Shown: one piece after another, positions 1 through 64,000 of the stretch
Numbering within the stretch: position 1 is the stretch's first letter
Layout: the number at the start of each line of letters is the position of its first letter
Source: Haloferula sp. BvORR071
GTDB taxonomy: Bacteria; Verrucomicrobiota; Verrucomicrobiia; Verrucomicrobiales; Akkermansiaceae
Reading direction: 5' to 3'
NCBI RefSeq assembly: GCF_000739615.1
Contig: NZ_BATP01000003.1
Coordinates: 248,001-312,000, forward strand
DNA length: 64,000 nucleotides
Position numbers and translations under genes: made by a program
Notes under the pieces: model-generated
Told to the model about the DNA's origin: nothing
What the model saw: the letters and a program-made list of their open reading frames with translations, nothing else
Database searches by the model: none

Positions 1-484
1 CCATGGCCCCGATGGGATCCACCATCCCCCAACGCATCGCGAAGTTCTTGTATTCGTCGAAGGCACGGCCCTCCCCGTCGAGCTCCGCGAACATCTTGTG
101 GATCGCGGGTGCGTCTTCCGGCCGCGCGAGTTCCAGCAGCAGGCCGAAGTTCCGGGCGCGCCGTGCATTGTCGTTATCCTTCAGTGCCGTCCGGCAGGCC
201 TCCACGAGCTTCTTGTTGGGCTGGCCGTCGGAGCTTCTGGAAACCAGTTCACTGTAGGTTGCCAGCAAGCGGGCCGTGGCCGGATCCGCTACATGCGCCG
301 CCCCGGAAGCTTCGCGCCCGCCACTTCGCGTGTTGCTGCGAGAGTTGTTTTTCTCCTCCTTGCCGACCCGCTTTGCCTCAGCTCCCACCGGATGGGATGA
401 AGACCGCCACGCCACGACCCAGCCGCTGCAAGCAAGGACGGCAAGGACCACAACCAAGGAACCTGGATAATTACGAGCGGGCAT
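1..484 (-). CDS. Exported/anchored helical hypothetical protein, C-terminus beyond the left edge
   Basis: Reading the minus strand from the ATG at 484 gives an open frame of 161 codons with no stop before the window edge, so only the N-terminus is present. It begins MPARNYPGSLVVVLAVLACSG, a short basic stretch and a hydrophobic segment (about residues 9-24) that fits a signal anchor or signal peptide. A low-complexity Lys/Arg/Ser/Gly linker follows to about residue 60, then alpha-helical sequence. The visible end (FAMRWGMVDPIGAM) resembles the W..DP..A helical repeats I know from large uncharacterised verrucomicrobial proteins; this is a weak, remembered resemblance. The plus-strand ORFs over this region have no protein-like features. 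The function is unknown. Confidence 0.6.
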   Translation of the reverse strand, partial: MPARNYPGSLVVVLAVLACSGWVVAWRSSSHPVGAEAKRVGKEEKNNSRSNTRSGGREASGAAHVADPATARLLATYSELVSRSSDGQPNKKLVEACRTALKDNDNARRARNFGLLLELARPEDAPAIHKMFAELDGEGRAFDEYKNFAMRWGMVDPIGAM

Positions 485-713
485 TATGATATCTCGTCTA
501 GATAAACCCAACTCCAGTCAACGGCTCGTCGCGTCAGGCGGAACGAATTCACGGGGATTTCATGAAAAGGAAACGCGCCCCCATTTGCGGTTCAACCGCT
601 CGGGGGAGGTCACCCTGCATCGCTGTGTCCCGTCCCACTCATGACACCAAACAAGTTCCCGGCGACTCCACCTCGGCCATTGACCCGCCCCCGCGCAACA
701 CAAAGATCTCCCC

Positions 714-1673
714 GTGGCTCACCGCCTTCCCCCATCCCTAAAGCGCCTCGCCGCTGCGCTTCCTTGGGTCCTCCTGGCTCTCTCCACCCTCGCCACCATG
801 GGTGCGCCACTCGGGATCTATTCCAGCCACATTGAGCGTCTCACCCACTTCCGCCTCTGGTGGCTGCTGCTGTTAGTAGTTCTCGCCATCCACTTCACCC
901 GCCGTCGTCGCATCGCCATCGTACTGCTCACACTCGCCATCGCAGCATGGTCCGCCTGGCCGCTCTTGCCCTACTGGTCCAGCCATCGTCATGCCGAAGA
1001 TTCCACGCCACCACTCCGGGTGATCGCATGGAATCTTCTCTGGGAGAATCCGCACAAGGCAGAGGCACTCGCTTGGCTCCAATTCCAGGATGCCGACCTC
1101 ATCCTCCTCACCGAGTGCACCCTCGAATGGCAGCGCGCCTTGGCCCCTCTCCAGGATCGCTATCCTCACCGCATCCACAGCGGCCGCGATGGGGCCGAAG
1201 GCATGTGGCTGCTCAGCCGATTCCCTTTGGACCCTCCCGACCCCGAGGGCATCGCCGCAAACAAACCGTGGATCTCCACCATCGTCCACAGCACGGCCGG
1301 ACCGATTCGCGTTCTCGGCATGCACCCCCGCACCCCGCGCTCGGGCGCACGCTTCGACGAGCGCAATGCCCAGTATGACCGCGCCGCGGCCGTCGCCTCG
1401 GCGGCAGATATCCCCGTGCTGCTCATGGGCGACCTTAACTGCACGCCTTTCTCCCCTTGGTTCGCGCGCTTGTTGCAGCGCGGCAATCTCTCGGACACCG
1501 CCTGGGGCTTTGGCCTCACCGGTACATGGCAGGGCCAAGGCGTCAGACTGCCGATCGACCATATCTTGGTGAACAATCGTTTTCATGTGATCGAGCGTCA
1601 CGTGGAGCTGGATTTTCACGGCTCCGATCACCGTCCGGTCACCGCCATTCTGAGTATTCAATCGGCACCTTGA
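714..1673 (+). CDS. Membrane-anchored endonuclease/exonuclease/phosphatase (EEP) family protein
   Basis: This 319-residue protein has three N-terminal hydrophobic segments (about 12-30, 46-61 and 67-88) followed by an EEP (DNase I-like) domain from about 101 to the end. The expected catalytic landmarks are visible: N107 in AWNLLWE, E134 in LLTECT, H204 in GMHPRTP, D240 and N242 in GDLNCTP, D282 in IDHILVN, and D305-H306 in GSDHRPV. Such domains hydrolyse phosphodiesters of nucleic acids, phosphoinositides or sphingolipids; the substrate here cannot be told. The topology puts the domain on one face of the membrane, probably outside. The start is a GTG at 714; the first in-frame ATG (codon 29) would remove the first membrane segment. 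The gene stands alone, with no tight operon partner. Confidence 0.82.
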   Translation: MAHRLPPSLKRLAAALPWVLLALSTLATMGAPLGIYSSHIERLTHFRLWWLLLLVVLAIHFTRRRRIAIVLLTLAIAAWSAWPLLPYWSSHRHAEDSTPPLRVIAWNLLWENPHKAEALAWLQFQDADLILLTECTLEWQRALAPLQDRYPHRIHSGRDGAEGMWLLSRFPLDPPDPEGIAANKPWISTIVHSTAGPIRVLGMHPRTPRSGARFDERNAQYDRAAAVASAADIPVLLMGDLNCTPFSPWFARLLQRGNLSDTAWGFGLTGTWQGQGVRLPIDHILVNNRFHVIERHVELDFHGSDHRPVTAILSIQSAP

Positions 1674-1769
1674 AGCAATCAAGCAGCTCCGATTTTCCGG
1701 GATAGGTGAAAAAGCTCTCGCCACCGGAAGCCCGATCTGGCATGCAATGCCGCGTTCTTCCTCGTTCCG

Positions 1770-1796
1770 ATGCCTGAGAGTTCCTCACTCAGGCAT
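1770..1796 (+). promoter_or_regulatory. Leader hairpin upstream of the DUF1800 gene
   Basis: A perfect 9-bp inverted repeat (ATGCCTGAG, 9-nt loop, CTCAGGCAT) lies 35 nt before the start of the DUF1800 gene. It is followed by a C/G-rich stretch. It could be a leader structure or an operator. Read on the minus strand, the sequence around it (GGAACTCTCAGGCAT) resembles the 3' tail of a glycine riboswitch, but the conserved core is not visible and no minus-strand gene follows, so I do not call a riboswitch. Confidence 0.35.
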
Positions 1797-1831
1797 ACTC
1801 CCCGCGGATCGGTCTCGCCAACCAGCCGCCA

Positions 1832-4800
1832 ATGAAACGCACGCTCTGTCTCGCCGCGTCCTGCCTTAGCCTCCTCGTATCTGCACGCGCCGATCTCGAC
1901 CTCGATACCAATGGTCTCGGAGATGTCTGGGAGGCCAAATACAAGCCCGCCGTCCTCACGCCTGGTGCTGATGACGACCATGATGGCCGGACCAATCTCG
2001 AGGAGTGCGAAGCGGGAACCGATCCCTTTTCCGCCGAAGATATCTTTGCAGTTAAAGAGATCCACGCCGCAGGTGCCAACCTGGTCCTGAGTTGGCCGTC
2101 GCAGGCTGGCAAGCGCTACCAACTCCAGATCACCTCCACTCCCGGCACCCCGGCAAGCTGGCAGCCGATTCCCGGAATTTACTCCGGCACAGGGACGACT
2201 TTGGAGGTGAGCACTCCGCTGCCAACCGCCAGCGGGGCCTTCTATCGCGTAATCGCCGCGGACGTGGATACCGACAATGACGGCCTCACCGACTGGGAAG
2301 AAATCGCAGCCGGCTTTGATCCTCTCGTCGATCACCAGACCTCCTGCGGTTGCGGTGAGGACTGCAATTGTGCGGACTGCCATTGCGGCGGCACCGAACT
2401 GGAACGCCTGACCGCAGGACTCCAGTCCACCCCCATCGTCTCCATCGGCGTCGAGGATGAAGATGCGACAGAGCCGCCCACTAATCCCACCGGGATCGTC
2501 CTCGCGGATAATGCGAGCTTCAAGATCAAGCGCCGCGCTGGCATTGGCCGCGTAGTGGTGAATCTCTCCACCGCTGGCACCGCCAGCGCCGGCGACTACC
2601 AGGCAATCCCATCGACCTTGGTGATCCCGATGGGAACCAGGGAGCTGCTCGTCAGCGTCAATCCCTTGGCTGACTCGCTCGCGGAGTCGGATGAATCGGT
2701 GACCATGAGCGTCGGCTCCGGGCCCACCTACACCCTTGGCAGCACCACGAGTGCCTCGGTGCTAATCCATGATCGGGTGCAGGCCAATGGCACCGGCCTC
2801 GCCGCTCTTTTCTGGAAGCATCCGGAGAATATCGCCGAGCGGCCTTACTTGCCGCCAGCCCCCACGACCGTTCCGCCAACGGCTCCCGAAGCGGCCCCGA
2901 CCATTTCGCGCGTCGATGCGACGGTGAACTACAACAACACCGTCGCCGCTTGGCCCGGGCCACCCATCACCAGTGGCACCACTTCGAACTATTTCTCCAG
3001 CCGCTGGACCGGTGAGATCGCGCCGGAATTCTCGCAGGCCTACACCATCTACTTCAATGCGAACGAGAGCTCGCGGGTGATGCTGAATGGCCAGGTGCTC
3101 TGGAACCGCTGGCCCGCCAAGCCCGTCCCTGCAAATGCCTTTGCACTTTGGGATGAGTGGCCGAATCGCGTCGCGAATGCCCAGGGCGAAATTTCGGCCG
3201 TCGTGTCACTTGAGGCCGGCAAGCGCTATCCGATCGTCATTGAGCACTACCAGAACACCGGTGGCCACGTTGCCATCTTGTCCTGGGCCTCGCAGAGCCA
3301 GCCCAAGCAGCCGATCCCGACGACGCGGATGTTTCCGAATACTGCGCCGCGCATCCTCGGTCCCTACGAGGCCCTTGCCTTCGTCGGTGATCCCGTCGGC
3401 TTTCAATATCAGATCAACGCCAGCGGGAGCCCAACTTCCTACGCGGCCAGCAATCTTCCGGCCGAGCTCACACTTGGTTCGAATGGTTTGATCAGCGGCA
3501 CACTCACGACACCCGGCACATGGCACATCCTGCTCACCGCGACGAATGCCTATGGTTCCGGCTCCGCTTTCCTCGATCTAACCGTTCTCGGCACCAGCGG
3601 CGGTATTACCCGCGAGCTCTGGACCGGCGTGAGCGGCAACTCCGTCTCGCAGATCCCACTGGCCACCTCTCCCACGGGAACTTCTACCGTCCTCACCTCC
3701 CTCCAGGCTCCGTCGAATGCCGGTGATAATTACGGAGTCCGCATCCGCGGCTTCATCACCGCGCCGCTCGCCGGTGACTACAAGTTCTACCTGCGTGCCG
3801 ACGAAGCCGCCGAGTTCTACCTCTCCGATGACGAGGAGCCGGTGAATGCGTGGAAGCGCGCCGAGTTGACCACGCCCGTGACCGCCGCGGATTGGAGTGG
3901 TGCTGCACCGTCTCCGCTGCTGCGCCTCGAAGCGGGCAAGCGCTACTACGTGGAGCTCCGCCACAAGGAAGGCACGGGCGATGACCACCTTGCTCTTGGC
4001 TGGGTGCGTCCCGACCAAGCGGAAGGCAGCACGCCCACCATCATTCCCGGTCACCTGCTGACCAAATATGAGGATGTTGCCTTGGGCACCTCCAATGACG
4101 GCACGCTCTACTTCACCTCCCTCACGCCGCAGCCCGGTGCCGTGACCAATGCCTATGGGTCCTGTCTGCTGAGGCTTTCCACGGACAAGAAGACCGCTTG
4201 GGTCACTCCGAACTACACCGGCCTAGGCTCCGACTTCTTCGCCATGCATGTGCACGACACGCGCTTGCCCTCTACTTCGAACATTGTCTTCGACCTGGAC
4301 GAGCCCGGCGTGGAGATTCTGGCGGATGGCACCCGCGTCTGGCACATCGTCGATGTTGCCTCGCTCACCGCCGAACAGATCGCCGACGGACTTTCCCAAT
4401 ACGCCTACCTGAACGTCCACAGCGTGATGTATCAGAACGGCGAGATCAAAGGGTTCTTCAAGCCCCTCAATGGCTCCTCGTCCTTCACGGCACCACCTGC
4501 GCCGCCGGATTGGACCACCGAATCGGCGGCTGCCAATACCTCGGCGAGTGGCGCCGCACGCATGCTCCAGCAAGCGACCTTCGGCGCATCCAGCGCTGAC
4601 ATCACCGCACTGCAGGGCGCCGCATCCTTCGATGCGTGGATCAATGCCGAGTTCGCCAAGCCCGCGACCAAGCACCTGCCCTACGTCGAGCAGTTGCGCG
4701 TGGCGAACGATCCGATCACTCGCGATCTCGTCGGCGACTACACCTTCAATTCCTGGTGGAAGAACTCGATCACGGCGGACGACCAGCTCCGCCAGCGGGT

Positions 4801-6994
4801 GGCCTTTGCGCTGAGCGAGATCATGGTGGTTTCTGAAAATGGCCCGCTCGATGACCGTGCGGATGCCCTTTCCGATTACTACGATACGCTACTGGAAAAC
4901 GCCTTCGGCAATGCCCGCAGCCTGCTCGAAGCAGTGACCCTCCATCCCGCGATGGGCCGCTATCTCGACATGCTCCGCAACGACAAGCCGAGCCTAACAG
5001 CCGGACGCATCCCGAATGAGAATTACGCCCGTGAAATCCTCCAGCTCTTCTCGCTCGGACTCTACCGGGTGCACCCCGACGGCTCACTGATCTTGAACTC
5101 GAAGGGCGTGCCGATCCCCACCTATGGCCAGGACGACATCATCGGCATGGCCCACGTTTTCACCGGCTGGGACTACAACTACGCGGGTGCCTATCGCACC
5201 GGCTTCGGGGCTGGCGCGAATTGGGTTGATCCCATGCGCGAAGTGCCCAGCCGTCACTTCACCGGCAGGAAGCGCATCCTGAATAATGTGGTCCTGCCCG
5301 GTCTTACCACTGCCGGCGGTGCCCCGCTTGATCCCAATGCATCCCCGAGCGCGGCGGCTCAAGCGGATCCGGCCTTCCAGGGATTGCCTGCGCAGGAACT
5401 CGCCGCAGTGCATGACCAGATCTTCAACCATCCGAACTTCGGCCCCTTCCTCTGCCGCCAGTTGATCCAGCGCCTTGTGACCTCCACCCCGAGCCGCGGC
5501 TACATCTACCGTGTGGTGAGCAAGTTCAATGACAATGGCTCCGGCGTCCGTGGGGACATGAAGACGGTGATCAAGGCGATCCTGCTCGACTACGAGGCCC
5601 GCTCCGCCATCGCTGCCGGCGCCACCGGCTATGGCAAGCAGCGCGAGCCGGTGATCCGCGTGACCCAGTTCGCCCGCGCCTTCCGCCCGGCCACCAGCCT
5701 GACCGGCACCTATAGCCAGGACGGTGGCGTCATCACCGTGAATACCAGCCCGGTGCTGCATGGAATGGCGAGCGGCCAGACCCTGGATCTCGCCTTCTCC
5801 GGTCCCTCCGCTTTGAGCACCGATGGTAGTTATAGCCTGAGTGGCACTTTCGCTCCCACGGCTACTGCCTTCAGCGTCCGCGCCAAGGACGTGTACCGCA
5901 GCACTTGGGCCCAGTCGGGCAATGTGATCACGGTCACCACGCCAGCGGCTCATCCCTTCACGGTCGGCGAGCCGGTTTACATCCGCTTCCGCACCGGCGG
6001 GGCCGGAGTTTTGGTGAACGGCGTCTACCCGGTGGCCACGGTTCCGAACACCACCCACTTCACCATTACCGCGGCCGATTCCGCCACCCGCTCGGGCGAT
6101 CACGACACAGCATGGCTGAGTGGCACCTTCACCCAGACCTACACCGCCGCCACCGATCCGGCGACCACCACGCTCACCGCCTACTTCACCACGCAGCCGG
6201 CACTCGCCGTAGACGACAAGGTGCAGATCCAATTCACCCCGGAAACCCCGGGTGATCCCGTGCCTCCTGCTGGCACCTACACCGTGACCTCGGTGCCCAA
6301 TGCCCAGCCGCCGCGGGTAACCCTCAAGCCTGACAGCGGAACCCAGTCGATCCTGGATGGCGTCGTCGGCACCTTTCACGCCGCTCCCCTCGCCCCGGTC
6401 CTGAGTCGCGGCGGTACGGCTGCCGACATCGCCACGACCGGCTTCGCGAACTGGGGGGTGAATGGCACGGATACCGATCTCGGCCAAACCCCGCTGCGCG
6501 CCAGTACCGTCTTCAACTTCTACGAGCCCGACTACCAGTTCCCCGGCACCCTCGCCGCCAACGGCCTGATCACCCCGGAGTTCCAGATCAGCTCGGACAC
6601 CAACGTGCTGCGCCAGGCGAACTTCATGTTCGGCGGCATCTATTCCAGCGGCACCGACGTGAACACCGGCAGCAGCAGCGGATTCAATACATTCCGCAGA
6701 GGCGAGGGCGACATTGCCATGCACTTCGGCACCTGGATCGGGCTGCGCACCGCCACTCCCGGGGACTACTGGACCAACGACGGCAACCTCCGCCCGCTGA
6801 TCCAAGAGTTCTCCAAGATCCTGATGGCCGGCCAAATGAGCCAGACAATGGAGGACCAGATTTACGGCTTCGTCTCGAACACGTCGAACATCGCCTACAC
6901 CGCTGCCACTCCCACCGACGCTCAACGCCGCGAACGCGTCCGTGGCATCCTTCACCTCATCGCCGTGTCCCCCGAGCTCGCGATCCAACGCTGA
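1832..6994 (+). CDS. Very large secreted multi-domain DUF1800 protein (TSP3/Calx-beta/PA14/CHRD/DUF1800)
   Basis: A 1720-residue exported protein with signal peptide MKRTLCLAASCLSLLVSARA. In order I see: an acidic Asp-rich calcium-binding type-3-like region (about 21-60, repeated near 145-165); a Cys-rich patch at 169-187 (CGCGEDCNCADCHCGG); a Calx-beta-like domain (203-313); a PA14-like domain (318-500); a putative-Ig-like domain (503-587); a second PA14-like domain (590-750); a CHRD-like domain (753-886); and the C-terminal DUF1800 domain from about 905. The DUF1800 domain is interrupted near 1290-1520 by beta-rich repeats. PA14 and CHRD suggest carbohydrate or surface binding. DUF1800 has no established activity. 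It lies 20 bp before a DUF1501 gene, the usual partner in Planctomycetes and Verrucomicrobia, so the two are almost certainly an operon. The family is usually far shorter; the N-terminal half is an accretion of adhesive domains. Confidence 0.88.
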   Translation: MKRTLCLAASCLSLLVSARADLDLDTNGLGDVWEAKYKPAVLTPGADDDHDGRTNLEECEAGTDPFSAEDIFAVKEIHAAGANLVLSWPSQAGKRYQLQITSTPGTPASWQPIPGIYSGTGTTLEVSTPLPTASGAFYRVIAADVDTDNDGLTDWEEIAAGFDPLVDHQTSCGCGEDCNCADCHCGGTELERLTAGLQSTPIVSIGVEDEDATEPPTNPTGIVLADNASFKIKRRAGIGRVVVNLSTAGTASAGDYQAIPSTLVIPMGTRELLVSVNPLADSLAESDESVTMSVGSGPTYTLGSTTSASVLIHDRVQANGTGLAALFWKHPENIAERPYLPPAPTTVPPTAPEAAPTISRVDATVNYNNTVAAWPGPPITSGTTSNYFSSRWTGEIAPEFSQAYTIYFNANESSRVMLNGQVLWNRWPAKPVPANAFALWDEWPNRVANAQGEISAVVSLEAGKRYPIVIEHYQNTGGHVAILSWASQSQPKQPIPTTRMFPNTAPRILGPYEALAFVGDPVGFQYQINASGSPTSYAASNLPAELTLGSNGLISGTLTTPGTWHILLTATNAYGSGSAFLDLTVLGTSGGITRELWTGVSGNSVSQIPLATSPTGTSTVLTSLQAPSNAGDNYGVRIRGFITAPLAGDYKFYLRADEAAEFYLSDDEEPVNAWKRAELTTPVTAADWSGAAPSPLLRLEAGKRYYVELRHKEGTGDDHLALGWVRPDQAEGSTPTIIPGHLLTKYEDVALGTSNDGTLYFTSLTPQPGAVTNAYGSCLLRLSTDKKTAWVTPNYTGLGSDFFAMHVHDTRLPSTSNIVFDLDEPGVEILADGTRVWHIVDVASLTAEQIADGLSQYAYLNVHSVMYQNGEIKGFFKPLNGSSSFTAPPAPPDWTTESAAANTSASGAARMLQQATFGASSADITALQGAASFDAWINAEFAKPATKHLPYVEQLRVANDPITRDLVGDYTFNSWWKNSITADDQLRQRVAFALSEIMVVSENGPLDDRADALSDYYDTLLENAFGNARSLLEAVTLHPAMGRYLDMLRNDKPSLTAGRIPNENYAREILQLFSLGLYRVHPDGSLILNSKGVPIPTYGQDDIIGMAHVFTGWDYNYAGAYRTGFGAGANWVDPMREVPSRHFTGRKRILNNVVLPGLTTAGGAPLDPNASPSAAAQADPAFQGLPAQELAAVHDQIFNHPNFGPFLCRQLIQRLVTSTPSRGYIYRVVSKFNDNGSGVRGDMKTVIKAILLDYEARSAIAAGATGYGKQREPVIRVTQFARAFRPATSLTGTYSQDGGVITVNTSPVLHGMASGQTLDLAFSGPSALSTDGSYSLSGTFAPTATAFSVRAKDVYRSTWAQSGNVITVTTPAAHPFTVGEPVYIRFRTGGAGVLVNGVYPVATVPNTTHFTITAADSATRSGDHDTAWLSGTFTQTYTAATDPATTTLTAYFTTQPALAVDDKVQIQFTPETPGDPVPPAGTYTVTSVPNAQPPRVTLKPDSGTQSILDGVVGTFHAAPLAPVLSRGGTAADIATTGFANWGVNGTDTDLGQTPLRASTVFNFYEPDYQFPGTLAANGLITPEFQISSDTNVLRQANFMFGGIYSSGTDVNTGSSSGFNTFRRGEGDIAMHFGTWIGLRTATPGDYWTNDGNLRPLIQEFSKILMAGQMSQTMEDQIYGFVSNTSNIAYTAATPTDAQRRERVRGILHLIAVSPELAIQR

Positions 6995-7014
6995 ACTCAA
7001 ATCACCCTCACGTC

Positions 7015-8511
7015 ATGTCCACCATCGATCAGGACCGCGCGAAATACCTCCGCACCCGCCGCTCATTCCTCACGGATTTTGGGAAGGCCGCCATCGGACT
7101 GGGAGTCACTAGCACCTTGCGGGACTTCCGCCTCATCAATGCCGCGCTCGCCCAAGGTAATGGCCCCTTTGCCTTCCCCGACTACAAGGCGCTGATCTGC
7201 GTCTTCATGTCCGGCGGCAACGACAGCAACAACCTGATCGTCCCGCGCAATCCGGAAGCGCATGCGAACTATGCCTCAATCCGCCAGAACCTGACCATCC
7301 CGCTCGCCAATCTGCTGCCCATCAGCCCGATGAACAGCGATGGCAATGACTACGGTTTCCATCCCTCCTGCCAAGGTCTCGCGAACATGTTCGATGCCGG
7401 CAAGGCGGCGGTGATGTTCAACGTCGGCCCCCTGCTCTTCCCGACCACCCGCATCCAGTATCAGAAGAAGACCATCGCCCTGCCGCCACAGCTCTTCTCC
7501 CACTCCGACCAAGTCACCCACTGGCAAACCTCGCTACCCGATCAACCGCCGCGCAATGGCTGGGGTGGCCGTATCGCCGATTACCTGCACCCGATGCAGG
7601 ACCAGTTGCTCAACGATCCGGCGGAGCGTGCCAAGATCGCCCTCTGCACCAGCATCGCTGGTGCGAATACCTTCGAGGTCGGCGCGACGATCCAGCAATA
7701 CCACGTCTCCACCAGCGGCGCGGTGACCATGGCCGGTACCGGTGGTGCGGCGGGTTCATCCACCAAGAACCGCGAGAATACGATCCGCGCGATCGCCCAG
7801 AATCCGCAGCACAATCTCCAGGCCGGAGCCTTCGGCACGATCATCGACGACGCGATGGCCACGGGCGCATTGCTCAACAGTGCGATCGCACCCACGGCGG
7901 CCGCCAACTACTTTACCACCGCCTTCCCGGCTGGCAGTTTCGGCGACCAGATGAAGATGGTCGCCCGCATCATCGCCGCCCGCGATACGCTCAAGATCAA
8001 GCGCCAGATCTTCTTCGTCACCTTCGGCAGCTACGACACCCACACCTCGCAGGTCGGTGTGAATGACGACCCGCTGACCGGCACTCACGCGGGACTGCTC
8101 TCGCAACTCAGCCGCGGCATCGAGGCCCTGAGTGCCGCGATGAACCAACTCGGCGGAGCCGCCTTGCAGAACAGCGTGGTCGGCTTCACTGCTTCCGACT
8201 TCGGCCGCACCTTCCCGACCAATGGCCAGGGCAGTGACCACGGCTGGGGCAGCCACCACATCCTCTTCGGCGGCAATGGCAATCCGACTAGCGGCGCCCT
8301 CCGCGGCAAGCGCACCTACGGCACCTTCCCGGTCCTCCAGGTCAATGGTCCGGACGACACCAGCACCGGCCGCTGGATTCCGACCACCAGTGTGGACGAA
8401 TACAGCGCCACGCTTGCGAAGTGGTTTGGCGTCGACTCCGCGCACCTGCCGGTGGTCTTCCCGAACCTCGGACGCTTTGCGAATCCGGACCTCGGCTTCA
8501 TGAACACCTGA
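7015..8511 (+). CDS. DUF1501 domain protein with Tat-like signal
   Basis: A 498-residue DUF1501 protein, a family related to the alkaline phosphatase/sulfatase fold. The N-terminus carries a twin-arginine-type signal (RTRRSFL at about residues 14-20, then a hydrophobic stretch), so export of the folded protein is likely. Family landmarks include the early FMSGGNDSNNLI block and the late TASDFGRTF and DHGWGSHH blocks, which hold the expected metal-ligand Asp and His residues. It follows the DUF1800 gene by 20 bp and is followed at once by a small pseudopilin-like gene, suggesting one transcript. DUF1501/DUF1800 pairs are common in Planctomycetes-Verrucomicrobia; their substrate is not established. 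Confidence 0.9.
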   Translation: MSTIDQDRAKYLRTRRSFLTDFGKAAIGLGVTSTLRDFRLINAALAQGNGPFAFPDYKALICVFMSGGNDSNNLIVPRNPEAHANYASIRQNLTIPLANLLPISPMNSDGNDYGFHPSCQGLANMFDAGKAAVMFNVGPLLFPTTRIQYQKKTIALPPQLFSHSDQVTHWQTSLPDQPPRNGWGGRIADYLHPMQDQLLNDPAERAKIALCTSIAGANTFEVGATIQQYHVSTSGAVTMAGTGGAAGSSTKNRENTIRAIAQNPQHNLQAGAFGTIIDDAMATGALLNSAIAPTAAANYFTTAFPAGSFGDQMKMVARIIAARDTLKIKRQIFFVTFGSYDTHTSQVGVNDDPLTGTHAGLLSQLSRGIEALSAAMNQLGGAALQNSVVGFTASDFGRTFPTNGQGSDHGWGSHHILFGGNGNPTSGALRGKRTYGTFPVLQVNGPDDTSTGRWIPTTSVDEYSATLAKWFGVDSAHLPVVFPNLGRFANPDLGFMNT

Positions 8512-8513
8512 GT

Positions 8514-9044
8514 GTGCGGCGCTTGAAAATCATCGCTGCCACCCTGCTGATCGTCTTCGCCCTGGTCCTTGCCGTCTGGCAGCCATGGGCTGAAAAGGCC
8601 CGGTTTGTCCCCGAAAAGACCCGGTCGGAGCCCCCTTTTTCCTCCCCTCCAGAGGACCGCGTTCCGGATCCCCTACCCTCATCCACCGGTCCGCGACCCG
8701 CCGCCGAAACTCCACCAGCAAGCGAACTCCTGCTCTCAACGGAGGACCGCCAAAAGGTCCAAGCCGCGATCGACAACCTCGGCTTCACACTCCGCGACTA
8801 CGGCACCGCTCTCAAGGGTAACCCGGTGGGCACCAACGCCGAGATCACGGCGGCTCTCTTGGGCGACAATGCCAAGCAGGTGAAGCTCGAAATCCCCGCA
8901 GGCTCCACCTTGAACGACAAGGGCGAGCTATGCGATCCTTGGGGCACACCTTGGTTCTTCCACCAGCTCAGTGCCTATAAGACTGAGATCCACTCCGCCG
9001 GTCCGGACCGGAAGATGTATACGGAGGATGACTTCGTCAGGTGA
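8514..9044 (+). CDS. Small membrane-anchored pseudopilin-like protein
   Basis: The coding frame is open from 8421, but the sensible start is the GTG at 8514, directly after the stop of the DUF1501 gene, or a TTG at 8523. This gives about 176 residues. An N-terminal hydrophobic segment (about 5-20) is followed by a Pro/Ser/Glu-rich linker and a C-terminal domain. The end, DPWGTPWFF followed by SAGPDRKMYTEDDF, closely resembles the calcium-loop end of type II secretion pseudopilins of the GspG class (DPWG..Y ... GPDG...DD). The usual GFTLxE prepilin cleavage motif is not evident at the N-terminus, so it may be an anchored pilin-like domain rather than an assembled pseudopilin. It is probably co-transcribed with the DUF1800-DUF1501 genes. 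Confidence 0.65.
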   Translation: MRRLKIIAATLLIVFALVLAVWQPWAEKARFVPEKTRSEPPFSSPPEDRVPDPLPSSTGPRPAAETPPASELLLSTEDRQKVQAAIDNLGFTLRDYGTALKGNPVGTNAEITAALLGDNAKQVKLEIPAGSTLNDKGELCDPWGTPWFFHQLSAYKTEIHSAGPDRKMYTEDDFVR

Positions 9045-9056
9045 GTTCAAAAGCTT

Positions 9057-9081
9057 GGCGGAGCGGGTCGACCGCTCCGCC
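9057..9081. terminator. Bidirectional terminator hairpin between convergent genes
   Basis: A perfect 10-bp inverted repeat (GGCGGAGCGG, loop GTCGA, CCGCTCCGCC) lies in the 49-bp gap between the pseudopilin-like gene (+) and the cadherin-like gene (-). It is flanked by AAAAGC on the left and a short T-rich stretch on the right, as expected for a Rho-independent terminator usable from either side. Confidence 0.7.
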
Positions 9082-9093
9082 GTCTTTCCAAAC

Positions 9094-12000
9094 TCAGGGC
9101 GTGCGGAGACGGTAGAAGCCTTGCTGCGATCCGGCCGGGATCGTCATCTCCACGGTGGTGGTGCCGTCAGCTTCGATCATGACCTCGCCTTGATCCAGCC
9201 AGTCGTGGAGATTGAACGAACTCTCGAGATGGAAGATGCCGCCGGCCGCGCCGCTGGCGTGCAGGAGTAAACCGTTCGGACGCACGGGATCCGCTTGAAG
9301 GCTGAGGACCGGCAAGTCCATCGGTCCGCCGCTGACCGAACGTGCCGTGAGCGAGCGCGTAGCAGTCGCGGCCGGATTCACCACGTTGATCGTGATGATG
9401 CCCGCAGCAGAATCCACGCTGCCGTCATTCGCCACGAAGCTGAGGGTGACCGTGCCGACAAAGCCCTTCTTCGGCTTGTAGGTGAAGTTCGGAATCTTGC
9501 CTGCCAGCTTGCCGACGGCTGGTTTGGCGAGCAGGCGATAGGTCAGCGAATCGGAATCGGCATCCGTGCCACCGAGCATCACCGCAACCGGCTTGTTGAT
9601 GTCCGACGTGATCACCCGCGATATCGCCACCGGAGCGCGGTTATTCGGATTCACGACCGAGATCGAGGCCGTGGCTGGCAGCGAACGAATGATGCCATCA
9701 GTCACAACATACTGGAAGCTGTCCTTGCCCTTGAAGCCGGCCTTGGGGGTGTAATTCGAACCCATCCCAATGCCGGATAGAGTCCCGTTCTTGGGCTGAG
9801 TCACCACGATGAACTGGAGCGAATCGCCATCGGCGTCCGTGCCTTCCAAGGGGACGGCACCGGCGGAATTCATGTTCACCACCACGGATTTGGAGACGGC
9901 GGTCGGCCGGGCATTGGTATTCTTCACCACCACTGTCACGGTCGCTGGCGCGGAATCCGAGACACCGTCGGAAGTGACAAACTGGAAGGTATCTGTGCCC
10001 GCAAACTTGGCTTTGGGCTTGTAGACGACGTTGGGAGCGGTGCCAGTAAGTGTCCCGTTTGCGGGACCGTTGGTTACCCGGTAAGCAAGGGGCGCCGACT
10101 CCGGGTCCCAGCCGACCATCTGGATGCTGATCGGTTTGCCCTTCATGACGGCGACCTTCTTGGATTGGGCCTGTGGCTTGATATTCGCCGCTGCCAACAC
10201 GTTGATGCTAACGGTGGCGGATGCGGAATTCAGCGAGCCATCGTTCGCGCGGAAGCTGAAGCTATCGCCGCCCGTGTAGCCGGTGGCAGGCGTGTAAATC
10301 AGACTGGCACCGCTGCCGGAGAGCGTGCCATGGGCCGGGTTGCTGACCACGGAGTAGGTCAATGCGTCGCCATCCACATCGCCGCCCGCAAGCGTGATGG
10401 GAAGAGCTGTGTTGCCCTGAATCGAGTAGGAGGCGGCCGCCGCTACCGGCGCGTCATTGACTGGCGTGACGGTGATCGAGACCGTGGCAGTCGTCGAAAA
10501 GAGCGAGCCATCGCTAACGCGGAAAGTGAAACTGTCAGTGCCGTTGAAGTTCGCTTGGGGAGTATAGGTGCGATTCGCACCGCTGCCCGAGAGGGTGCCC
10601 TTCGTTGGATTCGCAATCACCGAGTAGCTCAAGCTGGCGCCCTCCGGGTCACTGCCGCTGAGCACGATCGCCTTGGCGGTGTCCTCGGCGGTGCTCACCG
10701 ATTGGGCTAGAGCGGTCGGGACTGCGTTGGCCTGGGTCACCGTGATGCTGACGGTGGCAACTCCTGAATCGACGGTTCCGTCGTTCACCTTGAAGGTGAA
10801 GCTATCGCTGCCGATATAGCCGCTGGTGGGAGTATAAGTCCGGCTGGCACCGCTGCCGGAGAGTGTGCCGTTCGCGGGATTGGAGAGGATCGTATAGGTC
10901 AACGGGTTGCCATCCACATCGGTGGCGGAGAGCGTGACCGGCACGGTATTGTTCACGCTGGTGCTCACGGACTGTGCGTTGGCCACGGGAGCATCGTTCA
11001 CCGGGGTGATATTGATGCTGACGGTGGCGTTGGCGGAATTGGTGCTGCCGTCATTCACCCGGAAGACGAAGCTATCGCTGCCGTTGGCATTGGCCGAAGG
11101 CGTGTAAATGACGTTCGGCAGGGTACCGCTCAGGCTGCCCTTCCCCGGGGCAGTGACCACGTTGTAGGTGAGCGCGCTGCCTTCCACATCGCTGCCGCTC
11201 ACGCTGATCGGCAGCGGCGTATCCTCCAGTGTGGATACGGATTGCGCGTTGGCCACGGGCGCATCGTTCACCGGGGTGATATTAATGCTGACCGTCGCGG
11301 TCCCCGATTCGGCGCCGCCATTGCCTACCTTGAAGGTGAAGCTATCGCTGCCGTTGAGATTGGGACCGGGAATAAAAGTCAGGTTCGGCGGCGTGCCGCT
11401 CAGACTGCCTTTGGCGGGTGCGCTCAGGAGCGTGTAGGTCAGAGTGCCGCCGTCTGGATCGGAAGCGGAAAGATTCACCGCCACGTTGGCATCCTCATTG
11501 GTGGTGACAGAGGTGGAATTCGCGATTGGCGTGTCCGCCACCGGAGTGATCGAGATACTGACCGAAACCGTGGCCGAGGTGGCAATGCCGTCGCTCACCT
11601 GGTAACTGAAGCTATCGCTGCCGTTGGCATTGGCGCTCGGGCGATAGGTCAGATTCGGCGCGGTGCCGATCAAGGTGCCCTTGCCGGGATTGCTGACGAT
11701 CCTGTAGCTCAGGGAATCCGCATCGGCGTCGCTGCCACTCAAGGTCGCGGCAACGTCCGTATCCTCCGAGGTATTCAGGGTCAGCGCGTCGGCGACCGGG
11801 GCGGTATTCGGGCTGCCAGGCGTGACAACGCTCAGCTCCGAGGACAACGGGCTGGTTTGGCCGGTGGTATTGTAGGCCACCAGGGCGAAGTAATAGGTCG
11901 TCCCGCCATTCAGGCCGGTGGCGGTGGCGCTGAGGTTTTTCCCCGCATCAACGGTGTAGGGATAGGCTCCGCTGGTGGTGCCGTAGCGCAGGCGGTAGCC

Positions 12001-12171
12001 CGCGATGTTCGTCTCGGGATTGGCGTTCCAAGCGAAGGTGACGGATTCATTGGCGGCGGCGAGAAGCCCCGCCGTCATGGCAAAGAGGGCGGCGGCGCTA
12101 GCGGCTGATTGTCTGAGTGTTTTGGCGGCGACCAAAAGGTTCATCTGCGTTTGGCTGGTGTGCGGTTTCAC
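9094..12171 (-). CDS. Secreted fibronectin-III plus nine cadherin-like repeat protein
   Basis: A 1025-residue protein with an N-terminal signal peptide; translation may start at the ATG for MNLLVAAKTLRQ, ten codons inside. A fibronectin type III domain (about 45-115) is followed by nine tandem cadherin-like/Ig-like repeats of about 90 residues, each with a pattern like NDAPVA...SGSD.DGD.L.Y...NP..GTL.G......Y.P...F.G.DSF.F...DG. The last 80 residues form a short domain ending in GFYRLRTP, a type common at the C-terminus of exported verrucomicrobial proteins. Such proteins act outside the cell in adhesion or matrix formation, often with calcium bound by the Asp-rich loops. No sortase or PEP-CTERM motif is visible. 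It stands alone with a long 5' region of about 680 bp. Confidence 0.82.
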   Translation of the reverse strand: MKPHTSQTQMNLLVAAKTLRQSAASAAALFAMTAGLLAAANESVTFAWNANPETNIAGYRLRYGTTSGAYPYTVDAGKNLSATATGLNGGTTYYFALVAYNTTGQTSPLSSELSVVTPGSPNTAPVADALTLNTSEDTDVAATLSGSDADADSLSYRIVSNPGKGTLIGTAPNLTYRPSANANGSDSFSYQVSDGIATSATVSVSISITPVADTPIANSTSVTTNEDANVAVNLSASDPDGGTLTYTLLSAPAKGSLSGTPPNLTFIPGPNLNGSDSFTFKVGNGGAESGTATVSINITPVNDAPVANAQSVSTLEDTPLPISVSGSDVEGSALTYNVVTAPGKGSLSGTLPNVIYTPSANANGSDSFVFRVNDGSTNSANATVSINITPVNDAPVANAQSVSTSVNNTVPVTLSATDVDGNPLTYTILSNPANGTLSGSGASRTYTPTSGYIGSDSFTFKVNDGTVDSGVATVSITVTQANAVPTALAQSVSTAEDTAKAIVLSGSDPEGASLSYSVIANPTKGTLSGSGANRTYTPQANFNGTDSFTFRVSDGSLFSTTATVSITVTPVNDAPVAAAASYSIQGNTALPITLAGGDVDGDALTYSVVSNPAHGTLSGSGASLIYTPATGYTGGDSFSFRANDGSLNSASATVSINVLAAANIKPQAQSKKVAVMKGKPISIQMVGWDPESAPLAYRVTNGPANGTLTGTAPNVVYKPKAKFAGTDTFQFVTSDGVSDSAPATVTVVVKNTNARPTAVSKSVVVNMNSAGAVPLEGTDADGDSLQFIVVTQPKNGTLSGIGMGSNYTPKAGFKGKDSFQYVVTDGIIRSLPATASISVVNPNNRAPVAISRVITSDINKPVAVMLGGTDADSDSLTYRLLAKPAVGKLAGKIPNFTYKPKKGFVGTVTLSFVANDGSVDSAAGIITINVVNPAATATRSLTARSVSGGPMDLPVLSLQADPVRPNGLLLHASGAAGGIFHLESSFNLHDWLDQGEVMIEADGTTTVEMTIPAGSQQGFYRLRTP
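9370..11811 (-). repeat. Tandem 270-nt coding repeats (nine cadherin-like units)
   Basis: The nine domain repeats are visible at DNA level. The string gctatcg or a close variant recurs at 10261, 10531 (variant), 10801, 11071, 11341 and 11611, exactly 270 nt apart. The middle units are most alike; the three C-terminal units (low coordinates) have diverged. An exact period without indels suggests unit duplication by recombination. Confidence 0.8.
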
Positions 12172-12852
12172 TTGTTGCGGCTCCCTCTCGGGACCGCAGG
12201 GGGCAGGCGAAACGCAACTCGTGGCGCGACGGCACGTGGGGTCCGGCAGGCCACTCCGGGAGAAACGGAGCGCTGAGTTGGCGATCTCTGGAAAGGGCAG
12301 CTCGGAAGCGGCCCCCGGGTGCCGAACGCAGCTTCCCAGACCCCCTCGCCCGCCCCTGAGAAAGGGCGAACCCGGCCCGAACGCCGGTGCTGGTCTGGTA
12401 ATTCTGCGGATCGACGCCGGGGCTTTTCATGGAACTCTTCCGACCGGTCAAATCCCGTTAGACGGATTGACCTTTGAGGAATAGTAAGAATTCCGGCTAT
12501 CTTAACAAGAAAATCCGTCTCCAATTTTTGAACACCCTTGATCCTCAAGTGTCTTGTGAATAACTCCCTTAAGTAGAGGGGTTTTAAGCAGGTGCCTAAC
12601 GGAAGAAGAAAAAGTTTTCCCGGTTAGGCCCGGACAAAAACGGGCGCCAAGGATTGAGACAAAGCGCGGCGGGGGGCGAGTGGCTGCGAAGGAGGCGCAA
12701 GCTCCCAATCTTATCTTACCGGATCCCGCTCACCTTGCAGCAGCCATCACGGGGATGGCTGAGCACGAGATTACGCTTCAAGGCCACGTCCGCCTTACCT
12801 GTCTGCCAGCATAGCGTAGCGGCTTACAAAGCCTCACGCCCAATCGGAGAAC
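12172..12852. other. Long intergenic region with putative promoter for the cadherin-like gene
   Basis: I see no convincing gene in these 681 bases. On the minus strand, TTGTTA (12503-12508) and TACTAT (12481-12486) are spaced by 16 bp and could be a sigma70-type promoter for the cadherin-like gene, leaving a leader of about 300 nt. Further upstream is an inverted repeat, GCCTAAC (12594-12600) with GTTAGGC (12623-12629), around an A-rich loop. The stretch 12480-12620 is noticeably more AT-rich than its surroundings. Confidence 0.35.
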
Positions 12853-13752
12853 TCAGCGCCCGGCGGGCGGGAGGAGCTTGGCGGCGGTGGCGGGATCCAG
12901 GGTGAAGGTGCCCTTGCCGGAGGCTTGGGCGACGCCGCCTTCCTGGACTTGGTATTCAAAGGCTTTGATCGGCTTGGTGCCCTGGATCTCGGACATCAGG
13001 TAGACGCGGATGGTCATGGCCTCCTTGCCAGTGCCGCCTTCGAGCTTGCGGACGGTATAGTTGACCGAGTTCAAGCCGTCCAAGGCACCGCCGATGACGA
13101 TCTCCGCCTCCTTGGCGTTGGCGAAGCGGTGCTGGCTGGTGTTGTTGACGTTCACCTTCACCTCGCGGCCCGGGCAGAAGACGTAGACTTGGGCGATGTA
13201 TTTGGCGGGATTCACCGGCCGCGGGGTCAGCGGAGCTGAGCCAGTCGCCTGGAAGTCGGGCGTCTCATTGACGTACTTCATGTTACCGGCCGCGATCTCG
13301 CCCCGGACTTCGGGCAGGGCCGCAAGATTGACGAAGTCAGCCCGGTCATATTTCCAGCCGTCGGAATTCACGAATGACACGACCAGGATGTTTTCGGTCG
13401 GATTACCGCCGACACCGAAATTGATCTTCCCGTAAAAGGCGGCCTTGGCGGTCGGACCCTTCACCGAGAGGTGAATCATCTTCAGCCCGTCCAAGGCTGG
13501 CGGCGGGGCGGGAACCTCAAAAACCCAGCCGGGATAAGGGCGCTTCTCCGAGAGGATCCGATTGCGGAGCTCCAACTGGCGGCTGGGGGCGGTCCAGTTT
13601 TGCCAAGCGGCCACGTCCTTGCGGACCATGGCGGTGCGCCAGGCACTGTAGGTGCTTACCAAAGTCCGGCCGGTATCCGGTGCCGCCGGGGCTTGGCCGC
13701 GGGCCAGAATTGCGGAGGCAAAAAGCACAAAGGCGGTCAGGAAGCGCGTCAT
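12853..13752 (-). CDS. Exported hypothetical protein
   Basis: I place the start at the ATG at 13752, where MTRFLTAFVLFASAILARGQ forms a clear signal peptide; the upstream extension of the frame is antisense to the hydrolase gene. The mature protein (about 280 residues) has an N-terminal helical part containing WRTAMVRKDVAAWQNWT, then two beta-rich regions. One holds FVNSDGWKYDRADFV, which reads like a SnoaL/NTF2-like or lumazine-binding-like outcome domain; the other is a C2-like stretch. I do not recognise the family and give no function. It is divergent from the alpha/beta hydrolase gene with 108 bp between the starts. Confidence 0.7.
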   Translation of the reverse strand: MTRFLTAFVLFASAILARGQAPAAPDTGRTLVSTYSAWRTAMVRKDVAAWQNWTAPSRQLELRNRILSEKRPYPGWVFEVPAPPPALDGLKMIHLSVKGPTAKAAFYGKINFGVGGNPTENILVVSFVNSDGWKYDRADFVNLAALPEVRGEIAAGNMKYVNETPDFQATGSAPLTPRPVNPAKYIAQVYVFCPGREVKVNVNNTSQHRFANAKEAEIVIGGALDGLNSVNYTVRKLEGGTGKEAMTIRVYLMSEIQGTKPIKAFEYQVQEGGVAQASGKGTFTLDPATAAKLLPPAGR

Positions 13753-13860
13753 CGACGGAATGCATTGGACAAGTGCGGGCCGGACATAACAATTCTTTTC
13801 GCACGCCGGCCGGTTCCGGACTTTGACTACCTTCCCTTTCGCTTCGCTTCGTTCCCCTCG

Positions 13861-14718
13861 ATGAGTCTGCTCAACCGAACCCCGCTGATCGGCCAAGCCC
13901 GGCAGCGGGAACTGCTGAAGTCGGCCACCACCTTCCCCTATTCCGAGACCCCCGAGGGGCCTCTCCACGCGCATTTCTTCGCGCCGCCGAATTTCGAGCC
14001 GGGCGACAAGCGGCCGCTGATCATTTTCTTGCACGGCGGCCTGTGGGATACCGCGATGCCGACGCAGTTCGTGCCGCATTGCCTCTACTTCGCCGAGCGC
14101 GGCGCGGTGACGGCGACGCTGGAGACGCGGGTCTTCTCGACCCACCGGACCGGCCCGATGGAGGCTCTGGCTGACCTGAAGGCCTTCCTCGCGTGGCTGA
14201 AGAGCTACGAGCATCACTTCGGTGTGGATCCATCCAAGGTGGTTCTGGCGGGTGCGCTCGGCGGTGCCTTCCTAGCCCTGGCGATGACCTTGCCAAAGCT
14301 GCAGAAGGATGAGCTACCGCCGGTCTATTCCCCTGCCGCTCTGCTGCTCTTTGCCTCGCTGCTGGACACGACCACGCGGGCGATGATCGAGCGCTTCCCG
14401 GATACCTCGACGGCCAAGCGCCTGAGCCCGCTGAAGGCGGTGCGGCGCAAAGCGATGCCGATGATGCTTTTCCACGGCAAGAAGGACCGCGTGGCACCCT
14501 TCGCGCTGGTGGAGAAATTCATCAAGTCGATGCGCTGGCGGCGCAATAAGATCGAGCTCGTGGACTTCGAGAACGCGGACCACACCTTCTTCAACTTCAA
14601 CGTCTCCGAGCTCTACTACGAGGTCAGCATCAAGGCCGCGGACCAGTTCTTGGTGGATCTCGGGTTGCTGGAGCCGGCACCGCCGGTGGAGGAAGGGATC
14701 GTCGAGCCATTCGATTGA
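13861..14718 (+). CDS. Alpha/beta hydrolase-fold protein lacking the nucleophilic serine
   Basis: 285 residues from the ATG at 13861. The fold is indicated by LIIFLHGGLWD (oxyanion HGG), the strand-turn-helix VVLAGALGGAFLAL, the acid loop FHGKKDRVAP and the histidine loop ENADHTFF. The family nucleophile elbow is GxSxG, but here it reads G-A-L-G-G, with Leu (CTC) in place of Ser; the bases at 14251-14265 support this reading. Asp and His are kept. It may therefore be a non-catalytic member, or another residue may act. It is probably cytoplasmic because no signal peptide is visible. It converges with aldH, 33 bp between stops. Confidence 0.78.
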   Translation: MSLLNRTPLIGQARQRELLKSATTFPYSETPEGPLHAHFFAPPNFEPGDKRPLIIFLHGGLWDTAMPTQFVPHCLYFAERGAVTATLETRVFSTHRTGPMEALADLKAFLAWLKSYEHHFGVDPSKVVLAGALGGAFLALAMTLPKLQKDELPPVYSPAALLLFASLLDTTTRAMIERFPDTSTAKRLSPLKAVRRKAMPMMLFHGKKDRVAPFALVEKFIKSMRWRRNKIELVDFENADHTFFNFNVSELYYEVSIKAADQFLVDLGLLEPAPPVEEGIVEPFD

Positions 14719-14751
14719 TTGAGGATTGTGCGATTCGGAGGTGTCCGAGGA

Positions 14752-16140
14752 TCAATGCCGCTCGATGAAGCGAAAGAAGTTGCGGAGCCTTTCCACGGTG
14801 GCTGTGGCGGGCGGGTAGCGGAACTTCAAATCCGGCCACAAGTGGCGGCTCATCACGACTCTTTCGCGGGTGAAAGTGTCGAAGCTGGCTTTCCCGCGAT
14901 AGCGGCCCATGCCGCTGGCCCCGACCCCGCCGAAGGGCAGCGCCGGACTGGCGATGTGGACTACGGTGTCATTGAAGCACACGCCGCCGGAGACCGTGTC
15001 TGAAACGATCTTCGCGCGGACGGCTTCGTCGGAAGTGAAGGCGTAGATGGCCAAGGGCGGAGGCTGGCTGTGGAACTGCTCCAATGCTTGGTCCAGATTC
15101 GCGCAAGCAACCACCGGCAGGATGGGACCGAAGATCTCTTCCTGAAGGGACGGAGAATCCGGCGGAAGGTCCAGAAGGATGGTAGGCTCGATGGTGAGCG
15201 TCTCAGGGTCGTGTTTGCCGCCGTGTGCGATCCTGCCATCCGCGAGGAAGCGCAGGACCCGATCGAAGTGTCGACGGTTCACGATCTTGCCCAGTTCTCC
15301 TACCCCGAACGATTCGAATGCCTTGGCGAGCGCCGCGACGAGCGGCTCGTGAAGGCTTTGCTCGACCATCACGTAGTCCGGTGCGACGCAGGTCTGTCCG
15401 GCGTTCAGATATTTGCCCCAGGCGAGCCGCCTCGCGATCACATCCATCTGTCCCAAGAGCCGTTCGCGCTCACCCGGGCCCGGAAAGATCAAGGCGGGAC
15501 ATTTCCCGCCCAGCTCAAGGGTGACGGGAACCAGTTTGTCCGCGGCCGCCGTGAGGATTTTCCTGCCGGTCGCGATCCCGCCGGTGAAGAAGATATGATC
15601 GAAGGGCTCGCTCGCCAGCGATTCGCCGATCTCTGCACCACCCTCGACCACCGCGACTTGGGCTGGATCGAAGGCGTCCGCGATCAAGCGAGTGAGCGCG
15701 GCACTGGTCTCCGGCGCGAGTTCGGAAGGCTTGAGCACGGCGGTGTTCCCCGCGCCGAGAGCCCCCACCAAAGGCGTGAGCATGAGATGGACCGGGTAGT
15801 TCCATGGTCCGATGATCAATACCGATCCGCAAGGTTCACGGATCACTTTGGCCCTCCCCGGCCAAGCCAAAAGCGGCACCGGGCGGCGCTGCGGCTTCAT
15901 CCAGCCTTTGAGATGCCGCAGGACATGGAACAGTTCGTCCCGCACCATGCGGATCTCCGAGGTGTAGGCTTCCAGGGGCGATTTCCTGAGGTCGGCACGG
16001 AGCGCGTCTAGTAGCTCTGCTTCATGACGATCCATGGCCGCGGCGAAGGCCCGCAGTGTGTCCCGGCGGTCCTTCAGGGCGCGGGACTTGCCTGATGCCA
16101 GCCAAGCCCGCTGCGTTTCGAGAATCTGGGAAATCGCCAT
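14752..16140 (-). CDS. aldH: Aldehyde dehydrogenase, class-3-like; probable C30 carotenoid aldehyde dehydrogenase
   Basis: 462 residues from the ATG at 16140 (an in-frame ATG at 16212 would add 24 residues reaching towards crtP). NAD(P)-dependent aldehyde dehydrogenase motifs are complete: GPWNYP with N114, the FTGG segment near 185, catalytic E209 in LELGGKCPA, nucleophile C251 in NAGQTCVAPDY, and the EEIFGP block. The short class-3-like form matches enzymes that oxidise long-chain and carotenoid aldehydes. It is divergent from crtP (92 bp between starts). In staphyloxanthin synthesis AldH turns 4,4'-diaponeurosporenal into the carboxylic acid that CrtQ then glycosylates, so the location strongly suggests that role. 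Carotenoid specificity is inferred from context only. Confidence 0.85.
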   Translation of the reverse strand: MAISQILETQRAWLASGKSRALKDRRDTLRAFAAAMDRHEAELLDALRADLRKSPLEAYTSEIRMVRDELFHVLRHLKGWMKPQRRPVPLLAWPGRAKVIREPCGSVLIIGPWNYPVHLMLTPLVGALGAGNTAVLKPSELAPETSAALTRLIADAFDPAQVAVVEGGAEIGESLASEPFDHIFFTGGIATGRKILTAAADKLVPVTLELGGKCPALIFPGPGERERLLGQMDVIARRLAWGKYLNAGQTCVAPDYVMVEQSLHEPLVAALAKAFESFGVGELGKIVNRRHFDRVLRFLADGRIAHGGKHDPETLTIEPTILLDLPPDSPSLQEEIFGPILPVVACANLDQALEQFHSQPPPLAIYAFTSDEAVRAKIVSDTVSGGVCFNDTVVHIASPALPFGGVGASGMGRYRGKASFDTFTRERVVMSRHLWPDLKFRYPPATATVERLRNFFRFIERH

Positions 16141-16232
16141 CAATGCCGGACCTTCGGCGGCCTGCCGGGAATCTCTAGCAAAAAGCTGAAGTCGGGCGAT
16201 AGTCGCCGCCAAATGCCCCCGACGACCTCCCC

Positions 16233-17717
16233 ATGAGCAAGCAAGTAATCGTTCTCGGTGCCGGTTTGGGCGGGATCTCGGCGGCCGTCTCGCTGGTCCA
16301 AGCGGGCTATCGTGTGAGCATCCACGAGAAGAACGGGCAGATCGGGGGGAAGCTGAACATGCTGAAGACGGGCGGCTACACCTTTGACCTCGGCCCCTCG
16401 ATCCTGACGCTGCCGCACATCTTCGAGCGGCTTTTCGAGCGCTCCGGGAAGAAAATGGCGGACTACATTCCGATCCGGACGGTGCGACCGCATTGGCGGA
16501 ATTTCTTTGAGGACGGCGAGGCGATCGACCTGCATCCAGATCCGCAGGTGATGGCGGCGGAGGCCCGCAAGGTCGGGGAGGATCCGGCGGCGGTTGAGCG
16601 CTTCCTGGAGTATTCCTATCAGCTCTTCGATCTGATAAATGACGGCTACTTTGAGAAGGGGCTCGATACCGCGAAGGATTTCTCGCGGCACTACGGCTTC
16701 TTCCAGTTTCCGAAGTTCGACTTCTTCCGGACCATGCACAGCGGCGTGGCGCGCTACCTGAAGTCGCCCAAGATGCGGGACATCTTCGACTACTTCATCA
16801 AGTATGTCGGCTCCTCCGCCTACAGCGCGCCGGCCTTTATGAACTGCTTGCCGGCGATCCAGTTCCGCTACGACCTGTGGTATGTGGACGGAGGCATGTA
16901 TGGAATCGCCGAGGGGCTCGGGCGGCTTATGGATGAGCTGGGGATCAAGGTGAACCTGAATAGCCCGGCGGCCGAGATCTTGCGTGAAGGAGCGACCGTC
17001 AAAGGAATCGTCACCGGGGACGGAGCCTTCCATCCGGCGGATATCGTGGTATCGAATGTGGAGGTTATCCCCGCTTATCAGCAACTGTTAGGCGAAGACG
17101 AGAGCTTCATGAAGGATCTGGCGAAGTATGAGCCGGCGTGCTCCGGGCTGATTCTGGATCTAGGGCTGGATAGGACCTATCCTCAGCTCGCGCATCACAA
17201 CTTCTTCTTCTCCAGTGATCAGAAGAATCACTTCCGCAGCGTCTTCAAGAAGCGCGAACTACCGCAGGATCCCACGATTTACCTGGTGGCCGCCTCTCGA
17301 ACGGACCCTACGGTTGCGCCGCCCGGATGTGATACGCTCAAGATCCTGCCGCACATTCCGTATATCGATGATGAGCATCCCCTCACCCGCGCTGATTACG
17401 AGGTCTTCAAGGAGCGCGTGCTGAACAAGCTGGAGCGAATGGGTCTGCACGATCTCCGCAAGCGCGTGGTGGTCGAGCACATGTGGACTCCGTTGGACAT
17501 CCGCGAGCAGTATAACTCGAACAAAGGCTCGATCTACGGAGTAGTTTCGGACCGCTTCAAGAACTTCGCCTTCAAGGCCCCGAAGCAGAGCACGAAGTAT
17601 CCGAATCTCTTTTTCGTCGGCGGCTCCGTGAATCCCGGTGGCGGGATGCCGATGGTGGTGCAGTGCGGGCAGAACGTGGCTAACAAGATCGTGGCATGGG
17701 ACAAGAGTGGATCATAG
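16233..17717 (+). CDS. crtP: CrtP-type C30 carotenoid oxidase (diapophytoene desaturase family)
   Basis: 494-residue FAD-dependent amine-oxidase-fold enzyme of the phytoene desaturase family. The dinucleotide-binding motif is VLGAGLGGISAAVS (residues 7-20), and the C-terminal FAD motif is FVGGSVNPGGGMPM. From memory of the family, it is much closer to staphylococcal CrtP (4,4'-diaponeurosporene oxygenase, forms the terminal aldehyde) than to CrtN. Shared stretches include FDLGPSILT, FIKYVGSS, AHHNFFF and IYGVV. It is the first gene of a translationally coupled run: its stop overlaps the crtQ start by 22 nt. It is membrane-associated in known systems. Substrate chain length (C30 rather than C40) is inferred from the neighbours. 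Confidence 0.88.
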   Translation: MSKQVIVLGAGLGGISAAVSLVQAGYRVSIHEKNGQIGGKLNMLKTGGYTFDLGPSILTLPHIFERLFERSGKKMADYIPIRTVRPHWRNFFEDGEAIDLHPDPQVMAAEARKVGEDPAAVERFLEYSYQLFDLINDGYFEKGLDTAKDFSRHYGFFQFPKFDFFRTMHSGVARYLKSPKMRDIFDYFIKYVGSSAYSAPAFMNCLPAIQFRYDLWYVDGGMYGIAEGLGRLMDELGIKVNLNSPAAEILREGATVKGIVTGDGAFHPADIVVSNVEVIPAYQQLLGEDESFMKDLAKYEPACSGLILDLGLDRTYPQLAHHNFFFSSDQKNHFRSVFKKRELPQDPTIYLVAASRTDPTVAPPGCDTLKILPHIPYIDDEHPLTRADYEVFKERVLNKLERMGLHDLRKRVVVEHMWTPLDIREQYNSNKGSIYGVVSDRFKNFAFKAPKQSTKYPNLFFVGGSVNPGGGMPMVVQCGQNVANKIVAWDKSGS

Positions 17718-18736
17718 CGGGCGTGGGTGTCGTGCAGTGGCTGGCATCGCTACGATTGTTGGCGCGCCTGGCGATTCCGCTTGCGGGGGCGGGTGGTCGC
17801 GGCATGACCCGGGAGGTCTCGATTATCATTCCCGCGCGGAATGAGGCCGCTAACTTGCCCCGCCTGCTGAAGTCGATCGCGGCCCAAGGCGTGCAGCCGC
17901 GCGAGGTGATCGTGGTCGATGATGATTCGGATGATGGCACGGCAGAGATCGCGGCTTCCTTCGGGGCGCGCGTGATTCCTTCTCGACCCTTGCCGTCCGA
18001 TTGGCGCGGCAAGTCGTGGGCTTGCGCGCAGGGAGCCGATGCGGCGGAGGGGCGACTGCTGCTGTTCGTGGACGCCGATTGCCGCTTTGAGGAGGGCGGC
18101 TTGGATGTGATTCTCAGCCGCTATCCCGGCGGGGCATTTGCAGTCTGCCCTTATCATTCGGTCGAGCGGATCTACGAAAATCTCTCCGCCTTCTTTAACT
18201 TGATCATGGTCGGCAGCACTGCGCCGCTCGGACTCTTCGGCCAGTGCCTGTTGGTGGATGGGGAGAGCTACCACAGGGCGGGTGGTTACTACACTGTCAG
18301 AGCGGAGATTCTCGAAAACGTGAAGATCGCGAGCCGTTTCCGCGCCGCAGGGGTGAAGACATACAGCGTGGCAGGAAGAGGGATGATTTCGTTCCGCATG
18401 TATCCCGACGGGATTGCTTCTTTGATCGAGGGCTGGACCAAGGGCTTCGCCAGCGGAGCTGCCGCGACGCCCTTACCAACGCTGGTGCTGATATCGGCTT
18501 GGATCGGCGGGCTGATCCTCGGGATCGTCGCACCCTTCGTGGTGTCGTGGGGTTGGCTGGTTTATCTCGCATTCGCACTGCAGTGCGTCGTGATGCTACG
18601 GCGGATCGGGAACTTTTCGCCGCTAGCCGGACTATTCTATCCGATCGTGCTGCTGTTCTATCTGGTCGTGTTCGTCCGGTCGCTGGGGCCTGCTGGCAAA
18701 AAGGCTACATGGAAGGGTCGCAGCCTGCATGCATGA
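17696..18736 (+). CDS. crtQ: CrtQ-like carotenoid-acid glycosyltransferase (GT2)
   Basis: 346 residues. An N-terminal hydrophobic segment (about 5-30) is followed by a GT2 domain with VSIIIPARNEAANLP, the nucleotide-binding VVDDDSDDGT and the metal-binding FVDADCRF. Three or more C-terminal membrane segments lie in about residues 255-335. This layout matches CrtQ, the 4,4'-diaponeurosporenoate glycosyltransferase, which puts a sugar on the carboxyl end of the C30 carotenoic acid at the inner membrane. The start lies inside the crtP 3' end and the stop overlaps the crtO start by 8 nt, so the three are translationally coupled. A generic membrane GT2 is the alternative, but the neighbours make CrtQ much more likely. 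Confidence 0.85.
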   Translation: MGQEWIIAGVGVVQWLASLRLLARLAIPLAGAGGRGMTREVSIIIPARNEAANLPRLLKSIAAQGVQPREVIVVDDDSDDGTAEIAASFGARVIPSRPLPSDWRGKSWACAQGADAAEGRLLLFVDADCRFEEGGLDVILSRYPGGAFAVCPYHSVERIYENLSAFFNLIMVGSTAPLGLFGQCLLVDGESYHRAGGYYTVRAEILENVKIASRFRAAGVKTYSVAGRGMISFRMYPDGIASLIEGWTKGFASGAAATPLPTLVLISAWIGGLILGIVAPFVVSWGWLVYLAFALQCVVMLRRIGNFSPLAGLFYPIVLLFYLVVFVRSLGPAGKKATWKGRSLHA

Positions 18737-19205
18737 GCTTCCAACAGCTTGGGTTACAGTCCTGAACGCGGCCGGTTTTCCGGTGCTGCAGCTCGGCATC
18801 GCTTGGGTTTTCACGCGTCTTCCGGCAGCGTGGTTCGAGCGGGCTCCCCGAAATGGCAATTCGTTGCCGCGCTTCTACGAGCGGGCGCTGCTAATCAAGC
18901 GTTGGAAGGATCTGGTGCCGGATGGCGCAAGTTGGTTCAGCGGTGGCTTTGGCAAGGCGGCGCTGACCGAAGGCAGTAGTTGGAACTACTTGCGCCGGTT
19001 TCGGGCCGAGACGATTCGTGGAGAATCGTGCCACTGGACAGCGCTGCTATTCATTCCGGTGTTCTTTCTTTGGAATCCTGTCTGGGCTGATTGGGTGATG
19101 GCTGGGGCATTCGCCGTCGCGAATCTTCCCTGCATTGCGATCCAGCGCTACAACCGGGGCCGCATCGACCGACTCCTGGGAAAAGCCGTTAGAGCAGCGC
19201 GCTGA
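18729..19205 (+). CDS. crtO: CrtO-type glycosyl-carotenoate acyltransferase
   Basis: 158 residues with two to three membrane segments. It carries the recognisable family core: LPRFYERALLIKRWKDLVPD, then SWFSGGFGK, RAETIRGESCHW, and near the C-terminus ANLPCIAIQRYNRGR. This is the small integral membrane family of glycosyl-4,4'-diaponeurosporenoate acyltransferase (CrtO of Staphylococcus), which esterifies the sugar of the glycosyl carotenoid with a fatty acid. The length is as expected (about 160). It overlaps crtQ upstream, and at its 3' end it overlaps the convergent crtN gene by 17 nt. Note that the name crtO is also used for an unrelated beta-carotene ketolase. Confidence 0.88.
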   Translation: MHELPTAWVTVLNAAGFPVLQLGIAWVFTRLPAAWFERAPRNGNSLPRFYERALLIKRWKDLVPDGASWFSGGFGKAALTEGSSWNYLRRFRAETIRGESCHWTALLFIPVFFLWNPVWADWVMAGAFAVANLPCIAIQRYNRGRIDRLLGKAVRAAR

Positions 19206-20706
19206 CCAGATCAGCTTTTTGGTATGCCACTCCACGCTCATCGCAAATGAGATTCGATGAGATGCGGCCGCTTTCATAGATCGTGGGCAGGCCGCTGCCG
19301 GGGTGAGTGCCGCCACCGACAAGATAGAGGTTCTCGTAGCCGCGCATGCGGTTATGCGGACGCAGGTAGAGCATCTGGTCGAGGGTGTGGGCAAGATTGA
19401 AGGTCGCGCCCATGAAGACATCCAGCCCATCCCGCCAGGAGGCGGGCGTGATCATCCGCTCGGCGACAATGTGCCGCCGGAGATTTTTGAGAGCGGTCCT
19501 TTGCTCGATGCGGTCCAAGACCATTTCGCGGTATTCCGGGCCGTAGGAGTTCCAGTCGAGGCCGTGGCGTGTATTGATGGTGGGGACCAGTACGTAAATG
19601 CCGGACTTTCCCGCTGGAGCAACATGAGGATCCAGGGCCGAGGAATTACGGACGTAAATGGACATGTCCTTCGAAACCTCCCGCTCGCCTTGGATCTCCA
19701 GGACGTTGCGGTGATAGTCATCAGCGAACATCACGTGATGGTGCGCTTGATCCGCATAGATCCGGTCGAGCCCGAGATAGAGCATGAAAGTCGAGCAGGA
19801 GAATTTCTTGCGCTCCAGATTGGCCTTCGGCACGGTACGTTCACCCATGAGCGAAGTCGCAGCATGGGCGTAGTCGGCATTCGTGATCGCGTCGTCGCAC
19901 TCGACTCTCTCGCCGTCTTCCAAGACCAGTCCAGTCACGCGGTTTCCGCTGAAACGGAGTTCTTTCACGGGCGCGCCCAAGCGAAGCTTGCCGCCGTGTT
20001 CCTCGAAGACCTTGGCCATCGCTTGCGAGATCCGGCACAGACCGCCTTGCACGTGATAAATGCCGAACTTGTATTCGGTGTAGGATAGGATGCTGAAGAG
20101 GGCCGGGCAGTTCCAAGGCGACATGCCCAGATACTTCGCTTGGAAGGTGAAGGCCAGCTTCAGCCGGTCATCGGTAAAATAGCGGTCTAGCACGTCCACG
20201 ACCGAATCCCTCGTGGCAACGTAGGGGAGTGCCTTGAGCAAGGTGCTGCTAAGGTAGGCGCTCAGCTTGTGGTAGGGCCGCTGAAGGCAAGGGTAGATCG
20301 TCCTCATCTTGCGGGCGTGGTCCGCCATGAAGCGCCGGAAGCCATCGGCATTTCCGGGGAAGACCCGCTCGATGTTTTCCGCCATTCGGACCGGGTCGGA
20401 GCTCGTTTCGATTGATGTCTCACCCCAAGAAAGGCGGGTCATCGGGTCGAGCTGCCGGAAATCCAAATAGTCCTCGGAATGCCGCCCTGCCTCCTCAAAC
20501 GCCTCATCAAGGGTAAACTTCTGGTGTAGGAAGGTCGGCCCGGTATCGAAGGAGTAGCCGTCGAAAGCGAGTTCTGCGTTCCTGCCGCCTACCCGGTCGT
20601 GCTTTTCATAGATCGTCACGTCGAAGCCCCGGCGGGCCAAGATCATCCCTGCCGTCAGGCCGCCAGGGCCGGCTCCGATGATGGCAACACGATTCTTTTC
20701 CGGCAT
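19189..20706 (-). CDS. crtN: CrtN-type diapophytoene (dehydrosqualene/squalene) desaturase
   Basis: 505 residues of the phytoene desaturase family with an N-terminal FAD motif AIIGAGPGGLTAGMI (residues 8-22), the GGRN turn and the C-terminal YLVGGGTHPGSGLP block. Segments such as FDTGPTFL, FQAKYLGM, HHVMFADDYHRN and GIYVLVPT resemble CrtN more than CrtP. CrtN desaturates the C30 backbone to diaponeurosporene or diapolycopene. It is on the strand opposite to crtPQO, converging with crtO (17-nt overlap), which is unlike the staphylococcal crtOPQMN order. No crtM is in the window, so the substrate must come from elsewhere: dehydrosqualene, or squalene made by HpnCDE. It is divergent from the M16 peptidase gene with 121 bp between starts. 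Confidence 0.86.
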   Translation of the reverse strand: MPEKNRVAIIGAGPGGLTAGMILARRGFDVTIYEKHDRVGGRNAELAFDGYSFDTGPTFLHQKFTLDEAFEEAGRHSEDYLDFRQLDPMTRLSWGETSIETSSDPVRMAENIERVFPGNADGFRRFMADHARKMRTIYPCLQRPYHKLSAYLSSTLLKALPYVATRDSVVDVLDRYFTDDRLKLAFTFQAKYLGMSPWNCPALFSILSYTEYKFGIYHVQGGLCRISQAMAKVFEEHGGKLRLGAPVKELRFSGNRVTGLVLEDGERVECDDAITNADYAHAATSLMGERTVPKANLERKKFSCSTFMLYLGLDRIYADQAHHHVMFADDYHRNVLEIQGEREVSKDMSIYVRNSSALDPHVAPAGKSGIYVLVPTINTRHGLDWNSYGPEYREMVLDRIEQRTALKNLRRHIVAERMITPASWRDGLDVFMGATFNLAHTLDQMLYLRPHNRMRGYENLYLVGGGTHPGSGLPTIYESGRISSNLICDERGVAYQKADLVSALL

Positions 20707-20827
20707 GCGCGGCTAGTCTATGCAGAAACCCGGGTGCCACAAGGGGCAGGCAACAAGAATTCGGCAAAGATTCAAACGCCTGGACTCCGGACTCGCCGCC
20801 GCTGCTGTCATCTCCCAAGCTCTGCGC

Positions 20828-23536
20828 ATGCAGCAGCGCGCCTTGCCGTTCTTGGTCATCGCCATTTCCTTGTCACCGGCGCATGCCGAAATCGGAGGCT
20901 TCAAGGAGATCCGTTCGCTGGGCGGGATCACCGAATACCGGCTGGATGCCAACGGGCTCACAGCGCTGCTGATGCCTGAGAAGTCGGCGCCGGTGGTCAC
21001 TTACATGACGACCTTCCGGATCGGCTCGCGGAACGAGAGCTATGGCACGACCGGTGCGACGCACTTGCTTGAGCATCTGATGTTCAAGGGCACGGCCAAG
21101 CACAACAAGGAGGCGGGCAATGGCTACGACCAACTGCTGGAAAGCACCGGCGCGGAACTGAACGCGACCACTTGGCTGGATCGCACGAATTACTTCTGCA
21201 CCCTGGGTCCGCAGGACCTGCCGGTGGTGGTGGAACTGGAGGCCGACCGGATGCGCAACCTGCGGCTGCGCGAGGAGGACCGGCGGCCGGAGATGACGGT
21301 GGTACGGAATGAATTCGAGCGAGCGGAGAACGATCCCGAGACCGCACTGACCACCGAATTGTGGGCGACCGCTTACCTCGCCCACCCTTACCGGCACAGC
21401 GTGCTTGGCTGGCGCAGTGATGTGGAGAAGGTGCCGATCGAGAAGCTGAAGGCTTTTTACGATACCTACTATTGGCCGGACAACGCGACGATCTCGGTGG
21501 TCGGTGACTTCGAAGCGGACAGCGTGCTGAAGTTGATCGCAGAGAAGTATGCAGTGATCCCGAAAGCGCCCCATGCGATCCCCGAGGTCTATACCGAAGA
21601 GCCCGAGCAAACCGGACCACGGCGGGTGATGGTCAAGCGACCGGGTGAACTGGGTGTCGTGAGCATCGCATTCAAATCGCCGACCGGCCGCGATGCGGAC
21701 TATCCGGCGCTGACGGTGCTCTGCGACTTGCTCTGCAATGGCAAGGGCAGCCGCTTATACAAGACGCTGACCGATGAGGGGCTGACCACCGATGTGAGCG
21801 CCTATTCCGAGTTCACGCGCGATCCTTCGCTGCTGACGGTCTCCGCCGAGATCACGCCGGACAGCGATCCTGCCACAGTGGAACGCAAGATCCACGAGGT
21901 GCTGGACAAGCTGATCGCGGGAGGCGTGAGCGACAAGGAGGTGAAGATGGCAATTGCGCGTCTCAAGGCAGAGCAGGCCTTTGCACGCGATGGCTCGCAG
22001 GCGATGTCCAACGATCTCTCGAACTGCATTTCCGTGGGCGACTGGACGCTCTATCTGCGCGAACAGGAAACGCTGGAGGCGGTGACCGCGGCCGATGTGC
22101 AGCGGGTGGCGAAGAAGTGGCTGGTGAAGGAGCGCAGCACCACCGGCTGGTATGTGCCGAAGAAAGAGAAGGAGGAAGAAGGCAAGAAGAATGAGGCCGG
22201 TGAGGCCGCGCCGCAGATCTCGGCGACTCCCTTGCAGCAGCAAGCGGATTTGATTCTTCCGGAGATTGCCCCTGCCCCACCGATGGAGGTGGCGAAGATC
22301 GCGCCGCGGGTCAGCCGGGGGCGCAGCGGCGGACTCGATCTGTTAGTCTGCCCGACGGGCGTGAAGGAGGTTGTCACCATCAGCGGTGGCTTCCCCTGCG
22401 GTGCTCCGGGCGAAGAGGCCCTGGCGGCCTTCACCGCGCGCCTGCTCGACAAGGGCACGACCATGCACGATTCCGATGCCATCACCGCGATGCTGGATGC
22501 TGTGGGCGCGACGATGGAGTTCACCGCCGCGGACGGTAATCTGAATTTCTCGGCGCGCTGCCTGAAGAAGGATCTGCCGCTGGTGATTTCACTGCTGGGC
22601 GAGCAACTGCGCACACCGGCCTTCAAGAAGGAAGAGATCGCGAAGGAGCGGACTCAATTGCTGGCGGACACGGCGCAGACTCGCTCCGACACCTCGGCGC
22701 AGGCGGCGATCGCCTTCAGCCGGGCGGCTTTCCCGGCGGGACATCCGAATCGCGACGCGACCACCGATGAGACGATCGCGGCGCTGAAGAAGATCCAGCG
22801 TGGCGAATTGGAGGCATTCCACAAGAAGTGGTTCGGCCCCGCGGCAGCGACGCTGGTGGTGGTCGGAGATGTTGAGCCTGCAGCCTGCCAAGCCGAGGTT
22901 GAGAAGGCTTTCCAAGGTTGGAGTGGCGGCCTGCCGCATGCGACGGCGGCAGTCGCACCTGCGCTCGGCAGCGCGCTGGATGTGAAGGTGGCGGTGCCGG
23001 GCAAGGAGAGCGCAAGTGTCTTGCTGGGACAGCCGGTTGGACTGAATTTCCGCGATCCCGACGTGCTGCCGCTATCGCTGGCGACGGCGGTGCTCGGGCA
23101 GGGCTTCACGAGCCGCCTGCTCAGCACGGTGCGCGATGCGGAGGGGCTGACCTATGGACTCGAGGCCGGGATGTGGGGAGACACAACGGTGGACGGAGCC
23201 TGGGAAATCGAGTCGACCTTCGCGCCGCAGTTGGTGGAGGAAGGATTGAAGTCGGTCCGGCGCGAGCTGGAAAAATGGCACGATGGCGGGCTGACTCCCG
23301 CTGAGCTGGCGTATCGGAAGAGTGTGCTGATTGGTCGGCACCGGGTGGGCCTGGCGACGACGACGAATGTGGCGGGAGCGCTGCTGGCGACGGTGCGCCG
23401 TGGCCTGCCGCTGAGCTGGCTGGATGATTACCCGGCGCAGGTATCGGCGCTGACCCTGGAGCAAGTAAACGAAGTGGTGAAGCGGCGGCTCGATCCGGCG
23501 AAGATGATCACGGTGAAAAGCGGCAGCTTGCCGTAA
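20828..23536 (+). CDS. Exported M16-family zinc metallopeptidase (two-domain)
   Basis: I start at the ATG at 20828, which gives a signal peptide MQQRALPFLVIAISLSPAHA; the frame is open further upstream but that extension is not protein-like. The 902-residue product has two M16 halves. The first carries the inverted zinc motif HLLEH (H79, E82, H83) and the downstream acidic segment with EMTVVRNEFERAE. The second half (from about residue 500) lacks HxxEH and is the non-catalytic half, as usual for long PqqL/YmxG-type proteins. A charged linker rich in Lys and Glu (KEKEEEGKKNE) separates them. It probably degrades peptides in the periplasm. It is followed by a small exported protein 70 bp downstream. 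Confidence 0.88.
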   Translation: MQQRALPFLVIAISLSPAHAEIGGFKEIRSLGGITEYRLDANGLTALLMPEKSAPVVTYMTTFRIGSRNESYGTTGATHLLEHLMFKGTAKHNKEAGNGYDQLLESTGAELNATTWLDRTNYFCTLGPQDLPVVVELEADRMRNLRLREEDRRPEMTVVRNEFERAENDPETALTTELWATAYLAHPYRHSVLGWRSDVEKVPIEKLKAFYDTYYWPDNATISVVGDFEADSVLKLIAEKYAVIPKAPHAIPEVYTEEPEQTGPRRVMVKRPGELGVVSIAFKSPTGRDADYPALTVLCDLLCNGKGSRLYKTLTDEGLTTDVSAYSEFTRDPSLLTVSAEITPDSDPATVERKIHEVLDKLIAGGVSDKEVKMAIARLKAEQAFARDGSQAMSNDLSNCISVGDWTLYLREQETLEAVTAADVQRVAKKWLVKERSTTGWYVPKKEKEEEGKKNEAGEAAPQISATPLQQQADLILPEIAPAPPMEVAKIAPRVSRGRSGGLDLLVCPTGVKEVVTISGGFPCGAPGEEALAAFTARLLDKGTTMHDSDAITAMLDAVGATMEFTAADGNLNFSARCLKKDLPLVISLLGEQLRTPAFKKEEIAKERTQLLADTAQTRSDTSAQAAIAFSRAAFPAGHPNRDATTDETIAALKKIQRGELEAFHKKWFGPAAATLVVVGDVEPAACQAEVEKAFQGWSGGLPHATAAVAPALGSALDVKVAVPGKESASVLLGQPVGLNFRDPDVLPLSLATAVLGQGFTSRLLSTVRDAEGLTYGLEAGMWGDTTVDGAWEIESTFAPQLVEEGLKSVRRELEKWHDGGLTPAELAYRKSVLIGRHRVGLATTTNVAGALLATVRRGLPLSWLDDYPAQVSALTLEQVNEVVKRRLDPAKMITVKSGSLP

Positions 23537-23606
23537 GTTCCCGCTTCGTCCTCCAGTCAGGGTCGGAAAGTTTCCAAGGATTTGCCCAGGCCGGTGTCTC
23601 GACGGA

Positions 23607-24158
23607 ATGAAGATTCGCTCGATCCTATCCGCCTTGTTGATCGCGTCCGGCCTTCGCGCGCATGCCTTCGACTTGAAGGAAGCGTCGACGGAACGCTTCA
23701 AGGTGAGCTACGTGGAGCCAGAGAAGGTGCCGGAGATGAAGGATCTGCCGGACTACTACCCCGGACGCGAAAGCGCGATCCGGGATGATCAGGCGGCAGT
23801 CCAGCGAGGCGATTCCGAGAAAGATCGTCTACAGCGCCGGCAGATGCATTTCCGCCATGCGGTCTATCCGATCCGGGTAACCGACACGACTACCGGAATC
23901 ATCTACGAAGTGGCCAAGGACCGCCGGACGATCACGGCGACCAATCCCAAGGGTGAGAAGCTGTGGGCGGTGAATCCCTTTGAGGATGCGAAGCTGAAGC
24001 CCTACCGGGTGAAGCATCCGATCATCTTTTATTTTGGGAAGTCGCAGCCTGGAGCCCCAAGGAAAGGCAAGCTGCAGCTGGGGCTGGAATTCGATTCGTC
24101 GCAGTTCGGGACCCTGGATCTGGCTGACGGGGAGTTTCGGTTTTTGGGGCAGGATTGA
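23607..24158 (+). CDS. Small exported hypothetical protein
   Basis: 183 residues with signal peptide MKIRSILSALLIASGLRAHA. The mature part has a helical, charged N-terminal half (PDYYPGRESAIRDDQ onwards) and a beta-rich C-terminal half (IIYEVAKDRRTITATNPKGE, then IIFYFGK). I do not recognise the family. It lies 70 bp after the M16 peptidase on the same strand and may share its transcript. It converges with the CAP-domain lipoprotein gene with only 20 bp between them. Confidence 0.7.
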   Translation: MKIRSILSALLIASGLRAHAFDLKEASTERFKVSYVEPEKVPEMKDLPDYYPGRESAIRDDQAAVQRGDSEKDRLQRRQMHFRHAVYPIRVTDTTTGIIYEVAKDRRTITATNPKGEKLWAVNPFEDAKLKPYRVKHPIIFYFGKSQPGAPRKGKLQLGLEFDSSQFGTLDLADGEFRFLGQD

Positions 24159-24178
24159 GGGCGACGCGGTGCGCGAAG

Positions 24179-24730
24179 TCACCAAGCGCGGCCCACGCCC
24201 GGAGCTCCTTGGCCAGTGCCGGGTTTTGAGCCGAACATCTGGGTCACCCAGATGTTGCCCTGCTCGTTTTGGGCGATGCCGAGGCCAGTGACAGAGTAGG
24301 CGGAGTCGAGAAGGCTGCGGCGATGGCCGGAGGAATTGATCCAGCTTTGCAGCATGGCCTGCGGGTCGCGGCCGCGCTGGACAGGCCAGCGCATGACGTT
24401 CTCGGCGGTGCTGTGGATCTGGTAAGTGGCGGAGGCCTTGGCATAGCGGGTGGCGGCACCGTCGTGGCTCATGACACCGCTGCGGGCCATGGCCTCGGCA
24501 TGCTGCCGGGCCATTTCCTCGAGACCGGCATGGCGGCCCAAGGTGCTCTTGCCATTGGCGCGGCGGTAAGAATTTGCGGCTTCGCGCAGGCGGACCCCGA
24601 AGTCGTGGAGACCGGGGACATTGACGACTTGGTGGTTCCCGCCGCCGACGGAGCCGCAGGAGGAAAGCAAGGGCGAGGTCGCGGCGAGCAAACCGAGGGC
24701 AAGCAGGCGAGAGAAGATCCGGAGCTTCAT
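24179..24730 (-). CDS. CAP (SCP/PR-1) domain lipoprotein
   Basis: 183 residues with a lipoprotein signal: LLSSC places the lipidated Cys at 25. The CAP-domain core follows: HDFGVRLREAANSYRRANGK, LEEMARQHAEAMARSG, MSHDGAATRYAKA, AENVM, MLQSWINSSGHRRSLLD and GLGIAQNEQGNIWVTQMFG. These give the conserved His and Glu residues of bacterial CAP proteins, which are extracellular and of uncertain biochemical role. It is probably anchored in the outer membrane. It is divergent from gltB across a 323-bp gap. Confidence 0.88.
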   Translation of the reverse strand: MKLRIFSRLLALGLLAATSPLLSSCGSVGGGNHQVVNVPGLHDFGVRLREAANSYRRANGKSTLGRHAGLEEMARQHAEAMARSGVMSHDGAATRYAKASATYQIHSTAENVMRWPVQRGRDPQAMLQSWINSSGHRRSLLDSAYSVTGLGIAQNEQGNIWVTQMFGSKPGTGQGAPGVGRAW

Positions 24731-25053
24731 GCTGTGGCGGTATGCAAAACCCAGCAGGAAGAGACAAGCCGGAGGTTTTTCGATGAGACCCCGCGTAAAA
24801 CCCGGGCAAGTTTTGCTCCTAAATGGACGATTTGCGGGTCAGTAGTGGCGGATAGGTTGCCAGTTTGTGGATTTTCCCGACATTTTTGACACCTTGGCCA
24901 CCCAATTGGGTGGCGGGTGACAGAGCGGGGCATAAATCCTGCTTGGCATGGCACCAAAGCTGCCCTTTATTCCCGCCCCCGCGGTGGTTCGCCCTTCCGC
25001 GCTGATTTGAGAGCGCGGCACCGCGGGACTGGCAACTTTTGCCAATCCCTGCG
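24731..25053. promoter_or_regulatory. Divergent CAP-lipoprotein/gltB intergenic region with palindromes
   Basis: No gene is visible in these 323 bases. They hold an 18-bp perfect palindrome (24897-24914, GCCACCCAATTGGGTGGC) about 140 bp before gltB. Immediately upstream of gltB is a short hairpin, TGGCAA-CTT-TTGCCA (25030-25044), ending 9 nt before the start codon, where it could mask ribosome entry. No Shine-Dalgarno sequence is evident for gltB. Confidence 0.45.
24897..24914. promoter_or_regulatory. Perfect 18-bp palindrome, putative operator
   Basis: GCCACCCAATTGGGTGGC is fully self-complementary with no spacer, which suits a dimeric DNA-binding protein better than a terminator. It has no T-tract. 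It sits between divergent promoters, so it could control gltB, the CAP lipoprotein, or both. The cognate regulator is not known. Confidence 0.4.
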
Positions 25054-28000
25054 ATGAATCCATATTACCATCCGAGCACGCCGCTGGTCCCCGGGTCCCT
25101 GCACCGCCTCTCTGCCGAACGCGATAATTGCGGCATGGGCGCCATCGCCCAGATCCACGGCAAACGCTCTTTCGAGGTCATAGACATGGCCCTCACTTCG
25201 GTCTGCAACATGACCCACCGCGGGGCCGTGGATGCCGACATGAAGACCGGTGACGGATCCGGCATCCTCTCGCAGATCCCCTACCCGATTTTCCGCAAGG
25301 CGGCCGCGAAGCTCGGCACGACCCTGGAGAATGACAGCGACCTCGCCGTGGCAGTGTTCTTCCTGCCGCTGAACGATGCCGCCGGGCAGAAGCAACTGAA
25401 GTCACTGGCTGAAGAAGTGGTCGCCAAGCGCGGCATCACGGTGATCGGTTGGCGTGAAGTGCCGGTGGACCCGGACGCACTGGGCAAGATCGCCTTGGTC
25501 AGCCGGCCGCACATCGAGCACCTGCTGCTGCTCAAGCCCGCTGCTTGGGACGGTGATCATTTCGAGCGCCAGCTTTTCCTCTGCCGCCGTGAGATCGAGC
25601 GCAAGACGAAGGGTCTGAACGGCTTCTACATGCCGACCTTCTCCAGCCGCCTGATCTCCTACAAGGGTCTGGCGATGCCGGCAGCGTTGCGCGCCTTCTA
25701 CGGCGACTTGCAGGACTCGGATTTCGAGACCGCGATCTCGCTGTATCACCAGCGCTTCTCGACGAATACCTTCCCGGCATGGCCGCTCGGCCAGCCCTTC
25801 CGGATGATGTGCCACAACGGCGAAATCAACACGGTGGAAGGCAACCGCAACTGGATGGCTTCGCGTGAGGAGTTCTTCTCGCACCCGATCTGGGGCGATG
25901 TGGACATCAAGCTGCTGCACGACCTGATGAACGAGCACGAGTCGGACTCCGCCTCGCTCGACCACGCGCTGGAGGCGCTGGTGCTGTCCGGCCGCTCCCT
26001 GGAGCACGCGATGTGCATGCTGGTGCCGCCAGCCTATCGCAACGACGAGGATATTTCCGACGATCTACGCGCCTTCTATCAGTTCATCCGCTCCTTCTCC
26101 GAGCCGTGGGACGGCCCCGCGGGCTTGGTCTATACCGACGGCACGAAGCTTTGCGCTTCGCTCGACCGGAATGGCCTGCGGCCCTCGCGCTACAAGCTGA
26201 CGGAAGATGGTCTGCTCTACATCGGCTCCGAAGCGGGTGCGGTGATCATCGACGACGCGAAGGTGATCCGGAAGGGCCGCCTTGGCCCCGGCCAGATGTT
26301 CTCCGTGGATACCTCCACCGGACAGGTGAAGAACGACCGAGAGATCAAGGAGGCACTGGCGAAGACCAAGCCTTACCGCCAGTGGATCGACGAGAATCGC
26401 TTGGAGTTGCGCAAGTTCTGCTCGCCGGAAGCGCTGGCTCCCGCGGAGGACTTCAACACACTCGCGCTGTCGCGCCAGCAGGTCACCCACGGCATTTCGC
26501 TGGAGGAACTGGACATGGTCTTCCCGCCGATGATCAAGGGCGCCCAGGAAGCGGTGTTCTCGATGGGTGATGACATCCCGCTGGCGGTATTGTCGACCTA
26601 TCCGCGCTTGCTGTTCACCTACTTCAAGCAGCGCTTCGCGCAGGTCACCAACCCGCCGATCGACCCGATCCGCGAATGGGCGGTGATGAGTGCATCCGCG
26701 GGCCTCGGCCCCGAGCGCAACCTGCTCGATGAGACGGCAGAGCACTGCAAGATCATCAACTTGGAGTCCGCAGTGCTTTTCGAGCACCAGGTGGATCGCC
26801 TGAAGCATCTGCACGACGAGGGCTTCCCGGCCGCGGTGCTGGATATCACTTGGCCGGTCTCGGCTGGCAATGCCGGCCTGAAGGAGCGCCTCGATGAACT
26901 CTGCAAGGAGGTCGAGGGTGCGGTGGACAAGGGCGTGAGCATCGTGATCCTTTCGGACCGCCGTGCGACCGCTGAGCGCGTGCCGATCCCTGCGATCCTA
27001 GCGACCGGCGCTGTGCACCATCACCTGAACCGGATCCGCAAGCGGATGCGTTGCTCGCTGATCCTTGAGTCCGGTGAAGTGCGCGACACGCACCAGATTT
27101 CCTGTGCCTTCGGTTTCGGCGCCACGGCGGTGTGTCCTTACCTCGGCTTCGCGACGGTGCGCCAGTTGGTGGCCGCGGATGCAGGCAAGGGCAAGCTCGA
27201 CGGGATCAGCGTGGAGAAGGCGATGGCCAACTACGCGAAGGCGCTCGAGAAGGGCGTGCTGAAGATCATGTCGAAGATGGGCATCTCGGTGCTCAACTCG
27301 TATCAAGGCGCGCAGATCTTCGAGGCCATCGGCATCGGCAAGGATGTGGTGGACTTCGCCTTCACCGGCGTGCAGTCGAAGGTCGGTGGCATCAGCTTTG
27401 CGGAGATCGCGGAGGAGTCGCTGATCCGTCACCAGGCGGCCTTCAAGACGGAAGTGCCGGCCGGCGAAACGCTGGATCTCGGCGATCCGGGCTACAACCG
27501 CTACCGCAAGTCCGGTGAGCGCCATGCCTGGACCACGGATGTCATCAAGAACTTCCACACCTTCGTGAAGAGCGGCAAGGAAGAGGACTATGACGACTAC
27601 GTGAAGGTCTCGCTGGAGACCAAGCCGGTGGCGATCAAGGACCTCTTCGAGTTTGTCCCGTCGGCATCGGGTCCGATCCCGATTGAGGAAGTGGAATCGG
27701 TGGAGAGCATCCGCCGGCGCTTCACCACGGCGGCAATGTCGCTCGGCGCACTGTCGCCGGAAGCGCACGAGACCCTGGCGATCGCGATGAACCGGATCGG
27801 CGGCAAGTCCGACTCCGGCGAAGGCGGTGAGGATTCGGTGCGCTTCAAGCCCTATCCGAACGGTGACTTCGCGCGTTCTTGGATCAAGCAGGTCGCCTCG
27901 GGACGCTTCGGTGTTTCCGCGCACTATCTGGTCAATGCCGACGAGCTGGAGATCAAGATGGCGCAGGGTGCGAAGCCCGGCGAAGGTGGCCAGCTTCCCG

Positions 28001-29724
28001 GCCAGAAGGTGAATGCACTGATTGCCCGCCTGCGTCACACGCAACCCGGTGTGCAGCTCATCTCGCCGCCGCCGCACCACGATATCTATAGTATCGAGGA
28101 CCTCGCCCAGCTGATCCACGACCTGAAGGAAGTGAATCCGCGGGCACGGGTGACCGTGAAGCTCGTCGCCGAGACCGGCGTGGGCACGGTGGCGGCCGGC
28201 GTGGCGAAGGCCAGCGCGGACACGATCCTGATTTCCGGTCACGATGGTGGCACGGGCGCATCTCCCCTCTCCTCCACCAAGCACGCCGGTTCGCCGTGGG
28301 AGCTTGGCCTGGCAGAGGCTCAGCAAACGCTGCTGCTCAACAACCTGCGCGACCGCGTGATCGTCCGCACGGACGGTGGCCTGCGGAATGGCAAGGACAT
28401 CGTGATCGCAGCGGCCCTGGGTGCGGAGGAATACAATTTCGGCACCATCGCGATGATCGCGATGGGCTGCGTGTATGTCCGCAAGTGCCACTTGAACAAC
28501 TGCCCGGTGGGGATCGCGACGACCGATCCGAAGTTCCGAGCGAAGTTCAAGGGGACGCCGGAGATGGTGATCAATTTCTTCAACGGCGTGGCCCACGAAG
28601 CGCGTGGAATCATGGCCAAGCTCGGCGTGCGCACCATGGATGAGCTGATCGGCCGTCCGGAATACCTCAAGCAACGCCACGTGCCGGAACATCCAAAGGC
28701 GAACCTGATCGACCTCGCGCCGATCCTGAAGGACGTGATTCCGGAACTGGCCAAGCATCAGGGTGTCGAGGAAGCCTCGATCTCGCGGATCTGCAAGAAG
28801 GAGCGCAACGATGGCATTTCCAAGGGCCCGCTCGACGTCGTCGTGCTGCGTGACTTGGCGAAGGAACTCGGTACCGGCGAGGTATCCGCGGAAACTCCAG
28901 AGTATGGTCCGAACGCGACGCCGGATTCGATTACTGCGGCCATCATGGCGCTGCCTGACCGTCAACCTGTCGAGCTGAGCTACGATGTGGTGAATACCGA
29001 CCGCAACATCGGCACGCGCCTCTCGGGACGTATCGCTGAGATCCACGGCGACCGTGGTTTCAACGGCCACACGGCGGTGACGCTCAAGCTGCGCGGCTCG
29101 GCCGGTCAATCGCTCGGCACCTTCCTGGTGTCCGGCGTGAAGATCGAGCTGACTGGCGAGGCCAACGACTATGTCGGCAAGGGCATGGCTGCGGGCGAGA
29201 TCGTGATCAAGGTCTCCCCTGACGCGAAGTTCAACCCGGCGGTGAACACCATCTTGGGCAACACCGCTCTCTACGGTGCGACCGGCGGTTACCTCTATGC
29301 CAATGGCCGTGCGGGCGAACGCTTCGCGGTGCGCAACTCCGGTGCCACCACGGTGGTGGAAGGCGTCGGCGACCACGGCTGCGAGTATATGACCAACGGC
29401 ACCGCGGTGATCCTCGGCAAGACCGGCAAGAACTTCGGCGCGGGCATGTCGGGCGGCACCGCCTTCGTCTATGACGTGGACGGCCGCTTCTACTCGCGGA
29501 TCAACCCTGAGATGGTCGTGCCGCTGCCGGTGCAGCGCGCGCAGGACCTCGCGGAATTGAAGAAGCTCATCACCGAGCACGCCGAGAAGACCGGCAGCCC
29601 GCACGCGAAAGCGCTGCTGGAAGACTGGGCGGGCAGCCTGAAGAAGTTCGTCCGTGTAATCGCCAAGGAGCGGGCCGCGCTGGAAGCTGCGGAAGAGCAG
29701 CACGAGGCGGCGGGCACGCGCTGA
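25054..29724 (+). CDS. gltB: Glutamate synthase, large (alpha) subunit
   Basis: 1556 residues from the ATG at 25054; a TTG 15 bases upstream is possible. It makes two glutamates from glutamine and 2-oxoglutarate. An N-terminal propeptide of 25 residues precedes the nucleophilic C26 (RDN-CGMG) of the class II glutaminase domain, followed by the central domain, the FMN-binding (beta/alpha)8 synthase domain with GEGGQLPGQKV, the 3Fe-4S ligands C1139, C1145 and C1150 (CVYVRKCHLNNC), and the C-terminal beta-helix (GXXGXXXG) domain. No gltD (NADPH-donating subunit) is adjacent: a strong terminator follows and the next gene is unrelated. Either gltD is elsewhere or the enzyme uses ferredoxin; the length fits both forms. 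Confidence 0.95.
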   Translation: MNPYYHPSTPLVPGSLHRLSAERDNCGMGAIAQIHGKRSFEVIDMALTSVCNMTHRGAVDADMKTGDGSGILSQIPYPIFRKAAAKLGTTLENDSDLAVAVFFLPLNDAAGQKQLKSLAEEVVAKRGITVIGWREVPVDPDALGKIALVSRPHIEHLLLLKPAAWDGDHFERQLFLCRREIERKTKGLNGFYMPTFSSRLISYKGLAMPAALRAFYGDLQDSDFETAISLYHQRFSTNTFPAWPLGQPFRMMCHNGEINTVEGNRNWMASREEFFSHPIWGDVDIKLLHDLMNEHESDSASLDHALEALVLSGRSLEHAMCMLVPPAYRNDEDISDDLRAFYQFIRSFSEPWDGPAGLVYTDGTKLCASLDRNGLRPSRYKLTEDGLLYIGSEAGAVIIDDAKVIRKGRLGPGQMFSVDTSTGQVKNDREIKEALAKTKPYRQWIDENRLELRKFCSPEALAPAEDFNTLALSRQQVTHGISLEELDMVFPPMIKGAQEAVFSMGDDIPLAVLSTYPRLLFTYFKQRFAQVTNPPIDPIREWAVMSASAGLGPERNLLDETAEHCKIINLESAVLFEHQVDRLKHLHDEGFPAAVLDITWPVSAGNAGLKERLDELCKEVEGAVDKGVSIVILSDRRATAERVPIPAILATGAVHHHLNRIRKRMRCSLILESGEVRDTHQISCAFGFGATAVCPYLGFATVRQLVAADAGKGKLDGISVEKAMANYAKALEKGVLKIMSKMGISVLNSYQGAQIFEAIGIGKDVVDFAFTGVQSKVGGISFAEIAEESLIRHQAAFKTEVPAGETLDLGDPGYNRYRKSGERHAWTTDVIKNFHTFVKSGKEEDYDDYVKVSLETKPVAIKDLFEFVPSASGPIPIEEVESVESIRRRFTTAAMSLGALSPEAHETLAIAMNRIGGKSDSGEGGEDSVRFKPYPNGDFARSWIKQVASGRFGVSAHYLVNADELEIKMAQGAKPGEGGQLPGQKVNALIARLRHTQPGVQLISPPPHHDIYSIEDLAQLIHDLKEVNPRARVTVKLVAETGVGTVAAGVAKASADTILISGHDGGTGASPLSSTKHAGSPWELGLAEAQQTLLLNNLRDRVIVRTDGGLRNGKDIVIAAALGAEEYNFGTIAMIAMGCVYVRKCHLNNCPVGIATTDPKFRAKFKGTPEMVINFFNGVAHEARGIMAKLGVRTMDELIGRPEYLKQRHVPEHPKANLIDLAPILKDVIPELAKHQGVEEASISRICKKERNDGISKGPLDVVVLRDLAKELGTGEVSAETPEYGPNATPDSITAAIMALPDRQPVELSYDVVNTDRNIGTRLSGRIAEIHGDRGFNGHTAVTLKLRGSAGQSLGTFLVSGVKIELTGEANDYVGKGMAAGEIVIKVSPDAKFNPAVNTILGNTALYGATGGYLYANGRAGERFAVRNSGATTVVEGVGDHGCEYMTNGTAVILGKTGKNFGAGMSGGTAFVYDVDGRFYSRINPEMVVPLPVQRAQDLAELKKLITEHAEKTGSPHAKALLEDWAGSLKKFVRVIAKERAALEAAEEQHEAAGTR

Positions 29725-29751
29725 GCAAGCGCGGCGCATATCGCTAGAATC

Positions 29752-29795
29752 AAAAGCCGGGGCTGCTTGCAGATCGCAAGCAGCCCTTGGCTTTT
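29752..29795. terminator. Strong Rho-independent terminator after gltB
   Basis: A perfect 11-bp stem (GGGCTGCTTGC at 29760-29770, loop AGATC, GCAAGCAGCCC at 29776-29786) is extended by AAAAGCC on the left and GGCTTTT on the right. The structure lies 27 nt after the gltB stop and ends in a T-run. Confidence 0.88.
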
Positions 29796-29908
29796 ATGCG
29801 TGCCGGTTTTGGCGGAGAAAGCCGCACAAGGCGTTCGAGCTTGGAGACTTCGGGGAATCGCGGCAAGTCATGGGATAATGTGGCACGGTATCCGCGAGGA
29901 CCGAGCCC

Positions 29909-30712
29909 ATGAAAACGACCACTGCTCCCACAACCAAAGCCGGCAGGCCTAAAGCAGCGGATCACGGCGCCATGGTGCGACGCTGCTATGAAGCGTATGA
30001 GAAGAAGGACCGCAGTTTGATTGAACCGCTGCTAAGCGAGGACTTCACCTTTGGGAGTCCGCTTGATGACGATATCGACCGTGAACGGTACTTCGCGCGG
30101 TGCTGGCCTAACAGCGAGCACTTGGATTCATTCAAGATCGAGAGGCTGGTTGAAGACGGCGATGATGTGGTAGTTAGCTACCAAGCCAAGGCCAAGGGCG
30201 GAACCGAGTTCCGGAACACTGAGGTCTTCAGCTTCCGCGGGGACCAGATCACGCACGTGCAGGTTTACTTCGGCAGCGAGACCGGTGCTGGAGCGAGCGG
30301 CGCGGAGATCGCTGCGGTGATCGATGCTTGGGCGGAGGGATTGCGCCGGATGGATGTGGAGGCAGTGGCCGGGCTCTTCGTGGATGAGCCTGTCGGGTTC
30401 TACCTCGCCCCTCCGCTGGTGGCTGAGGAGGACTTGCGGAAGAACTTGAGGGATTGGTTCGCGAGCTTTGAGGGACCGCTAGGATATGAGGTCCGCGATT
30501 TGAAGGTCCACGCAAGTGGAGATGTCGGCTGGGCGCATGCGCTCAATCACCTGAGTGGAAGGAAGACGGACGGCAAGGAGACGGATCTATGGTTCCGCCT
30601 TACGATGGGATTCGAGAAGATCGGAGACGCGTGGAAGATCGCCCATGTGCACGAGTCTGTGCCCTTCTTGATGGATGGGAGTGGGAACGCGGCGCTGGAT
30701 CTTGAACCCTGA
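29909..30712 (+). CDS. Tandem SnoaL-like (NTF2-fold) domain protein
   Basis: 267 residues containing two consecutive SnoaL/NTF2-like domains: about 20-130 (VRRCYEAYEKKDRSLIEPLLSE ... FRGDQITHVQVYFG) and about 137-260 (AAVIDAWAEGLRRMDVEAVA ... GDAWKIAHVHESVPF). Each has the typical helix-pair then curved sheet. Such folds are used as small-molecule pockets or dimerisation modules, and no catalytic residue can be assigned. No signal peptide is visible, so a cytoplasmic location is likely. It follows the gltB terminator and has no obvious operon partner. Confidence 0.82.
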   Translation: MKTTTAPTTKAGRPKAADHGAMVRRCYEAYEKKDRSLIEPLLSEDFTFGSPLDDDIDRERYFARCWPNSEHLDSFKIERLVEDGDDVVVSYQAKAKGGTEFRNTEVFSFRGDQITHVQVYFGSETGAGASGAEIAAVIDAWAEGLRRMDVEAVAGLFVDEPVGFYLAPPLVAEEDLRKNLRDWFASFEGPLGYEVRDLKVHASGDVGWAHALNHLSGRKTDGKETDLWFRLTMGFEKIGDAWKIAHVHESVPFLMDGSGNAALDLEP

Positions 30713-30732
30713 TGACTTGAAGTAGGGCGCTG

Positions 30733-30749
30733 CGATCCTTTCAGGATCG
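30733..30749. terminator. Possible weak terminator hairpin
   Basis: A short inverted repeat CGATCC-TTTCA-GGATCG lies in the 48-bp gap between convergent genes. It has no clear T-tract, so termination is only a suggestion. Confidence 0.35.
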
Positions 30750-30760
30750 GGAGACGCTCC

Positions 30761-31387
30761 CTATTGAGATTCGTCTGGTGGAGACGCCGGTGCGGTTTTC
30801 TGAGGACCAGGCGGCGGGGACACTTCAGTCTTGGGCTTCGGGCCCAGCTTGGGGCGCGAGCGTTCGGCGGCGTCTCCCTTATTCGGGACGCGGCTGCCCG
30901 GGGCGGTCCGGTCTTTGGTGACGAAGGTGCCGGAAGGCAATTCGAGATAGGCTGCGGTTTCTTCCAAGGCGACGGCCTCTTTGGGTGTGGGAGCCCTTTT
31001 CGACGCCTCACGCAGCATGGGTGCCGCACCGGATTCGCCGAGCACGATCATGCCATTCAGGGCAGCGCTGCGGACTTCCGGATCCGGGTGAAGCAGGTAG
31101 GGCTCGATGAGTGGCAGCCCCTTGGGGTCGTAGGTGACGGAGGCTTCCTCGATCTTGCCGAGAATGGCGGTGCGCTGCTCGTCGCTCAGCTTCTCCGGGG
31201 CAGATTTGGCGGATGACTGCGAGGTCGGAGCGTCGGGTCTTTGCTCCGGCTTGGCGGGCGTTTCATGCACCTTGGACTCCTGCACTTGGGCAGAAGGTTC
31301 CGCAGTCTTCTTGCCATTCAGGAAGAGCCCGCCGGCAGCAAGGAGGAGGCAAACTCCCCCCGCTGCTGCTAAAGTGCGTCGATTCAT
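30761..31387 (-). CDS. Membrane-anchored hypothetical protein with a HEAT-like segment
   Basis: 208 residues. An N-terminal hydrophobic segment (about 6-23) forms a signal anchor. A disordered Pro/Ala/Lys/Ser linker runs to about residue 65. A helical core follows, with a HEAT-like unit (LIEPYLLHPDPEVRSAALNG, then MIVLGESGAAPMLREA). The C-terminus is again Pro/Lys-rich. I do not recognise a defined family. It is on the same strand as, and 28 bp upstream of, the next hypothetical gene, so the two may be co-transcribed. Confidence 0.65.
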   Translation of the reverse strand: MNRRTLAAAGGVCLLLAAGGLFLNGKKTAEPSAQVQESKVHETPAKPEQRPDAPTSQSSAKSAPEKLSDEQRTAILGKIEEASVTYDPKGLPLIEPYLLHPDPEVRSAALNGMIVLGESGAAPMLREASKRAPTPKEAVALEETAAYLELPSGTFVTKDRTAPGSRVPNKGDAAERSRPKLGPKPKTEVSPPPGPQKTAPASPPDESQ

Positions 31388-31415
31388 CGCGGCCGGAGCT
31401 TACCTACTTGCTTTC

Positions 31416-32258
31416 TCAAGGGGCGGGTTCCGCCTGCGGGTAGATGGCGGAGAGGTCATTGACCGGCCAGCCGGCGGCGAAGAGCCAAGACCCTTCAATG
31501 ATCGACTGAAAGTTGTCGAAGCCCCCCTGCCCGTCCGGGATCACGTCGTCGATCGAGCCCGAGATGGCGTAGAGAGAGCCGGCACCGTCGATGTAGCGGT
31601 ATTCCAGATCGCTACCGACCCGCACCGGGCGCAGGGACAGGGTGTGCTGCCACATGCCTTGGACGTTCATCGTCGAGCCCTCGGTGCCCGCTCCCGATTG
31701 GGTGGAGAAGGTCAGGAAGGTCTCGGACTTGGTGATGGACTCGTCGCGGAAGGACGAGGCGATCGTATCGCCAGCGGTATTGAAGCGCTCGAAGCTGGTG
31801 GCATTCACCGCGCTGGCCTCGCCGTAAGTCTGCATGTCGAAGTAATTACCGACATAGATCGGTGCAGAGCCCGGCCGTGTGATGTAAAAGGTCGGGATCG
31901 AACTCGCCTCATTGTAGATCGCCTTGAGCGACCAGCCGCTGACGCTGGAGATCACGCCCTCGCTGACGAGGAAGCCGAGGAATTCGCGGTTCCCGAGCCG
32001 GGCGGTGACCATCCGGGACTGATACTCGTAATTGTCCTGGACCAGATTCCCTTGGAAATCAAAGCGCGACCACTCGTTCTCGTAGTTCGCGACCCGTGGG
32101 TAGATGATCCGGCCGGTATCGTCCTTCTCGTAGGTGCCGGGGACGGTGTATTGCTCCGTAAGTCGGAGGGTGACCAGAGATTCCGTGCCTAGAGAGGCGT
32201 GGGCGATCCCGGCGAGGGCGGCGGAAAGGGCGAGGAGATAGGTGCGTTGAAAGGTCAT
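31416..32258 (-). CDS. Exported hypothetical protein
   Basis: I start at the ATG at 32258, giving signal peptide MTFQRTYLLALSAALAGIAHA; the frame is open 13 codons further upstream. The mature protein of about 260 residues is beta-rich with no long helices. It contains NEWSRFDFQGNLVQDNYEYQ, FITRPG-like turns (FYITRPGSAPIYVGNYFD) and a C-terminal AAGWPVNDLSAI stretch. The family is not recognised. It is probably periplasmic or surface-exposed. It lies 28 bp downstream of the HEAT-like protein gene and is divergent from the next gene. Confidence 0.68.
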   Translation of the reverse strand: MTFQRTYLLALSAALAGIAHASLGTESLVTLRLTEQYTVPGTYEKDDTGRIIYPRVANYENEWSRFDFQGNLVQDNYEYQSRMVTARLGNREFLGFLVSEGVISSVSGWSLKAIYNEASSIPTFYITRPGSAPIYVGNYFDMQTYGEASAVNATSFERFNTAGDTIASSFRDESITKSETFLTFSTQSGAGTEGSTMNVQGMWQHTLSLRPVRVGSDLEYRYIDGAGSLYAISGSIDDVIPDGQGGFDNFQSIIEGSWLFAAGWPVNDLSAIYPQAEPAP

Positions 32259-32341
32259 GGCCACTGAAATGACGGAGGTTTCGCCGATTCTATTCACCTA
32301 GCAAATGGATTCGTGAGAATGCCCGTGACGAGACCCTCCGC

Positions 32342-32884
32342 ATGATTCAGGCTGATCGCATGCGTGGATTCCGCAAAATCGCCACCATGGTTCTCGCCGC
32401 GACTTTCCTCCTCGCACCCCGAATCTGCGTGGCTCTGGAAGGGCGAGGCTTGGAGTCCGTTCCCCCGGAGCTGCTCAAGGATCTCGGGGACATCCATGAC
32501 ACCAAAGTCACGGCGACGGAATTCATCCTGCCGGGAGAGGGCTATTTCCTGCAGATCGACAAACTTGGCGAGCACGGCGAAAGCAAAGGACGCCCGCATC
32601 CCTTGGGCCCCTGCAAGCACTTGACCCTGCTTGTGGTCCAGGGCAAGGGCATGGGCGTGAGCCCGCGACTCAAGGACGGGCCGGAGGGGCTCCAGATCCG
32701 GGTCTGGGCGAAGGGGCCCAGCGAGGAGCACGGATATTCGGTCAGCTACACGATTCCGGACGGAAGCGCCTCCGATTCAAAGGAAGATCCAGCGGGAGAC
32801 TGCCTGCTCCAGCGGGTGGACCGGGACAGCAAGAAGCGCCAGATGGGCTACCTGAGCATCCGGGTCGTGAAGCCGGAAAAATAA
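32342..32884 (+). CDS. Exported hypothetical protein
   Basis: 180 residues. A second ATG at 32360 (MRGFRKIATMVLAATFLLAP) gives a tidier signal peptide and may be the true start. The mature protein has a FILPGEGYFLQIDKLGEHGE segment, a Pro/Gly-rich middle and a C-terminal strand MGYLSIRVVKP. No family recognised. It is divergent from the preceding hypothetical gene (83 bp) and lies 128 bp before efp, which has its own promoter-like sequence. Confidence 0.65.
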   Translation: MIQADRMRGFRKIATMVLAATFLLAPRICVALEGRGLESVPPELLKDLGDIHDTKVTATEFILPGEGYFLQIDKLGEHGESKGRPHPLGPCKHLTLLVVQGKGMGVSPRLKDGPEGLQIRVWAKGPSEEHGYSVSYTIPDGSASDSKEDPAGDCLLQRVDRDSKKRQMGYLSIRVVKPEK

Positions 32885-32969
32885 TGATCCCCCGGGCAGT
32901 TGCATGGCCCCCCAAACCTGATTTCCAGCGGGTCCGAAGGCGCTGGGTCACTCCTTTTCGACTCCACGC

Positions 32970-32998
32970 TTGCACCCGGCCCTCTCAGCGCCTATTCC
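32970..32998 (+). promoter_or_regulatory. Putative sigma70 promoter of efp
   Basis: TTGCAC (32970-32975) and TATTCC (32993-32998) are separated by exactly 17 bp. Transcription would begin near 33005, only about 8 nt before the efp ATG, implying a nearly leaderless message. No Shine-Dalgarno sequence is seen before that ATG, which fits. Confidence 0.4.
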
Positions 32999-33012
32999 GC
33001 CGGTCCGCAACC

Positions 33013-33576
33013 ATGGCCAGCACGCCCGCAATCAACCTCCGGAAGGGACACGCCGTCCGTCACAACAACGACGTCTGCGTCGTGATCTCCCACGAACTCA
33101 AGACGCCGCCACGCATGGCGTCCTACGTGGTGATGTCGATTCGCAGCGTCAGCAACAAGAAGGTCTCCAACCTGCGCCTGACCTCGAACGACTCGATGGA
33201 CTCGGTGCTACTCGAGCGCATCCCGCACGAATATTCCTACAAGGATTCCGGCGGTTACCACTTCTTGCACAACGAGACTTTCGATGACGTGGCGATCCAC
33301 GACGACATCATCGAGTCCGTTCGCGACTACCTCATCGAAGGCAACACCTACACTCTCCTCTTCGCGGACGGTCTGGTGGCTGACATCGAACTGCCGCCGT
33401 CGATGGTGATGGTGGTGGCCGAATCGCCGGAAGGCGTGAAGGGTGACTCTGCGAACAACGCCTACAAGGCCGCGACGATGGAAACCGGCCTGGTGGTGCA
33501 GGTTCCGCTCTTCATCAACCCGGGCGAGAAGCTGATCATCAAGACCGAAGACGGCAGCTACATCAGCCGCGCCTGA
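33013..33576 (+). CDS. efp: Elongation factor P, Arg34 variant
   Basis: 187 residues from the ATG at 33013 (the frame is open further upstream but not protein-like). The three EF-P beta-barrel domains are present: KOW-like N-terminal (1-64), central OB (65-125) and C-terminal OB (126-187, with GLVVQVPLFINPGEKLIIKTEDGSYISR split over the end). EF-P relieves ribosomes stalled on polyproline. Ungapped alignment with E. coli EF-P (from memory: K31-P32-G33-K34) puts P32-P33-R34 here, so the residue normally modified by lysylation is Arg. The sequence is divergent overall, as in other Verrucomicrobia. A strong terminator follows. Confidence 0.92.
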   Translation: MASTPAINLRKGHAVRHNNDVCVVISHELKTPPRMASYVVMSIRSVSNKKVSNLRLTSNDSMDSVLLERIPHEYSYKDSGGYHFLHNETFDDVAIHDDIIESVRDYLIEGNTYTLLFADGLVADIELPPSMVMVVAESPEGVKGDSANNAYKAATMETGLVVQVPLFINPGEKLIIKTEDGSYISRA

Positions 33577-33596
33577 TCCGATCGAAGTTTTTCCGG

Positions 33597-33633
33597 AAGG
33601 CCGGGTCCCGCTGGGGATCCGGCCTTTCCTTTT
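33597..33633 (+). terminator. Rho-independent terminator of efp
   Basis: A 13-bp stem starting AAGGCCGGG and closing CCGGCCTT, with one G-T wobble and a GCTG loop (33597-33626), is followed by a T-rich tract. It lies 20 nt after the efp stop. Confidence 0.88.
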
Positions 33634-33695
33634 CCAGGGGGGCGTCTTCAGCCATCAGGCTTGACCAGCGACTGGCGCTTCAAGGAGATAGTTTA

Positions 33696-34379
33696 ATGAA
33701 ACTTGGCATTCTACCTTTCCTGCTTGGGTCCTTCGCTCTGGTGACCCTCGGATGGCAGGATGTGTTCATGGCTTTGAAGCATCGCGAAGTCGTCGAGGTT
33801 TCCCTCTCCGACTACATCAAGAACCGTCCGGATGCCAAATGGCTGAAGATCACCGGCGCGCGGTTGGATATCCTTCACGCCATCTACTTTTCCCCGCGGT
33901 TTCTCAAGATGGATGCCCAGGATGTGTATGTGCCTGTGGTGGTTCCCGGCAACGATCCTAGCAAGGAGACAATCCACATCGTCCTTCACAGCAGCTCACC
34001 GGAGTTACTGAAATTGATCAACGAGGCCAAGGGCTTCGGCGACGACGGAAAAGTGGAGACCAAGCAAAAGGGCATGGACTTGGTCATGCAAAGCCTGGAG
34101 GCCTCCCTCCTCACCCGGGATATCGGAGGACTAGTGCAATACGGGCTCAGCTCGAACGACAAACGCGATTTCGAGATCAGGAAGGACAATCCGAATATCG
34201 CCAAGGATTTCGTCGTGCTGGAGGACGGCGGCAAGCCATCACTCCTGAAAGGCCTCCTCATCATGGCCCCAGGACTTCTGCTCGGAGCGGGAGTAGTCCA
34301 ACATATGCGCAAGGGAAAGCAGCCGCAACCACTGCCGCAAATGCCGCCCCGGCCGAAGCCAATCGTGCGCGCACCGTGA
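33696..34379 (+). CDS. Membrane-anchored hypothetical protein
   Basis: 227 residues with an exceptionally clear Shine-Dalgarno AAGGAG 9 nt before the ATG, which is unusual in this window. Hydrophobic segments lie at the N-terminus (about 3-20) and near the C-terminus (LLKGLLIMAPGLLLGAGVV, about 186-204), with a Pro-rich tail. The 160-residue loop between them is mixed alpha/beta with VYVPVVVPGNDPSKETIHIV. The family is not recognised. It converges with wzt, with 19 bp between stops. Confidence 0.7.
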   Translation: MKLGILPFLLGSFALVTLGWQDVFMALKHREVVEVSLSDYIKNRPDAKWLKITGARLDILHAIYFSPRFLKMDAQDVYVPVVVPGNDPSKETIHIVLHSSSPELLKLINEAKGFGDDGKVETKQKGMDLVMQSLEASLLTRDIGGLVQYGLSSNDKRDFEIRKDNPNIAKDFVVLEDGGKPSLLKGLLIMAPGLLLGAGVVQHMRKGKQPQPLPQMPPRPKPIVRAP

Positions 34380-34398
34380 GACAAGCAAGAGAGCTACC

Positions 34399-35595
34399 TC
34401 AGGTCCCCTTCCCGCCACCAAACTGCCAGCGGCATGGCGGAGCCAAGAGTCCCTTGTGTGCGGGTGCGCCTTCCACGGTGAAGGGATAGGCGTGCCAGTG
34501 GTAGTCGTAGGCGTGCTTCCAGTCGGACTCGAAGATGCCCACGTCCAGGAAGTAGTTGCCGGCAGCAAGCTCGAGGCGGTCGATCTCGAAACGAATCTCC
34601 CTACGCTCCCCTTTCTCCCGGAGGTCCGGGACTTCTACCCGGGCCATGTGGGTATTCGTATCCAGACAAGGGGTGCCGTCTTTCTTGCTGATCGAGACGG
34701 CAAATACCGGTGAGTTCACCGGGACCTTGGCGTGATAGCACAGCGTCACTCCCAGCGCATCACCGCTGAAGATCATGTCGCCGGGATGGAACACGACTGA
34801 ATCGAGTTCGACCTCAAAGGTGCCGAAGCGATTCTCACGCGGCACGAGGTCCAGCCCGCCGCTGGTACGTTTGGGACCATCCGGCGTGCGCCGCAGGGTC
34901 TCCTCCCGCATCTCGGTTTCGTAGAGACCGGCCACGACTTCCGCAGTGCCGAGGGCTGCCACTTCGCCGGAGCGCAGCCAGAGGACGCGGTCGCACAACT
35001 GCCGGACCTGCTCCATGCCGTGGGACACCATCACGATGGCACAACCGCCGTCGCGCAGAGCCCTGATCCGAGCATGGCACTTCGCCTGAAAGGCGAGGTC
35101 ACCGACGGAGAGGAACTCATCCACCAGCAGGACTTCCGGATCGGTGTGGACCGCCACGGAGAAGGCGAGGCGCATCATCATCCCGGTGCTGTAGGTGCGC
35201 ACCGGCTCATCGATGAACTCTTCCAATTCCGCGAAGGCGACAATCTGATCCATCCGTGCCTCGATCTCCCGCTTCAGCAGACCGGCCACCACGCCCGCAA
35301 GCACGGCATTCTCCCGGCCTGTCAGGTCGCCGAGGAATCCGCCTGCGAGGTCGAGCAGGGCGCCGATCCGGCCAGCCACGCGGATCGATCCGGTGCTGGG
35401 TCTTCCCACCCCACCCAACAGGCGGAGCAGTGTGGACTTCCCCGCCCCATTCGCGCCGACGACCCCGAACATCTCGCCGGGGGCCACACTGAAGCTCACG
35501 TCATGCAGTGCCCACGCATGCTGTCGCGCGCTCCTGCCCTTCGAGGTGGGGCGATACTGCTTGCAGACTTTTTCGGCAATGATCCTGGACTCCAT
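34399..35595 (-). CDS. wzt: Polysaccharide ABC exporter ATP-binding protein with C-terminal carbohydrate-binding domain (Wzt-like)
   Basis: 398 residues from the ATG at 35595, overlapping the last base of the permease stop. The nucleotide-binding domain is complete: Walker A GANGAGKST (47-55), the signature region TYSTGMMMRLAF (134-145), Walker B EVLLVDE (154-160) and the H-loop H192. Residues from about 250 to 398 form the extra beta-sandwich (Wzt C-terminal domain) that, in O-antigen exporters, binds the capped end of the finished glycan and sets substrate specificity. With the upstream permease it should export a lipid-linked polysaccharide across the inner membrane. The gene order glycosyltransferase-permease-ATPase on one strand supports this. 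Confidence 0.92.
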   Translation of the reverse strand: MESRIIAEKVCKQYRPTSKGRSARQHAWALHDVSFSVAPGEMFGVVGANGAGKSTLLRLLGGVGRPSTGSIRVAGRIGALLDLAGGFLGDLTGRENAVLAGVVAGLLKREIEARMDQIVAFAELEEFIDEPVRTYSTGMMMRLAFSVAVHTDPEVLLVDEFLSVGDLAFQAKCHARIRALRDGGCAIVMVSHGMEQVRQLCDRVLWLRSGEVAALGTAEVVAGLYETEMREETLRRTPDGPKRTSGGLDLVPRENRFGTFEVELDSVVFHPGDMIFSGDALGVTLCYHAKVPVNSPVFAVSISKKDGTPCLDTNTHMARVEVPDLREKGERREIRFEIDRLELAAGNYFLDVGIFESDWKHAYDYHWHAYPFTVEGAPAHKGLLAPPCRWQFGGGKGT

Positions 35596-36407
35596 TACAT
35601 CTCCTCCACGAAGCGGTGGCTTTGGGCGATGAACATCTTCCGGCCGAGCACCAGGAAGAACAGGCCTATTCCACCTAAGATCCAAAGAGGCTGTGCCTCC
35701 GGCCAGACGCCGTCCAGCAGGACGCTTCGCCATGCCGCCACCATGCTGACCATCGGGTTCAGGTAGAACCAATTGCGCATCGCTTCCGGCACGACCTCGA
35801 TCCTGTAGAAGATCGGCGTCACGAACATCATGAGCTGCAGCAGCACCGAGACGATGTGCTGGGTATCCCGGTGCAGCACGTTCAGCGAGGCCAGCGGATA
35901 AGCCAGCCCGACGCAGAGGAGATACTGGATCACTGCGAGCCCCGGCAAGGCCAGCCAAGCAACGGTAGGATAGATCCCATTGCACCAGAGCAGAATGAAC
36001 ATCAGAGGCAAGGCGATCGCCATGTGCAGGAAGCGCACGTTGACCGTCACGAAGGGCAGCATCGCCAGCGGAAAGCGTGGCTGCCGTGCCAAGGCGAAAT
36101 TCCCCGTGATCAAGCTCACGCTGCCACCGAGCGAACTCTGAAACCAGCCCCAGACCAAGACCCCCACGAAGACGTAACAAGGGTAGGAGTGGACCTGCGT
36201 GCCCAAGGCATCCTTGAAGATGGTGGAGAACACGATGACCTGCAGCAAGGGCCCGCCCAGCGCCCAGCCGAAACCGAGGAAAGAACGCTTGTACTGGGCC
36301 TTGATGTCACGCCGCGTAAGTACGGTCAGCACATCCCAACCGTGCCGCCACTTGCGGGCGGAGGAAGAAGCCTGGGGGTGATCCAGGGTGGTCTGCTCGA
36401 AGCTCAT
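35595..36407 (-). CDS. wzm: ABC-2 type polysaccharide export permease (Wzm-like)
   Basis: 270 residues with six predicted membrane segments and an amphipathic N-terminal stretch. LTRRDIKAQYKRSFLGFGWALGG, split over two segments, is the typical signature of ABC-2 O-antigen/teichoic acid exporters. It shares one base with wzt downstream, and its ATG overlaps the stop of the double glycosyltransferase gene (ATGA), so the three genes are translationally coupled. Its partner is the Wzt-like ATPase, and the cargo is presumably the glycan made by the neighbouring GT2 enzymes. Confidence 0.92.
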   Translation of the reverse strand: MSFEQTTLDHPQASSSARKWRHGWDVLTVLTRRDIKAQYKRSFLGFGWALGGPLLQVIVFSTIFKDALGTQVHSYPCYVFVGVLVWGWFQSSLGGSVSLITGNFALARQPRFPLAMLPFVTVNVRFLHMAIALPLMFILLWCNGIYPTVAWLALPGLAVIQYLLCVGLAYPLASLNVLHRDTQHIVSVLLQLMMFVTPIFYRIEVVPEAMRNWFYLNPMVSMVAAWRSVLLDGVWPEAQPLWILGGIGLFFLVLGRKMFIAQSHRFVEEM

Positions 36408-39019
36408 GCCGGTTTAGCTACGGACGGCTCCTGTTGAACCCCGGACGGCTCATTTGGCACTTCCATCAACGCATGTCGAGCGCCGGTGCCGTGTCGACTC
36501 ACATGGCGCATGCTTTGCCACAGGGAAAGCGGGCCGAGCATCATTCCGACAATCTCCACCGCCAAAAGACGCCACGGATAGCGGTCACGCCCCCGGACCT
36601 TCGCCCAGAGCCGCGATGCCATGGACTGCGGCAACTCGTAGCCCAGCCTCACCAGCGCCCGCTTGTCGCGGAAGCGGAGATAGGTGAGCATGTGGTAGGC
36701 AACGTGACCCTTTGAGTAGGCCATGATCTGCTTGCGCAGCTCACCCATGGTCACGCGGTGGTGGTGCCATGCCATGGCTGCGGGCTCGTAAACGATCACA
36801 TGACCGCGGCGGAGCACCTGATAGAACCAGAGGGTATCCTCGCCCACGCCCGCGGGAACTCCCGCGCCCAGACGCTCGTCGAAGTGGCCGATGGCAGGAT
36901 CTTCGAAGAGGCTGCGGCGGAAGGCCAAATTGCCGGTGCCGCCGAGTTGCCAGGTCGGCGTAGCCCGGCGCTTCCAGCGGTGGAACCAGTATTCGTCGAA
37001 CTCCCGCTGTTGGTAGCCGCGGCAGAAGCCGCCGTATTCCTCGAACTGCATCTCCGCCTCGCTGTCGAGGCTGGCCGGCAGCGTATTCCCGGTCACGGCG
37101 GAGACGTCATTCCGTGAAAGTGGCGCCACGAGATTTTCCAGCCATTGCGGCGAGACCTCCATGTCGTCATCGGTCATCGCCACGATTCTCTCACGGGCCG
37201 CGGCCACACCGGCATTCCGGGCGTAAGAGGAACCGGGCCTGTGTTCCTCGACAAGTTCGACGCCCGGAAACTCCTTCAGGAGCTCCCTCGTCGAGCCGGA
37301 GCCCGGGCGATTGTCTACCACGATGTACTGGACCCGGCGCTTGGTTTCGGAAGCGAGGAGCGAAGTAAGACAGCGCCGGAGATCATCCGGCCGGCCACAG
37401 GTGGCCACCATGATGGAGACCCCTTCCATTTCCTCCTCCGCTTCTTCGAGCTTCAGCGGTGCCGGATTCAAGCGCTCTTGCCAGCGCGCAATCTCGGCCG
37501 ACCATGCCACGGAAGGATTTTGTTCGCCGAGTGTCACCACCTCCCACCACAGGTGCTTGGAGATCTCGTCGGCGAGCCGCGATGGCACCACCGCGAACTC
37601 CTGGCAGCGAACCTTGACGCGACCAAGCGGACGACCCTTCCACTGCACGAAGACGTTCAGGGCATCCCTGCCCTGTCCTTGGTGCAAGGTTGGCAGCGGT
37701 TCGGCGATATCGACGCTCACCATGGTGCTGCGGTCGATCTTCCGCGGGGCTTGGCGGGGAGCGAAAGGGATCAGGAATTTGTCGGGACGTTTGGATTCGT
37801 CCGGCACGATCTTTTCCCGGGCCCGGCGGTAGCCGCCCTTCCCCTTCATGTAGCCCTTGATCTCGGCCATGACCAGATCGCGGGGGAACCATTCCGGAGA
37901 CCACAGGGCGCGGGCCAAGCGTGCCCATGCCCAGTACTTCCACCACCAGCGGCACAGATTCTTGATCGCCGCTTGGTCCGTGGGGAACTCTTCCGCCTCG
38001 CGCTCGAAGAAGCAGCGGGTGGCATGACCATAACTGTAGAGGAGCTTGTGCAGCTCGGGCATCGAGCGGCGGTGGCGGTGCCTCACGATCGCGGTGGGCT
38101 CATAGAGACAAGCCATCCCGGAGCGGATGCAGCGGAAGAAGATCTCGTGATCGCCACCGCCCAAGGTGGGAGTACCCACATCGAGGGCTGGATCGAAGTG
38201 GCCGATTTCGTCGAAAAGTTTGCGGCGGATCGCCATGTTCGCGCCCGCGCCGAGCTGACCTGCCCCGATCAGGTTCCAGGGCATCGGCTCGCCGCGCCGC
38301 GACTTCAGATAGTTCCTGACGCAGCCCCGGCCGAAGCCGCCGTAGCGCTCGAACAATGCCTGGGCTTCCGTCTCCAGTTCGGCGGGCTCAATCAGGCCGG
38401 TCACCAGTCCGACCTCGGGATCTTCCGCGAAGACTTTCCCAAGTGCCTCCACCCAGCCGGAATCGACCATCACATCGTCATCCGTGTAAGCGACGATCTC
38501 GCCCTTCGACTCCACGATCGCGCGGTTCCGGGCGTGGTCGAGGCCGGGAGTATTCTCCCGCACATAGCGGCACTGGGGATACTTGTCCTTCACCAACCGC
38601 TCGGTCGCTTCCGTCGCCGGGGCATTGTCCACGACGATGATCTCGAGTGGCTGAACCCGCATCGAGACCAGCGCTGCGAGGCACTTGTCCATATCGTCCG
38701 GGCGGTCGCGGGTGCAGACGGCCACGCTGATGGTGGGCACAGCGGGCGCAGGTGTGGGTGCCCCTGCGTGCAGGGAAGCATCCTCGCCCATTAGGATCCG
38801 GCGCGCCATCTCGCGCCCCAAACGGGGCTGGAGGTGGTTCATGATCCGGTAGGCAACCTCGCCAGCCAGAACCTTGCCGGCAACGACGGGAACCTGAATG
38901 ACGCCCAAGGGGACGCCATCCCAGCGGACCAAGACCCGTGCGGCCTTGTAGGAATCGCCGACTTGCCGATCGCCTGGGTGGACGATGTCATAGTCGATCG
39001 GGGAAATGGGTAACAACAT
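36404..39019 (-). CDS. Large protein with two GT2 glycosyltransferase domains and duplicated accessory module
   Basis: 871 residues from the ATG at 39019 (the frame is open a further 59 codons but that part is antisense-like). It consists of two copies of the same architecture. A small beta module with the signature V.V.W.G.PLG (VLVRWDGVPLG near 29-39; VFVQWKGRPLG near 453) precedes a GT2 domain in each half. The first GT2 runs about 95-330 with TDDDVMV (D180-D182); the second about 530-800 with TDDDMEV. Both keep the acidic metal motif, so both may be active, possibly adding two sugars in turn. No membrane segment is obvious. Its stop overlaps the wzm start, tying it to polysaccharide assembly and export. 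Confidence 0.87.
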   Translation of the reverse strand: MLLPISPIDYDIVHPGDRQVGDSYKAARVLVRWDGVPLGVIQVPVVAGKVLAGEVAYRIMNHLQPRLGREMARRILMGEDASLHAGAPTPAPAVPTISVAVCTRDRPDDMDKCLAALVSMRVQPLEIIVVDNAPATEATERLVKDKYPQCRYVRENTPGLDHARNRAIVESKGEIVAYTDDDVMVDSGWVEALGKVFAEDPEVGLVTGLIEPAELETEAQALFERYGGFGRGCVRNYLKSRRGEPMPWNLIGAGQLGAGANMAIRRKLFDEIGHFDPALDVGTPTLGGGDHEIFFRCIRSGMACLYEPTAIVRHRHRRSMPELHKLLYSYGHATRCFFEREAEEFPTDQAAIKNLCRWWWKYWAWARLARALWSPEWFPRDLVMAEIKGYMKGKGGYRRAREKIVPDESKRPDKFLIPFAPRQAPRKIDRSTMVSVDIAEPLPTLHQGQGRDALNVFVQWKGRPLGRVKVRCQEFAVVPSRLADEISKHLWWEVVTLGEQNPSVAWSAEIARWQERLNPAPLKLEEAEEEMEGVSIMVATCGRPDDLRRCLTSLLASETKRRVQYIVVDNRPGSGSTRELLKEFPGVELVEEHRPGSSYARNAGVAAARERIVAMTDDDMEVSPQWLENLVAPLSRNDVSAVTGNTLPASLDSEAEMQFEEYGGFCRGYQQREFDEYWFHRWKRRATPTWQLGGTGNLAFRRSLFEDPAIGHFDERLGAGVPAGVGEDTLWFYQVLRRGHVIVYEPAAMAWHHHRVTMGELRKQIMAYSKGHVAYHMLTYLRFRDKRALVRLGYELPQSMASRLWAKVRGRDRYPWRLLAVEIVGMMLGPLSLWQSMRHVSRHGTGARHALMEVPNEPSGVQQEPSVAKPA

Positions 39020-39104
39020 GTCTGGGGGGTGGGTGGAACAGCTTCGGGCGTTCCGGCAGGGAGTTCCGGAAACACCATTTGAATCTACTGAGAGAACCGT
39101 GGCG

Positions 39105-40160
39105 CTACAGGAGCGGTCCGGCCGGGCGATGCTTGAGGAGCGCGTCCTCCTTCTTTCCCTTCCCTTGGGGAATCGGGCGGGAGCGCTTCCTGTCACGAAG
39201 CCCGCGTAGCTTGATGATCGCTAGCTCCGCCAGGCTCTTGAGGCCCATGCGGCGCATCCTGCGGCTGGCGATCAGCATGGGATCGGCCCGGAGCGCTTTT
39301 CCCAAGGCCCAAAGGCAGCCCGAGGGGTCTTGGGCATTGCAGGATTTCGCGACGAGATAACTGTAGAAGTTGGCGGCCGAGGTCCGGAACAGTTCCGGTG
39401 CCAAGTCCGGATTCCGCTGCCTGACCTGAGTCATCGCACATTCATAGGACTCTCCCATGCTGCGCGCGTCCATGCTCATGCAGCCGGGTGCCAAGCGGTA
39501 CATCACCAGGGTTTCAGCAACCAAGCCGACTTGGTATTTCTCAGCGATACGGAGAAGCAGCTCCCAATCCTCACAGCCCTGCATGCCATGCTGCTCGTCG
39601 CGAGTAAGATAGGCTCCGCACTCCTTCAGCGCCGTGGCGCGGAAGATCGGCACGCTGGCATTTCCGACGAAGTTGCGGATCAGGAGGTCCGCCAAGACCG
39701 ATCCCCGGGAGTCCGAGGGGAAAGCGCCGGTAACAACCCGTCCCGCCGCGTCGATCTTTTCGGACCAGCAGTAGGCGAAGCCCATCGCATCCCCGCCTGC
39801 CTCCATGCAGTCCACCTGACGGGCGAGCTTCTCGGGATACCAGAGGTCGTCCGCATCCAGCGGCGCTATGTAATCACCCCTAGCCGCGGCGATGGCCCGA
39901 TTGCGAGCCGCGCCGACGCCAGCATTGTCTTGGCGGATGAGTATCACCCTCGGATCACGGGCGGCAAAGGCCGCAGCAATTTCATGGGTGCTGTCCGTGG
40001 ACCCATCGTCCACGACCAAGATTTCAATTTCGCGAAGTGACTGGGAACAAACCGAGTCCAAAGTGGCAGGCAACCATTTTTCGGCATTGTACGCCGGTAC
40101 GATTACTGACACCCGGGGCTGGGTAATCCGCCGGGGGGAAGGGTGTAGCATTAACGTCAT
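39105..40160 (-). CDS. GT2 family glycosyltransferase
   Basis: 351 residues from the ATG at 40160; a TTG six codons upstream is possible. GT2 (GT-A fold) landmarks: RVSVIVPAYNAEKWLPATLD, VVDDGSTDST, the metal-binding LDADDLWYPEKL and the GCEDWELLLRIAEKY block. The C-terminal part is Arg/Lys-rich with no membrane segment, so it is a soluble or peripherally bound enzyme. It lies 85 bp upstream of the double-GT2 gene on the same strand and probably belongs to the same polysaccharide unit. Donor and acceptor are not deducible. Confidence 0.88.
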   Translation of the reverse strand: MTLMLHPSPRRITQPRVSVIVPAYNAEKWLPATLDSVCSQSLREIEILVVDDGSTDSTHEIAAAFAARDPRVILIRQDNAGVGAARNRAIAAARGDYIAPLDADDLWYPEKLARQVDCMEAGGDAMGFAYCWSEKIDAAGRVVTGAFPSDSRGSVLADLLIRNFVGNASVPIFRATALKECGAYLTRDEQHGMQGCEDWELLLRIAEKYQVGLVAETLVMYRLAPGCMSMDARSMGESYECAMTQVRQRNPDLAPELFRTSAANFYSYLVAKSCNAQDPSGCLWALGKALRADPMLIASRRMRRMGLKSLAELAIIKLRGLRDRKRSRPIPQGKGKKEDALLKHRPAGPLL

Positions 40161-40352
40161 AATGCTTAAAGACGCCAACTATTCAATGCCAAAGAGAACC
40201 TAGAAATATTTGGTGGTTTCCCCTACATCGGCATCAGCGCGAACATTTACGGAGATCTGCGTAGCCACCCTGCATTCAGAGTGTTCTGGAAGCTGACCGG
40301 GGGCGGGCTCAAGATATTAAGGGCTCCAGTCGAAGCAGATAGAGGGGAAATT

Positions 40353-40374
40353 TAATGCGTATATTTACGCATTA
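40353..40374. repeat. Perfect 9-bp inverted repeat in AT-rich gap
   Basis: TAATGCGTA-TATT-TACGCATTA lies in the 280-bp space between the ELWxxDGT gene and the GT2 gene, both on the minus strand. The sequence around it is much more AT-rich than the coding DNA. It may be an operator for the polysaccharide genes or a terminator of the ELWxxDGT gene; there is no strong T-tract. Confidence 0.45.
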
Positions 40375-40440
40375 CCTACTTTAACCTCGCTACCCGGAGG
40401 CAACCTTGATGAGCGAGCAAGCTTGATCCCTCTGATCCGA

Positions 40441-43032
40441 CTACTGGCTCTGAAGGTCCGCGGAGACATCCATGGCGAAGATCTCGCGGCCGGTTTGCAC
40501 CGTGGTCGCATCGAAGAAGAGCTGCTCCCCTACTCGCGCCAAGCGCATCGGGGACGAGGAGCCTGAGTCGCCGGTGAGGTCGGCAACCATGAAGGTGCCA
40601 GCTTCGCTGCCGTCACTCTTCCACAGTTCCCGGCCGTGGATGCCATCCTCGGCGGCAAAGTAGATCGTATCCCCCACCAAAGCGAAAGAGCCGGGACTGG
40701 AAGATCTGGCGCTACCTGGGGCGATGTCCTTCAGGAGCCGGGTTCCTTCCGGCGTGCCGTCACTGGTCCAGAGCTCCCAGCCGTGATTTTCGTCCCAGCC
40801 GCTGAAGAACACACTGTTTTCCAGGCCGGCTCCCAGTTCCCCAATTCCGATCCCGAAGGTCGCGACCGCAAAGGTGCCGGCTTCCGTGCCATCGCTGCGC
40901 CACAGCTCATAGCCCACCGTGAACCACAGGAAGTCCCCGGACACGGTGAAGCCCGAGAGGTAGCCGTCTCCGAGCGCCTTGATCTTGCTCGTGCCCTGGT
41001 TGGTGCCGTCGCTCCGCCAGAGGTCGTGGTTGTCGGTGAAGAGCAAGAGATTACCCAGTTGATGGAGGTGCTCGGGCTTGTAGAGCCATGAGCTGCCATC
41101 TCGGACCCTCGCGACCTGACCGCTTTCGGCATCGGCGTTCCACAAGGAGCGATCGGTGGTTTGGAAGAAGGCTCCGCCGGGTCCGGCGACCAGGCTGGTC
41201 GAAACGATACTGTCGGACTTGAACAAGGAGAAGGTGCCCGGGGCATCGCCGCGGGAGGCCCAGATTTCACGATCCCCCATCAGGTAAGCCCACTCGCCGG
41301 AGCGCACCATATCGGTCAAATAGGCCGGGTAGGTTTTGGCCGGGATCCCCGGGATCAATTTGGCAGAGCGGGCGCTGCCATCACTGACATGGAGGGTGCG
41401 CCGCCTGAGCCTGGACTTCTCCTTATTGAGGAAGAGGATCTGGTCGCCCAGCACCAGATGATCGGTGGCCGACCACCCCCAACTGTTCCTGGGGACCGTT
41501 TCGAGCGGCAAGGTCCCGGCTGCGGTGCCGTCACTGATATAGAGCGTATTGTTGCGGCCATCACCCGCGAGGAAGACGGCAGAGTCGCCAAAGGGAACGA
41601 TGTGGAAGTCGCCGTAGTCGGAGCTGGTTTGGAGGGCGTTGCCGGTGCCGGCGCCCAAGCGGGTCAATTCACTGCTCTTGCGCGTGGCCACGTTGTGCTG
41701 CCAGAGGCCGAAGTAACCGTTCTTCACCGCCGGGAAGTAGAGGCTATCATCCTGGTGGGTGATGGAGATGCTCGATACATTCAAGCCCTTCGCTTGACCT
41801 GCGAGTGGCTTGGTCCCCTTGAGCGAGCCATCGGTTCTCCAGAGACGTCGTTGCTTGCCGTCGTTGGCGCTGAAGTAGACCTCGTTGCCGAGTTGGTGGA
41901 AGCCACTGACCTGCGAGCCGTATTCCCCGCGGTTGATGTCCTTGAGAAGGTGGGTGCCCTCGGGGCTGCCGTCTGAAACCCATGGCTCCGCGCCAAGCCG
42001 CTCATCATCCGCGACGAAATAGAGTTTCTGGCCACGCACAGCGAAGGCTGTGGGCGCCTTGGCCGCGTATGGCAGTTGCTTGAGAGGCTTGGTCCCTGCG
42101 GGTGTGCCGTCACTGCTCCAGAGCCACCAGCGGTAGGTTGTGGAATTCAGGAGCGCGACGAAATGAAGGTCAGCCCATCCTCCGGCATCGCGGGCATCAC
42201 TCCACGTCTGTGTTTCCACCAGCTTCACAAACTCATTCCCGCGAAAGGCGCGCCAGTCCCAGGAGTCGCAGAAGGTGGAGATCCAGCTCCCCGCGGGACG
42301 CAGATCCAAGATGGCGACCGATGGAGTACCGAGGTCGAAGGTGCTCTCCGAAGTGCCGGAGGATTTGAGGAGGCGACCGGCCTTTGTCGCGAAGTAGACA
42401 TCATCTCCGAGGCCGGCGATGTGCTTCAAGGTCGGAGGCGTGTCGTAAGGCGGATAGTAGGGTTGGGAGACCGAGCTACGGGGTGCACGAGCAGCTGCAG
42501 GGGCTGCGGTCACAGCAAAGGTCCCCGCGAGGGTTCCATCAGTGCGCCACAATTGGTCTTCGGCCTGGCCGGCATAGAACCAGTAGAGTCCATCCTGGAT
42601 CAGGCCATTGCCACCGAGGGGTGAAGCGATCTGGAAGGTGCCTTCCGCGGTGCCGTCGCTCCGCCACAAGCCTTTCACGTCCGCGTCCGCCACGTAGAAG
42701 AGCAGGATGCCGTTCACCTGCCCGACCATCCCGATTCCGCTCAAGCTGGTCCCGGGCTTGAGGTCCTTCACAAGCCGGGTGCCGGTGGGGGTGCCGTCCG
42801 AGGTCCAGAGTTCGGAACCGTGGCTGGACTCCGAACCGAAGAAGTAGATCCGCTCGCCGACCTGATAGAGCGAGCTGATGCCGCGGTCCACGGGCGGGCC
42901 TGAATTGATATCTTTGACCAGATGAGGCAGCCCTTGGGCCATTGCCGGGGCGGCGAGTAGAAGCAGCGAGCCGAATACGGCTGGAAGCGGCGAAGTAGGC
43001 TGTGCGGGGGGAACTGGGTGTGCAGACATCAT
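40441..43032 (-). CDS. Secreted ELWxxDGT repeat protein
   Basis: 863 residues with a signal peptide ending near PAMAQG. About fifteen repeats of 45-60 residues each contain a variant of ELW.SDGT..GT (for example ELWTSDGTPTGT, GLWRSDGTAEGT and ELWKSDGSEAGT). This is the hyalin-like ELWxxDGT family, expected to fold as a beta-propeller or solenoid and to be displayed or secreted. No C-terminal sorting signal is visible; the protein ends in AMDVSADLQSQ. Some central repeats are degenerate (for example IWASRGDAPGT). The role is unknown; adhesion is likely. A divergent promoter region is shared with nuoG. Confidence 0.88.
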   Translation of the reverse strand: MMSAHPVPPAQPTSPLPAVFGSLLLLAAPAMAQGLPHLVKDINSGPPVDRGISSLYQVGERIYFFGSESSHGSELWTSDGTPTGTRLVKDLKPGTSLSGIGMVGQVNGILLFYVADADVKGLWRSDGTAEGTFQIASPLGGNGLIQDGLYWFYAGQAEDQLWRTDGTLAGTFAVTAAPAAARAPRSSVSQPYYPPYDTPPTLKHIAGLGDDVYFATKAGRLLKSSGTSESTFDLGTPSVAILDLRPAGSWISTFCDSWDWRAFRGNEFVKLVETQTWSDARDAGGWADLHFVALLNSTTYRWWLWSSDGTPAGTKPLKQLPYAAKAPTAFAVRGQKLYFVADDERLGAEPWVSDGSPEGTHLLKDINRGEYGSQVSGFHQLGNEVYFSANDGKQRRLWRTDGSLKGTKPLAGQAKGLNVSSISITHQDDSLYFPAVKNGYFGLWQHNVATRKSSELTRLGAGTGNALQTSSDYGDFHIVPFGDSAVFLAGDGRNNTLYISDGTAAGTLPLETVPRNSWGWSATDHLVLGDQILFLNKEKSRLRRRTLHVSDGSARSAKLIPGIPAKTYPAYLTDMVRSGEWAYLMGDREIWASRGDAPGTFSLFKSDSIVSTSLVAGPGGAFFQTTDRSLWNADAESGQVARVRDGSSWLYKPEHLHQLGNLLLFTDNHDLWRSDGTNQGTSKIKALGDGYLSGFTVSGDFLWFTVGYELWRSDGTEAGTFAVATFGIGIGELGAGLENSVFFSGWDENHGWELWTSDGTPEGTRLLKDIAPGSARSSSPGSFALVGDTIYFAAEDGIHGRELWKSDGSEAGTFMVADLTGDSGSSSPMRLARVGEQLFFDATTVQTGREIFAMDVSADLQSQ

Positions 43033-43212
43033 CTAAGTCGGAGTCCGGCGCACTAGATAGGGGAATATCTGCGGAATCCAGCAAATAGGCTCTGTTCCTA
43101 TCTGCATTGAGGGCATTGGAAAAAGAGGATCGCCGGCAGCCTGAGGTCGGGTTGGTCGAGTGGATGCGATCGAAGTTGCCGCCATCGCGGCCAAACTTCC
43201 CGCTGTGGAGCG

Positions 43213-43236
43213 ACTTTGTGAAATTTTTCACAAAGT
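43213..43236. promoter_or_regulatory. CRP/FNR-type operator (TGTGA-N6-TCACA)
   Basis: A palindrome with 11-bp arms and a 2-bp centre contains TGTGA-AATTTT-TCACA, the exact consensus half-sites of the CRP class. It is centred at 43224.5, 5 bp upstream of a promoter-like pair and 72 bp before nuoG. It lies between nuoG and the divergent ELWxxDGT gene, so it could control either. Confidence 0.6.
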
Positions 43237-43240
43237 GCGC

Positions 43241-43269
43241 TTGCCGCTTTCCGCCGAGCTTTTCATATT
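43241..43269 (+). promoter_or_regulatory. Putative sigma70 promoter of the nuo operon
   Basis: TTGCCG (43241-43246) and CATATT (43264-43269) are spaced by 17 bp, giving a start near 43276 and a leader of about 33 nt. The CRP-like palindrome would then be centred near -51. Confidence 0.5.
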
Positions 43270-43308
43270 CCGCCTGCCCGGGGTTCGCCCTGTGGAATAT
43301 CACGCCCC

Positions 43309-45069
43309 ATGAGCGACACCGCCGCCACCGCCGAAGCCAAGCTTCCCAAGGACCTTGCAGCCGAAAAAGGCTTGGTCAATGTGCAGATCGATGGCGTTTG
43401 GCTACAGGTGCCGCGCGGGATGCGGATGATCGAGGCCTGCAAACTAGCCCAGAACGAGGTCCCACACTACTGCTACCACCCGAAGCTTTCCGCGCCGGGC
43501 AATTGCCGCATGTGCCTGGTGCAGATGGGTATGCCGCCCCGCCCCGCCCCGGGCCAGGAGCCAACCTACGATGAGCAGGGCTACCTGCCGATCGGCTGGA
43601 TGCCCCGCCCGGTAATCGCCTGCGCGAACACGGTGAGCGAGAACATGGGCATCCGCACCACGGGTGACATCGTCACCAAGTGCCGCGAGGGGGTGATGGA
43701 GTTCCTGCTGATCAATCACCCGCTGGACTGCCCGATCTGCGACCAGGCCGGTGAGTGCCGCTTGCAGGAGTTTTCGGTCGAGCATGGCCGCGGTGGCTCG
43801 CGCTTCGTGGACATGAAGGTCAAGAAGCCGAAGAACGTGGACATCGGTCCGCGAGTCCGGCTGGACGACGAGCGCTGCATCATGTGCAGCCGCTGCATCC
43901 GCTTCATGGACGAGGTGGCCGGCGACCCGGTGCTGGGCTTCACCCAGCGCGGCACGCACACCACGCTGACGGTCCACCCGGGCAAGAAGCTGGATTCCAA
44001 CTACTCTCTCAACACGGTCGACATCTGCCCGGTGGGCGCATTGACCTCCAATGATTTCCGCTTCCAGATGCGGGTTTGGTTCCTGAAAGAGACCAAGAGC
44101 ATCGACGTGAACTGCGGCACTGGCGCGAACATCACCATCTGGGCCCGCGGCAACAAGCTGCACCGGGTCACCCCACGCCAGAACGACGACGTGAATTCGA
44201 CTTGGATGCCGGATTCCCACCGCCTGAACTTCCACTACATCGACAGCGAGGCGCGCCTTACCGATCCGATGATCAAGGGCGATGGCTTGCACACGCCGGT
44301 CTCTTGGAAGGACGCACTGACCGCAGCCGCCAAGGATCTGAAGGTCTTCGCCCCTAGCGAGATCGCGATCATCGCCTCCGCGCGGATGACCAATGAAGAG
44401 CTCTTCATGGTCCGCGAACTGGCGACCGAGCTGGGCACCGGCGCCTTCACTGTGGTCCCCCGCTCCGGCGAGAGCGACGGCCTGCTGATTTCCGCCGACC
44501 GCAACCCGAACACGACCGGCGCAAAGCTGGTGTGGGGTTCGCAGGATCCGGCCGCCCCGCTGGCGGATATCCGCAGCGGTGTGCAGAACGGCTCGATCAA
44601 GGCGCTGCTGGTCTTCGGCGAAGAACTGACGGCCGAGGCCGGGTTCTCCAAGGAGGACCTCGCGAAGCCGGCTTTCATTGCCTCGATCCAATTGTTGGCC
44701 GGCCCGACCGCCGACGCCTCGCACGTGCTACTCCCCGGAGCGGCCTTTGCCGAGAAGCGCGGCTCGATGGTCAACGTCACCGGTCGCCTGCAGCGCCTGA
44801 ACCGCGCGGTGGAGCCGCCGGCCGAGGCCCGCGACGACTGGGAAGTTCTCCGCGATCTGAAGGCTGCACTGCAAGGTGCCGCCCCGACCGCAGGACCGGC
44901 GATGATCGAAGATCTCTTCAAGACGGTGGCCGCGGGCGTGCCCGAGTTCAGCGGCCTGACGCTTTCCAAGATCGGTGATCTCGGTCTGCCCGTGGTGGAA
45001 ACCGGCGTGAAGATCCCGCTTCTCGAAAACGAGCGTGCCCGCAAGGCAGCGGGGCTCATCAACGGCTAA
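43309..45069 (+). CDS. nuoG: NADH-quinone oxidoreductase subunit G (Fe-S, peripheral arm)
   Basis: 586 residues, first gene of nuoGHIJKLMN. It carries electrons through the peripheral arm of complex I. Cluster ligands are all visible: 2Fe-2S C55, C66, C69 and C105; the His-ligated 4Fe-4S H137, C141, C144 and C150; a second 4Fe-4S C190, C193, C196 and C240. The molybdopterin-like C-terminal domain is shortened (E. coli NuoG is about 900 residues). An insertion at about 74-100 (PPRPAPGQEP) widens the loop between 2Fe-2S ligands. It has a start ATG at 43309 and a sigma70-like promoter with a CRP-like site upstream. Confidence 0.95.
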   Translation: MSDTAATAEAKLPKDLAAEKGLVNVQIDGVWLQVPRGMRMIEACKLAQNEVPHYCYHPKLSAPGNCRMCLVQMGMPPRPAPGQEPTYDEQGYLPIGWMPRPVIACANTVSENMGIRTTGDIVTKCREGVMEFLLINHPLDCPICDQAGECRLQEFSVEHGRGGSRFVDMKVKKPKNVDIGPRVRLDDERCIMCSRCIRFMDEVAGDPVLGFTQRGTHTTLTVHPGKKLDSNYSLNTVDICPVGALTSNDFRFQMRVWFLKETKSIDVNCGTGANITIWARGNKLHRVTPRQNDDVNSTWMPDSHRLNFHYIDSEARLTDPMIKGDGLHTPVSWKDALTAAAKDLKVFAPSEIAIIASARMTNEELFMVRELATELGTGAFTVVPRSGESDGLLISADRNPNTTGAKLVWGSQDPAAPLADIRSGVQNGSIKALLVFGEELTAEAGFSKEDLAKPAFIASIQLLAGPTADASHVLLPGAAFAEKRGSMVNVTGRLQRLNRAVEPPAEARDDWEVLRDLKAALQGAAPTAGPAMIEDLFKTVAAGVPEFSGLTLSKIGDLGLPVVETGVKIPLLENERARKAAGLING

Positions 45070-45087
45070 GTCCCGTTTCTGCTTTTC

Positions 45088-46368
45088 ATGGACCTCCTGA
45101 TCACACTCCTGATTATCGTCGCCAAGGTCATCGGCCTGACCTTCCTGGTCGTGCTGCCGCTGGTGCCGATCTCGGTTTACTTCGAGCGCCGCTTCTCCGC
45201 GATCATCCAGGACCGCGTGGGTCCAAACCGGGTGGGCGTCCCCTTGACTTGGTTTGGCGCTAAGAAGGACTTCTCCTTCTTCGGTCTGATCCAGCCGATG
45301 GCGGACGGGGTAAAGCTGTTCCTGAAGGAAGACTTCACGCCCTCGCACGTGCGCAAGGCTTTCTACTGGCTGGCCCCGGCGCTGACCGTAGTGCCGGCAC
45401 TGGTGACAGTGTGCGTGGTGCCCTTCGGCTCGGACATCATGATCAACGGTCATGCCGAGAAGCTGGTGATCGCCAATCTGGACGTGGGTCCCCTCTTCAT
45501 CTTCGCGATCTCTTCGCTGGCGGTTTACGGGATTACCCTCGCCGGCTGGTCCTCGAACTCGAAGTTCCCTTTCATCGGCGGCGTGCGCTCGACGGCACAG
45601 ATGATCTCCTACGAGATCGCACTGGGCCTCTCGGTGGTGCCGGTGTTGCTCTTCTACGGAGACCTCAACCTCTCGCACATCGTGGAAGCCCAAGCCCAGC
45701 GGGGCTGGCTGCTTCTGCCGCTCTGGAACGAGCACGGCGCCTTCTTCACGGAAGGCTATTGGAAGGACCCCGAGGTTCTCAACCAGTGGCTCTTCTGGAT
45801 TCCGGCGATGATCGCCTTCGTGATCTTCACGACCTCGGTCTTCGCGGAAACGAACCGCATGCCCTTCGACCTTCCGGAGTGCGAAACGGAACTCGTGGGC
45901 GGCTACCACACGGAATACTCCTCCATGAAGTTCGCGATGTTCTTCATGGGTGAATACGCCGCGATGGTGATCGGCTCCTCGCTGGTGGTGACTCTCTTCC
46001 TTGGTGGCTGGTCCTTGGGCTTCGGCGCGGACGAGTGGATCAAGGGCCTGAAGATCGGCGATGTCGGTATCGGCGGCTTCGTCCACATGGCGGTCTTCAT
46101 GGCGAAGGTGGTGGCATTCATCTTGTTCTTCATCCTGGTGCGCTGGACGGTGCCGCGCTTCCGCTACGACCAGCTCATGCGCCTCGGCTGGGTGATCTTC
46201 TTTGAAGCCGCCCTGCTCAATGTCTTCCTCGCCGCGATCGTGATCGCCCTACCGCAGTTCGGAGCCATCGTGAACATCGCCGCTGTGGTGGTGCTGGTGG
46301 TGGTGACCGCCGCACTGGTCTGGGCCCTGAAGGTGTCCGAGAAGAAGCCCGCCCCTCTTTCCATCTAA
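45088..46368 (+). CDS. nuoH: NADH-quinone oxidoreductase subunit H
   Basis: 426 residues, an eight-helix membrane subunit at the quinone site and the junction of the two arms of complex I. Conserved stretches: ERRFSAIIQDRVGPNRVG, GLIQPMADGVKLFLKED, STAQMISYEIALGLSV, and ETNRMPFDLPECETELVGGYHTEY split over two pieces. It is about 100 residues longer than E. coli NuoH; the extra sequence is mainly a periplasmic-type loop near 205-240 (LLLPLWNEHGAFFTEGYW) and an extended C-terminus. It lies 18 bp after nuoG. Confidence 0.95.
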   Translation: MDLLITLLIIVAKVIGLTFLVVLPLVPISVYFERRFSAIIQDRVGPNRVGVPLTWFGAKKDFSFFGLIQPMADGVKLFLKEDFTPSHVRKAFYWLAPALTVVPALVTVCVVPFGSDIMINGHAEKLVIANLDVGPLFIFAISSLAVYGITLAGWSSNSKFPFIGGVRSTAQMISYEIALGLSVVPVLLFYGDLNLSHIVEAQAQRGWLLLPLWNEHGAFFTEGYWKDPEVLNQWLFWIPAMIAFVIFTTSVFAETNRMPFDLPECETELVGGYHTEYSSMKFAMFFMGEYAAMVIGSSLVVTLFLGGWSLGFGADEWIKGLKIGDVGIGGFVHMAVFMAKVVAFILFFILVRWTVPRFRYDQLMRLGWVIFFEAALLNVFLAAIVIALPQFGAIVNIAAVVVLVVVTAALVWALKVSEKKPAPLSI

Positions 46369-46380
46369 GTCATTCTCCAA

Positions 46381-46947
46381 ATGGCCGTCGTCAAAGTCAC
46401 ACGTCCGAAGCTCGCCGCCGGGGAGAAGATCTACCTCGGAGCGATCCTCAAGGGCTTCGTCATCACGATGAAGCACGCCTTCGATTCGCTGCGCGGCAAG
46501 TCCCGCGGTGCCGGAGACCTCGCGTCCTCCGGCCTCGGCGTGACGATGCAGTATCCCGAGCAGAAGTGGGACGAACACCTGCCAGATCACTACCGCGGCG
46601 CGCCCGCACTGGTGACTGATGAACAGGGCCGCGAGCGCTGCGTGTCCTGCCAGCTTTGCGAATTCATCTGCCCGCCGAAGGCGATCAAGATCACGCCGAG
46701 TGAAATCCCCTCGGACGATGCTTGGGCCAAGGTCGAGAAGCGGCCGCTGGAGTTCGATATCGACATGATCCGCTGCATCTACTGCGGCATGTGCGAGGAA
46801 GTCTGCCCCGAGCAGGCCATCTTCCTGCGCAAGGATTACGCCATCACCGGCCTCAAGCGGGCCGACATGGTGCACAACAAGGAGAAACTCTACGAGATCG
46901 GCGGCGTCCGCGAAGGTCTCGTCAACAAGTGGAACGAGCTGAAGTAA
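46381..46947 (+). CDS. nuoI: NADH-quinone oxidoreductase subunit I (two 4Fe-4S)
   Basis: 188 residues. Two ferredoxin motifs bind the clusters that pass electrons towards the quinone: C87, C90, C93, C97 (with the fourth Cys followed by PP) and C132, C135, C138, C142 (followed by P). An N-terminal amphipathic helix (about 18-37) attaches it to the membrane. It is a typical length for the family and lies 12 bp after nuoH. Confidence 0.95.
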   Translation: MAVVKVTRPKLAAGEKIYLGAILKGFVITMKHAFDSLRGKSRGAGDLASSGLGVTMQYPEQKWDEHLPDHYRGAPALVTDEQGRERCVSCQLCEFICPPKAIKITPSEIPSDDAWAKVEKRPLEFDIDMIRCIYCGMCEEVCPEQAIFLRKDYAITGLKRADMVHNKEKLYEIGGVREGLVNKWNELK

Positions 46948-46956
46948 CAACCTGCC

Positions 46957-47514
46957 ATGCCTCTTCCCCTTTTCTGGTTTTTCGCTCTGGTCATGCTGTT
47001 CGGCGGCGTGGCGGTGGTAGCGCTGCGCAACCCGGTGGCCTCGGCGCTGTCGATGGTGGCGTCTTTCGTCGGCCTCTCCGGCCTGTTCATCGGCCTGAAT
47101 GCCTTCTTCGTCGGGATCATCCAGATCCTGGTCTACGCGGGGGCGATCATGGTGCTGTTCATCTTCATCATCATGCTCCTCGACCTGAAGATCGAGGAGA
47201 AGCGCGCGCCGAAGCTGGCGCCGCTGCTCGGTGGTCTTGGGATCGTGCTCGGTTTCACCATCCAGCTCATCGGCGTCCTTTCGAAGACGCCGAACGCGGA
47301 TTGGAAGCCGCTGGATCTCGCCGCTGCCTCGGCTGCCCATGCGCAATCGAGCCCCGGGATCTCAACCAAGCTGGCTGAGGGTCACCTTCCCGACGTGAAC
47401 CTGATCGGTGACATCCTCTTCAAGGGCTACAACCTGCCGCTCCAGATCGTCGGCGTGCTGCTGCTCGTCGCGACCATCGGGGTCGTCGTTCTTTCCAAGC
47501 GCCAAGAAGCCTAA
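46957..47514 (+). CDS. nuoJ: NADH-quinone oxidoreductase subunit J
   Basis: 185 residues with five membrane segments. The third helix [19 protein letters not shown] holds the pi-bulge region typical of NuoJ. The loop between segments four and five (about 110-150) is long and Pro/Ala-rich. It lies 9 bp after nuoI and 4 bp before nuoK, consistent with one transcript. Confidence 0.94.
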
Positions 47515-47518
47515 TCCC

Positions 47519-47836
47519 ATGGCCACCCTTCACTCCTACCTTCTGGTTTCCGGCCTGCTTTTCGCGATCGGCCTGTCCGGCGTGATCCTGCGGCGGAATA
47601 TCATCGTGGTCTTCATGTGCCTGGAGCTGATGCTCAGCGCGGCAAACCTGACCCTGGTGGCGTTCTCACGCTTCAACGGCAGCAACGGCCTGCCGGACTA
47701 CCACGGGCAGATGATGGTGTTCTTCGTGATCACCGTGGCCGCCGCCGAGGTGGCAGTGGGACTCGCGATCATCGTGGCGCTCTACCGGGCGCGGCAGACG
47801 ATCAATACCGAGGACCTGACGAGCATGCGCGGCTGA
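47519..47836 (+). CDS. nuoK: NADH-quinone oxidoreductase subunit K
   Basis: 105 residues from the ATG at 47519, three membrane helices. The conserved proton-path Glu residues are in the second and third helices ([13 protein letters not shown] and [18 protein letters not shown] stretch [13 protein letters not shown]). This is the usual length for the subunit. It is followed by a 43-bp gap to nuoL. Confidence 0.95.
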
Positions 47837-47879
47837 GCCTGAGCGCGGGCAACCTACAATCGGAAATTTTCTATCAACC

Positions 47880-49694
47880 ATGGCTTGGGTCCTCCTGTTC
47901 CTTCCCCTGATCGCCGCGGCGGCGAACCAGCTCTACCTGAAGCGGAATGCTTACATCGCTTCGCTGGTTTCCGTTGCCTCGGTGGCGGTGACTTTAGTGA
48001 TCGCGCTGATGCTGCTTGGCAAGGAGGCGACTGATTCGGTCGACTGGGCCACAATCGGTGAGTTCAAGCTTCAGATCGGCTACAAGCTGGATCAGCTCTC
48101 CACCGGCATGATGGTGGTGGTCACGGGAGTGGGCCTGCTGGTGCATGTGTTCTCGCTGGCTTACATGAAGGACGATGCTGCGAAGGCACGCTTCTTCACC
48201 GGCCTCTCGCTCTTCATGTTTTCGATGACCGGCATCGTGCTGGCCTCGAATTTCATCATGACCTTCATCTTCTGGGAGCTGGTCGGCCTCAGCTCCTATC
48301 TGCTGATCGGCCACTGGTATCAGAAGGATTCCGCGGCCGACGCCGCGAAGAAGGCTTTCATCACCAACCGTATCGGCGACTTCGGTTTCATGATCGGGAT
48401 CCTGATGCTGTGGGGCATCACCGGCAGCTTGAGCTTTGACGGTATGAAGTCTTGGAGCGCTGGCGGTGGCTTGGAGCACGTGTCCACCGGTGTGTTGGGA
48501 GCCTGCCTGCTCTGTGTCTTCTGCGGCGCAGTTGGCAAGTCCGCCCAAATGCCGCTGCACGTCTGGCTGCCAGACGCAATGGAAGGCCCGACCCCGGTGT
48601 CCGCGCTGATCCACGCCGCGACCATGGTGGCTGCGGGCGTTTATATGCTCTTCCGCGTGCAGAGCTCGATTGGAGCGGAAGCCTTCGACAACTTTGCCGG
48701 TGACACGATCGCTTGGATCGGTGCGATCACCTCGCTCTGCGCGGCGCTGATGGCGACGCAGCAGGACGATATCAAGCGGATCCTCGCTTACTCCACGCTC
48801 TCGCAACTCGGCTACATGGTGATGGCCGTCGGCCTGCGCCATGGCGATGCCGGGATGTTCCACCTCTTCACACACGCTTGGTTCAAGGCGCTGCTCTTCC
48901 TTGGCTCTGGTGCCGTGATCTACGCCTGCCACCACGAGCAGGACATCTGGAAGATGGGCGGACTGCTGAAGAAGATGCCGATCACCGGCTTCACCTTCTT
49001 GGTCGGCTTCCTGGCCCTGATCGCGGTTCCTGGCACGGCTGGTTTCTTCTCCAAGGAGATGATCCTGCACGCCGCCCATGAATACGGGGACGAGCATCAC
49101 AACATGGCCTTCTTCTGGATCGCCGCGGGTGTAGCCGTTCTCACCTCCTTCTACATGACCCGGCTCTTCGTGGTCGCTTTCCTTGGCAAGCACCGCTCCG
49201 ACGATGCCAGCCACGCGCATGAGGTGGGCCCGCTGATGTTTGTGCCGCTCGTCGTTTTGGCCGTCCTTGCCGTGGTCGGCGGGTTCAAGCTCGCCCATGG
49301 CCTCGCACCTGCCACACCACACGGTGCCGGCGAGTTTGAAGTGAATCCCATCTTCTGGGTCTCCGTGGGTGCCTTGGCGCTCGGCGCAATCCCCGGCTTC
49401 CTCCTCTACAACGGCAAGGAGAAGGATCCGGTCTCGATCCCCTTCTTCCGCGACCGTTTCAAGATCGACGATCTCTACGACAATGTGATCGTCCGTTACT
49501 TCCAGAACGGCTTCGCGGCGATCGTCCACTTCTTCGACGAGTTCCTGATCAACGGCCTGATCGTCGGCGGTGCGAGCCGCCTTGCCGAAGGCTGCGGCGG
49601 ACTGTTCCGCCGGGTTCAGTCGGGCAACCTCCAAGGATACGCCTTTGTCTTCGGCCTCGGCGTGATCCTCGTCATCTACTTCACCGCGTTCTAA
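47880..49694 (+). CDS. nuoL: NADH-quinone oxidoreductase subunit L (antiporter-like)
   Basis: 604 residues, about fifteen membrane helices, the distal proton-pumping subunit. Recognisable segments: FIFWELVGLSSYLLIGHWY with the essential Glu, KSAQMPLHVWLPDAMEGPTP with the essential Lys, HAATMVAAGVYML, and QQDDIKRILAYSTLSQLGYM. The C-terminal part with the lateral helix is present. It has 25 bp to nuoM. Confidence 0.95.
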   Translation: MAWVLLFLPLIAAAANQLYLKRNAYIASLVSVASVAVTLVIALMLLGKEATDSVDWATIGEFKLQIGYKLDQLSTGMMVVVTGVGLLVHVFSLAYMKDDAAKARFFTGLSLFMFSMTGIVLASNFIMTFIFWELVGLSSYLLIGHWYQKDSAADAAKKAFITNRIGDFGFMIGILMLWGITGSLSFDGMKSWSAGGGLEHVSTGVLGACLLCVFCGAVGKSAQMPLHVWLPDAMEGPTPVSALIHAATMVAAGVYMLFRVQSSIGAEAFDNFAGDTIAWIGAITSLCAALMATQQDDIKRILAYSTLSQLGYMVMAVGLRHGDAGMFHLFTHAWFKALLFLGSGAVIYACHHEQDIWKMGGLLKKMPITGFTFLVGFLALIAVPGTAGFFSKEMILHAAHEYGDEHHNMAFFWIAAGVAVLTSFYMTRLFVVAFLGKHRSDDASHAHEVGPLMFVPLVVLAVLAVVGGFKLAHGLAPATPHGAGEFEVNPIFWVSVGALALGAIPGFLLYNGKEKDPVSIPFFRDRFKIDDLYDNVIVRYFQNGFAAIVHFFDEFLINGLIVGGASRLAEGCGGLFRRVQSGNLQGYAFVFGLGVILVIYFTAF

Positions 49695-49719
49695 GCATCG
49701 AACTAGCACTCCCTTTTCC

Positions 49720-51180
49720 ATGTTACTCCTGCTAGTCCTCATTCCCCTCGCCGCTTTCCTTGCGATCCTCTGCGGCGCGCCTGCCCGCAAGACCGCGGTG
49801 GCCGCCGGTTGGGCGAACCTCGCACTCGGCGTCTGGGCCGCATTCTCCTTCAATGCCAAGATCTGGGGCATCTCGCTGCCGGTGCTGGCCAAGCCCGCGC
49901 TGCATCTCTCGCTCGCGATGACGGACGGGATGAGCGCCATCATGGTGCTGCTCTCGGTGATTGTGACGCTGGCAGCCCTGCTCTCTGGCAAGGCGCCTGA
50001 AGGCAAGGAAACCCTCTACTACGGGTCCTCCCTGCTGATCTCGGCCGGCGCGATCGGCGCGTTCGCGGCGACCGACCTGTTCTTCTTCTACGCCTTCCAC
50101 GAGCTGGCTCTGATTCCGACTTTCCTGATGATCGGCATCCTCGGTCGCGGTGACCGCAAGGAAGCCGCTTGGAAGATCACGATCTACCTCGGGCTCGGCT
50201 CGATCATCCTACTGGCCGGCTTGGTCTGGCTCGCCAGCATCACTGGCACCTTCGATATCCCGAAGATGGTCGACTTCGTGAAGGATCACCCGATCGATGC
50301 GGCTTCGCAAAAGGGCATCGCCGCCCTGCTGCTGGTGGGCTTCGGCGTGTTGGTTTCGCTCTTCCCCTTCCACTCTTGGGCCGCCCCGGCCTATGCGAGC
50401 GCGCCGGCACCGACCTCGATGCTGCACGCCGGCGTGCTGAAGAAGTTCGGTCTCTACGGCCTGCTGCGCATCGCGATCCCACTGGTGCCGGAGGGCATGC
50501 AGGCATGGCTGACGCCGCTGCTGGTGCTCTTGCTCGGCAACATCCTCTGGGTCGGCCTGGTGACCATCAACCAGAAGCGCTTGGACCTGATGCTCGGCAA
50601 CTCGTCCGTGATGCACATGGGTTACATCTTCCTGGCGATCGCGGCGCTGGCGGCAAGCCACACGGCGACCGGCTTCACCAACACCCTCGGCCAACCGGCG
50701 GCAGTGCTACTGATGTTCGGCCACGGGATCTCGATCGCGATGCTCTTCGGTCTGGCCGACAAGATCGAGCGCAGCACCGGCACACTGGAGCTGACGGATC
50801 TGGGCGGGCTGGCGAAGTCTGCGCCGGGCCTAGCCTTCATGTTCGGCATGGTCGGCATGGCTTCGATCGGCCTGCCGGGCCTCGCGAACTTCGCGGGTGA
50901 AGTGCTGGTCTTCCTGTCTTCCTTCCAGAACTACGATCCGAGCAAGGGCCTTGGCCCGGTCCAGATCGCCTGTATCCTGGCCATCTGGGGTGTGGTGATC
51001 AGTGCGATCTACATGCTGCGCGCCTACCGGAATATCTTCCAGGGTCCCCAAGTGAAGGCCACCACCGATTCGGCGGACCTGACCCTCGCCGATCGTATTC
51101 CGGCACTGATCCTGGCGATCGCACTGCTGGCGGTGGGTCTCTACCCGAACCTGCTGCTGAACCTCCTGTCTCTGAAATAG
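49720..51180 (+). CDS. nuoM: NADH-quinone oxidoreductase subunit M (antiporter-like)
   Basis: 486 residues, about fourteen membrane helices. Antiporter landmarks: FFFYAFHELALIPTFLMIG with the helix-5 Glu, VSLFPFHSWAAPAYASAP in the helix-7 position, and SVMHMGYIFLAIA. The canonical helix-7 Lys seen as VK.P.HTWLP in most NuoM is not obvious here: the stretch reads VSLFPFHSW. This departure is worth checking by alignment. It lies 40 bp before nuoN. Confidence 0.93.
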   Translation: MLLLLVLIPLAAFLAILCGAPARKTAVAAGWANLALGVWAAFSFNAKIWGISLPVLAKPALHLSLAMTDGMSAIMVLLSVIVTLAALLSGKAPEGKETLYYGSSLLISAGAIGAFAATDLFFFYAFHELALIPTFLMIGILGRGDRKEAAWKITIYLGLGSIILLAGLVWLASITGTFDIPKMVDFVKDHPIDAASQKGIAALLLVGFGVLVSLFPFHSWAAPAYASAPAPTSMLHAGVLKKFGLYGLLRIAIPLVPEGMQAWLTPLLVLLLGNILWVGLVTINQKRLDLMLGNSSVMHMGYIFLAIAALAASHTATGFTNTLGQPAAVLLMFGHGISIAMLFGLADKIERSTGTLELTDLGGLAKSAPGLAFMFGMVGMASIGLPGLANFAGEVLVFLSSFQNYDPSKGLGPVQIACILAIWGVVISAIYMLRAYRNIFQGPQVKATTDSADLTLADRIPALILAIALLAVGLYPNLLLNLLSLK

Positions 51181-51220
51181 GTCTTATAGGACCCGTAGGA
51201 CATATTTCCCTTTCCCGACC

Positions 51221-52729
51221 ATGCCCGCTTATTACCTCGAAGCCCTGACCGTCGCACTCGGCATCGTCCTGCTGATGCTGGAGGCTTTCGTGTCGTCTGC
51301 CTCGAAGAAGTTCATCGGCATTTCTGCAGCCGCCGGACTCGCATTGATCCTGATTTTCTCGTTCTTTGCTACCGCACCGGATGCCAAGTTGGAGCTGTCG
51401 CGATTCTACCAGTACGATGGGTTGGCACGTTTCTACAAGGGCTTCGCTCTGGTCTGCACGATCCTGGTGGTTTTGATGTCGGTGGATTTCCGCTCGATCC
51501 TGTCGCGCTTCACCGATGAGCCCGGCACCGAGAAAGGCACCGGTGAATACTACGCGCTGCCGGTCTTCGCCTGCGCGGGCATGATGTGGATGGCTTCGGC
51601 CAAGGATCTGGCCGGTGCCTTCGTGGCGCTGGAGCTGGTGACCATCACTTTCTATATTCTGGTCTCTTACCTGCGCCGGAACGTCGGCTCGCTGGAAGCG
51701 GGTGTGAAGTACCTGATCCTCGGCGCGCTGAGCACCGGTTTCTTGGTCTACGGTATTGCTTGGATCTACGGTTCGACGGGCACGATGAATCTGGCAGCGC
51801 TCGCCGAGCGTTTGATGACACCGCGCAGCCCGCTGGATTCCACGGTGGTGGTTGAGGCTTGGGCGCAGTTGGCTCCGGTCGCCCAGCCATCCCTGCTCTT
51901 CGGCATCGCTCTGATCCTGATCGCGCTGGGCTTCAAGATCGGCGCCGTTCCGATGCAGGTCTGGATCCCTGACGTTTATCAAGGTGCCCCGACCCCGACG
52001 ACGGCCTTCCTCTCGGTAGGCTCCAAGGCAGCGGGCTTCATCCTGCTGATCCGTTTCATCACGCCCTTCATGCAGCCCGGCTCGCCGGTGGCGCAGCACG
52101 TGGCGCTGATGCTGGCGATCATGGCAGGTGCGACGCTGCTCTTCGGCAACTTGGCGGCGATCGGGCAGACGAACTTCAAGCGCCTTCTGGCCTACTCCTC
52201 GATCGCCCATGCGGGCTTCCTGGTGCTGGCACTGGCAGCATGGAAGGACAAGACCCCCACTGACCTGAGCTCGGCGGAGACGGTGTCCTTCTACTTGGCC
52301 ACCTACCTGCTGATGACGCTGGCTAGCTTCTTCATTCTCGCCCAAGTCCGGATCCAGGACGGCAGCGAGGAAATCGATGCCTTCAACGGCCTCGGCAAGC
52401 GCAACCCTACCTTGGCACTCGGGCTAACAGTGATCATGGCGGCGCTGGCCGGTGTGCCACTGACCGCGGGCTTCCTCGGCAAGCTCTTCGTCTTCAAGTT
52501 GGCGGTTGATGCCAAGCTGTGGTGGGCGGTGATCCTCGGCTTCGTGGGTGCCGCTGCGGGCTTCTACTACTACTTCAAGATCATCCGCGCCATCTGGTGG
52601 GAAGCGCCGAAGGCCGAGGCCAAGCCGCTGGTGCTGCCGGAGATCACCCGCTACTGCGTGGTGGGCCTGACGGTGGCAGTGATCGTGCTCGGTGTCTGGC
52701 CGGAGCCGGTGCGGATGCTGCTGCAGTAA
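51221..52729 (+). CDS. nuoN: NADH-quinone oxidoreductase subunit N (antiporter-like)
   Basis: 502 residues, about fourteen membrane helices, last gene of the nuo block. Landmarks: FVALELVTITFYILVSYLRR, LGFKIGAVPMQVWIPDVYQG with the conserved Lys, FKRLLAYSSIAHAGF, and AGVPLTAGFLGKLFVFK. It ends at a C-terminal segment VWPEPVRMLLQ. There is no clear terminator; a small membrane-protein gene begins 43 bp downstream. Confidence 0.95.
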   Translation: MPAYYLEALTVALGIVLLMLEAFVSSASKKFIGISAAAGLALILIFSFFATAPDAKLELSRFYQYDGLARFYKGFALVCTILVVLMSVDFRSILSRFTDEPGTEKGTGEYYALPVFACAGMMWMASAKDLAGAFVALELVTITFYILVSYLRRNVGSLEAGVKYLILGALSTGFLVYGIAWIYGSTGTMNLAALAERLMTPRSPLDSTVVVEAWAQLAPVAQPSLLFGIALILIALGFKIGAVPMQVWIPDVYQGAPTPTTAFLSVGSKAAGFILLIRFITPFMQPGSPVAQHVALMLAIMAGATLLFGNLAAIGQTNFKRLLAYSSIAHAGFLVLALAAWKDKTPTDLSSAETVSFYLATYLLMTLASFFILAQVRIQDGSEEIDAFNGLGKRNPTLALGLTVIMAALAGVPLTAGFLGKLFVFKLAVDAKLWWAVILGFVGAAAGFYYYFKIIRAIWWEAPKAEAKPLVLPEITRYCVVGLTVAVIVLGVWPEPVRMLLQ

Positions 52730-52772
52730 GCCGGGGCTTGCCTCGGGGCGCGTTCCCGGGTTGCGTGGAGCG

Positions 52773-53270
52773 ATGGCTTCAGCAGGCTACGCACGCTGGA
52801 TGAACCGCACGGCGGTGATCGTCTTCGTGCTGGGGCTGTTAGCTTTCGTCGCCTTCCACCTGCTGGTGGTGGACTACTATGTGGACCCCGCAATTGCGGG
52901 AGGAGCCGAGCCCCGCGGTTGGGAGGTTTGGGAAGCGATGTGGGAATTCTGCAAGTCTCCTGATCTTGGAGAGATGCCCGAGACATTGGTGCTGCCCTCG
53001 TTTGTTTGTTCCGCCTTGTTGGCGGTGACATCGCCCTTCCTCGTGCCAGTCTTCCGGAAGTCCCGGCCGTTGTGGTGGCTGGGGGTCTTGGTTTCCGGGC
53101 TGGTCCTGCTGAGCCTCGGCGGGGTCACGCTGGCGACGCCGGTGGATCCGGAGATCTCGGTGCCAGGCCCAGGAACTTACTGCTGTTTGGGCGCCTTGGT
53201 GCTGAACTTCCTCGGCTTTCTATTCGTGCGTCGGGAGCAGCGGCCCGAACTCGAACCATGCCATGATTGA
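52773..53270 (+). CDS. Small membrane protein, first of a tandem paralogous pair
   Basis: 165 residues from the ATG at 52773, which has a GGAG a few bases upstream. Three to four hydrophobic segments (about 12-32, 68-87, 97-117 and 133-152). The block FLVPVFRKSRPLWWLGVLVSG also occurs, with changes, in the next protein, and both end in a similar LNFLGFLFVRRE-type tail. The pair thus looks like a tandem duplication. The 3' end overlaps the next gene by 8 nt. The family is not recognised, and no link to complex I is implied beyond position. Confidence 0.65.
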   Translation: MASAGYARWMNRTAVIVFVLGLLAFVAFHLLVVDYYVDPAIAGGAEPRGWEVWEAMWEFCKSPDLGEMPETLVLPSFVCSALLAVTSPFLVPVFRKSRPLWWLGVLVSGLVLLSLGGVTLATPVDPEISVPGPGTYCCLGALVLNFLGFLFVRREQRPELEPCHD

Positions 53271-53730
53271 GGAGAAGGTCCAACGAACGAACCGCACTTC
53301 CTTGGGATTGTTGGTCGCTTCCATCGTGGTATTTGCGGCATTCAACCTCCTTCCGTGGGACCCTCGGTCGCCACAGTTCGAGGTTGGCTGGAAAATCTGG
53401 CCCACGGTTTTATCACCGAGTAATTGGCGTCAGAGCGGCAACTTGCTCCCGACTATGGGGCTGCTCACTGGAGTGCTGCTGATTGTCGGTGGGCCATTCC
53501 TTGTCCCCCTGCTTCGATCATCACGCCTGTTGTGGTGGACCGCAGCACTTGTCGGCGGACTTGGGCTGGGCTCCGTGCTGCTCTCCATGTTTGCAGCTCT
53601 CGCATGGTCCCAATATCCGCTGAGTCCTGGAGTCGCAGCCCTGATCTTATCCCTGGCGCTGAACTTTGCCGGTATCATCTCGATTCGCCGGCACGAGCCC
53701 GGTTCGAGCATGGAGCGGCCGGATCCCTGA
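53263..53730 (+). CDS. Small membrane protein, second of a tandem paralogous pair
   Basis: 155 residues with hydrophobic segments near 12-31, 63-82, 91-112 and 122-142. It shares the FLVPLLRSSRLLWWTAALVGG block and the C-terminal LNFAGIISIRRHE tail with the preceding protein, and overlaps that gene by 8 nt, so translation is likely coupled. No catalytic motif is seen and function is unknown. Confidence 0.65.
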   Translation: MIEEKVQRTNRTSLGLLVASIVVFAAFNLLPWDPRSPQFEVGWKIWPTVLSPSNWRQSGNLLPTMGLLTGVLLIVGGPFLVPLLRSSRLLWWTAALVGGLGLGSVLLSMFAALAWSQYPLSPGVAALILSLALNFAGIISIRRHEPGSSMERPDP

Positions 53731-53779
53731 TCGCAATACCTGCGATTGCACGCGGGCCCAGCTTTGCTAGAAATCCGGC

Positions 53780-54859
53780 GTGGCCGATCAGGGTGACGTC
53801 AGGGCAGTTCTCGAATACGTTCCGCGCTTCCGCGGGAAGATCTTTGTCGTGCTCATCGAGGCGGGCTTGCTGCCGGAACCGGCGATTGCGGAGACCTTGC
53901 TCGATCTGGCAGCGATGGAAGATGTGGGCGTGAAGCTGATCCTTGGCGTGCTGGGCGGTGACCTCAAGGATCTCTACGACTGGACCCTGGAGTGCGAGAT
54001 CATGTCCGCGCGCCTGAGCAAGCCGCTGGGCGAGCCCGGCGCGGTGGAGGAAGCGAAGGCGATCCTCGCCCGCGGACAAACCGTGGTGGCGGACGCATCC
54101 TTCCAGGATCCGCTCGATCCCAAGGTCGTGGATTTCACCCTGGGCATCGGCGCGGTGAAATTGATCACCTTGTTAGAAGAAGCGATCCTGATCGACGGCG
54201 AACCAGTGCCAGCGGTGCGAGCCTCGGAAGCGGAGGTGCTGGCGAAGTCCGGCACGGTGACGAATGATCACCTGCTGCTGGCGGCGGCGGAAGCTTGCCG
54301 ACGCGGGGTGCCCCGTGTGCATGTGCTGAACGGGCGCCGGCAGGGCGTGCTAGTCGATGAGTTGTTCTCGAACGAAGGCGTGGGCACCATGGTCCACGCC
54401 GACAGCTATCGCGACATCCGTCCGCTGCGCGAGGAGGACATCCCTGAGCTGTTAGGCATGATCGGCAGGTCGGTGCGGCGCACTAAGCTGCTGGCCCGTA
54501 CCTATGAGGACATCTTCGACAAGATCGGCGACTACCACGTGATGACCATCGACGATAACGTCGTCGGCTGCGTGGCGCTGCACGAGTATCCTGCGGATCA
54601 CACCGCGGAGGTGGCCTGCCTGTATGTGAAGATGAACCACGAGGGCCGCGGCTATGGCGTGGACCTGGTGAACTACGCCGAGAAGGTCGCAAGCGGCAGG
54701 AAGATCCCGCGAGTCTTCGCCCTGACCAACCGAGCCGCCGACTTCTTCCAGGATCGCGTGCACTTCACGTTACGAGATCCTTCCGCGCTGCCGGAGTCGC
54801 GGCGGAAGCAGCTCGAAGATAGCGGACGGGACTCAAAGGTGTTCGAGAAGGTGCTGTGA
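53780..54859 (+). CDS. N-acetylglutamate synthase-like protein: degenerate amino-acid-kinase domain plus GNAT domain
   Basis: 359 residues; the start is a GTG at 53780. The N-terminal part (about 1-210) resembles the amino-acid-kinase fold of ArgA/ArgB (YVPRFRGKIFVV, then VLGG, then a TNDHLLLAAAEACRRGVPRV helix), but the Gly-rich GGE nucleotide loop is lost (FVVLIEAGLL). A GNAT acetyltransferase domain (about 215-359) follows, with DIRPLREEDIPEL, ACLYVKMNHEGRGYGVDLV (acetyl-CoA loop) and the SKVFEKVL end typical of N-acetylglutamate synthases. That enzyme starts arginine synthesis from acetyl-CoA and glutamate. The kinase half would be structural or arginine-sensing. At about 360 residues it is shorter than E. 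coli ArgA (about 440). No other arg gene is nearby. Confidence 0.75.
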   Translation: MADQGDVRAVLEYVPRFRGKIFVVLIEAGLLPEPAIAETLLDLAAMEDVGVKLILGVLGGDLKDLYDWTLECEIMSARLSKPLGEPGAVEEAKAILARGQTVVADASFQDPLDPKVVDFTLGIGAVKLITLLEEAILIDGEPVPAVRASEAEVLAKSGTVTNDHLLLAAAEACRRGVPRVHVLNGRRQGVLVDELFSNEGVGTMVHADSYRDIRPLREEDIPELLGMIGRSVRRTKLLARTYEDIFDKIGDYHVMTIDDNVVGCVALHEYPADHTAEVACLYVKMNHEGRGYGVDLVNYAEKVASGRKIPRVFALTNRAADFFQDRVHFTLRDPSALPESRRKQLEDSGRDSKVFEKVL

Positions 54860-54878
54860 GGGCCGCGATCACTGGGTG

Positions 54879-54974
54879 CCACTGGGTGTGCCGGCTTTAG
54901 CCGGCACGAGTGGCGCGTCACCCATCAGACCGCTCGATCAGCTTTCAGGCCGGCTAAAGCCGACGCCCCAGTGG
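54879..54974. repeat. REP-like nested inverted repeat
   Basis: CCACTGGG (54879-54886) pairs with CCCAGTGG (54967-54974) as outer arms. Inside are GCCGGCTTTAGCCGGC (54890-54905), itself palindromic, and GCCGGCTAAAGCCG (54949-54962), its reverse complement over most of its length. It lies between the convergent ArgA-like and DUF1501 genes. It looks like an extragenic palindromic repeat and could also terminate transcription from both sides. Confidence 0.65.
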
Positions 54975-54977
54975 GCC

Positions 54978-56423
<1,446 letters not shown>

Positions 56424-56428
56424 GGCGA

Positions 56429-59400
56429 TTAGGGGCGGGTCAGGGCTTCGGAAAGATTAAGAAGGAGCGAGCAGGTCTGGGTCCAGGCGGCGTGCTCGAT
56501 GGGATCGAGCGCGGGATCGCGCGGCGATTCACCGGTGGCGAGCAAGGCGCTGGCAGCGGCGGGATCGGCGCGGAAGCGCTCACGCTCACGCTTCAAGGTG
56601 CCACGCAGTACGACGAGCTCTTGCTCCACGGGCGCACGGCCGGTCATACGGAGAAAGCACTCGGCGAGCTTGCTGTCATCGTTGTTGCCCAGCTTGGCCA
56701 AGCGCTCGGCAAAGGCGCGGCTGGCTTCCACGTACTGAGGGTCGTTGAGCGTGACCAAGGCCTGCAGCGGTGTGTTGGTGGAGGCACGGCCAATGGAGCA
56801 GATCTCGCGGTTCGGCGCATCGAAGACGGCGAGGCTCACCGGCGGCAGCGTGCGCTTCCAGTAGGTGTAGAGCGAGCGGCGGTAGAGTTTCTCGCCGTGG
56901 TCCTGGACGAAGGTCTGCGAGGTCGCAGGGCTGGAGCCATAGTGCGAAATCTGGCGCCAGAGGTCGCCGGGTTGGTAGGGCTTCACACTGGGGCCGCCAA
57001 GGCGCTCGACCATCAGGCCGGAGGTGAAGAGCGCCTGATCGCGGATCTGCTCGGCACTGAGGCGGAAGCGTGGGCCACGTGCCAAGAGATCATTGCGCGG
57101 GTCGCGCTTCTGGAGTTCCGGCGAGGCCACCGCTGTCTGCCGATAGGTGCGTGAGCTGACGATGTTGCGGATGAGCGCTTTCACGTCCCAGCCATTCGCC
57201 ATGAAGTCGGTGGCCAGCCAGTCGAGAAGTTCGGGGTGAGTCGGCAAGGTCGACTGCATGCCGAAGTCTGCGGGCGAGGACGCGAGCCCTTTGCCGAAGA
57301 AGGCGGACCAGACGCGGTTCACCTCCACGCGCGAGGTCAGCGGATGATCGGGCCGGGTCAGCCACTTGGCGAGATCGAGCCGGGTCAACTCGCGATCGGC
57401 AGGCTCGGGCGGGGTAGGCAGCGATCCTGGGGTGCCGGGCTTCACCTCGTCCTTCGGCGAGGAATAGACCCCGCGTTCGAGGATGTGGGTCACGCGCGGC
57501 TTGGGCGCAGTGTTCATCACCATCACCGAGTGCTCCTGCGTGAGAACCGACAGGCGCTCTTCGAGATTGGCGATGCGATAGCGCAGCGCTGCGGTGGGCG
57601 CAGCCATCGTGCGGAAGTAAGCTTCAAGCCGAGCCTGCTGCTCGGGGCTGCGCTGGGCGGCGTCCATTGCCAAGGCGGCGGTAACATCTGCGGGGTGCGG
57701 CGAAGCGTCGTCCGCGCCACCGAAGGCATAAATACGGAAGCGTGCGGGTGAGGCACTGCCGCCGAAATTGAACATCAGCTCGGTGGTCAAGTAGGGCGTG
57801 CTGCCGGGATCGACCGGGCGGCCGAAAGTGACGGTTAGATACTGCGGAGTCGTCGAACCAGTAGGTGGGGCCCAGCCGTTGGTCGGGGTGGTGTCACGCA
57901 GACGCTCCGGTCCATAACCCTCCTGCGAGGCACTGGCAGAGATCCGCGCCATCGGCAGGCTGTTGTTCAGATCAACATTGAGCGCCGGGAAGGAACTCGC
58001 GGAGGTGGTGATGGTGCTCATCACCAGGTTCTGCTCAAGCCCTCCGACACCGGCGAAGCCGAGCTTGCCCTTGGCTGCCTCGGTCGGCAGGAATTCGACG
58101 CGGATTCCCTTCACCGCCTGGCCATTCTGCGGCAGGCGGCACATCACATTGTAGGCTGCGTAGTCACCGCCGCGAATCGAGACCGAGCCATCATCCTCGA
58201 TCTTGATGCGCTCCGGATCGCCGTTGGGAGATGTCGCGGATTCCGCAATCAGAGGCGTGAGCTTGAAGTCCTTGCCAGCCTTGGCCTGGTCCTCGCGCTC
58301 GCCCTTCTCCCATGCGGCGAGGCCGGCGGGATCAGGTTGTGCGAGCTGGGCCTTGGCCTGCTGCAGCTCGGCTCTGATGCCGTTCGCCTCGGTCTCATTG
58401 GCGAGGCAACTGTGAGCCATGATCGAGGGGCGGGAGTTGTTGCCACCGTCGCCATCATGCGGCGCATCACCCACCGTATTGAAGAAGGCGAAGAAGCGGT
58501 AGTAGTCGCGCTGCGAGACCGGATCGAACTTGTGGTCGTGGCACTGCGCGCAGGCCATGGTGAGGCCCATGAAGACCTCCGAAGTGGTCTTCACCCGGTC
58601 GGCCACATAGTTGACCAGGTTTTCCTCGGCGATGGTGCCGCCCTCATGGGTGTTCGCGTTGTTGCGGTTGAAGCCGCTGGCGACTTGCTGTTGCTCGGTG
58701 GCATTCGGCAAGAGGTCTCCCGCAAGTTGTTCCGTTAGGAAGGCGTCGTAAGGCTTGTTGTCGTTGAAGGCCTTGATCACCCAGTCGCGCCACAGCCACT
58801 GGTTGCGGCCGCCATCGATCGAGTAGCCGTTGGTATCGGCGTAGCGCGAGGCATCGAGCCACGCGGCAGCCTGCTGTTCGCCGAAGCGCGGTGATGCCAG
58901 TAGGCGCTCGACCTGGCGTTCGTAGGCACCGGGCTCGCGGTCTTGCTCGAAGCTGGCGATCTCTTCCGGTGTGGGCGGTAGCCCGGTGAGGTCGAAGCTG
59001 ACGCGGCGCAAGAGAGTTGCGCGGTCGGCCTCGGGCGAGAAGGCCAAGCCGTCCTTCGCGAGAGTGGCGGCGACGAAGCGGTCAATCGGATTGAGGTCGC
59101 TGCCCTGCGGCAAGGCAGGCTTCACCGGCGCCTGGAAGGCCCAGTGACCTTCGTAAACGGCGCCCTCCGTGATCCAGCGCTTGAGCAGATCCTTCTCAGC
59201 GGCGGTGAGCTGGCGGTGGCTATCCGGCGGCGGCATCACCTTCTTCGCGCTACTGTGGAAGATGCGCGAGACCAGCAGGGATTCCTCCGGCTTTCCGGGA
59301 GAGATGGCCGGCTTCTCCGACTCGCCGCCCTTGAGTGCAGCATCCGCTGAATCCAGCCGCAGCTCGGCCTCACGCGCGTGCTCGTCCGGCCCGTGGCAGG

Positions 59401-59512
59401 CGAAACAATTCTTCGAAAGAACAGGGCGTATATCCCTGTTGTATGACAGCCGTTCTTGCGCGTGCAGGGGAGTGAGCAAGAGTAGCAGGAGGCAAGGCGA
59501 TTTCCGCATCAT
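56429..59512 (-). CDS. PSD1/DUF1549/DUF1553 protein with N-terminal planctomycete cytochrome c domain
   Basis: 1027 residues with a signal peptide ending near LHAQ and a single haem motif CFACH (C36, C39, H40) in the planctomycete cytochrome c domain. DUF1549 (PSCyt2) follows at about 145-350, with WLDASRYADTNGYSIDGG and CAQCHDHKFDPVSQRDYYR, which contains a second CxxCH. A beta-rich concanavalin-like insertion spans about 430-600, and DUF1553 (PSD1) runs from about 690 to the end, with HPLTSRVEVNRVW and LGGPSVKPYQPGD. The DUF1501 partner lies immediately downstream. Activity is not established; an exported redox-linked role is likely. Confidence 0.92.
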   Translation of the reverse strand: MMRKSPCLLLLLLTPLHAQERLSYNRDIRPVLSKNCFACHGPDEHAREAELRLDSADAALKGGESEKPAISPGKPEESLLVSRIFHSSAKKVMPPPDSHRQLTAAEKDLLKRWITEGAVYEGHWAFQAPVKPALPQGSDLNPIDRFVAATLAKDGLAFSPEADRATLLRRVSFDLTGLPPTPEEIASFEQDREPGAYERQVERLLASPRFGEQQAAAWLDASRYADTNGYSIDGGRNQWLWRDWVIKAFNDNKPYDAFLTEQLAGDLLPNATEQQQVASGFNRNNANTHEGGTIAEENLVNYVADRVKTTSEVFMGLTMACAQCHDHKFDPVSQRDYYRFFAFFNTVGDAPHDGDGGNNSRPSIMAHSCLANETEANGIRAELQQAKAQLAQPDPAGLAAWEKGEREDQAKAGKDFKLTPLIAESATSPNGDPERIKIEDDGSVSIRGGDYAAYNVMCRLPQNGQAVKGIRVEFLPTEAAKGKLGFAGVGGLEQNLVMSTITTSASSFPALNVDLNNSLPMARISASASQEGYGPERLRDTTPTNGWAPPTGSTTPQYLTVTFGRPVDPGSTPYLTTELMFNFGGSASPARFRIYAFGGADDASPHPADVTAALAMDAAQRSPEQQARLEAYFRTMAAPTAALRYRIANLEERLSVLTQEHSVMVMNTAPKPRVTHILERGVYSSPKDEVKPGTPGSLPTPPEPADRELTRLDLAKWLTRPDHPLTSRVEVNRVWSAFFGKGLASSPADFGMQSTLPTHPELLDWLATDFMANGWDVKALIRNIVSSRTYRQTAVASPELQKRDPRNDLLARGPRFRLSAEQIRDQALFTSGLMVERLGGPSVKPYQPGDLWRQISHYGSSPATSQTFVQDHGEKLYRRSLYTYWKRTLPPVSLAVFDAPNREICSIGRASTNTPLQALVTLNDPQYVEASRAFAERLAKLGNNDDSKLAECFLRMTGRAPVEQELVVLRGTLKRERERFRADPAAASALLATGESPRDPALDPIEHAAWTQTCSLLLNLSEALTRP

Positions 59513-59701
59513 CGGGTTTACGTTCAGATCCGCAGGAAACCTTACCTATCCAAATGCATAGTTCTCGCAAGGCGCGAAGCACGGGATGCCCCCAAAGTGG
59601 GGAGCTTTGCCTGTGCATCTGGAATTTCCCATTCCACTTTTGCCTTTTCTTCGGAATTCAAAGGCTATGCTCAGGGAGACCAGAGTCCGCTTCTCCAATC
59701 C

Positions 59702-61105
59702 ATGAAACTCAAATTCTGCGGTGCCGCCGGCACCACCACCGGCTCCCAGCATCTGCTGGAGATCAATGGCACCCGCATCCTGCTCGATTGCGGTCTGTAC
59801 CAAGGCCATCGCGAGGAGAGCTACCAGGTGAACTGTTGCTTCCCGCACTTCGACCCGAAGGAGATCGACGTGGTGATTCTCTCGCACGCCCACATCGACC
59901 ATAGCGGGAACCTGCCGAATCTCTGCAAGCAGGGTTTCAACGGGAACATCTACACCACCTTCGCGACGCGGGACCTGTGCCAGATCATGCTGGCGGACAG
60001 CGCGCACATCCAGGAGCAGGATACCGAATATCTGAATCGCGACCGAGCCAAGGACGGTCTGCCACCGGTGAAGCCACTCTACGTGCGCGAAGACGCCGAG
60101 CGCTGCCTGCGCCAATTCGTGACGCTGAATTACGAGCGCCCGATGCCGGTGGCCGATGGGGTGACGGTGACTTTCTACGATGCCGGGCACATCCTTGGGG
60201 CGGCGCAGGTGCTGTTAGAAATCGTGGACAAGGAGGATGGCGGAAAAAAGAAACGCTTCCTCTTCTCCGGCGACATCGGGCGCGGCGGCAATGAGATCCT
60301 GCGCGATCCGGCGGTGGTGCGGGATGTGGACTTCGTGCTGATGGAGAGCACCTATGGCGGCCGTGAGCACGAACTGCCCACGGGTGCCGCGGATGAATTC
60401 GGCGAGATGTTGAACGCCGCCCTCGCCCGCCGCGGCAAGGTGATGATCCCGGCCTTCGCGGTCGAGCGCACGCAGGCGCTACTCTATATCATCCACCAGC
60501 TTTACCGCGCAGGGAAGCTGCGTCCGGTGCCGGTATATGTGGACAGCCCGCTGGCGGTGAATGCCACCGAGATCTTCCGCATCCACCCCGAGTGCTTCAA
60601 CGAGACGGTTTACAAGTTCCTCTTCGAAGAGAGCGATCCCTTCCAGTTCCCGGACCTGCACCTGATCCGGGCGGTGGACGATTCGAAGAAGCTCAATGAG
60701 GTGGAAGGGCCATGCATCATCATCTCCGCGTCCGGAATGTGCGAGGCGGGACGCATCCGCCACCACCTCAAGAACGGTCTGGATGATCCGCGGAACACGG
60801 TGCTCTTCGTGGGCTACTGCGCGGATAACACGCTGGGCCGCGCGATCCGCGACGGCAAGCCGGTGGTGAACATCTTCGGCAAGCCGGTGAAGGTGCGGGC
60901 CCACATCGAGGCGATCGATTCCTTCTCAGGGCACGCGGACCATTCGGAGCTATTGGACTGGTTCCACAAGATCACCGGACCGAAGAAGCAGGTCTGGCTG
61001 GTGCACGGTGAACCGGAGCGCGCGAATGCGCTACGGGCGGCATTGGCGAGCGAGCACGACGGGGCGATCGATGTCGCGGTGCTTGGCGAGAGCTTCGAGA
61101 TATGA
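59702..61105 (+). CDS. Beta-CASP metallo-beta-lactamase-fold protein (RNA-processing exonuclease-like)
   Basis: 467 residues from the ATG at 59702; the frame extends 35 codons upstream without protein features. The metallo-beta-lactamase core shows LSHAHIDHSG (the HxHxDH zinc motif), YDAGHILGAAQ, FSGDIGR and the C-terminal SFSGHADH. The beta-CASP and RMMBL parts include MESTYGGREH, IPAFAVERTQALLY and ISASGMCEAGRI. The family includes bacterial homologues of CPSF-73 and YSH1, thought to act on RNA. It is cytoplasmic, with no signal peptide. It is divergent from the PSD1 gene over 189 bp, with an SLBB-like lipoprotein gene 12 bp downstream. Confidence 0.9.
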   Translation: MKLKFCGAAGTTTGSQHLLEINGTRILLDCGLYQGHREESYQVNCCFPHFDPKEIDVVILSHAHIDHSGNLPNLCKQGFNGNIYTTFATRDLCQIMLADSAHIQEQDTEYLNRDRAKDGLPPVKPLYVREDAERCLRQFVTLNYERPMPVADGVTVTFYDAGHILGAAQVLLEIVDKEDGGKKKRFLFSGDIGRGGNEILRDPAVVRDVDFVLMESTYGGREHELPTGAADEFGEMLNAALARRGKVMIPAFAVERTQALLYIIHQLYRAGKLRPVPVYVDSPLAVNATEIFRIHPECFNETVYKFLFEESDPFQFPDLHLIRAVDDSKKLNEVEGPCIIISASGMCEAGRIRHHLKNGLDDPRNTVLFVGYCADNTLGRAIRDGKPVVNIFGKPVKVRAHIEAIDSFSGHADHSELLDWFHKITGPKKQVWLVHGEPERANALRAALASEHDGAIDVAVLGESFEI

Positions 61106-61117
61106 GAATAGTGAGTA

Positions 61118-61537
61118 ATGCCCTCTCTCGTGAGACCATTTCTAGCGGTTTGCCTCGCAGTTCTGGCCGTAGGCTCATGCCGAGAGAAGCCGAGCAACTC
61201 CGAACCTGCTACACCTGCGCCACCTGTCGCCAGGGCCCCCATCCGGGTCACCATGCTCGGACAGATCACGAAGGCGGGCACACACGATGTCTCCGCGGAT
61301 CCCACTATCGAAGCTGCGTTCGCGATGGCTGGAGGATGGAGTGGCAAGGGCGGAGGACTGGCACCTCACATTCCTCATCCGCCTTTCAGCCTTGTATTGA
61401 ACCGGGCCGGGAAGCTCACCAAGGTTCGGCTTGTCACCGACCCGAAGACCCGGGTGGTAAGAGTGAAGGATCCCGAGTGGAAGGCCTACAAGCTCTGTGA
61501 CGGGGACATCATCACCCTGCCAGAAGTTGTCTTCTAA
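61118..61537 (+). CDS. SLBB-like domain lipoprotein
   Basis: 139 residues. A lipobox LAVGSC puts the lipidated Cys at 21. After a Pro-rich linker the domain (about 42-139) has TMLGQITKAGTHDVSADPTI, then EAAFAMAGGWSGKGG and the end LCDGDIITLPE. This matches the soluble-ligand-binding beta-grasp (SLBB) pattern found in polysaccharide export proteins such as Wza, but only one such unit is present and the Poly_export domain is missing. It may be a small accessory lipoprotein. Only 12 bp separate it from the beta-CASP gene, so they may be co-transcribed. Confidence 0.72.
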   Translation: MPSLVRPFLAVCLAVLAVGSCREKPSNSEPATPAPPVARAPIRVTMLGQITKAGTHDVSADPTIEAAFAMAGGWSGKGGGLAPHIPHPPFSLVLNRAGKLTKVRLVTDPKTRVVRVKDPEWKAYKLCDGDIITLPEVVF

Positions 61538-61563
61538 CCGAACTGCAATTCCCTGAATCGGGG

Positions 61564-63130
61564 TCACTGGCCCTGAGCCGGATACCCGTAATAGAGATAC
61601 AAGGCACCGTAGGTCCAGTTCGGGCCTTGCATGCCGGGGAAGTTCGCGCGGTCGAAGGTGAGCAGCAGGTAGGGCGCGGGATTGCCTTCGGGCAGTGGGA
61701 TCAGGTTCGGCCAGATGCGGCCGTTGCCATTCTCACCCCAAGGCGGGAGATCGAGGTCAAGCTTGCCGATGGGCTTGAGCTCGGGGAAGGAACAGACGTG
61801 GAGGCTGCGGTCGGCGCTGCCGAAGAGCGCGTAGTTCACCCCCCCCAACCTTCTGGATCGTAGTGCCGGTGCTATCCGAGTCCGCCGGGCCGGCGATGCG
61901 CTGGAAGCCGCCATCCCAGCGCGCGGACTCGAAGACGGCGGCCTTGTAGCCATTGACGTTTTGGCAGAGCAGCATCCGCCACTTGCCGCTGGCCTTGTCG
62001 AAGATGCCGTGCGGATCCTCGTAGTCGCCGACCAATTCCATCGGCTTGGAATTCATGATCGAAAAACCACGGCGCGGATCCTTGGTCGAGCGCACCGCGA
62101 GGATCTCCTTCTTCTCACGCTTGGCGGGATCGCCGAAAGCGGAGAAGGCAACGGTCCACCCGCGCCACTCGCCGCTGGGGCGGTCGAAGAAGAGATGCGA
62201 GGCGAGCTCATTCCGAAGCAAACCATCGCCACGGTCGAAGACTATCATGCCTTCGAAGCGCGGATCGAAGATGCCGGGGTTCATACTGAAGACACCTTGT
62301 GCGGGATTCGGCAAGCCACCGCCGCGCGTGGTGGCCGTGAACCAGAGACGGCCATCGTCTAACAGAGGAGTCCCCTCTTCATTCGTGATCGCGCGGATGT
62401 CGGCTTGGCCGATGCCGGGCGTGAGTGCGGCGCTGGCGCGATCGACCACGGCATACACACCATCCTGACCCGCGGCGCGAACCCAGGTGGACATCTTGCG
62501 GAAGACCTCCTGGCGGCGAATGTCGAGGTGCTGGACGATATCGGCTCGGCCCATCAGGCGGATCTCGCCGCGGTCGCGCAGGTAGACATTGAAGCCCACG
62601 GCACACATCTGCACGACGAGCGAAACGGGATGATCCGCAGGGATCGGGCTGAATTTAGCAGCTTCGCCGGAGAAGAGTTGCTTGCCTTCCTTGTCCATCC
62701 CCCAACGCAGGCCGGTGATCGTGCCCTTGCCGAAAACAAGCTCAACACGCAGACGCTCGCCCGCCTCATGCACGAACTCCAGTCCCGCGCTGCCACCATC
62801 CCAGGCGCTCAGTTCCAGCTCGTAGGTGGCGAAGGGATTGAAGCCGGAGAACCAGAGCGAGGTATCCGAGACACCAGCACCGCGGATCATGAGCTTGCCA
62901 TCCTTGAGCGTGAACTCGGCATTTCCCGCCCTGCGCTTGATGGGATGCATCACCGGGAGATCCACAATTGAGGCGGGATCGAGGGCAGCCAGAGGCAGTG
63001 CCTGCTCGCGATCGAAGACCATCCGCTTGCTGGCCTGGCGGGTGAAGTGGATATCGGCCGGAGTGATCTCTCCGTGGAGCGGGAAGCTCAGGGCGAGAAT
63101 CGTGAGGAGGGATCGGAGCGGCCGCAGCAT
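61564..63130 (-). pseudogene. Secreted five-bladed-propeller-like (GH43/GH32-type) protein, frameshifted
   Basis: The gene starts at the ATG at 63130 with signal peptide MLRPLRSLLTILALSFPLHG and reads well to ...GTTIQKVGG. There the frame breaks in a run of eight C (G on the coding strand) at 61839-61846. Removing one base restores VNYALFGSADRSLHVCSF and continues to a stop at 61564; the intact product would be about 521 residues. The N-terminal 180 residues form a beta-sandwich; the rest has propeller-like repeats with DPRFEGMIVFDRGDGLL and ELVGDYEDPHGIFDKASGKW, reminiscent of glycoside hydrolase families 43/32. A homopolymer length error, true inactivation or slip-strand phase variation could each explain it. 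The enzyme class is uncertain. Confidence 0.72.
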
Positions 63131-63432
63131 GGGGAAATTGAGGAGAAGGACGGTGCGAGTGTCGAGGGCGGTCGTGTGGCATCCCGAGTGATGATCCCGT
63201 TTGAGCCGCAGGATCTTTCGGAGTGCGCGCGAGGATCGTCGCTTTGAGGGTGCGCTCGCCCCGATCAAGGCCAGACAAGTTCTAGGTGAGCCCAACCCAC
63301 TCGGACGGCCCGTGAGGGGTGGACTCACCTAGAACTTCAACGCTGACATCCGGGCACATTCACCCATAAAGCGGCGATTCCCGCCGCACTCCGAAAGCGG
63401 CTATGCAGCAAAGGGGGCCACCACTCGTAGCC
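63131..63432. other. Intergenic region with one long inverted repeat
   Basis: No gene is seen. The main content is the inverted repeat at 63277-63337. It lies downstream of the desaturase-like gene and upstream of the frameshifted propeller gene, both on the minus strand, so it probably ends the desaturase transcript. Confidence 0.5.
63277..63337. repeat. 14-bp inverted repeat, REP-like or terminator
   Basis: AAGTTCTAGGTGAG (63277-63290) and its perfect complement CTCACCTAGAACTT (63324-63337) flank a 33-nt GC-rich loop that can itself form a smaller stem (CCACTC/GAG-type pairing). No T-tract follows on either side. Confidence 0.6.
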
Positions 63433-64000
63433 CTAGGCTTGCTCCCTCGGCCGGCTGGTCACCTCGCGGAAGCGCTTCTCATACTCCGCGTGATTGGTCT
63501 TCATGATGCGGTCCCAGAAGTTGAAGTAGAGGCCGTAGTTCCCTCGCAGCTTCTCGTGGTGCATCGCGTGGTTCGTCGGCGTGTTCAGGAACTTGCCGAG
63601 CCACGAATCCATCATCCACTTCGGGTAGATCTCGAAGCCGGTATGGCCGATGATATTGAAGGTAATCTGCCAAGCCATGAACAGGCCGAAGGCCGCGACG
63701 TGCATGGGGATGATCATCAGCACCAGCGGGAAGATCAGTGCCTGCACCACCGCCTCCGCAGGATCGAAGGCATAGGCGGCCCATGGACTGGGATTGTGCG
63801 AGAGGTGGTGCGTGCGGTGGAAGAAGCGGAAGAGCTTGCGGTGATGCATCAGGCGATGCGTCCAGTAGAACCAAGTATCGTGGATGAAGATCGCGCAGAT
63901 GATGCTGAGCCAGAACCACAGCATCGGATACTCATCCGTGTGGCGATACATCCGCGTCCAACCGTCTTTCGCCAGGGTGTAGGTCAGCACCCCGATTGCC
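63433..64000 (-). CDS. Sterol desaturase/fatty acid hydroxylase superfamily protein, N-terminus beyond the right edge
   Basis: The frame is still open at the right edge (an in-frame GTG occurs at 63990), so the N-terminus is missing; members are usually 250-300 residues. The visible 189 codons carry the three His clusters that bind the diiron centre: HDTWFYWTHRLMHH, HRTHH and, near the C-terminus, NHAMHH, with four membrane segments between and around them. The family hydroxylates or desaturates membrane lipids, sterols and also carotenoids; the substrate here cannot be told. The ending SRPREQA follows NYGLYFNFWDRIMKT, a usual C-terminal block. Confidence 0.88.
   Translation of the reverse strand, partial: AIGVLTYTLAKDGWTRMYRHTDEYPMLWFWLSIICAIFIHDTWFYWTHRLMHHRKLFRFFHRTHHLSHNPSPWAAYAFDPAEAVVQALIFPLVLMIIPMHVAAFGLFMAWQITFNIIGHTGFEIYPKWMMDSWLGKFLNTPTNHAMHHEKLRGNYGLYFNFWDRIMKTNHAEYEKRFREVTSRPREQA

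Follow-up and report, generated by a model that had tools for sequence, protein, structure and literature searches.

Which carotenoid could be made by the five adjacent pigment genes aldH, crtP, crtQ, crtO and crtN of Haloferula sp. BvORR071, and where would its precursor come from? The genes lie within positions 14752-20706, according to the open reading frame (ORF) list, of the 64,000-nucleotide stretch analysed here (the window; Table 1), and a preliminary description had matched them to staphyloxanthin synthesis. We consider it likely that they form a functional C30 carotenoid tailoring cluster, supplied with precursor by an unlinked HpnD-like and/or squalene-synthase-like enzyme.

Table 1. 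Features of the carotenoid gene cluster, with predicted functions (window positions).
Feature	Position	Strand	Predicted function or remark
aldH	14752-16140	-	Putative class-3-type aldehyde dehydrogenase, aldehyde to acid
Intergenic region, 92 bp	16141-16232		aldH and crtP divergent; probable shared promoter region, from geometry only
crtP (CrtNb)	16233-17717	+	Putative terminal-methyl oxidase of C30 carotenes
crtQ	17696-18736	+	Putative GT2 glycosyltransferase of carotenoic acid
crtO	18729-19205	+	Predicted member of the glycosyl-4,4'-diaponeurosporenoate acyltransferase family
crtN	19189-20706	-	Putative C30 carotenoid desaturase, alphaproteobacterial (probably squalene-route) lineage

The overlaps and orientations described earlier agree with the ORF coordinates: crtP and crtQ share 22 nt, crtQ and crtO share 8 nt, and the convergent 3' ends of crtO and crtN share 17 nt. 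Judged solely by these overlaps, crtP, crtQ and crtO may be translationally coupled. The aldH gene starts with ATG; the mechanical ORF reaches further, as far as the TTG codon at 16212. None of the five reading frames is broken, and the congeners G178 and G307 have an identical five-gene layout (81-82% identity in CrtP, 78-81% in CrtN). Both observations argue against a relict or mis-assembled, inactive cluster, a reading that we hold to be extremely improbable. A scan of positions 14600-21000 for sigma-70-like promoters, which returned 0 matches against 1.3 expected in shuffled sequences, could be read in its favor, but verrucomicrobial promoters may deviate from this consensus, which is not obligatory for them.

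Profile searches bore out the assignments proposed for all five enzymes, and those of CrtP and CrtN were also upheld by a phylogenetic tree. CrtP scores 347 bits against the CrtI-family model TIGR02734 (cut-off 238), is 46% identical to CrtP of S. equorum and S. xylosus and 27% identical to Pantoea CrtI, and is sister to the staphylococcal CrtP sequences (support 100/99). By homology, the protein is clearly an orthologue of CrtP, and neither a CrtI nor a CrtN. CrtQ matches the GT2 family PF00535 with 81.5 bits and shares 33.5% identity with S. equorum CrtQ and 40.6% with a Cytobacillus GT2 encoded beside crtP; its own gene adjoins both crtP and crtO. CrtO scores 99.2 bits against PF18927 (cut-off 27.3) and is 26-31% identical to staphylococcal CrtO. 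An alignment of nine CrtO sequences, two of them staphylococcal, has 19 invariant columns, including the motifs ETxRxExxH and NxPCIxxQRYNR. The window thus combines a CrtP orthologue, a PF18927 CrtO and a neighboring GT2 CrtQ, the three components of staphyloxanthin-type tailoring.

AldH matches Aldedh (PF00171) with 264 bits and contains the motifs ELGGK and GQTC. Its nearest solved structures are 6k0z (368 bits) and a class-3 dimeric NADP-preferring aldehyde dehydrogenase (366 bits). The inclusion of aldH, which had been taken to make the set more complete, is nothing special: Limimaricola, Azospirillum and Gluconobacter each have an aldehyde dehydrogenase gene next to crt genes, and a putative one lies near the crt cluster of the S. 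equorum plasmid (26.5% identity to AldH over 226 residues). Its position next to crt genes is ordinary in clusters of this kind.

The desaturase has a different affiliation. CrtN scores 444 bits against TIGR02734 (cut-off 238), and crtN and crtP are the sole CrtI-family genes above this cut-off in the genome. CrtN groups with three alphaproteobacterial CrtN sequences (Limimaricola, Azospirillum and Gluconobacter references; support 100/100), one of which, that of Limimaricola, is encoded beside probable hpnCDE. A topology in which CrtN joins staphylococcal CrtN and the alphaproteobacterial sequences stand outside this group was rejected (p-AU 7.7e-6). Given this rejection, and identities of 46% to Azospirillum CrtN versus 30% to staphylococcal CrtN, the protein is not of the staphyloxanthin lineage as first proposed, and the crtM-crtN pair of staphylococcal lineage that characterizes crtOPQMN was not found. 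On sequence grounds, the cluster mixes staphylococcal-like finishing enzymes with an alphaproteobacterial-like first desaturase.

A C40 pathway, in which one of the two squalene/phytoene synthase family (SQS_PSY) proteins encoded in the genome would be a phytoene synthase and CrtN would act as CrtI to yield an acyclic C40 glycoside, seems very unlikely to us. CrtN is about equally similar to Pantoea CrtI (32.6%) and to staphylococcal CrtN. Its placement relative to C40 CrtI and staphylococcal CrtN has a support of 82/29, the alternative of CrtN with CrtI and without staphylococcal CrtN not being rejected by the AU test (p-AU 0.40), and the SQS_PSY proteins match CrtB models, albeit under the cut-offs. 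Against these points, the three C40 CrtI references form a clade of their own (100/100) that excludes CrtN, CrtP is a clear CrtP orthologue, and the CrtO family is named after glycosyl-diaponeurosporenoate. There is also no credible lycopene cyclase: a single frame, of 660 aa, exceeds the cut-off (24.5 bits against 23.4), its match is confined to positions 1-144 of the 380-position model, and this model gives matches in E. coli as well. Finally, the HpnD-like SQS_PSY protein scores 253 bits against the HpnD model versus 171 against the best CrtB model. The tree placement of CrtN and CrtP with C40 CrtI had been named as an outcome that would overturn the C30 reading; since both fall outside that clade, the C30 reading is not overturned on this ground.

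As the preliminary description noted, the cluster contains no crtM, an SQS_PSY gene being absent there, and its suggestion that the precursor is made at another locus is supported by inference. The genome encodes two SQS_PSY proteins, one HpnD-like and one squalene-synthase-like, both unlinked to the cluster, and two polyprenyl synthases. HpnCDE, suggested earlier as the source, is not supported, as the full set of HpnC, HpnD and HpnE is not encoded. HpnE is absent from the genome (cut-off 283), the best matches being CrtP and CrtN themselves (34.7 and 33.3 bits) and the next 28.1 bits, and neither SQS_PSY protein was called HpnC. The HpnD-like protein falls below the cut-off of the HpnD model (278.6), as does the HpnD-like gene of G228, which lies beside HpnC and HpnE genes (245 bits on a partial sequence). 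The squalene-synthase-like protein reaches 69.6 bits, far under the cut-off of 286.8. Two congeners that lack crtO, G251 with zero CrtI-family genes at E <= 1e-30 and G319 with one, likewise carry the two SQS_PSY genes, so neither of these genes is specific to the C30 pathway. Three related genomes carrying the cluster have no detectable synthase.

Alternatively, the HpnD-like protein may be a CrtM, with CrtN acting on dehydrosqualene to give diaponeurosporene and then a staphyloxanthin-like mono-acid ester. We regard this as unlikely, though clearly less so than a C40 product. Three points favor it: the PDB chain that the HpnD-like protein matches best is labeled CrtM (8is6, 127 bits), four of the retrieved loci (L038 from G237, plus L115, L117 and L137 from the 80 named ones below) have the HpnD-like gene within about 1.4-3.8 kb of crtO, and the CrtP, CrtQ and CrtO proteins are staphylococcal in type. 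CrtN, on the other hand, lies outside the staphylococcal lineage, and the HpnD-like protein groups with that of G228 (96/82) and not with staphylococcal CrtM, in a tree weakened by long branches.

The gene set is widespread in Verrucomicrobia. We compared 96 loci, some of them duplicated (L109, L122, L174, L177 and L180 are the same contigs as loci of the G series), and based gene-content counts on 80 named related loci chosen by CrtP. G300 was dropped before counting (one stop, under the cut-off), and the set of 14 cluster-bearing genomes excludes G190, G274 and G289, where PF18927 is present and CrtI-family genes are lacking at E <= 1e-30. Of the 80 loci, 69 contain aldH, 62 crtQ, 61 crtO and 51 crtN. 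The order crtP-crtQ-crtO is collinear in 59 of the 61 loci with all three genes, and aldH is divergent and upstream of crtP in 64 of 69, a recurrence beyond chance. Convergence of crtN with crtO is seen less often, in 9 of 38 loci. A gene for a secreted TPR protein, missing from the window, occurs in 50 of the 80 loci, within 400 nt of crtP in 48.

Compared with staphyloxanthin crtOPQMN (S. equorum and S. xylosus plasmid references), CrtP, CrtQ and CrtO are homologous and may have equal roles, whereas crtM is missing and CrtN is of a different lineage. The staphylococcal plasmids have all five genes on one strand, unlike the window, where aldH is divergent from crtP and crtN is antisense. The clusters of Limimaricola, Azospirillum and Gluconobacter share the CrtN clade and have an adjoining CrtP-family oxidase, GT2 and aldehyde dehydrogenase. 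Their CrtP and GT2 are only 28-36% identical to those of the window, and their acyltransferase belongs to the lysophospholipid acyltransferase family rather than to CrtO. Directly next to its crtN-crtP, Limimaricola has a pair of squalene/phytoene synthase genes and a gene for an FAD oxidoreductase, which we read as hpnC, hpnD and hpnE, whereas the synthases of Haloferula are unlinked. Squalene-route C30 carotenoids, with squalene from HpnCDE, are described for Planctopirus limnophila (Santana-Molina et al. 2022), likewise a PVC bacterium, in contrast to the absence of HpnE and of an HpnC call here.

By analogy with characterized relatives, we propose the following reactions, with oxidation at one or both ends. 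A C30 hydrocarbon, most likely squalene and less likely dehydrosqualene, would come from the HpnD-like and/or squalene-synthase-like enzyme, and its desaturation by CrtN would yield a diapo-carotene that is probably diapolycopene. CrtP would convert terminal methyl groups to aldehydes and AldH the aldehydes to carboxylates, to which CrtQ would esterify a sugar (glucose or xylose), with CrtO adding an acyl group to the sugar. A comparable route from squalene to acyl-glucosyl diapolycopenedioic acid, via CrtN, CrtP, a glycosyltransferase and an acyltransferase, is reported for M. extorquens (PMC10448405). Very probably, the product is a C30 carotenoid decorated with a sugar and a fatty acid. Acyl-xylosyl diapolycopenedioic esters with 2-acyl-D-xylose as the sugar are reported from Rubritalea squalenifaciens (Shindo et al. 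2007, 2008, in PMC9598406), a member of the Verrucomicrobia (PMC8502411) that shares phylum and predicted product class with Haloferula and is known here from its pigment alone. Based on these reports, acylated glycosyl diapolycopenedioates are already a known product class in the phylum. Because of this pigment and the lineage of the desaturase, a diapolycopenoic or diapolycopenedioic glycosyl ester is likelier than staphyloxanthin.

We speculate, with considerable reservation, that Verrucomicrobiota and their neighbors share a hybrid system of squalene-route CrtN, Firmicutes-type CrtP, CrtQ and CrtO, a divergent aldehyde dehydrogenase and, in 50 of the 80 loci, the TPR protein, which might carry or organize the pigment outside the cytoplasm. 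Squalene might then be supplied in the family by two genes (HpnD-like and squalene-synthase-like), free of HpnC and HpnE, and in some relatives by an unrecognized synthase or by import. The cluster exposes two gaps, the source of the C30 precursor without HpnC and HpnE and the role of the secreted TPR protein beside crtP, and it supplies candidates for the genes behind the glycosylated C30 carotenoids whose chemistry in Verrucomicrobia (Rubritalea) has been known since 2007.

The open reading frames of the window include intact aldH, crtP, crtQ, crtO and crtN genes, placed as in the preliminary description. The crtP and crtQ genes overlap by 22 nt, crtQ and crtO by 8 nt, and the 3' ends of crtO and crtN by 17 nt; 92 bp separate the divergent aldH and crtP. 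Profile searches bore out the proposed families: AldH is an aldehyde dehydrogenase (264 bits; Pfam and NCBIfam profiles), CrtP and CrtN belong to the CrtI family (347 and 444 bits versus a subfamily cut-off of 238), CrtQ matches a GT2 glycosyltransferase profile (81.5 bits) and CrtO the CrtO acyltransferase family (99 bits versus a cut-off of 27). Among known structures AldH is closest to class-3-type aldehyde dehydrogenases, and it keeps the ELGGK and GQTC motifs. On the minus strand at 9094-12171, the window also encodes a large protein whose many similar repeats include GSDSFxFxVxDG-like stretches; by eye, the repeats look cadherin- or Ig-like and the start FN3-like.

Coordinates of the crt cluster genes in the window and of TPR protein genes in related loci (L handles)
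Feature	Location	Strand	Remark
aldH	14752-16140	-	intact; ATG start read from sequence, ORF as listed begins at upstream TTG
crtP	16233-17717	+	intact
crtQ	17696-18736	+	intact
crtO	18729-19205	+	intact
crtN	19189-20706	-	intact
TPR protein	L176:2776-3558	+	
TPR protein	L117:9123-9995	+	
TPR protein	L121:9007-9984	+	
TPR protein	L046:5522-6316	-	

For both CrtI-family proteins, no CrtN- or CrtP-specific model appeared in Pfam or among the best 25 of 38 and best 25 of 68 NCBIfam matches, and a tree was therefore required. References were taken from annotated plasmids: crt genes of S. equorum and S. xylosus and a Cytobacillus crtP; three alphaproteobacterial crtN-crtP pairs, from Azospirillum, Gluconobacter and Limimaricola; and C40 CrtI from Pantoea, Paracoccus and Thermus. 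The Limimaricola pair adjoins three genes that we read as hpnC, hpnD and hpnE: two for squalene/phytoene synthases and one for an FAD oxidoreductase. From 96 loci, 26 were picked for a first tree and 8 of these were then dropped; the careful tree has 52 rows. In this tree CrtP clades with staphylococcal CrtP (100/99), CrtN with alphaproteobacterial CrtN (100/100), and the three C40 CrtI form their own separate clade (100/100); the placement of staphylococcal CrtN received support of only 82/29. Grouping verrucomicrobial with staphylococcal CrtN to the exclusion of alphaproteobacterial CrtN was rejected (p-AU 7.7e-6), and joining the window's CrtN clade to CrtI was not (p-AU 0.40). Pairwise identities agree with these placements: CrtP is 46% identical to staphylococcal CrtP versus 27% to Pantoea CrtI, and CrtN is 46% identical to Azospirillum CrtN, 30% to staphylococcal CrtN and 32.6% to Pantoea CrtI. 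CrtQ and CrtO share 33.5% and 26-31% identity with their staphylococcal counterparts. The tree and identities therefore limit the staphyloxanthin likeness, first proposed for the whole cluster, to CrtP, CrtQ and CrtO; it does not extend to CrtN.

We propose that a C30 hydrocarbon would be desaturated first by CrtN, after which CrtP would convert a methyl group to an aldehyde, AldH would oxidize the aldehyde to an acid, CrtQ would form a glycosyl ester and CrtO would acylate it last. These roles follow those given for S. aureus in excerpts of PMC8502411 and used for M. extorquens in excerpts of PMC10448405. According to the latter, M. extorquens converts squalene to acyl-glucosyl diapolycopenedioic acid with a CrtN 30.4% identical to staphylococcal CrtN; its acyltransferase is of another family, and no CrtO homologue was found there. 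R. squalenifaciens makes acyl-xylosyl diapolycopenedioic esters (excerpts of PMC9598406 and PMC10830979), and squalene feeds C30 carotenoid synthesis in P. limnophila (excerpt of PMC12078418). By analogy with the chemistry of these three bacteria, the product would more likely be a diapolycopenoic or -dioic glycosyl ester than staphyloxanthin itself.

HpnCDE had been suggested as the precursor source. The Haloferula sp. BvORR071 genome (7.8 Mb, 96% complete) contains two squalene/phytoene synthase family (SQS_PSY) genes, both on contigs other than that of the crt cluster, and two polyprenyl synthases. One SQS_PSY protein is HpnD-like (253 bits versus the HpnD cut-off of 278.6); the other best fits the squalene synthase model, weakly (69.6 bits versus 286.8). 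HpnE was not found in this genome, neither SQS_PSY protein was called HpnC, and hopene cyclase had no match over cut-off; the lack of HpnE and of an HpnC call argues against HpnCDE.

CrtO occurs with at least two CrtI-family genes in 14 of 19 genomes examined, with crtN and crtP on different contigs in genomes G327 and G297. Assigned by best match, an HpnD-like and SQS-like pair is present in nine of these 14. One genome, G228, has hpnC and hpnE genes whose products pass their cut-offs, flanking an HpnD-like gene, and another, G068, has an SQS-like gene inside the crt locus. Three (G032, G139 and G297; 98, 96 and 89% complete) have crt cluster genes and no detected SQS_PSY gene; the G068 SQS-like protein as query found nothing credible in them and recovered its own gene and both genes of genome G000. 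In these three (loci L046, L048 and L049) the C30 precursor may have another source, or the assemblies may miss the synthase.

In a synthase tree with several very long branches, the HpnD-like proteins join that of G228 (96/82). The HpnD-like gene has the same preceding gene as in Haloferula in all three related stretches compared; in Haloferula (L208:7856-9955, contig C37) a gene that looks signal peptidase-like by eye precedes it. Two congeners without crtO retain both SQS_PSY genes, which therefore serve something else too. The pair lies near crtO in loci L038, L115, L117 and L137, and this nearness slightly favours it as the C30 supplier.

Across the phylum, the CrtO family PF18927 was found in 18 of 387 genomes (17 above cut-off). 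Scanning named genomes with a CrtP alignment matched at least 588 stretches; 553 were confirmed and the best 80 kept. These loci carry aldH (69), crtQ (62), crtO (61) and crtN (51), with all five genes in 36; many are short, and 18 of the 33 that reach at least 20 kb have all five. Their titles are mostly verrucomicrobial, with a few filed under Planctomycetota, Kiritimatiellae, Hydrogenedentes, Thermoanaerobaculia, Omnitrophota and others, some of which may be binning errors. The 51 CrtN proteins best match alphaproteobacterial references (34) or the window's own branch (17). References for crtM, hpnC, hpnD and hpnE were the best match of no ORF in the 80 loci. In four of these loci a linked gene is HpnD-like or SQS-like.

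Loci L041, L044 and L045 (genomes G190, G274 and G289) hold PF18927 homologues and no CrtI-family gene at E <= 1e-30; these CrtO-like proteins stand outside the carotenoid pathway. On a Picosynechococcus plasmid (L195:3889-5474) a CrtQ-like GT2 gene (34%) and a CrtO-like gene (36%) overlap, and the annotation shows no further carotenoid gene within 5 kb; glycosylation and acylation by such a module may thus act on substrates other than carotenoids. Several records titled Akkermansia muciniphila (L108, L131, L147, L154, L158 and L175) carry crtP with neighbours. PF18927 is absent among the listed members of genus g2 of the same family, which we take to be Akkermansia, and the titles may be misassigned.

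A TPR-repeat protein of about 250-300 aa is encoded in 50 of the 80 loci; in 48 its gene sits no more than 400 nt from crtP. Its start looks signal-like by eye, and profiles confirmed the repeats in two members. The gene is absent from the window, and the L117 protein as query, run with no positive control, had no match in the Haloferula genome.

A 2010 survey, as excerpted, lists Verrucomicrobia as carotenogenic, with no sequenced genome then (PMC2889829). The open-access literature on Verrucomicrobia with CrtN or squalene carotenoids, as excerpted, yielded no description of the crt cluster, which may be described elsewhere, and that searched for staphyloxanthin together with Akkermansiaceae yielded nothing. 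The product class, the enzymes and the squalene route are already known.
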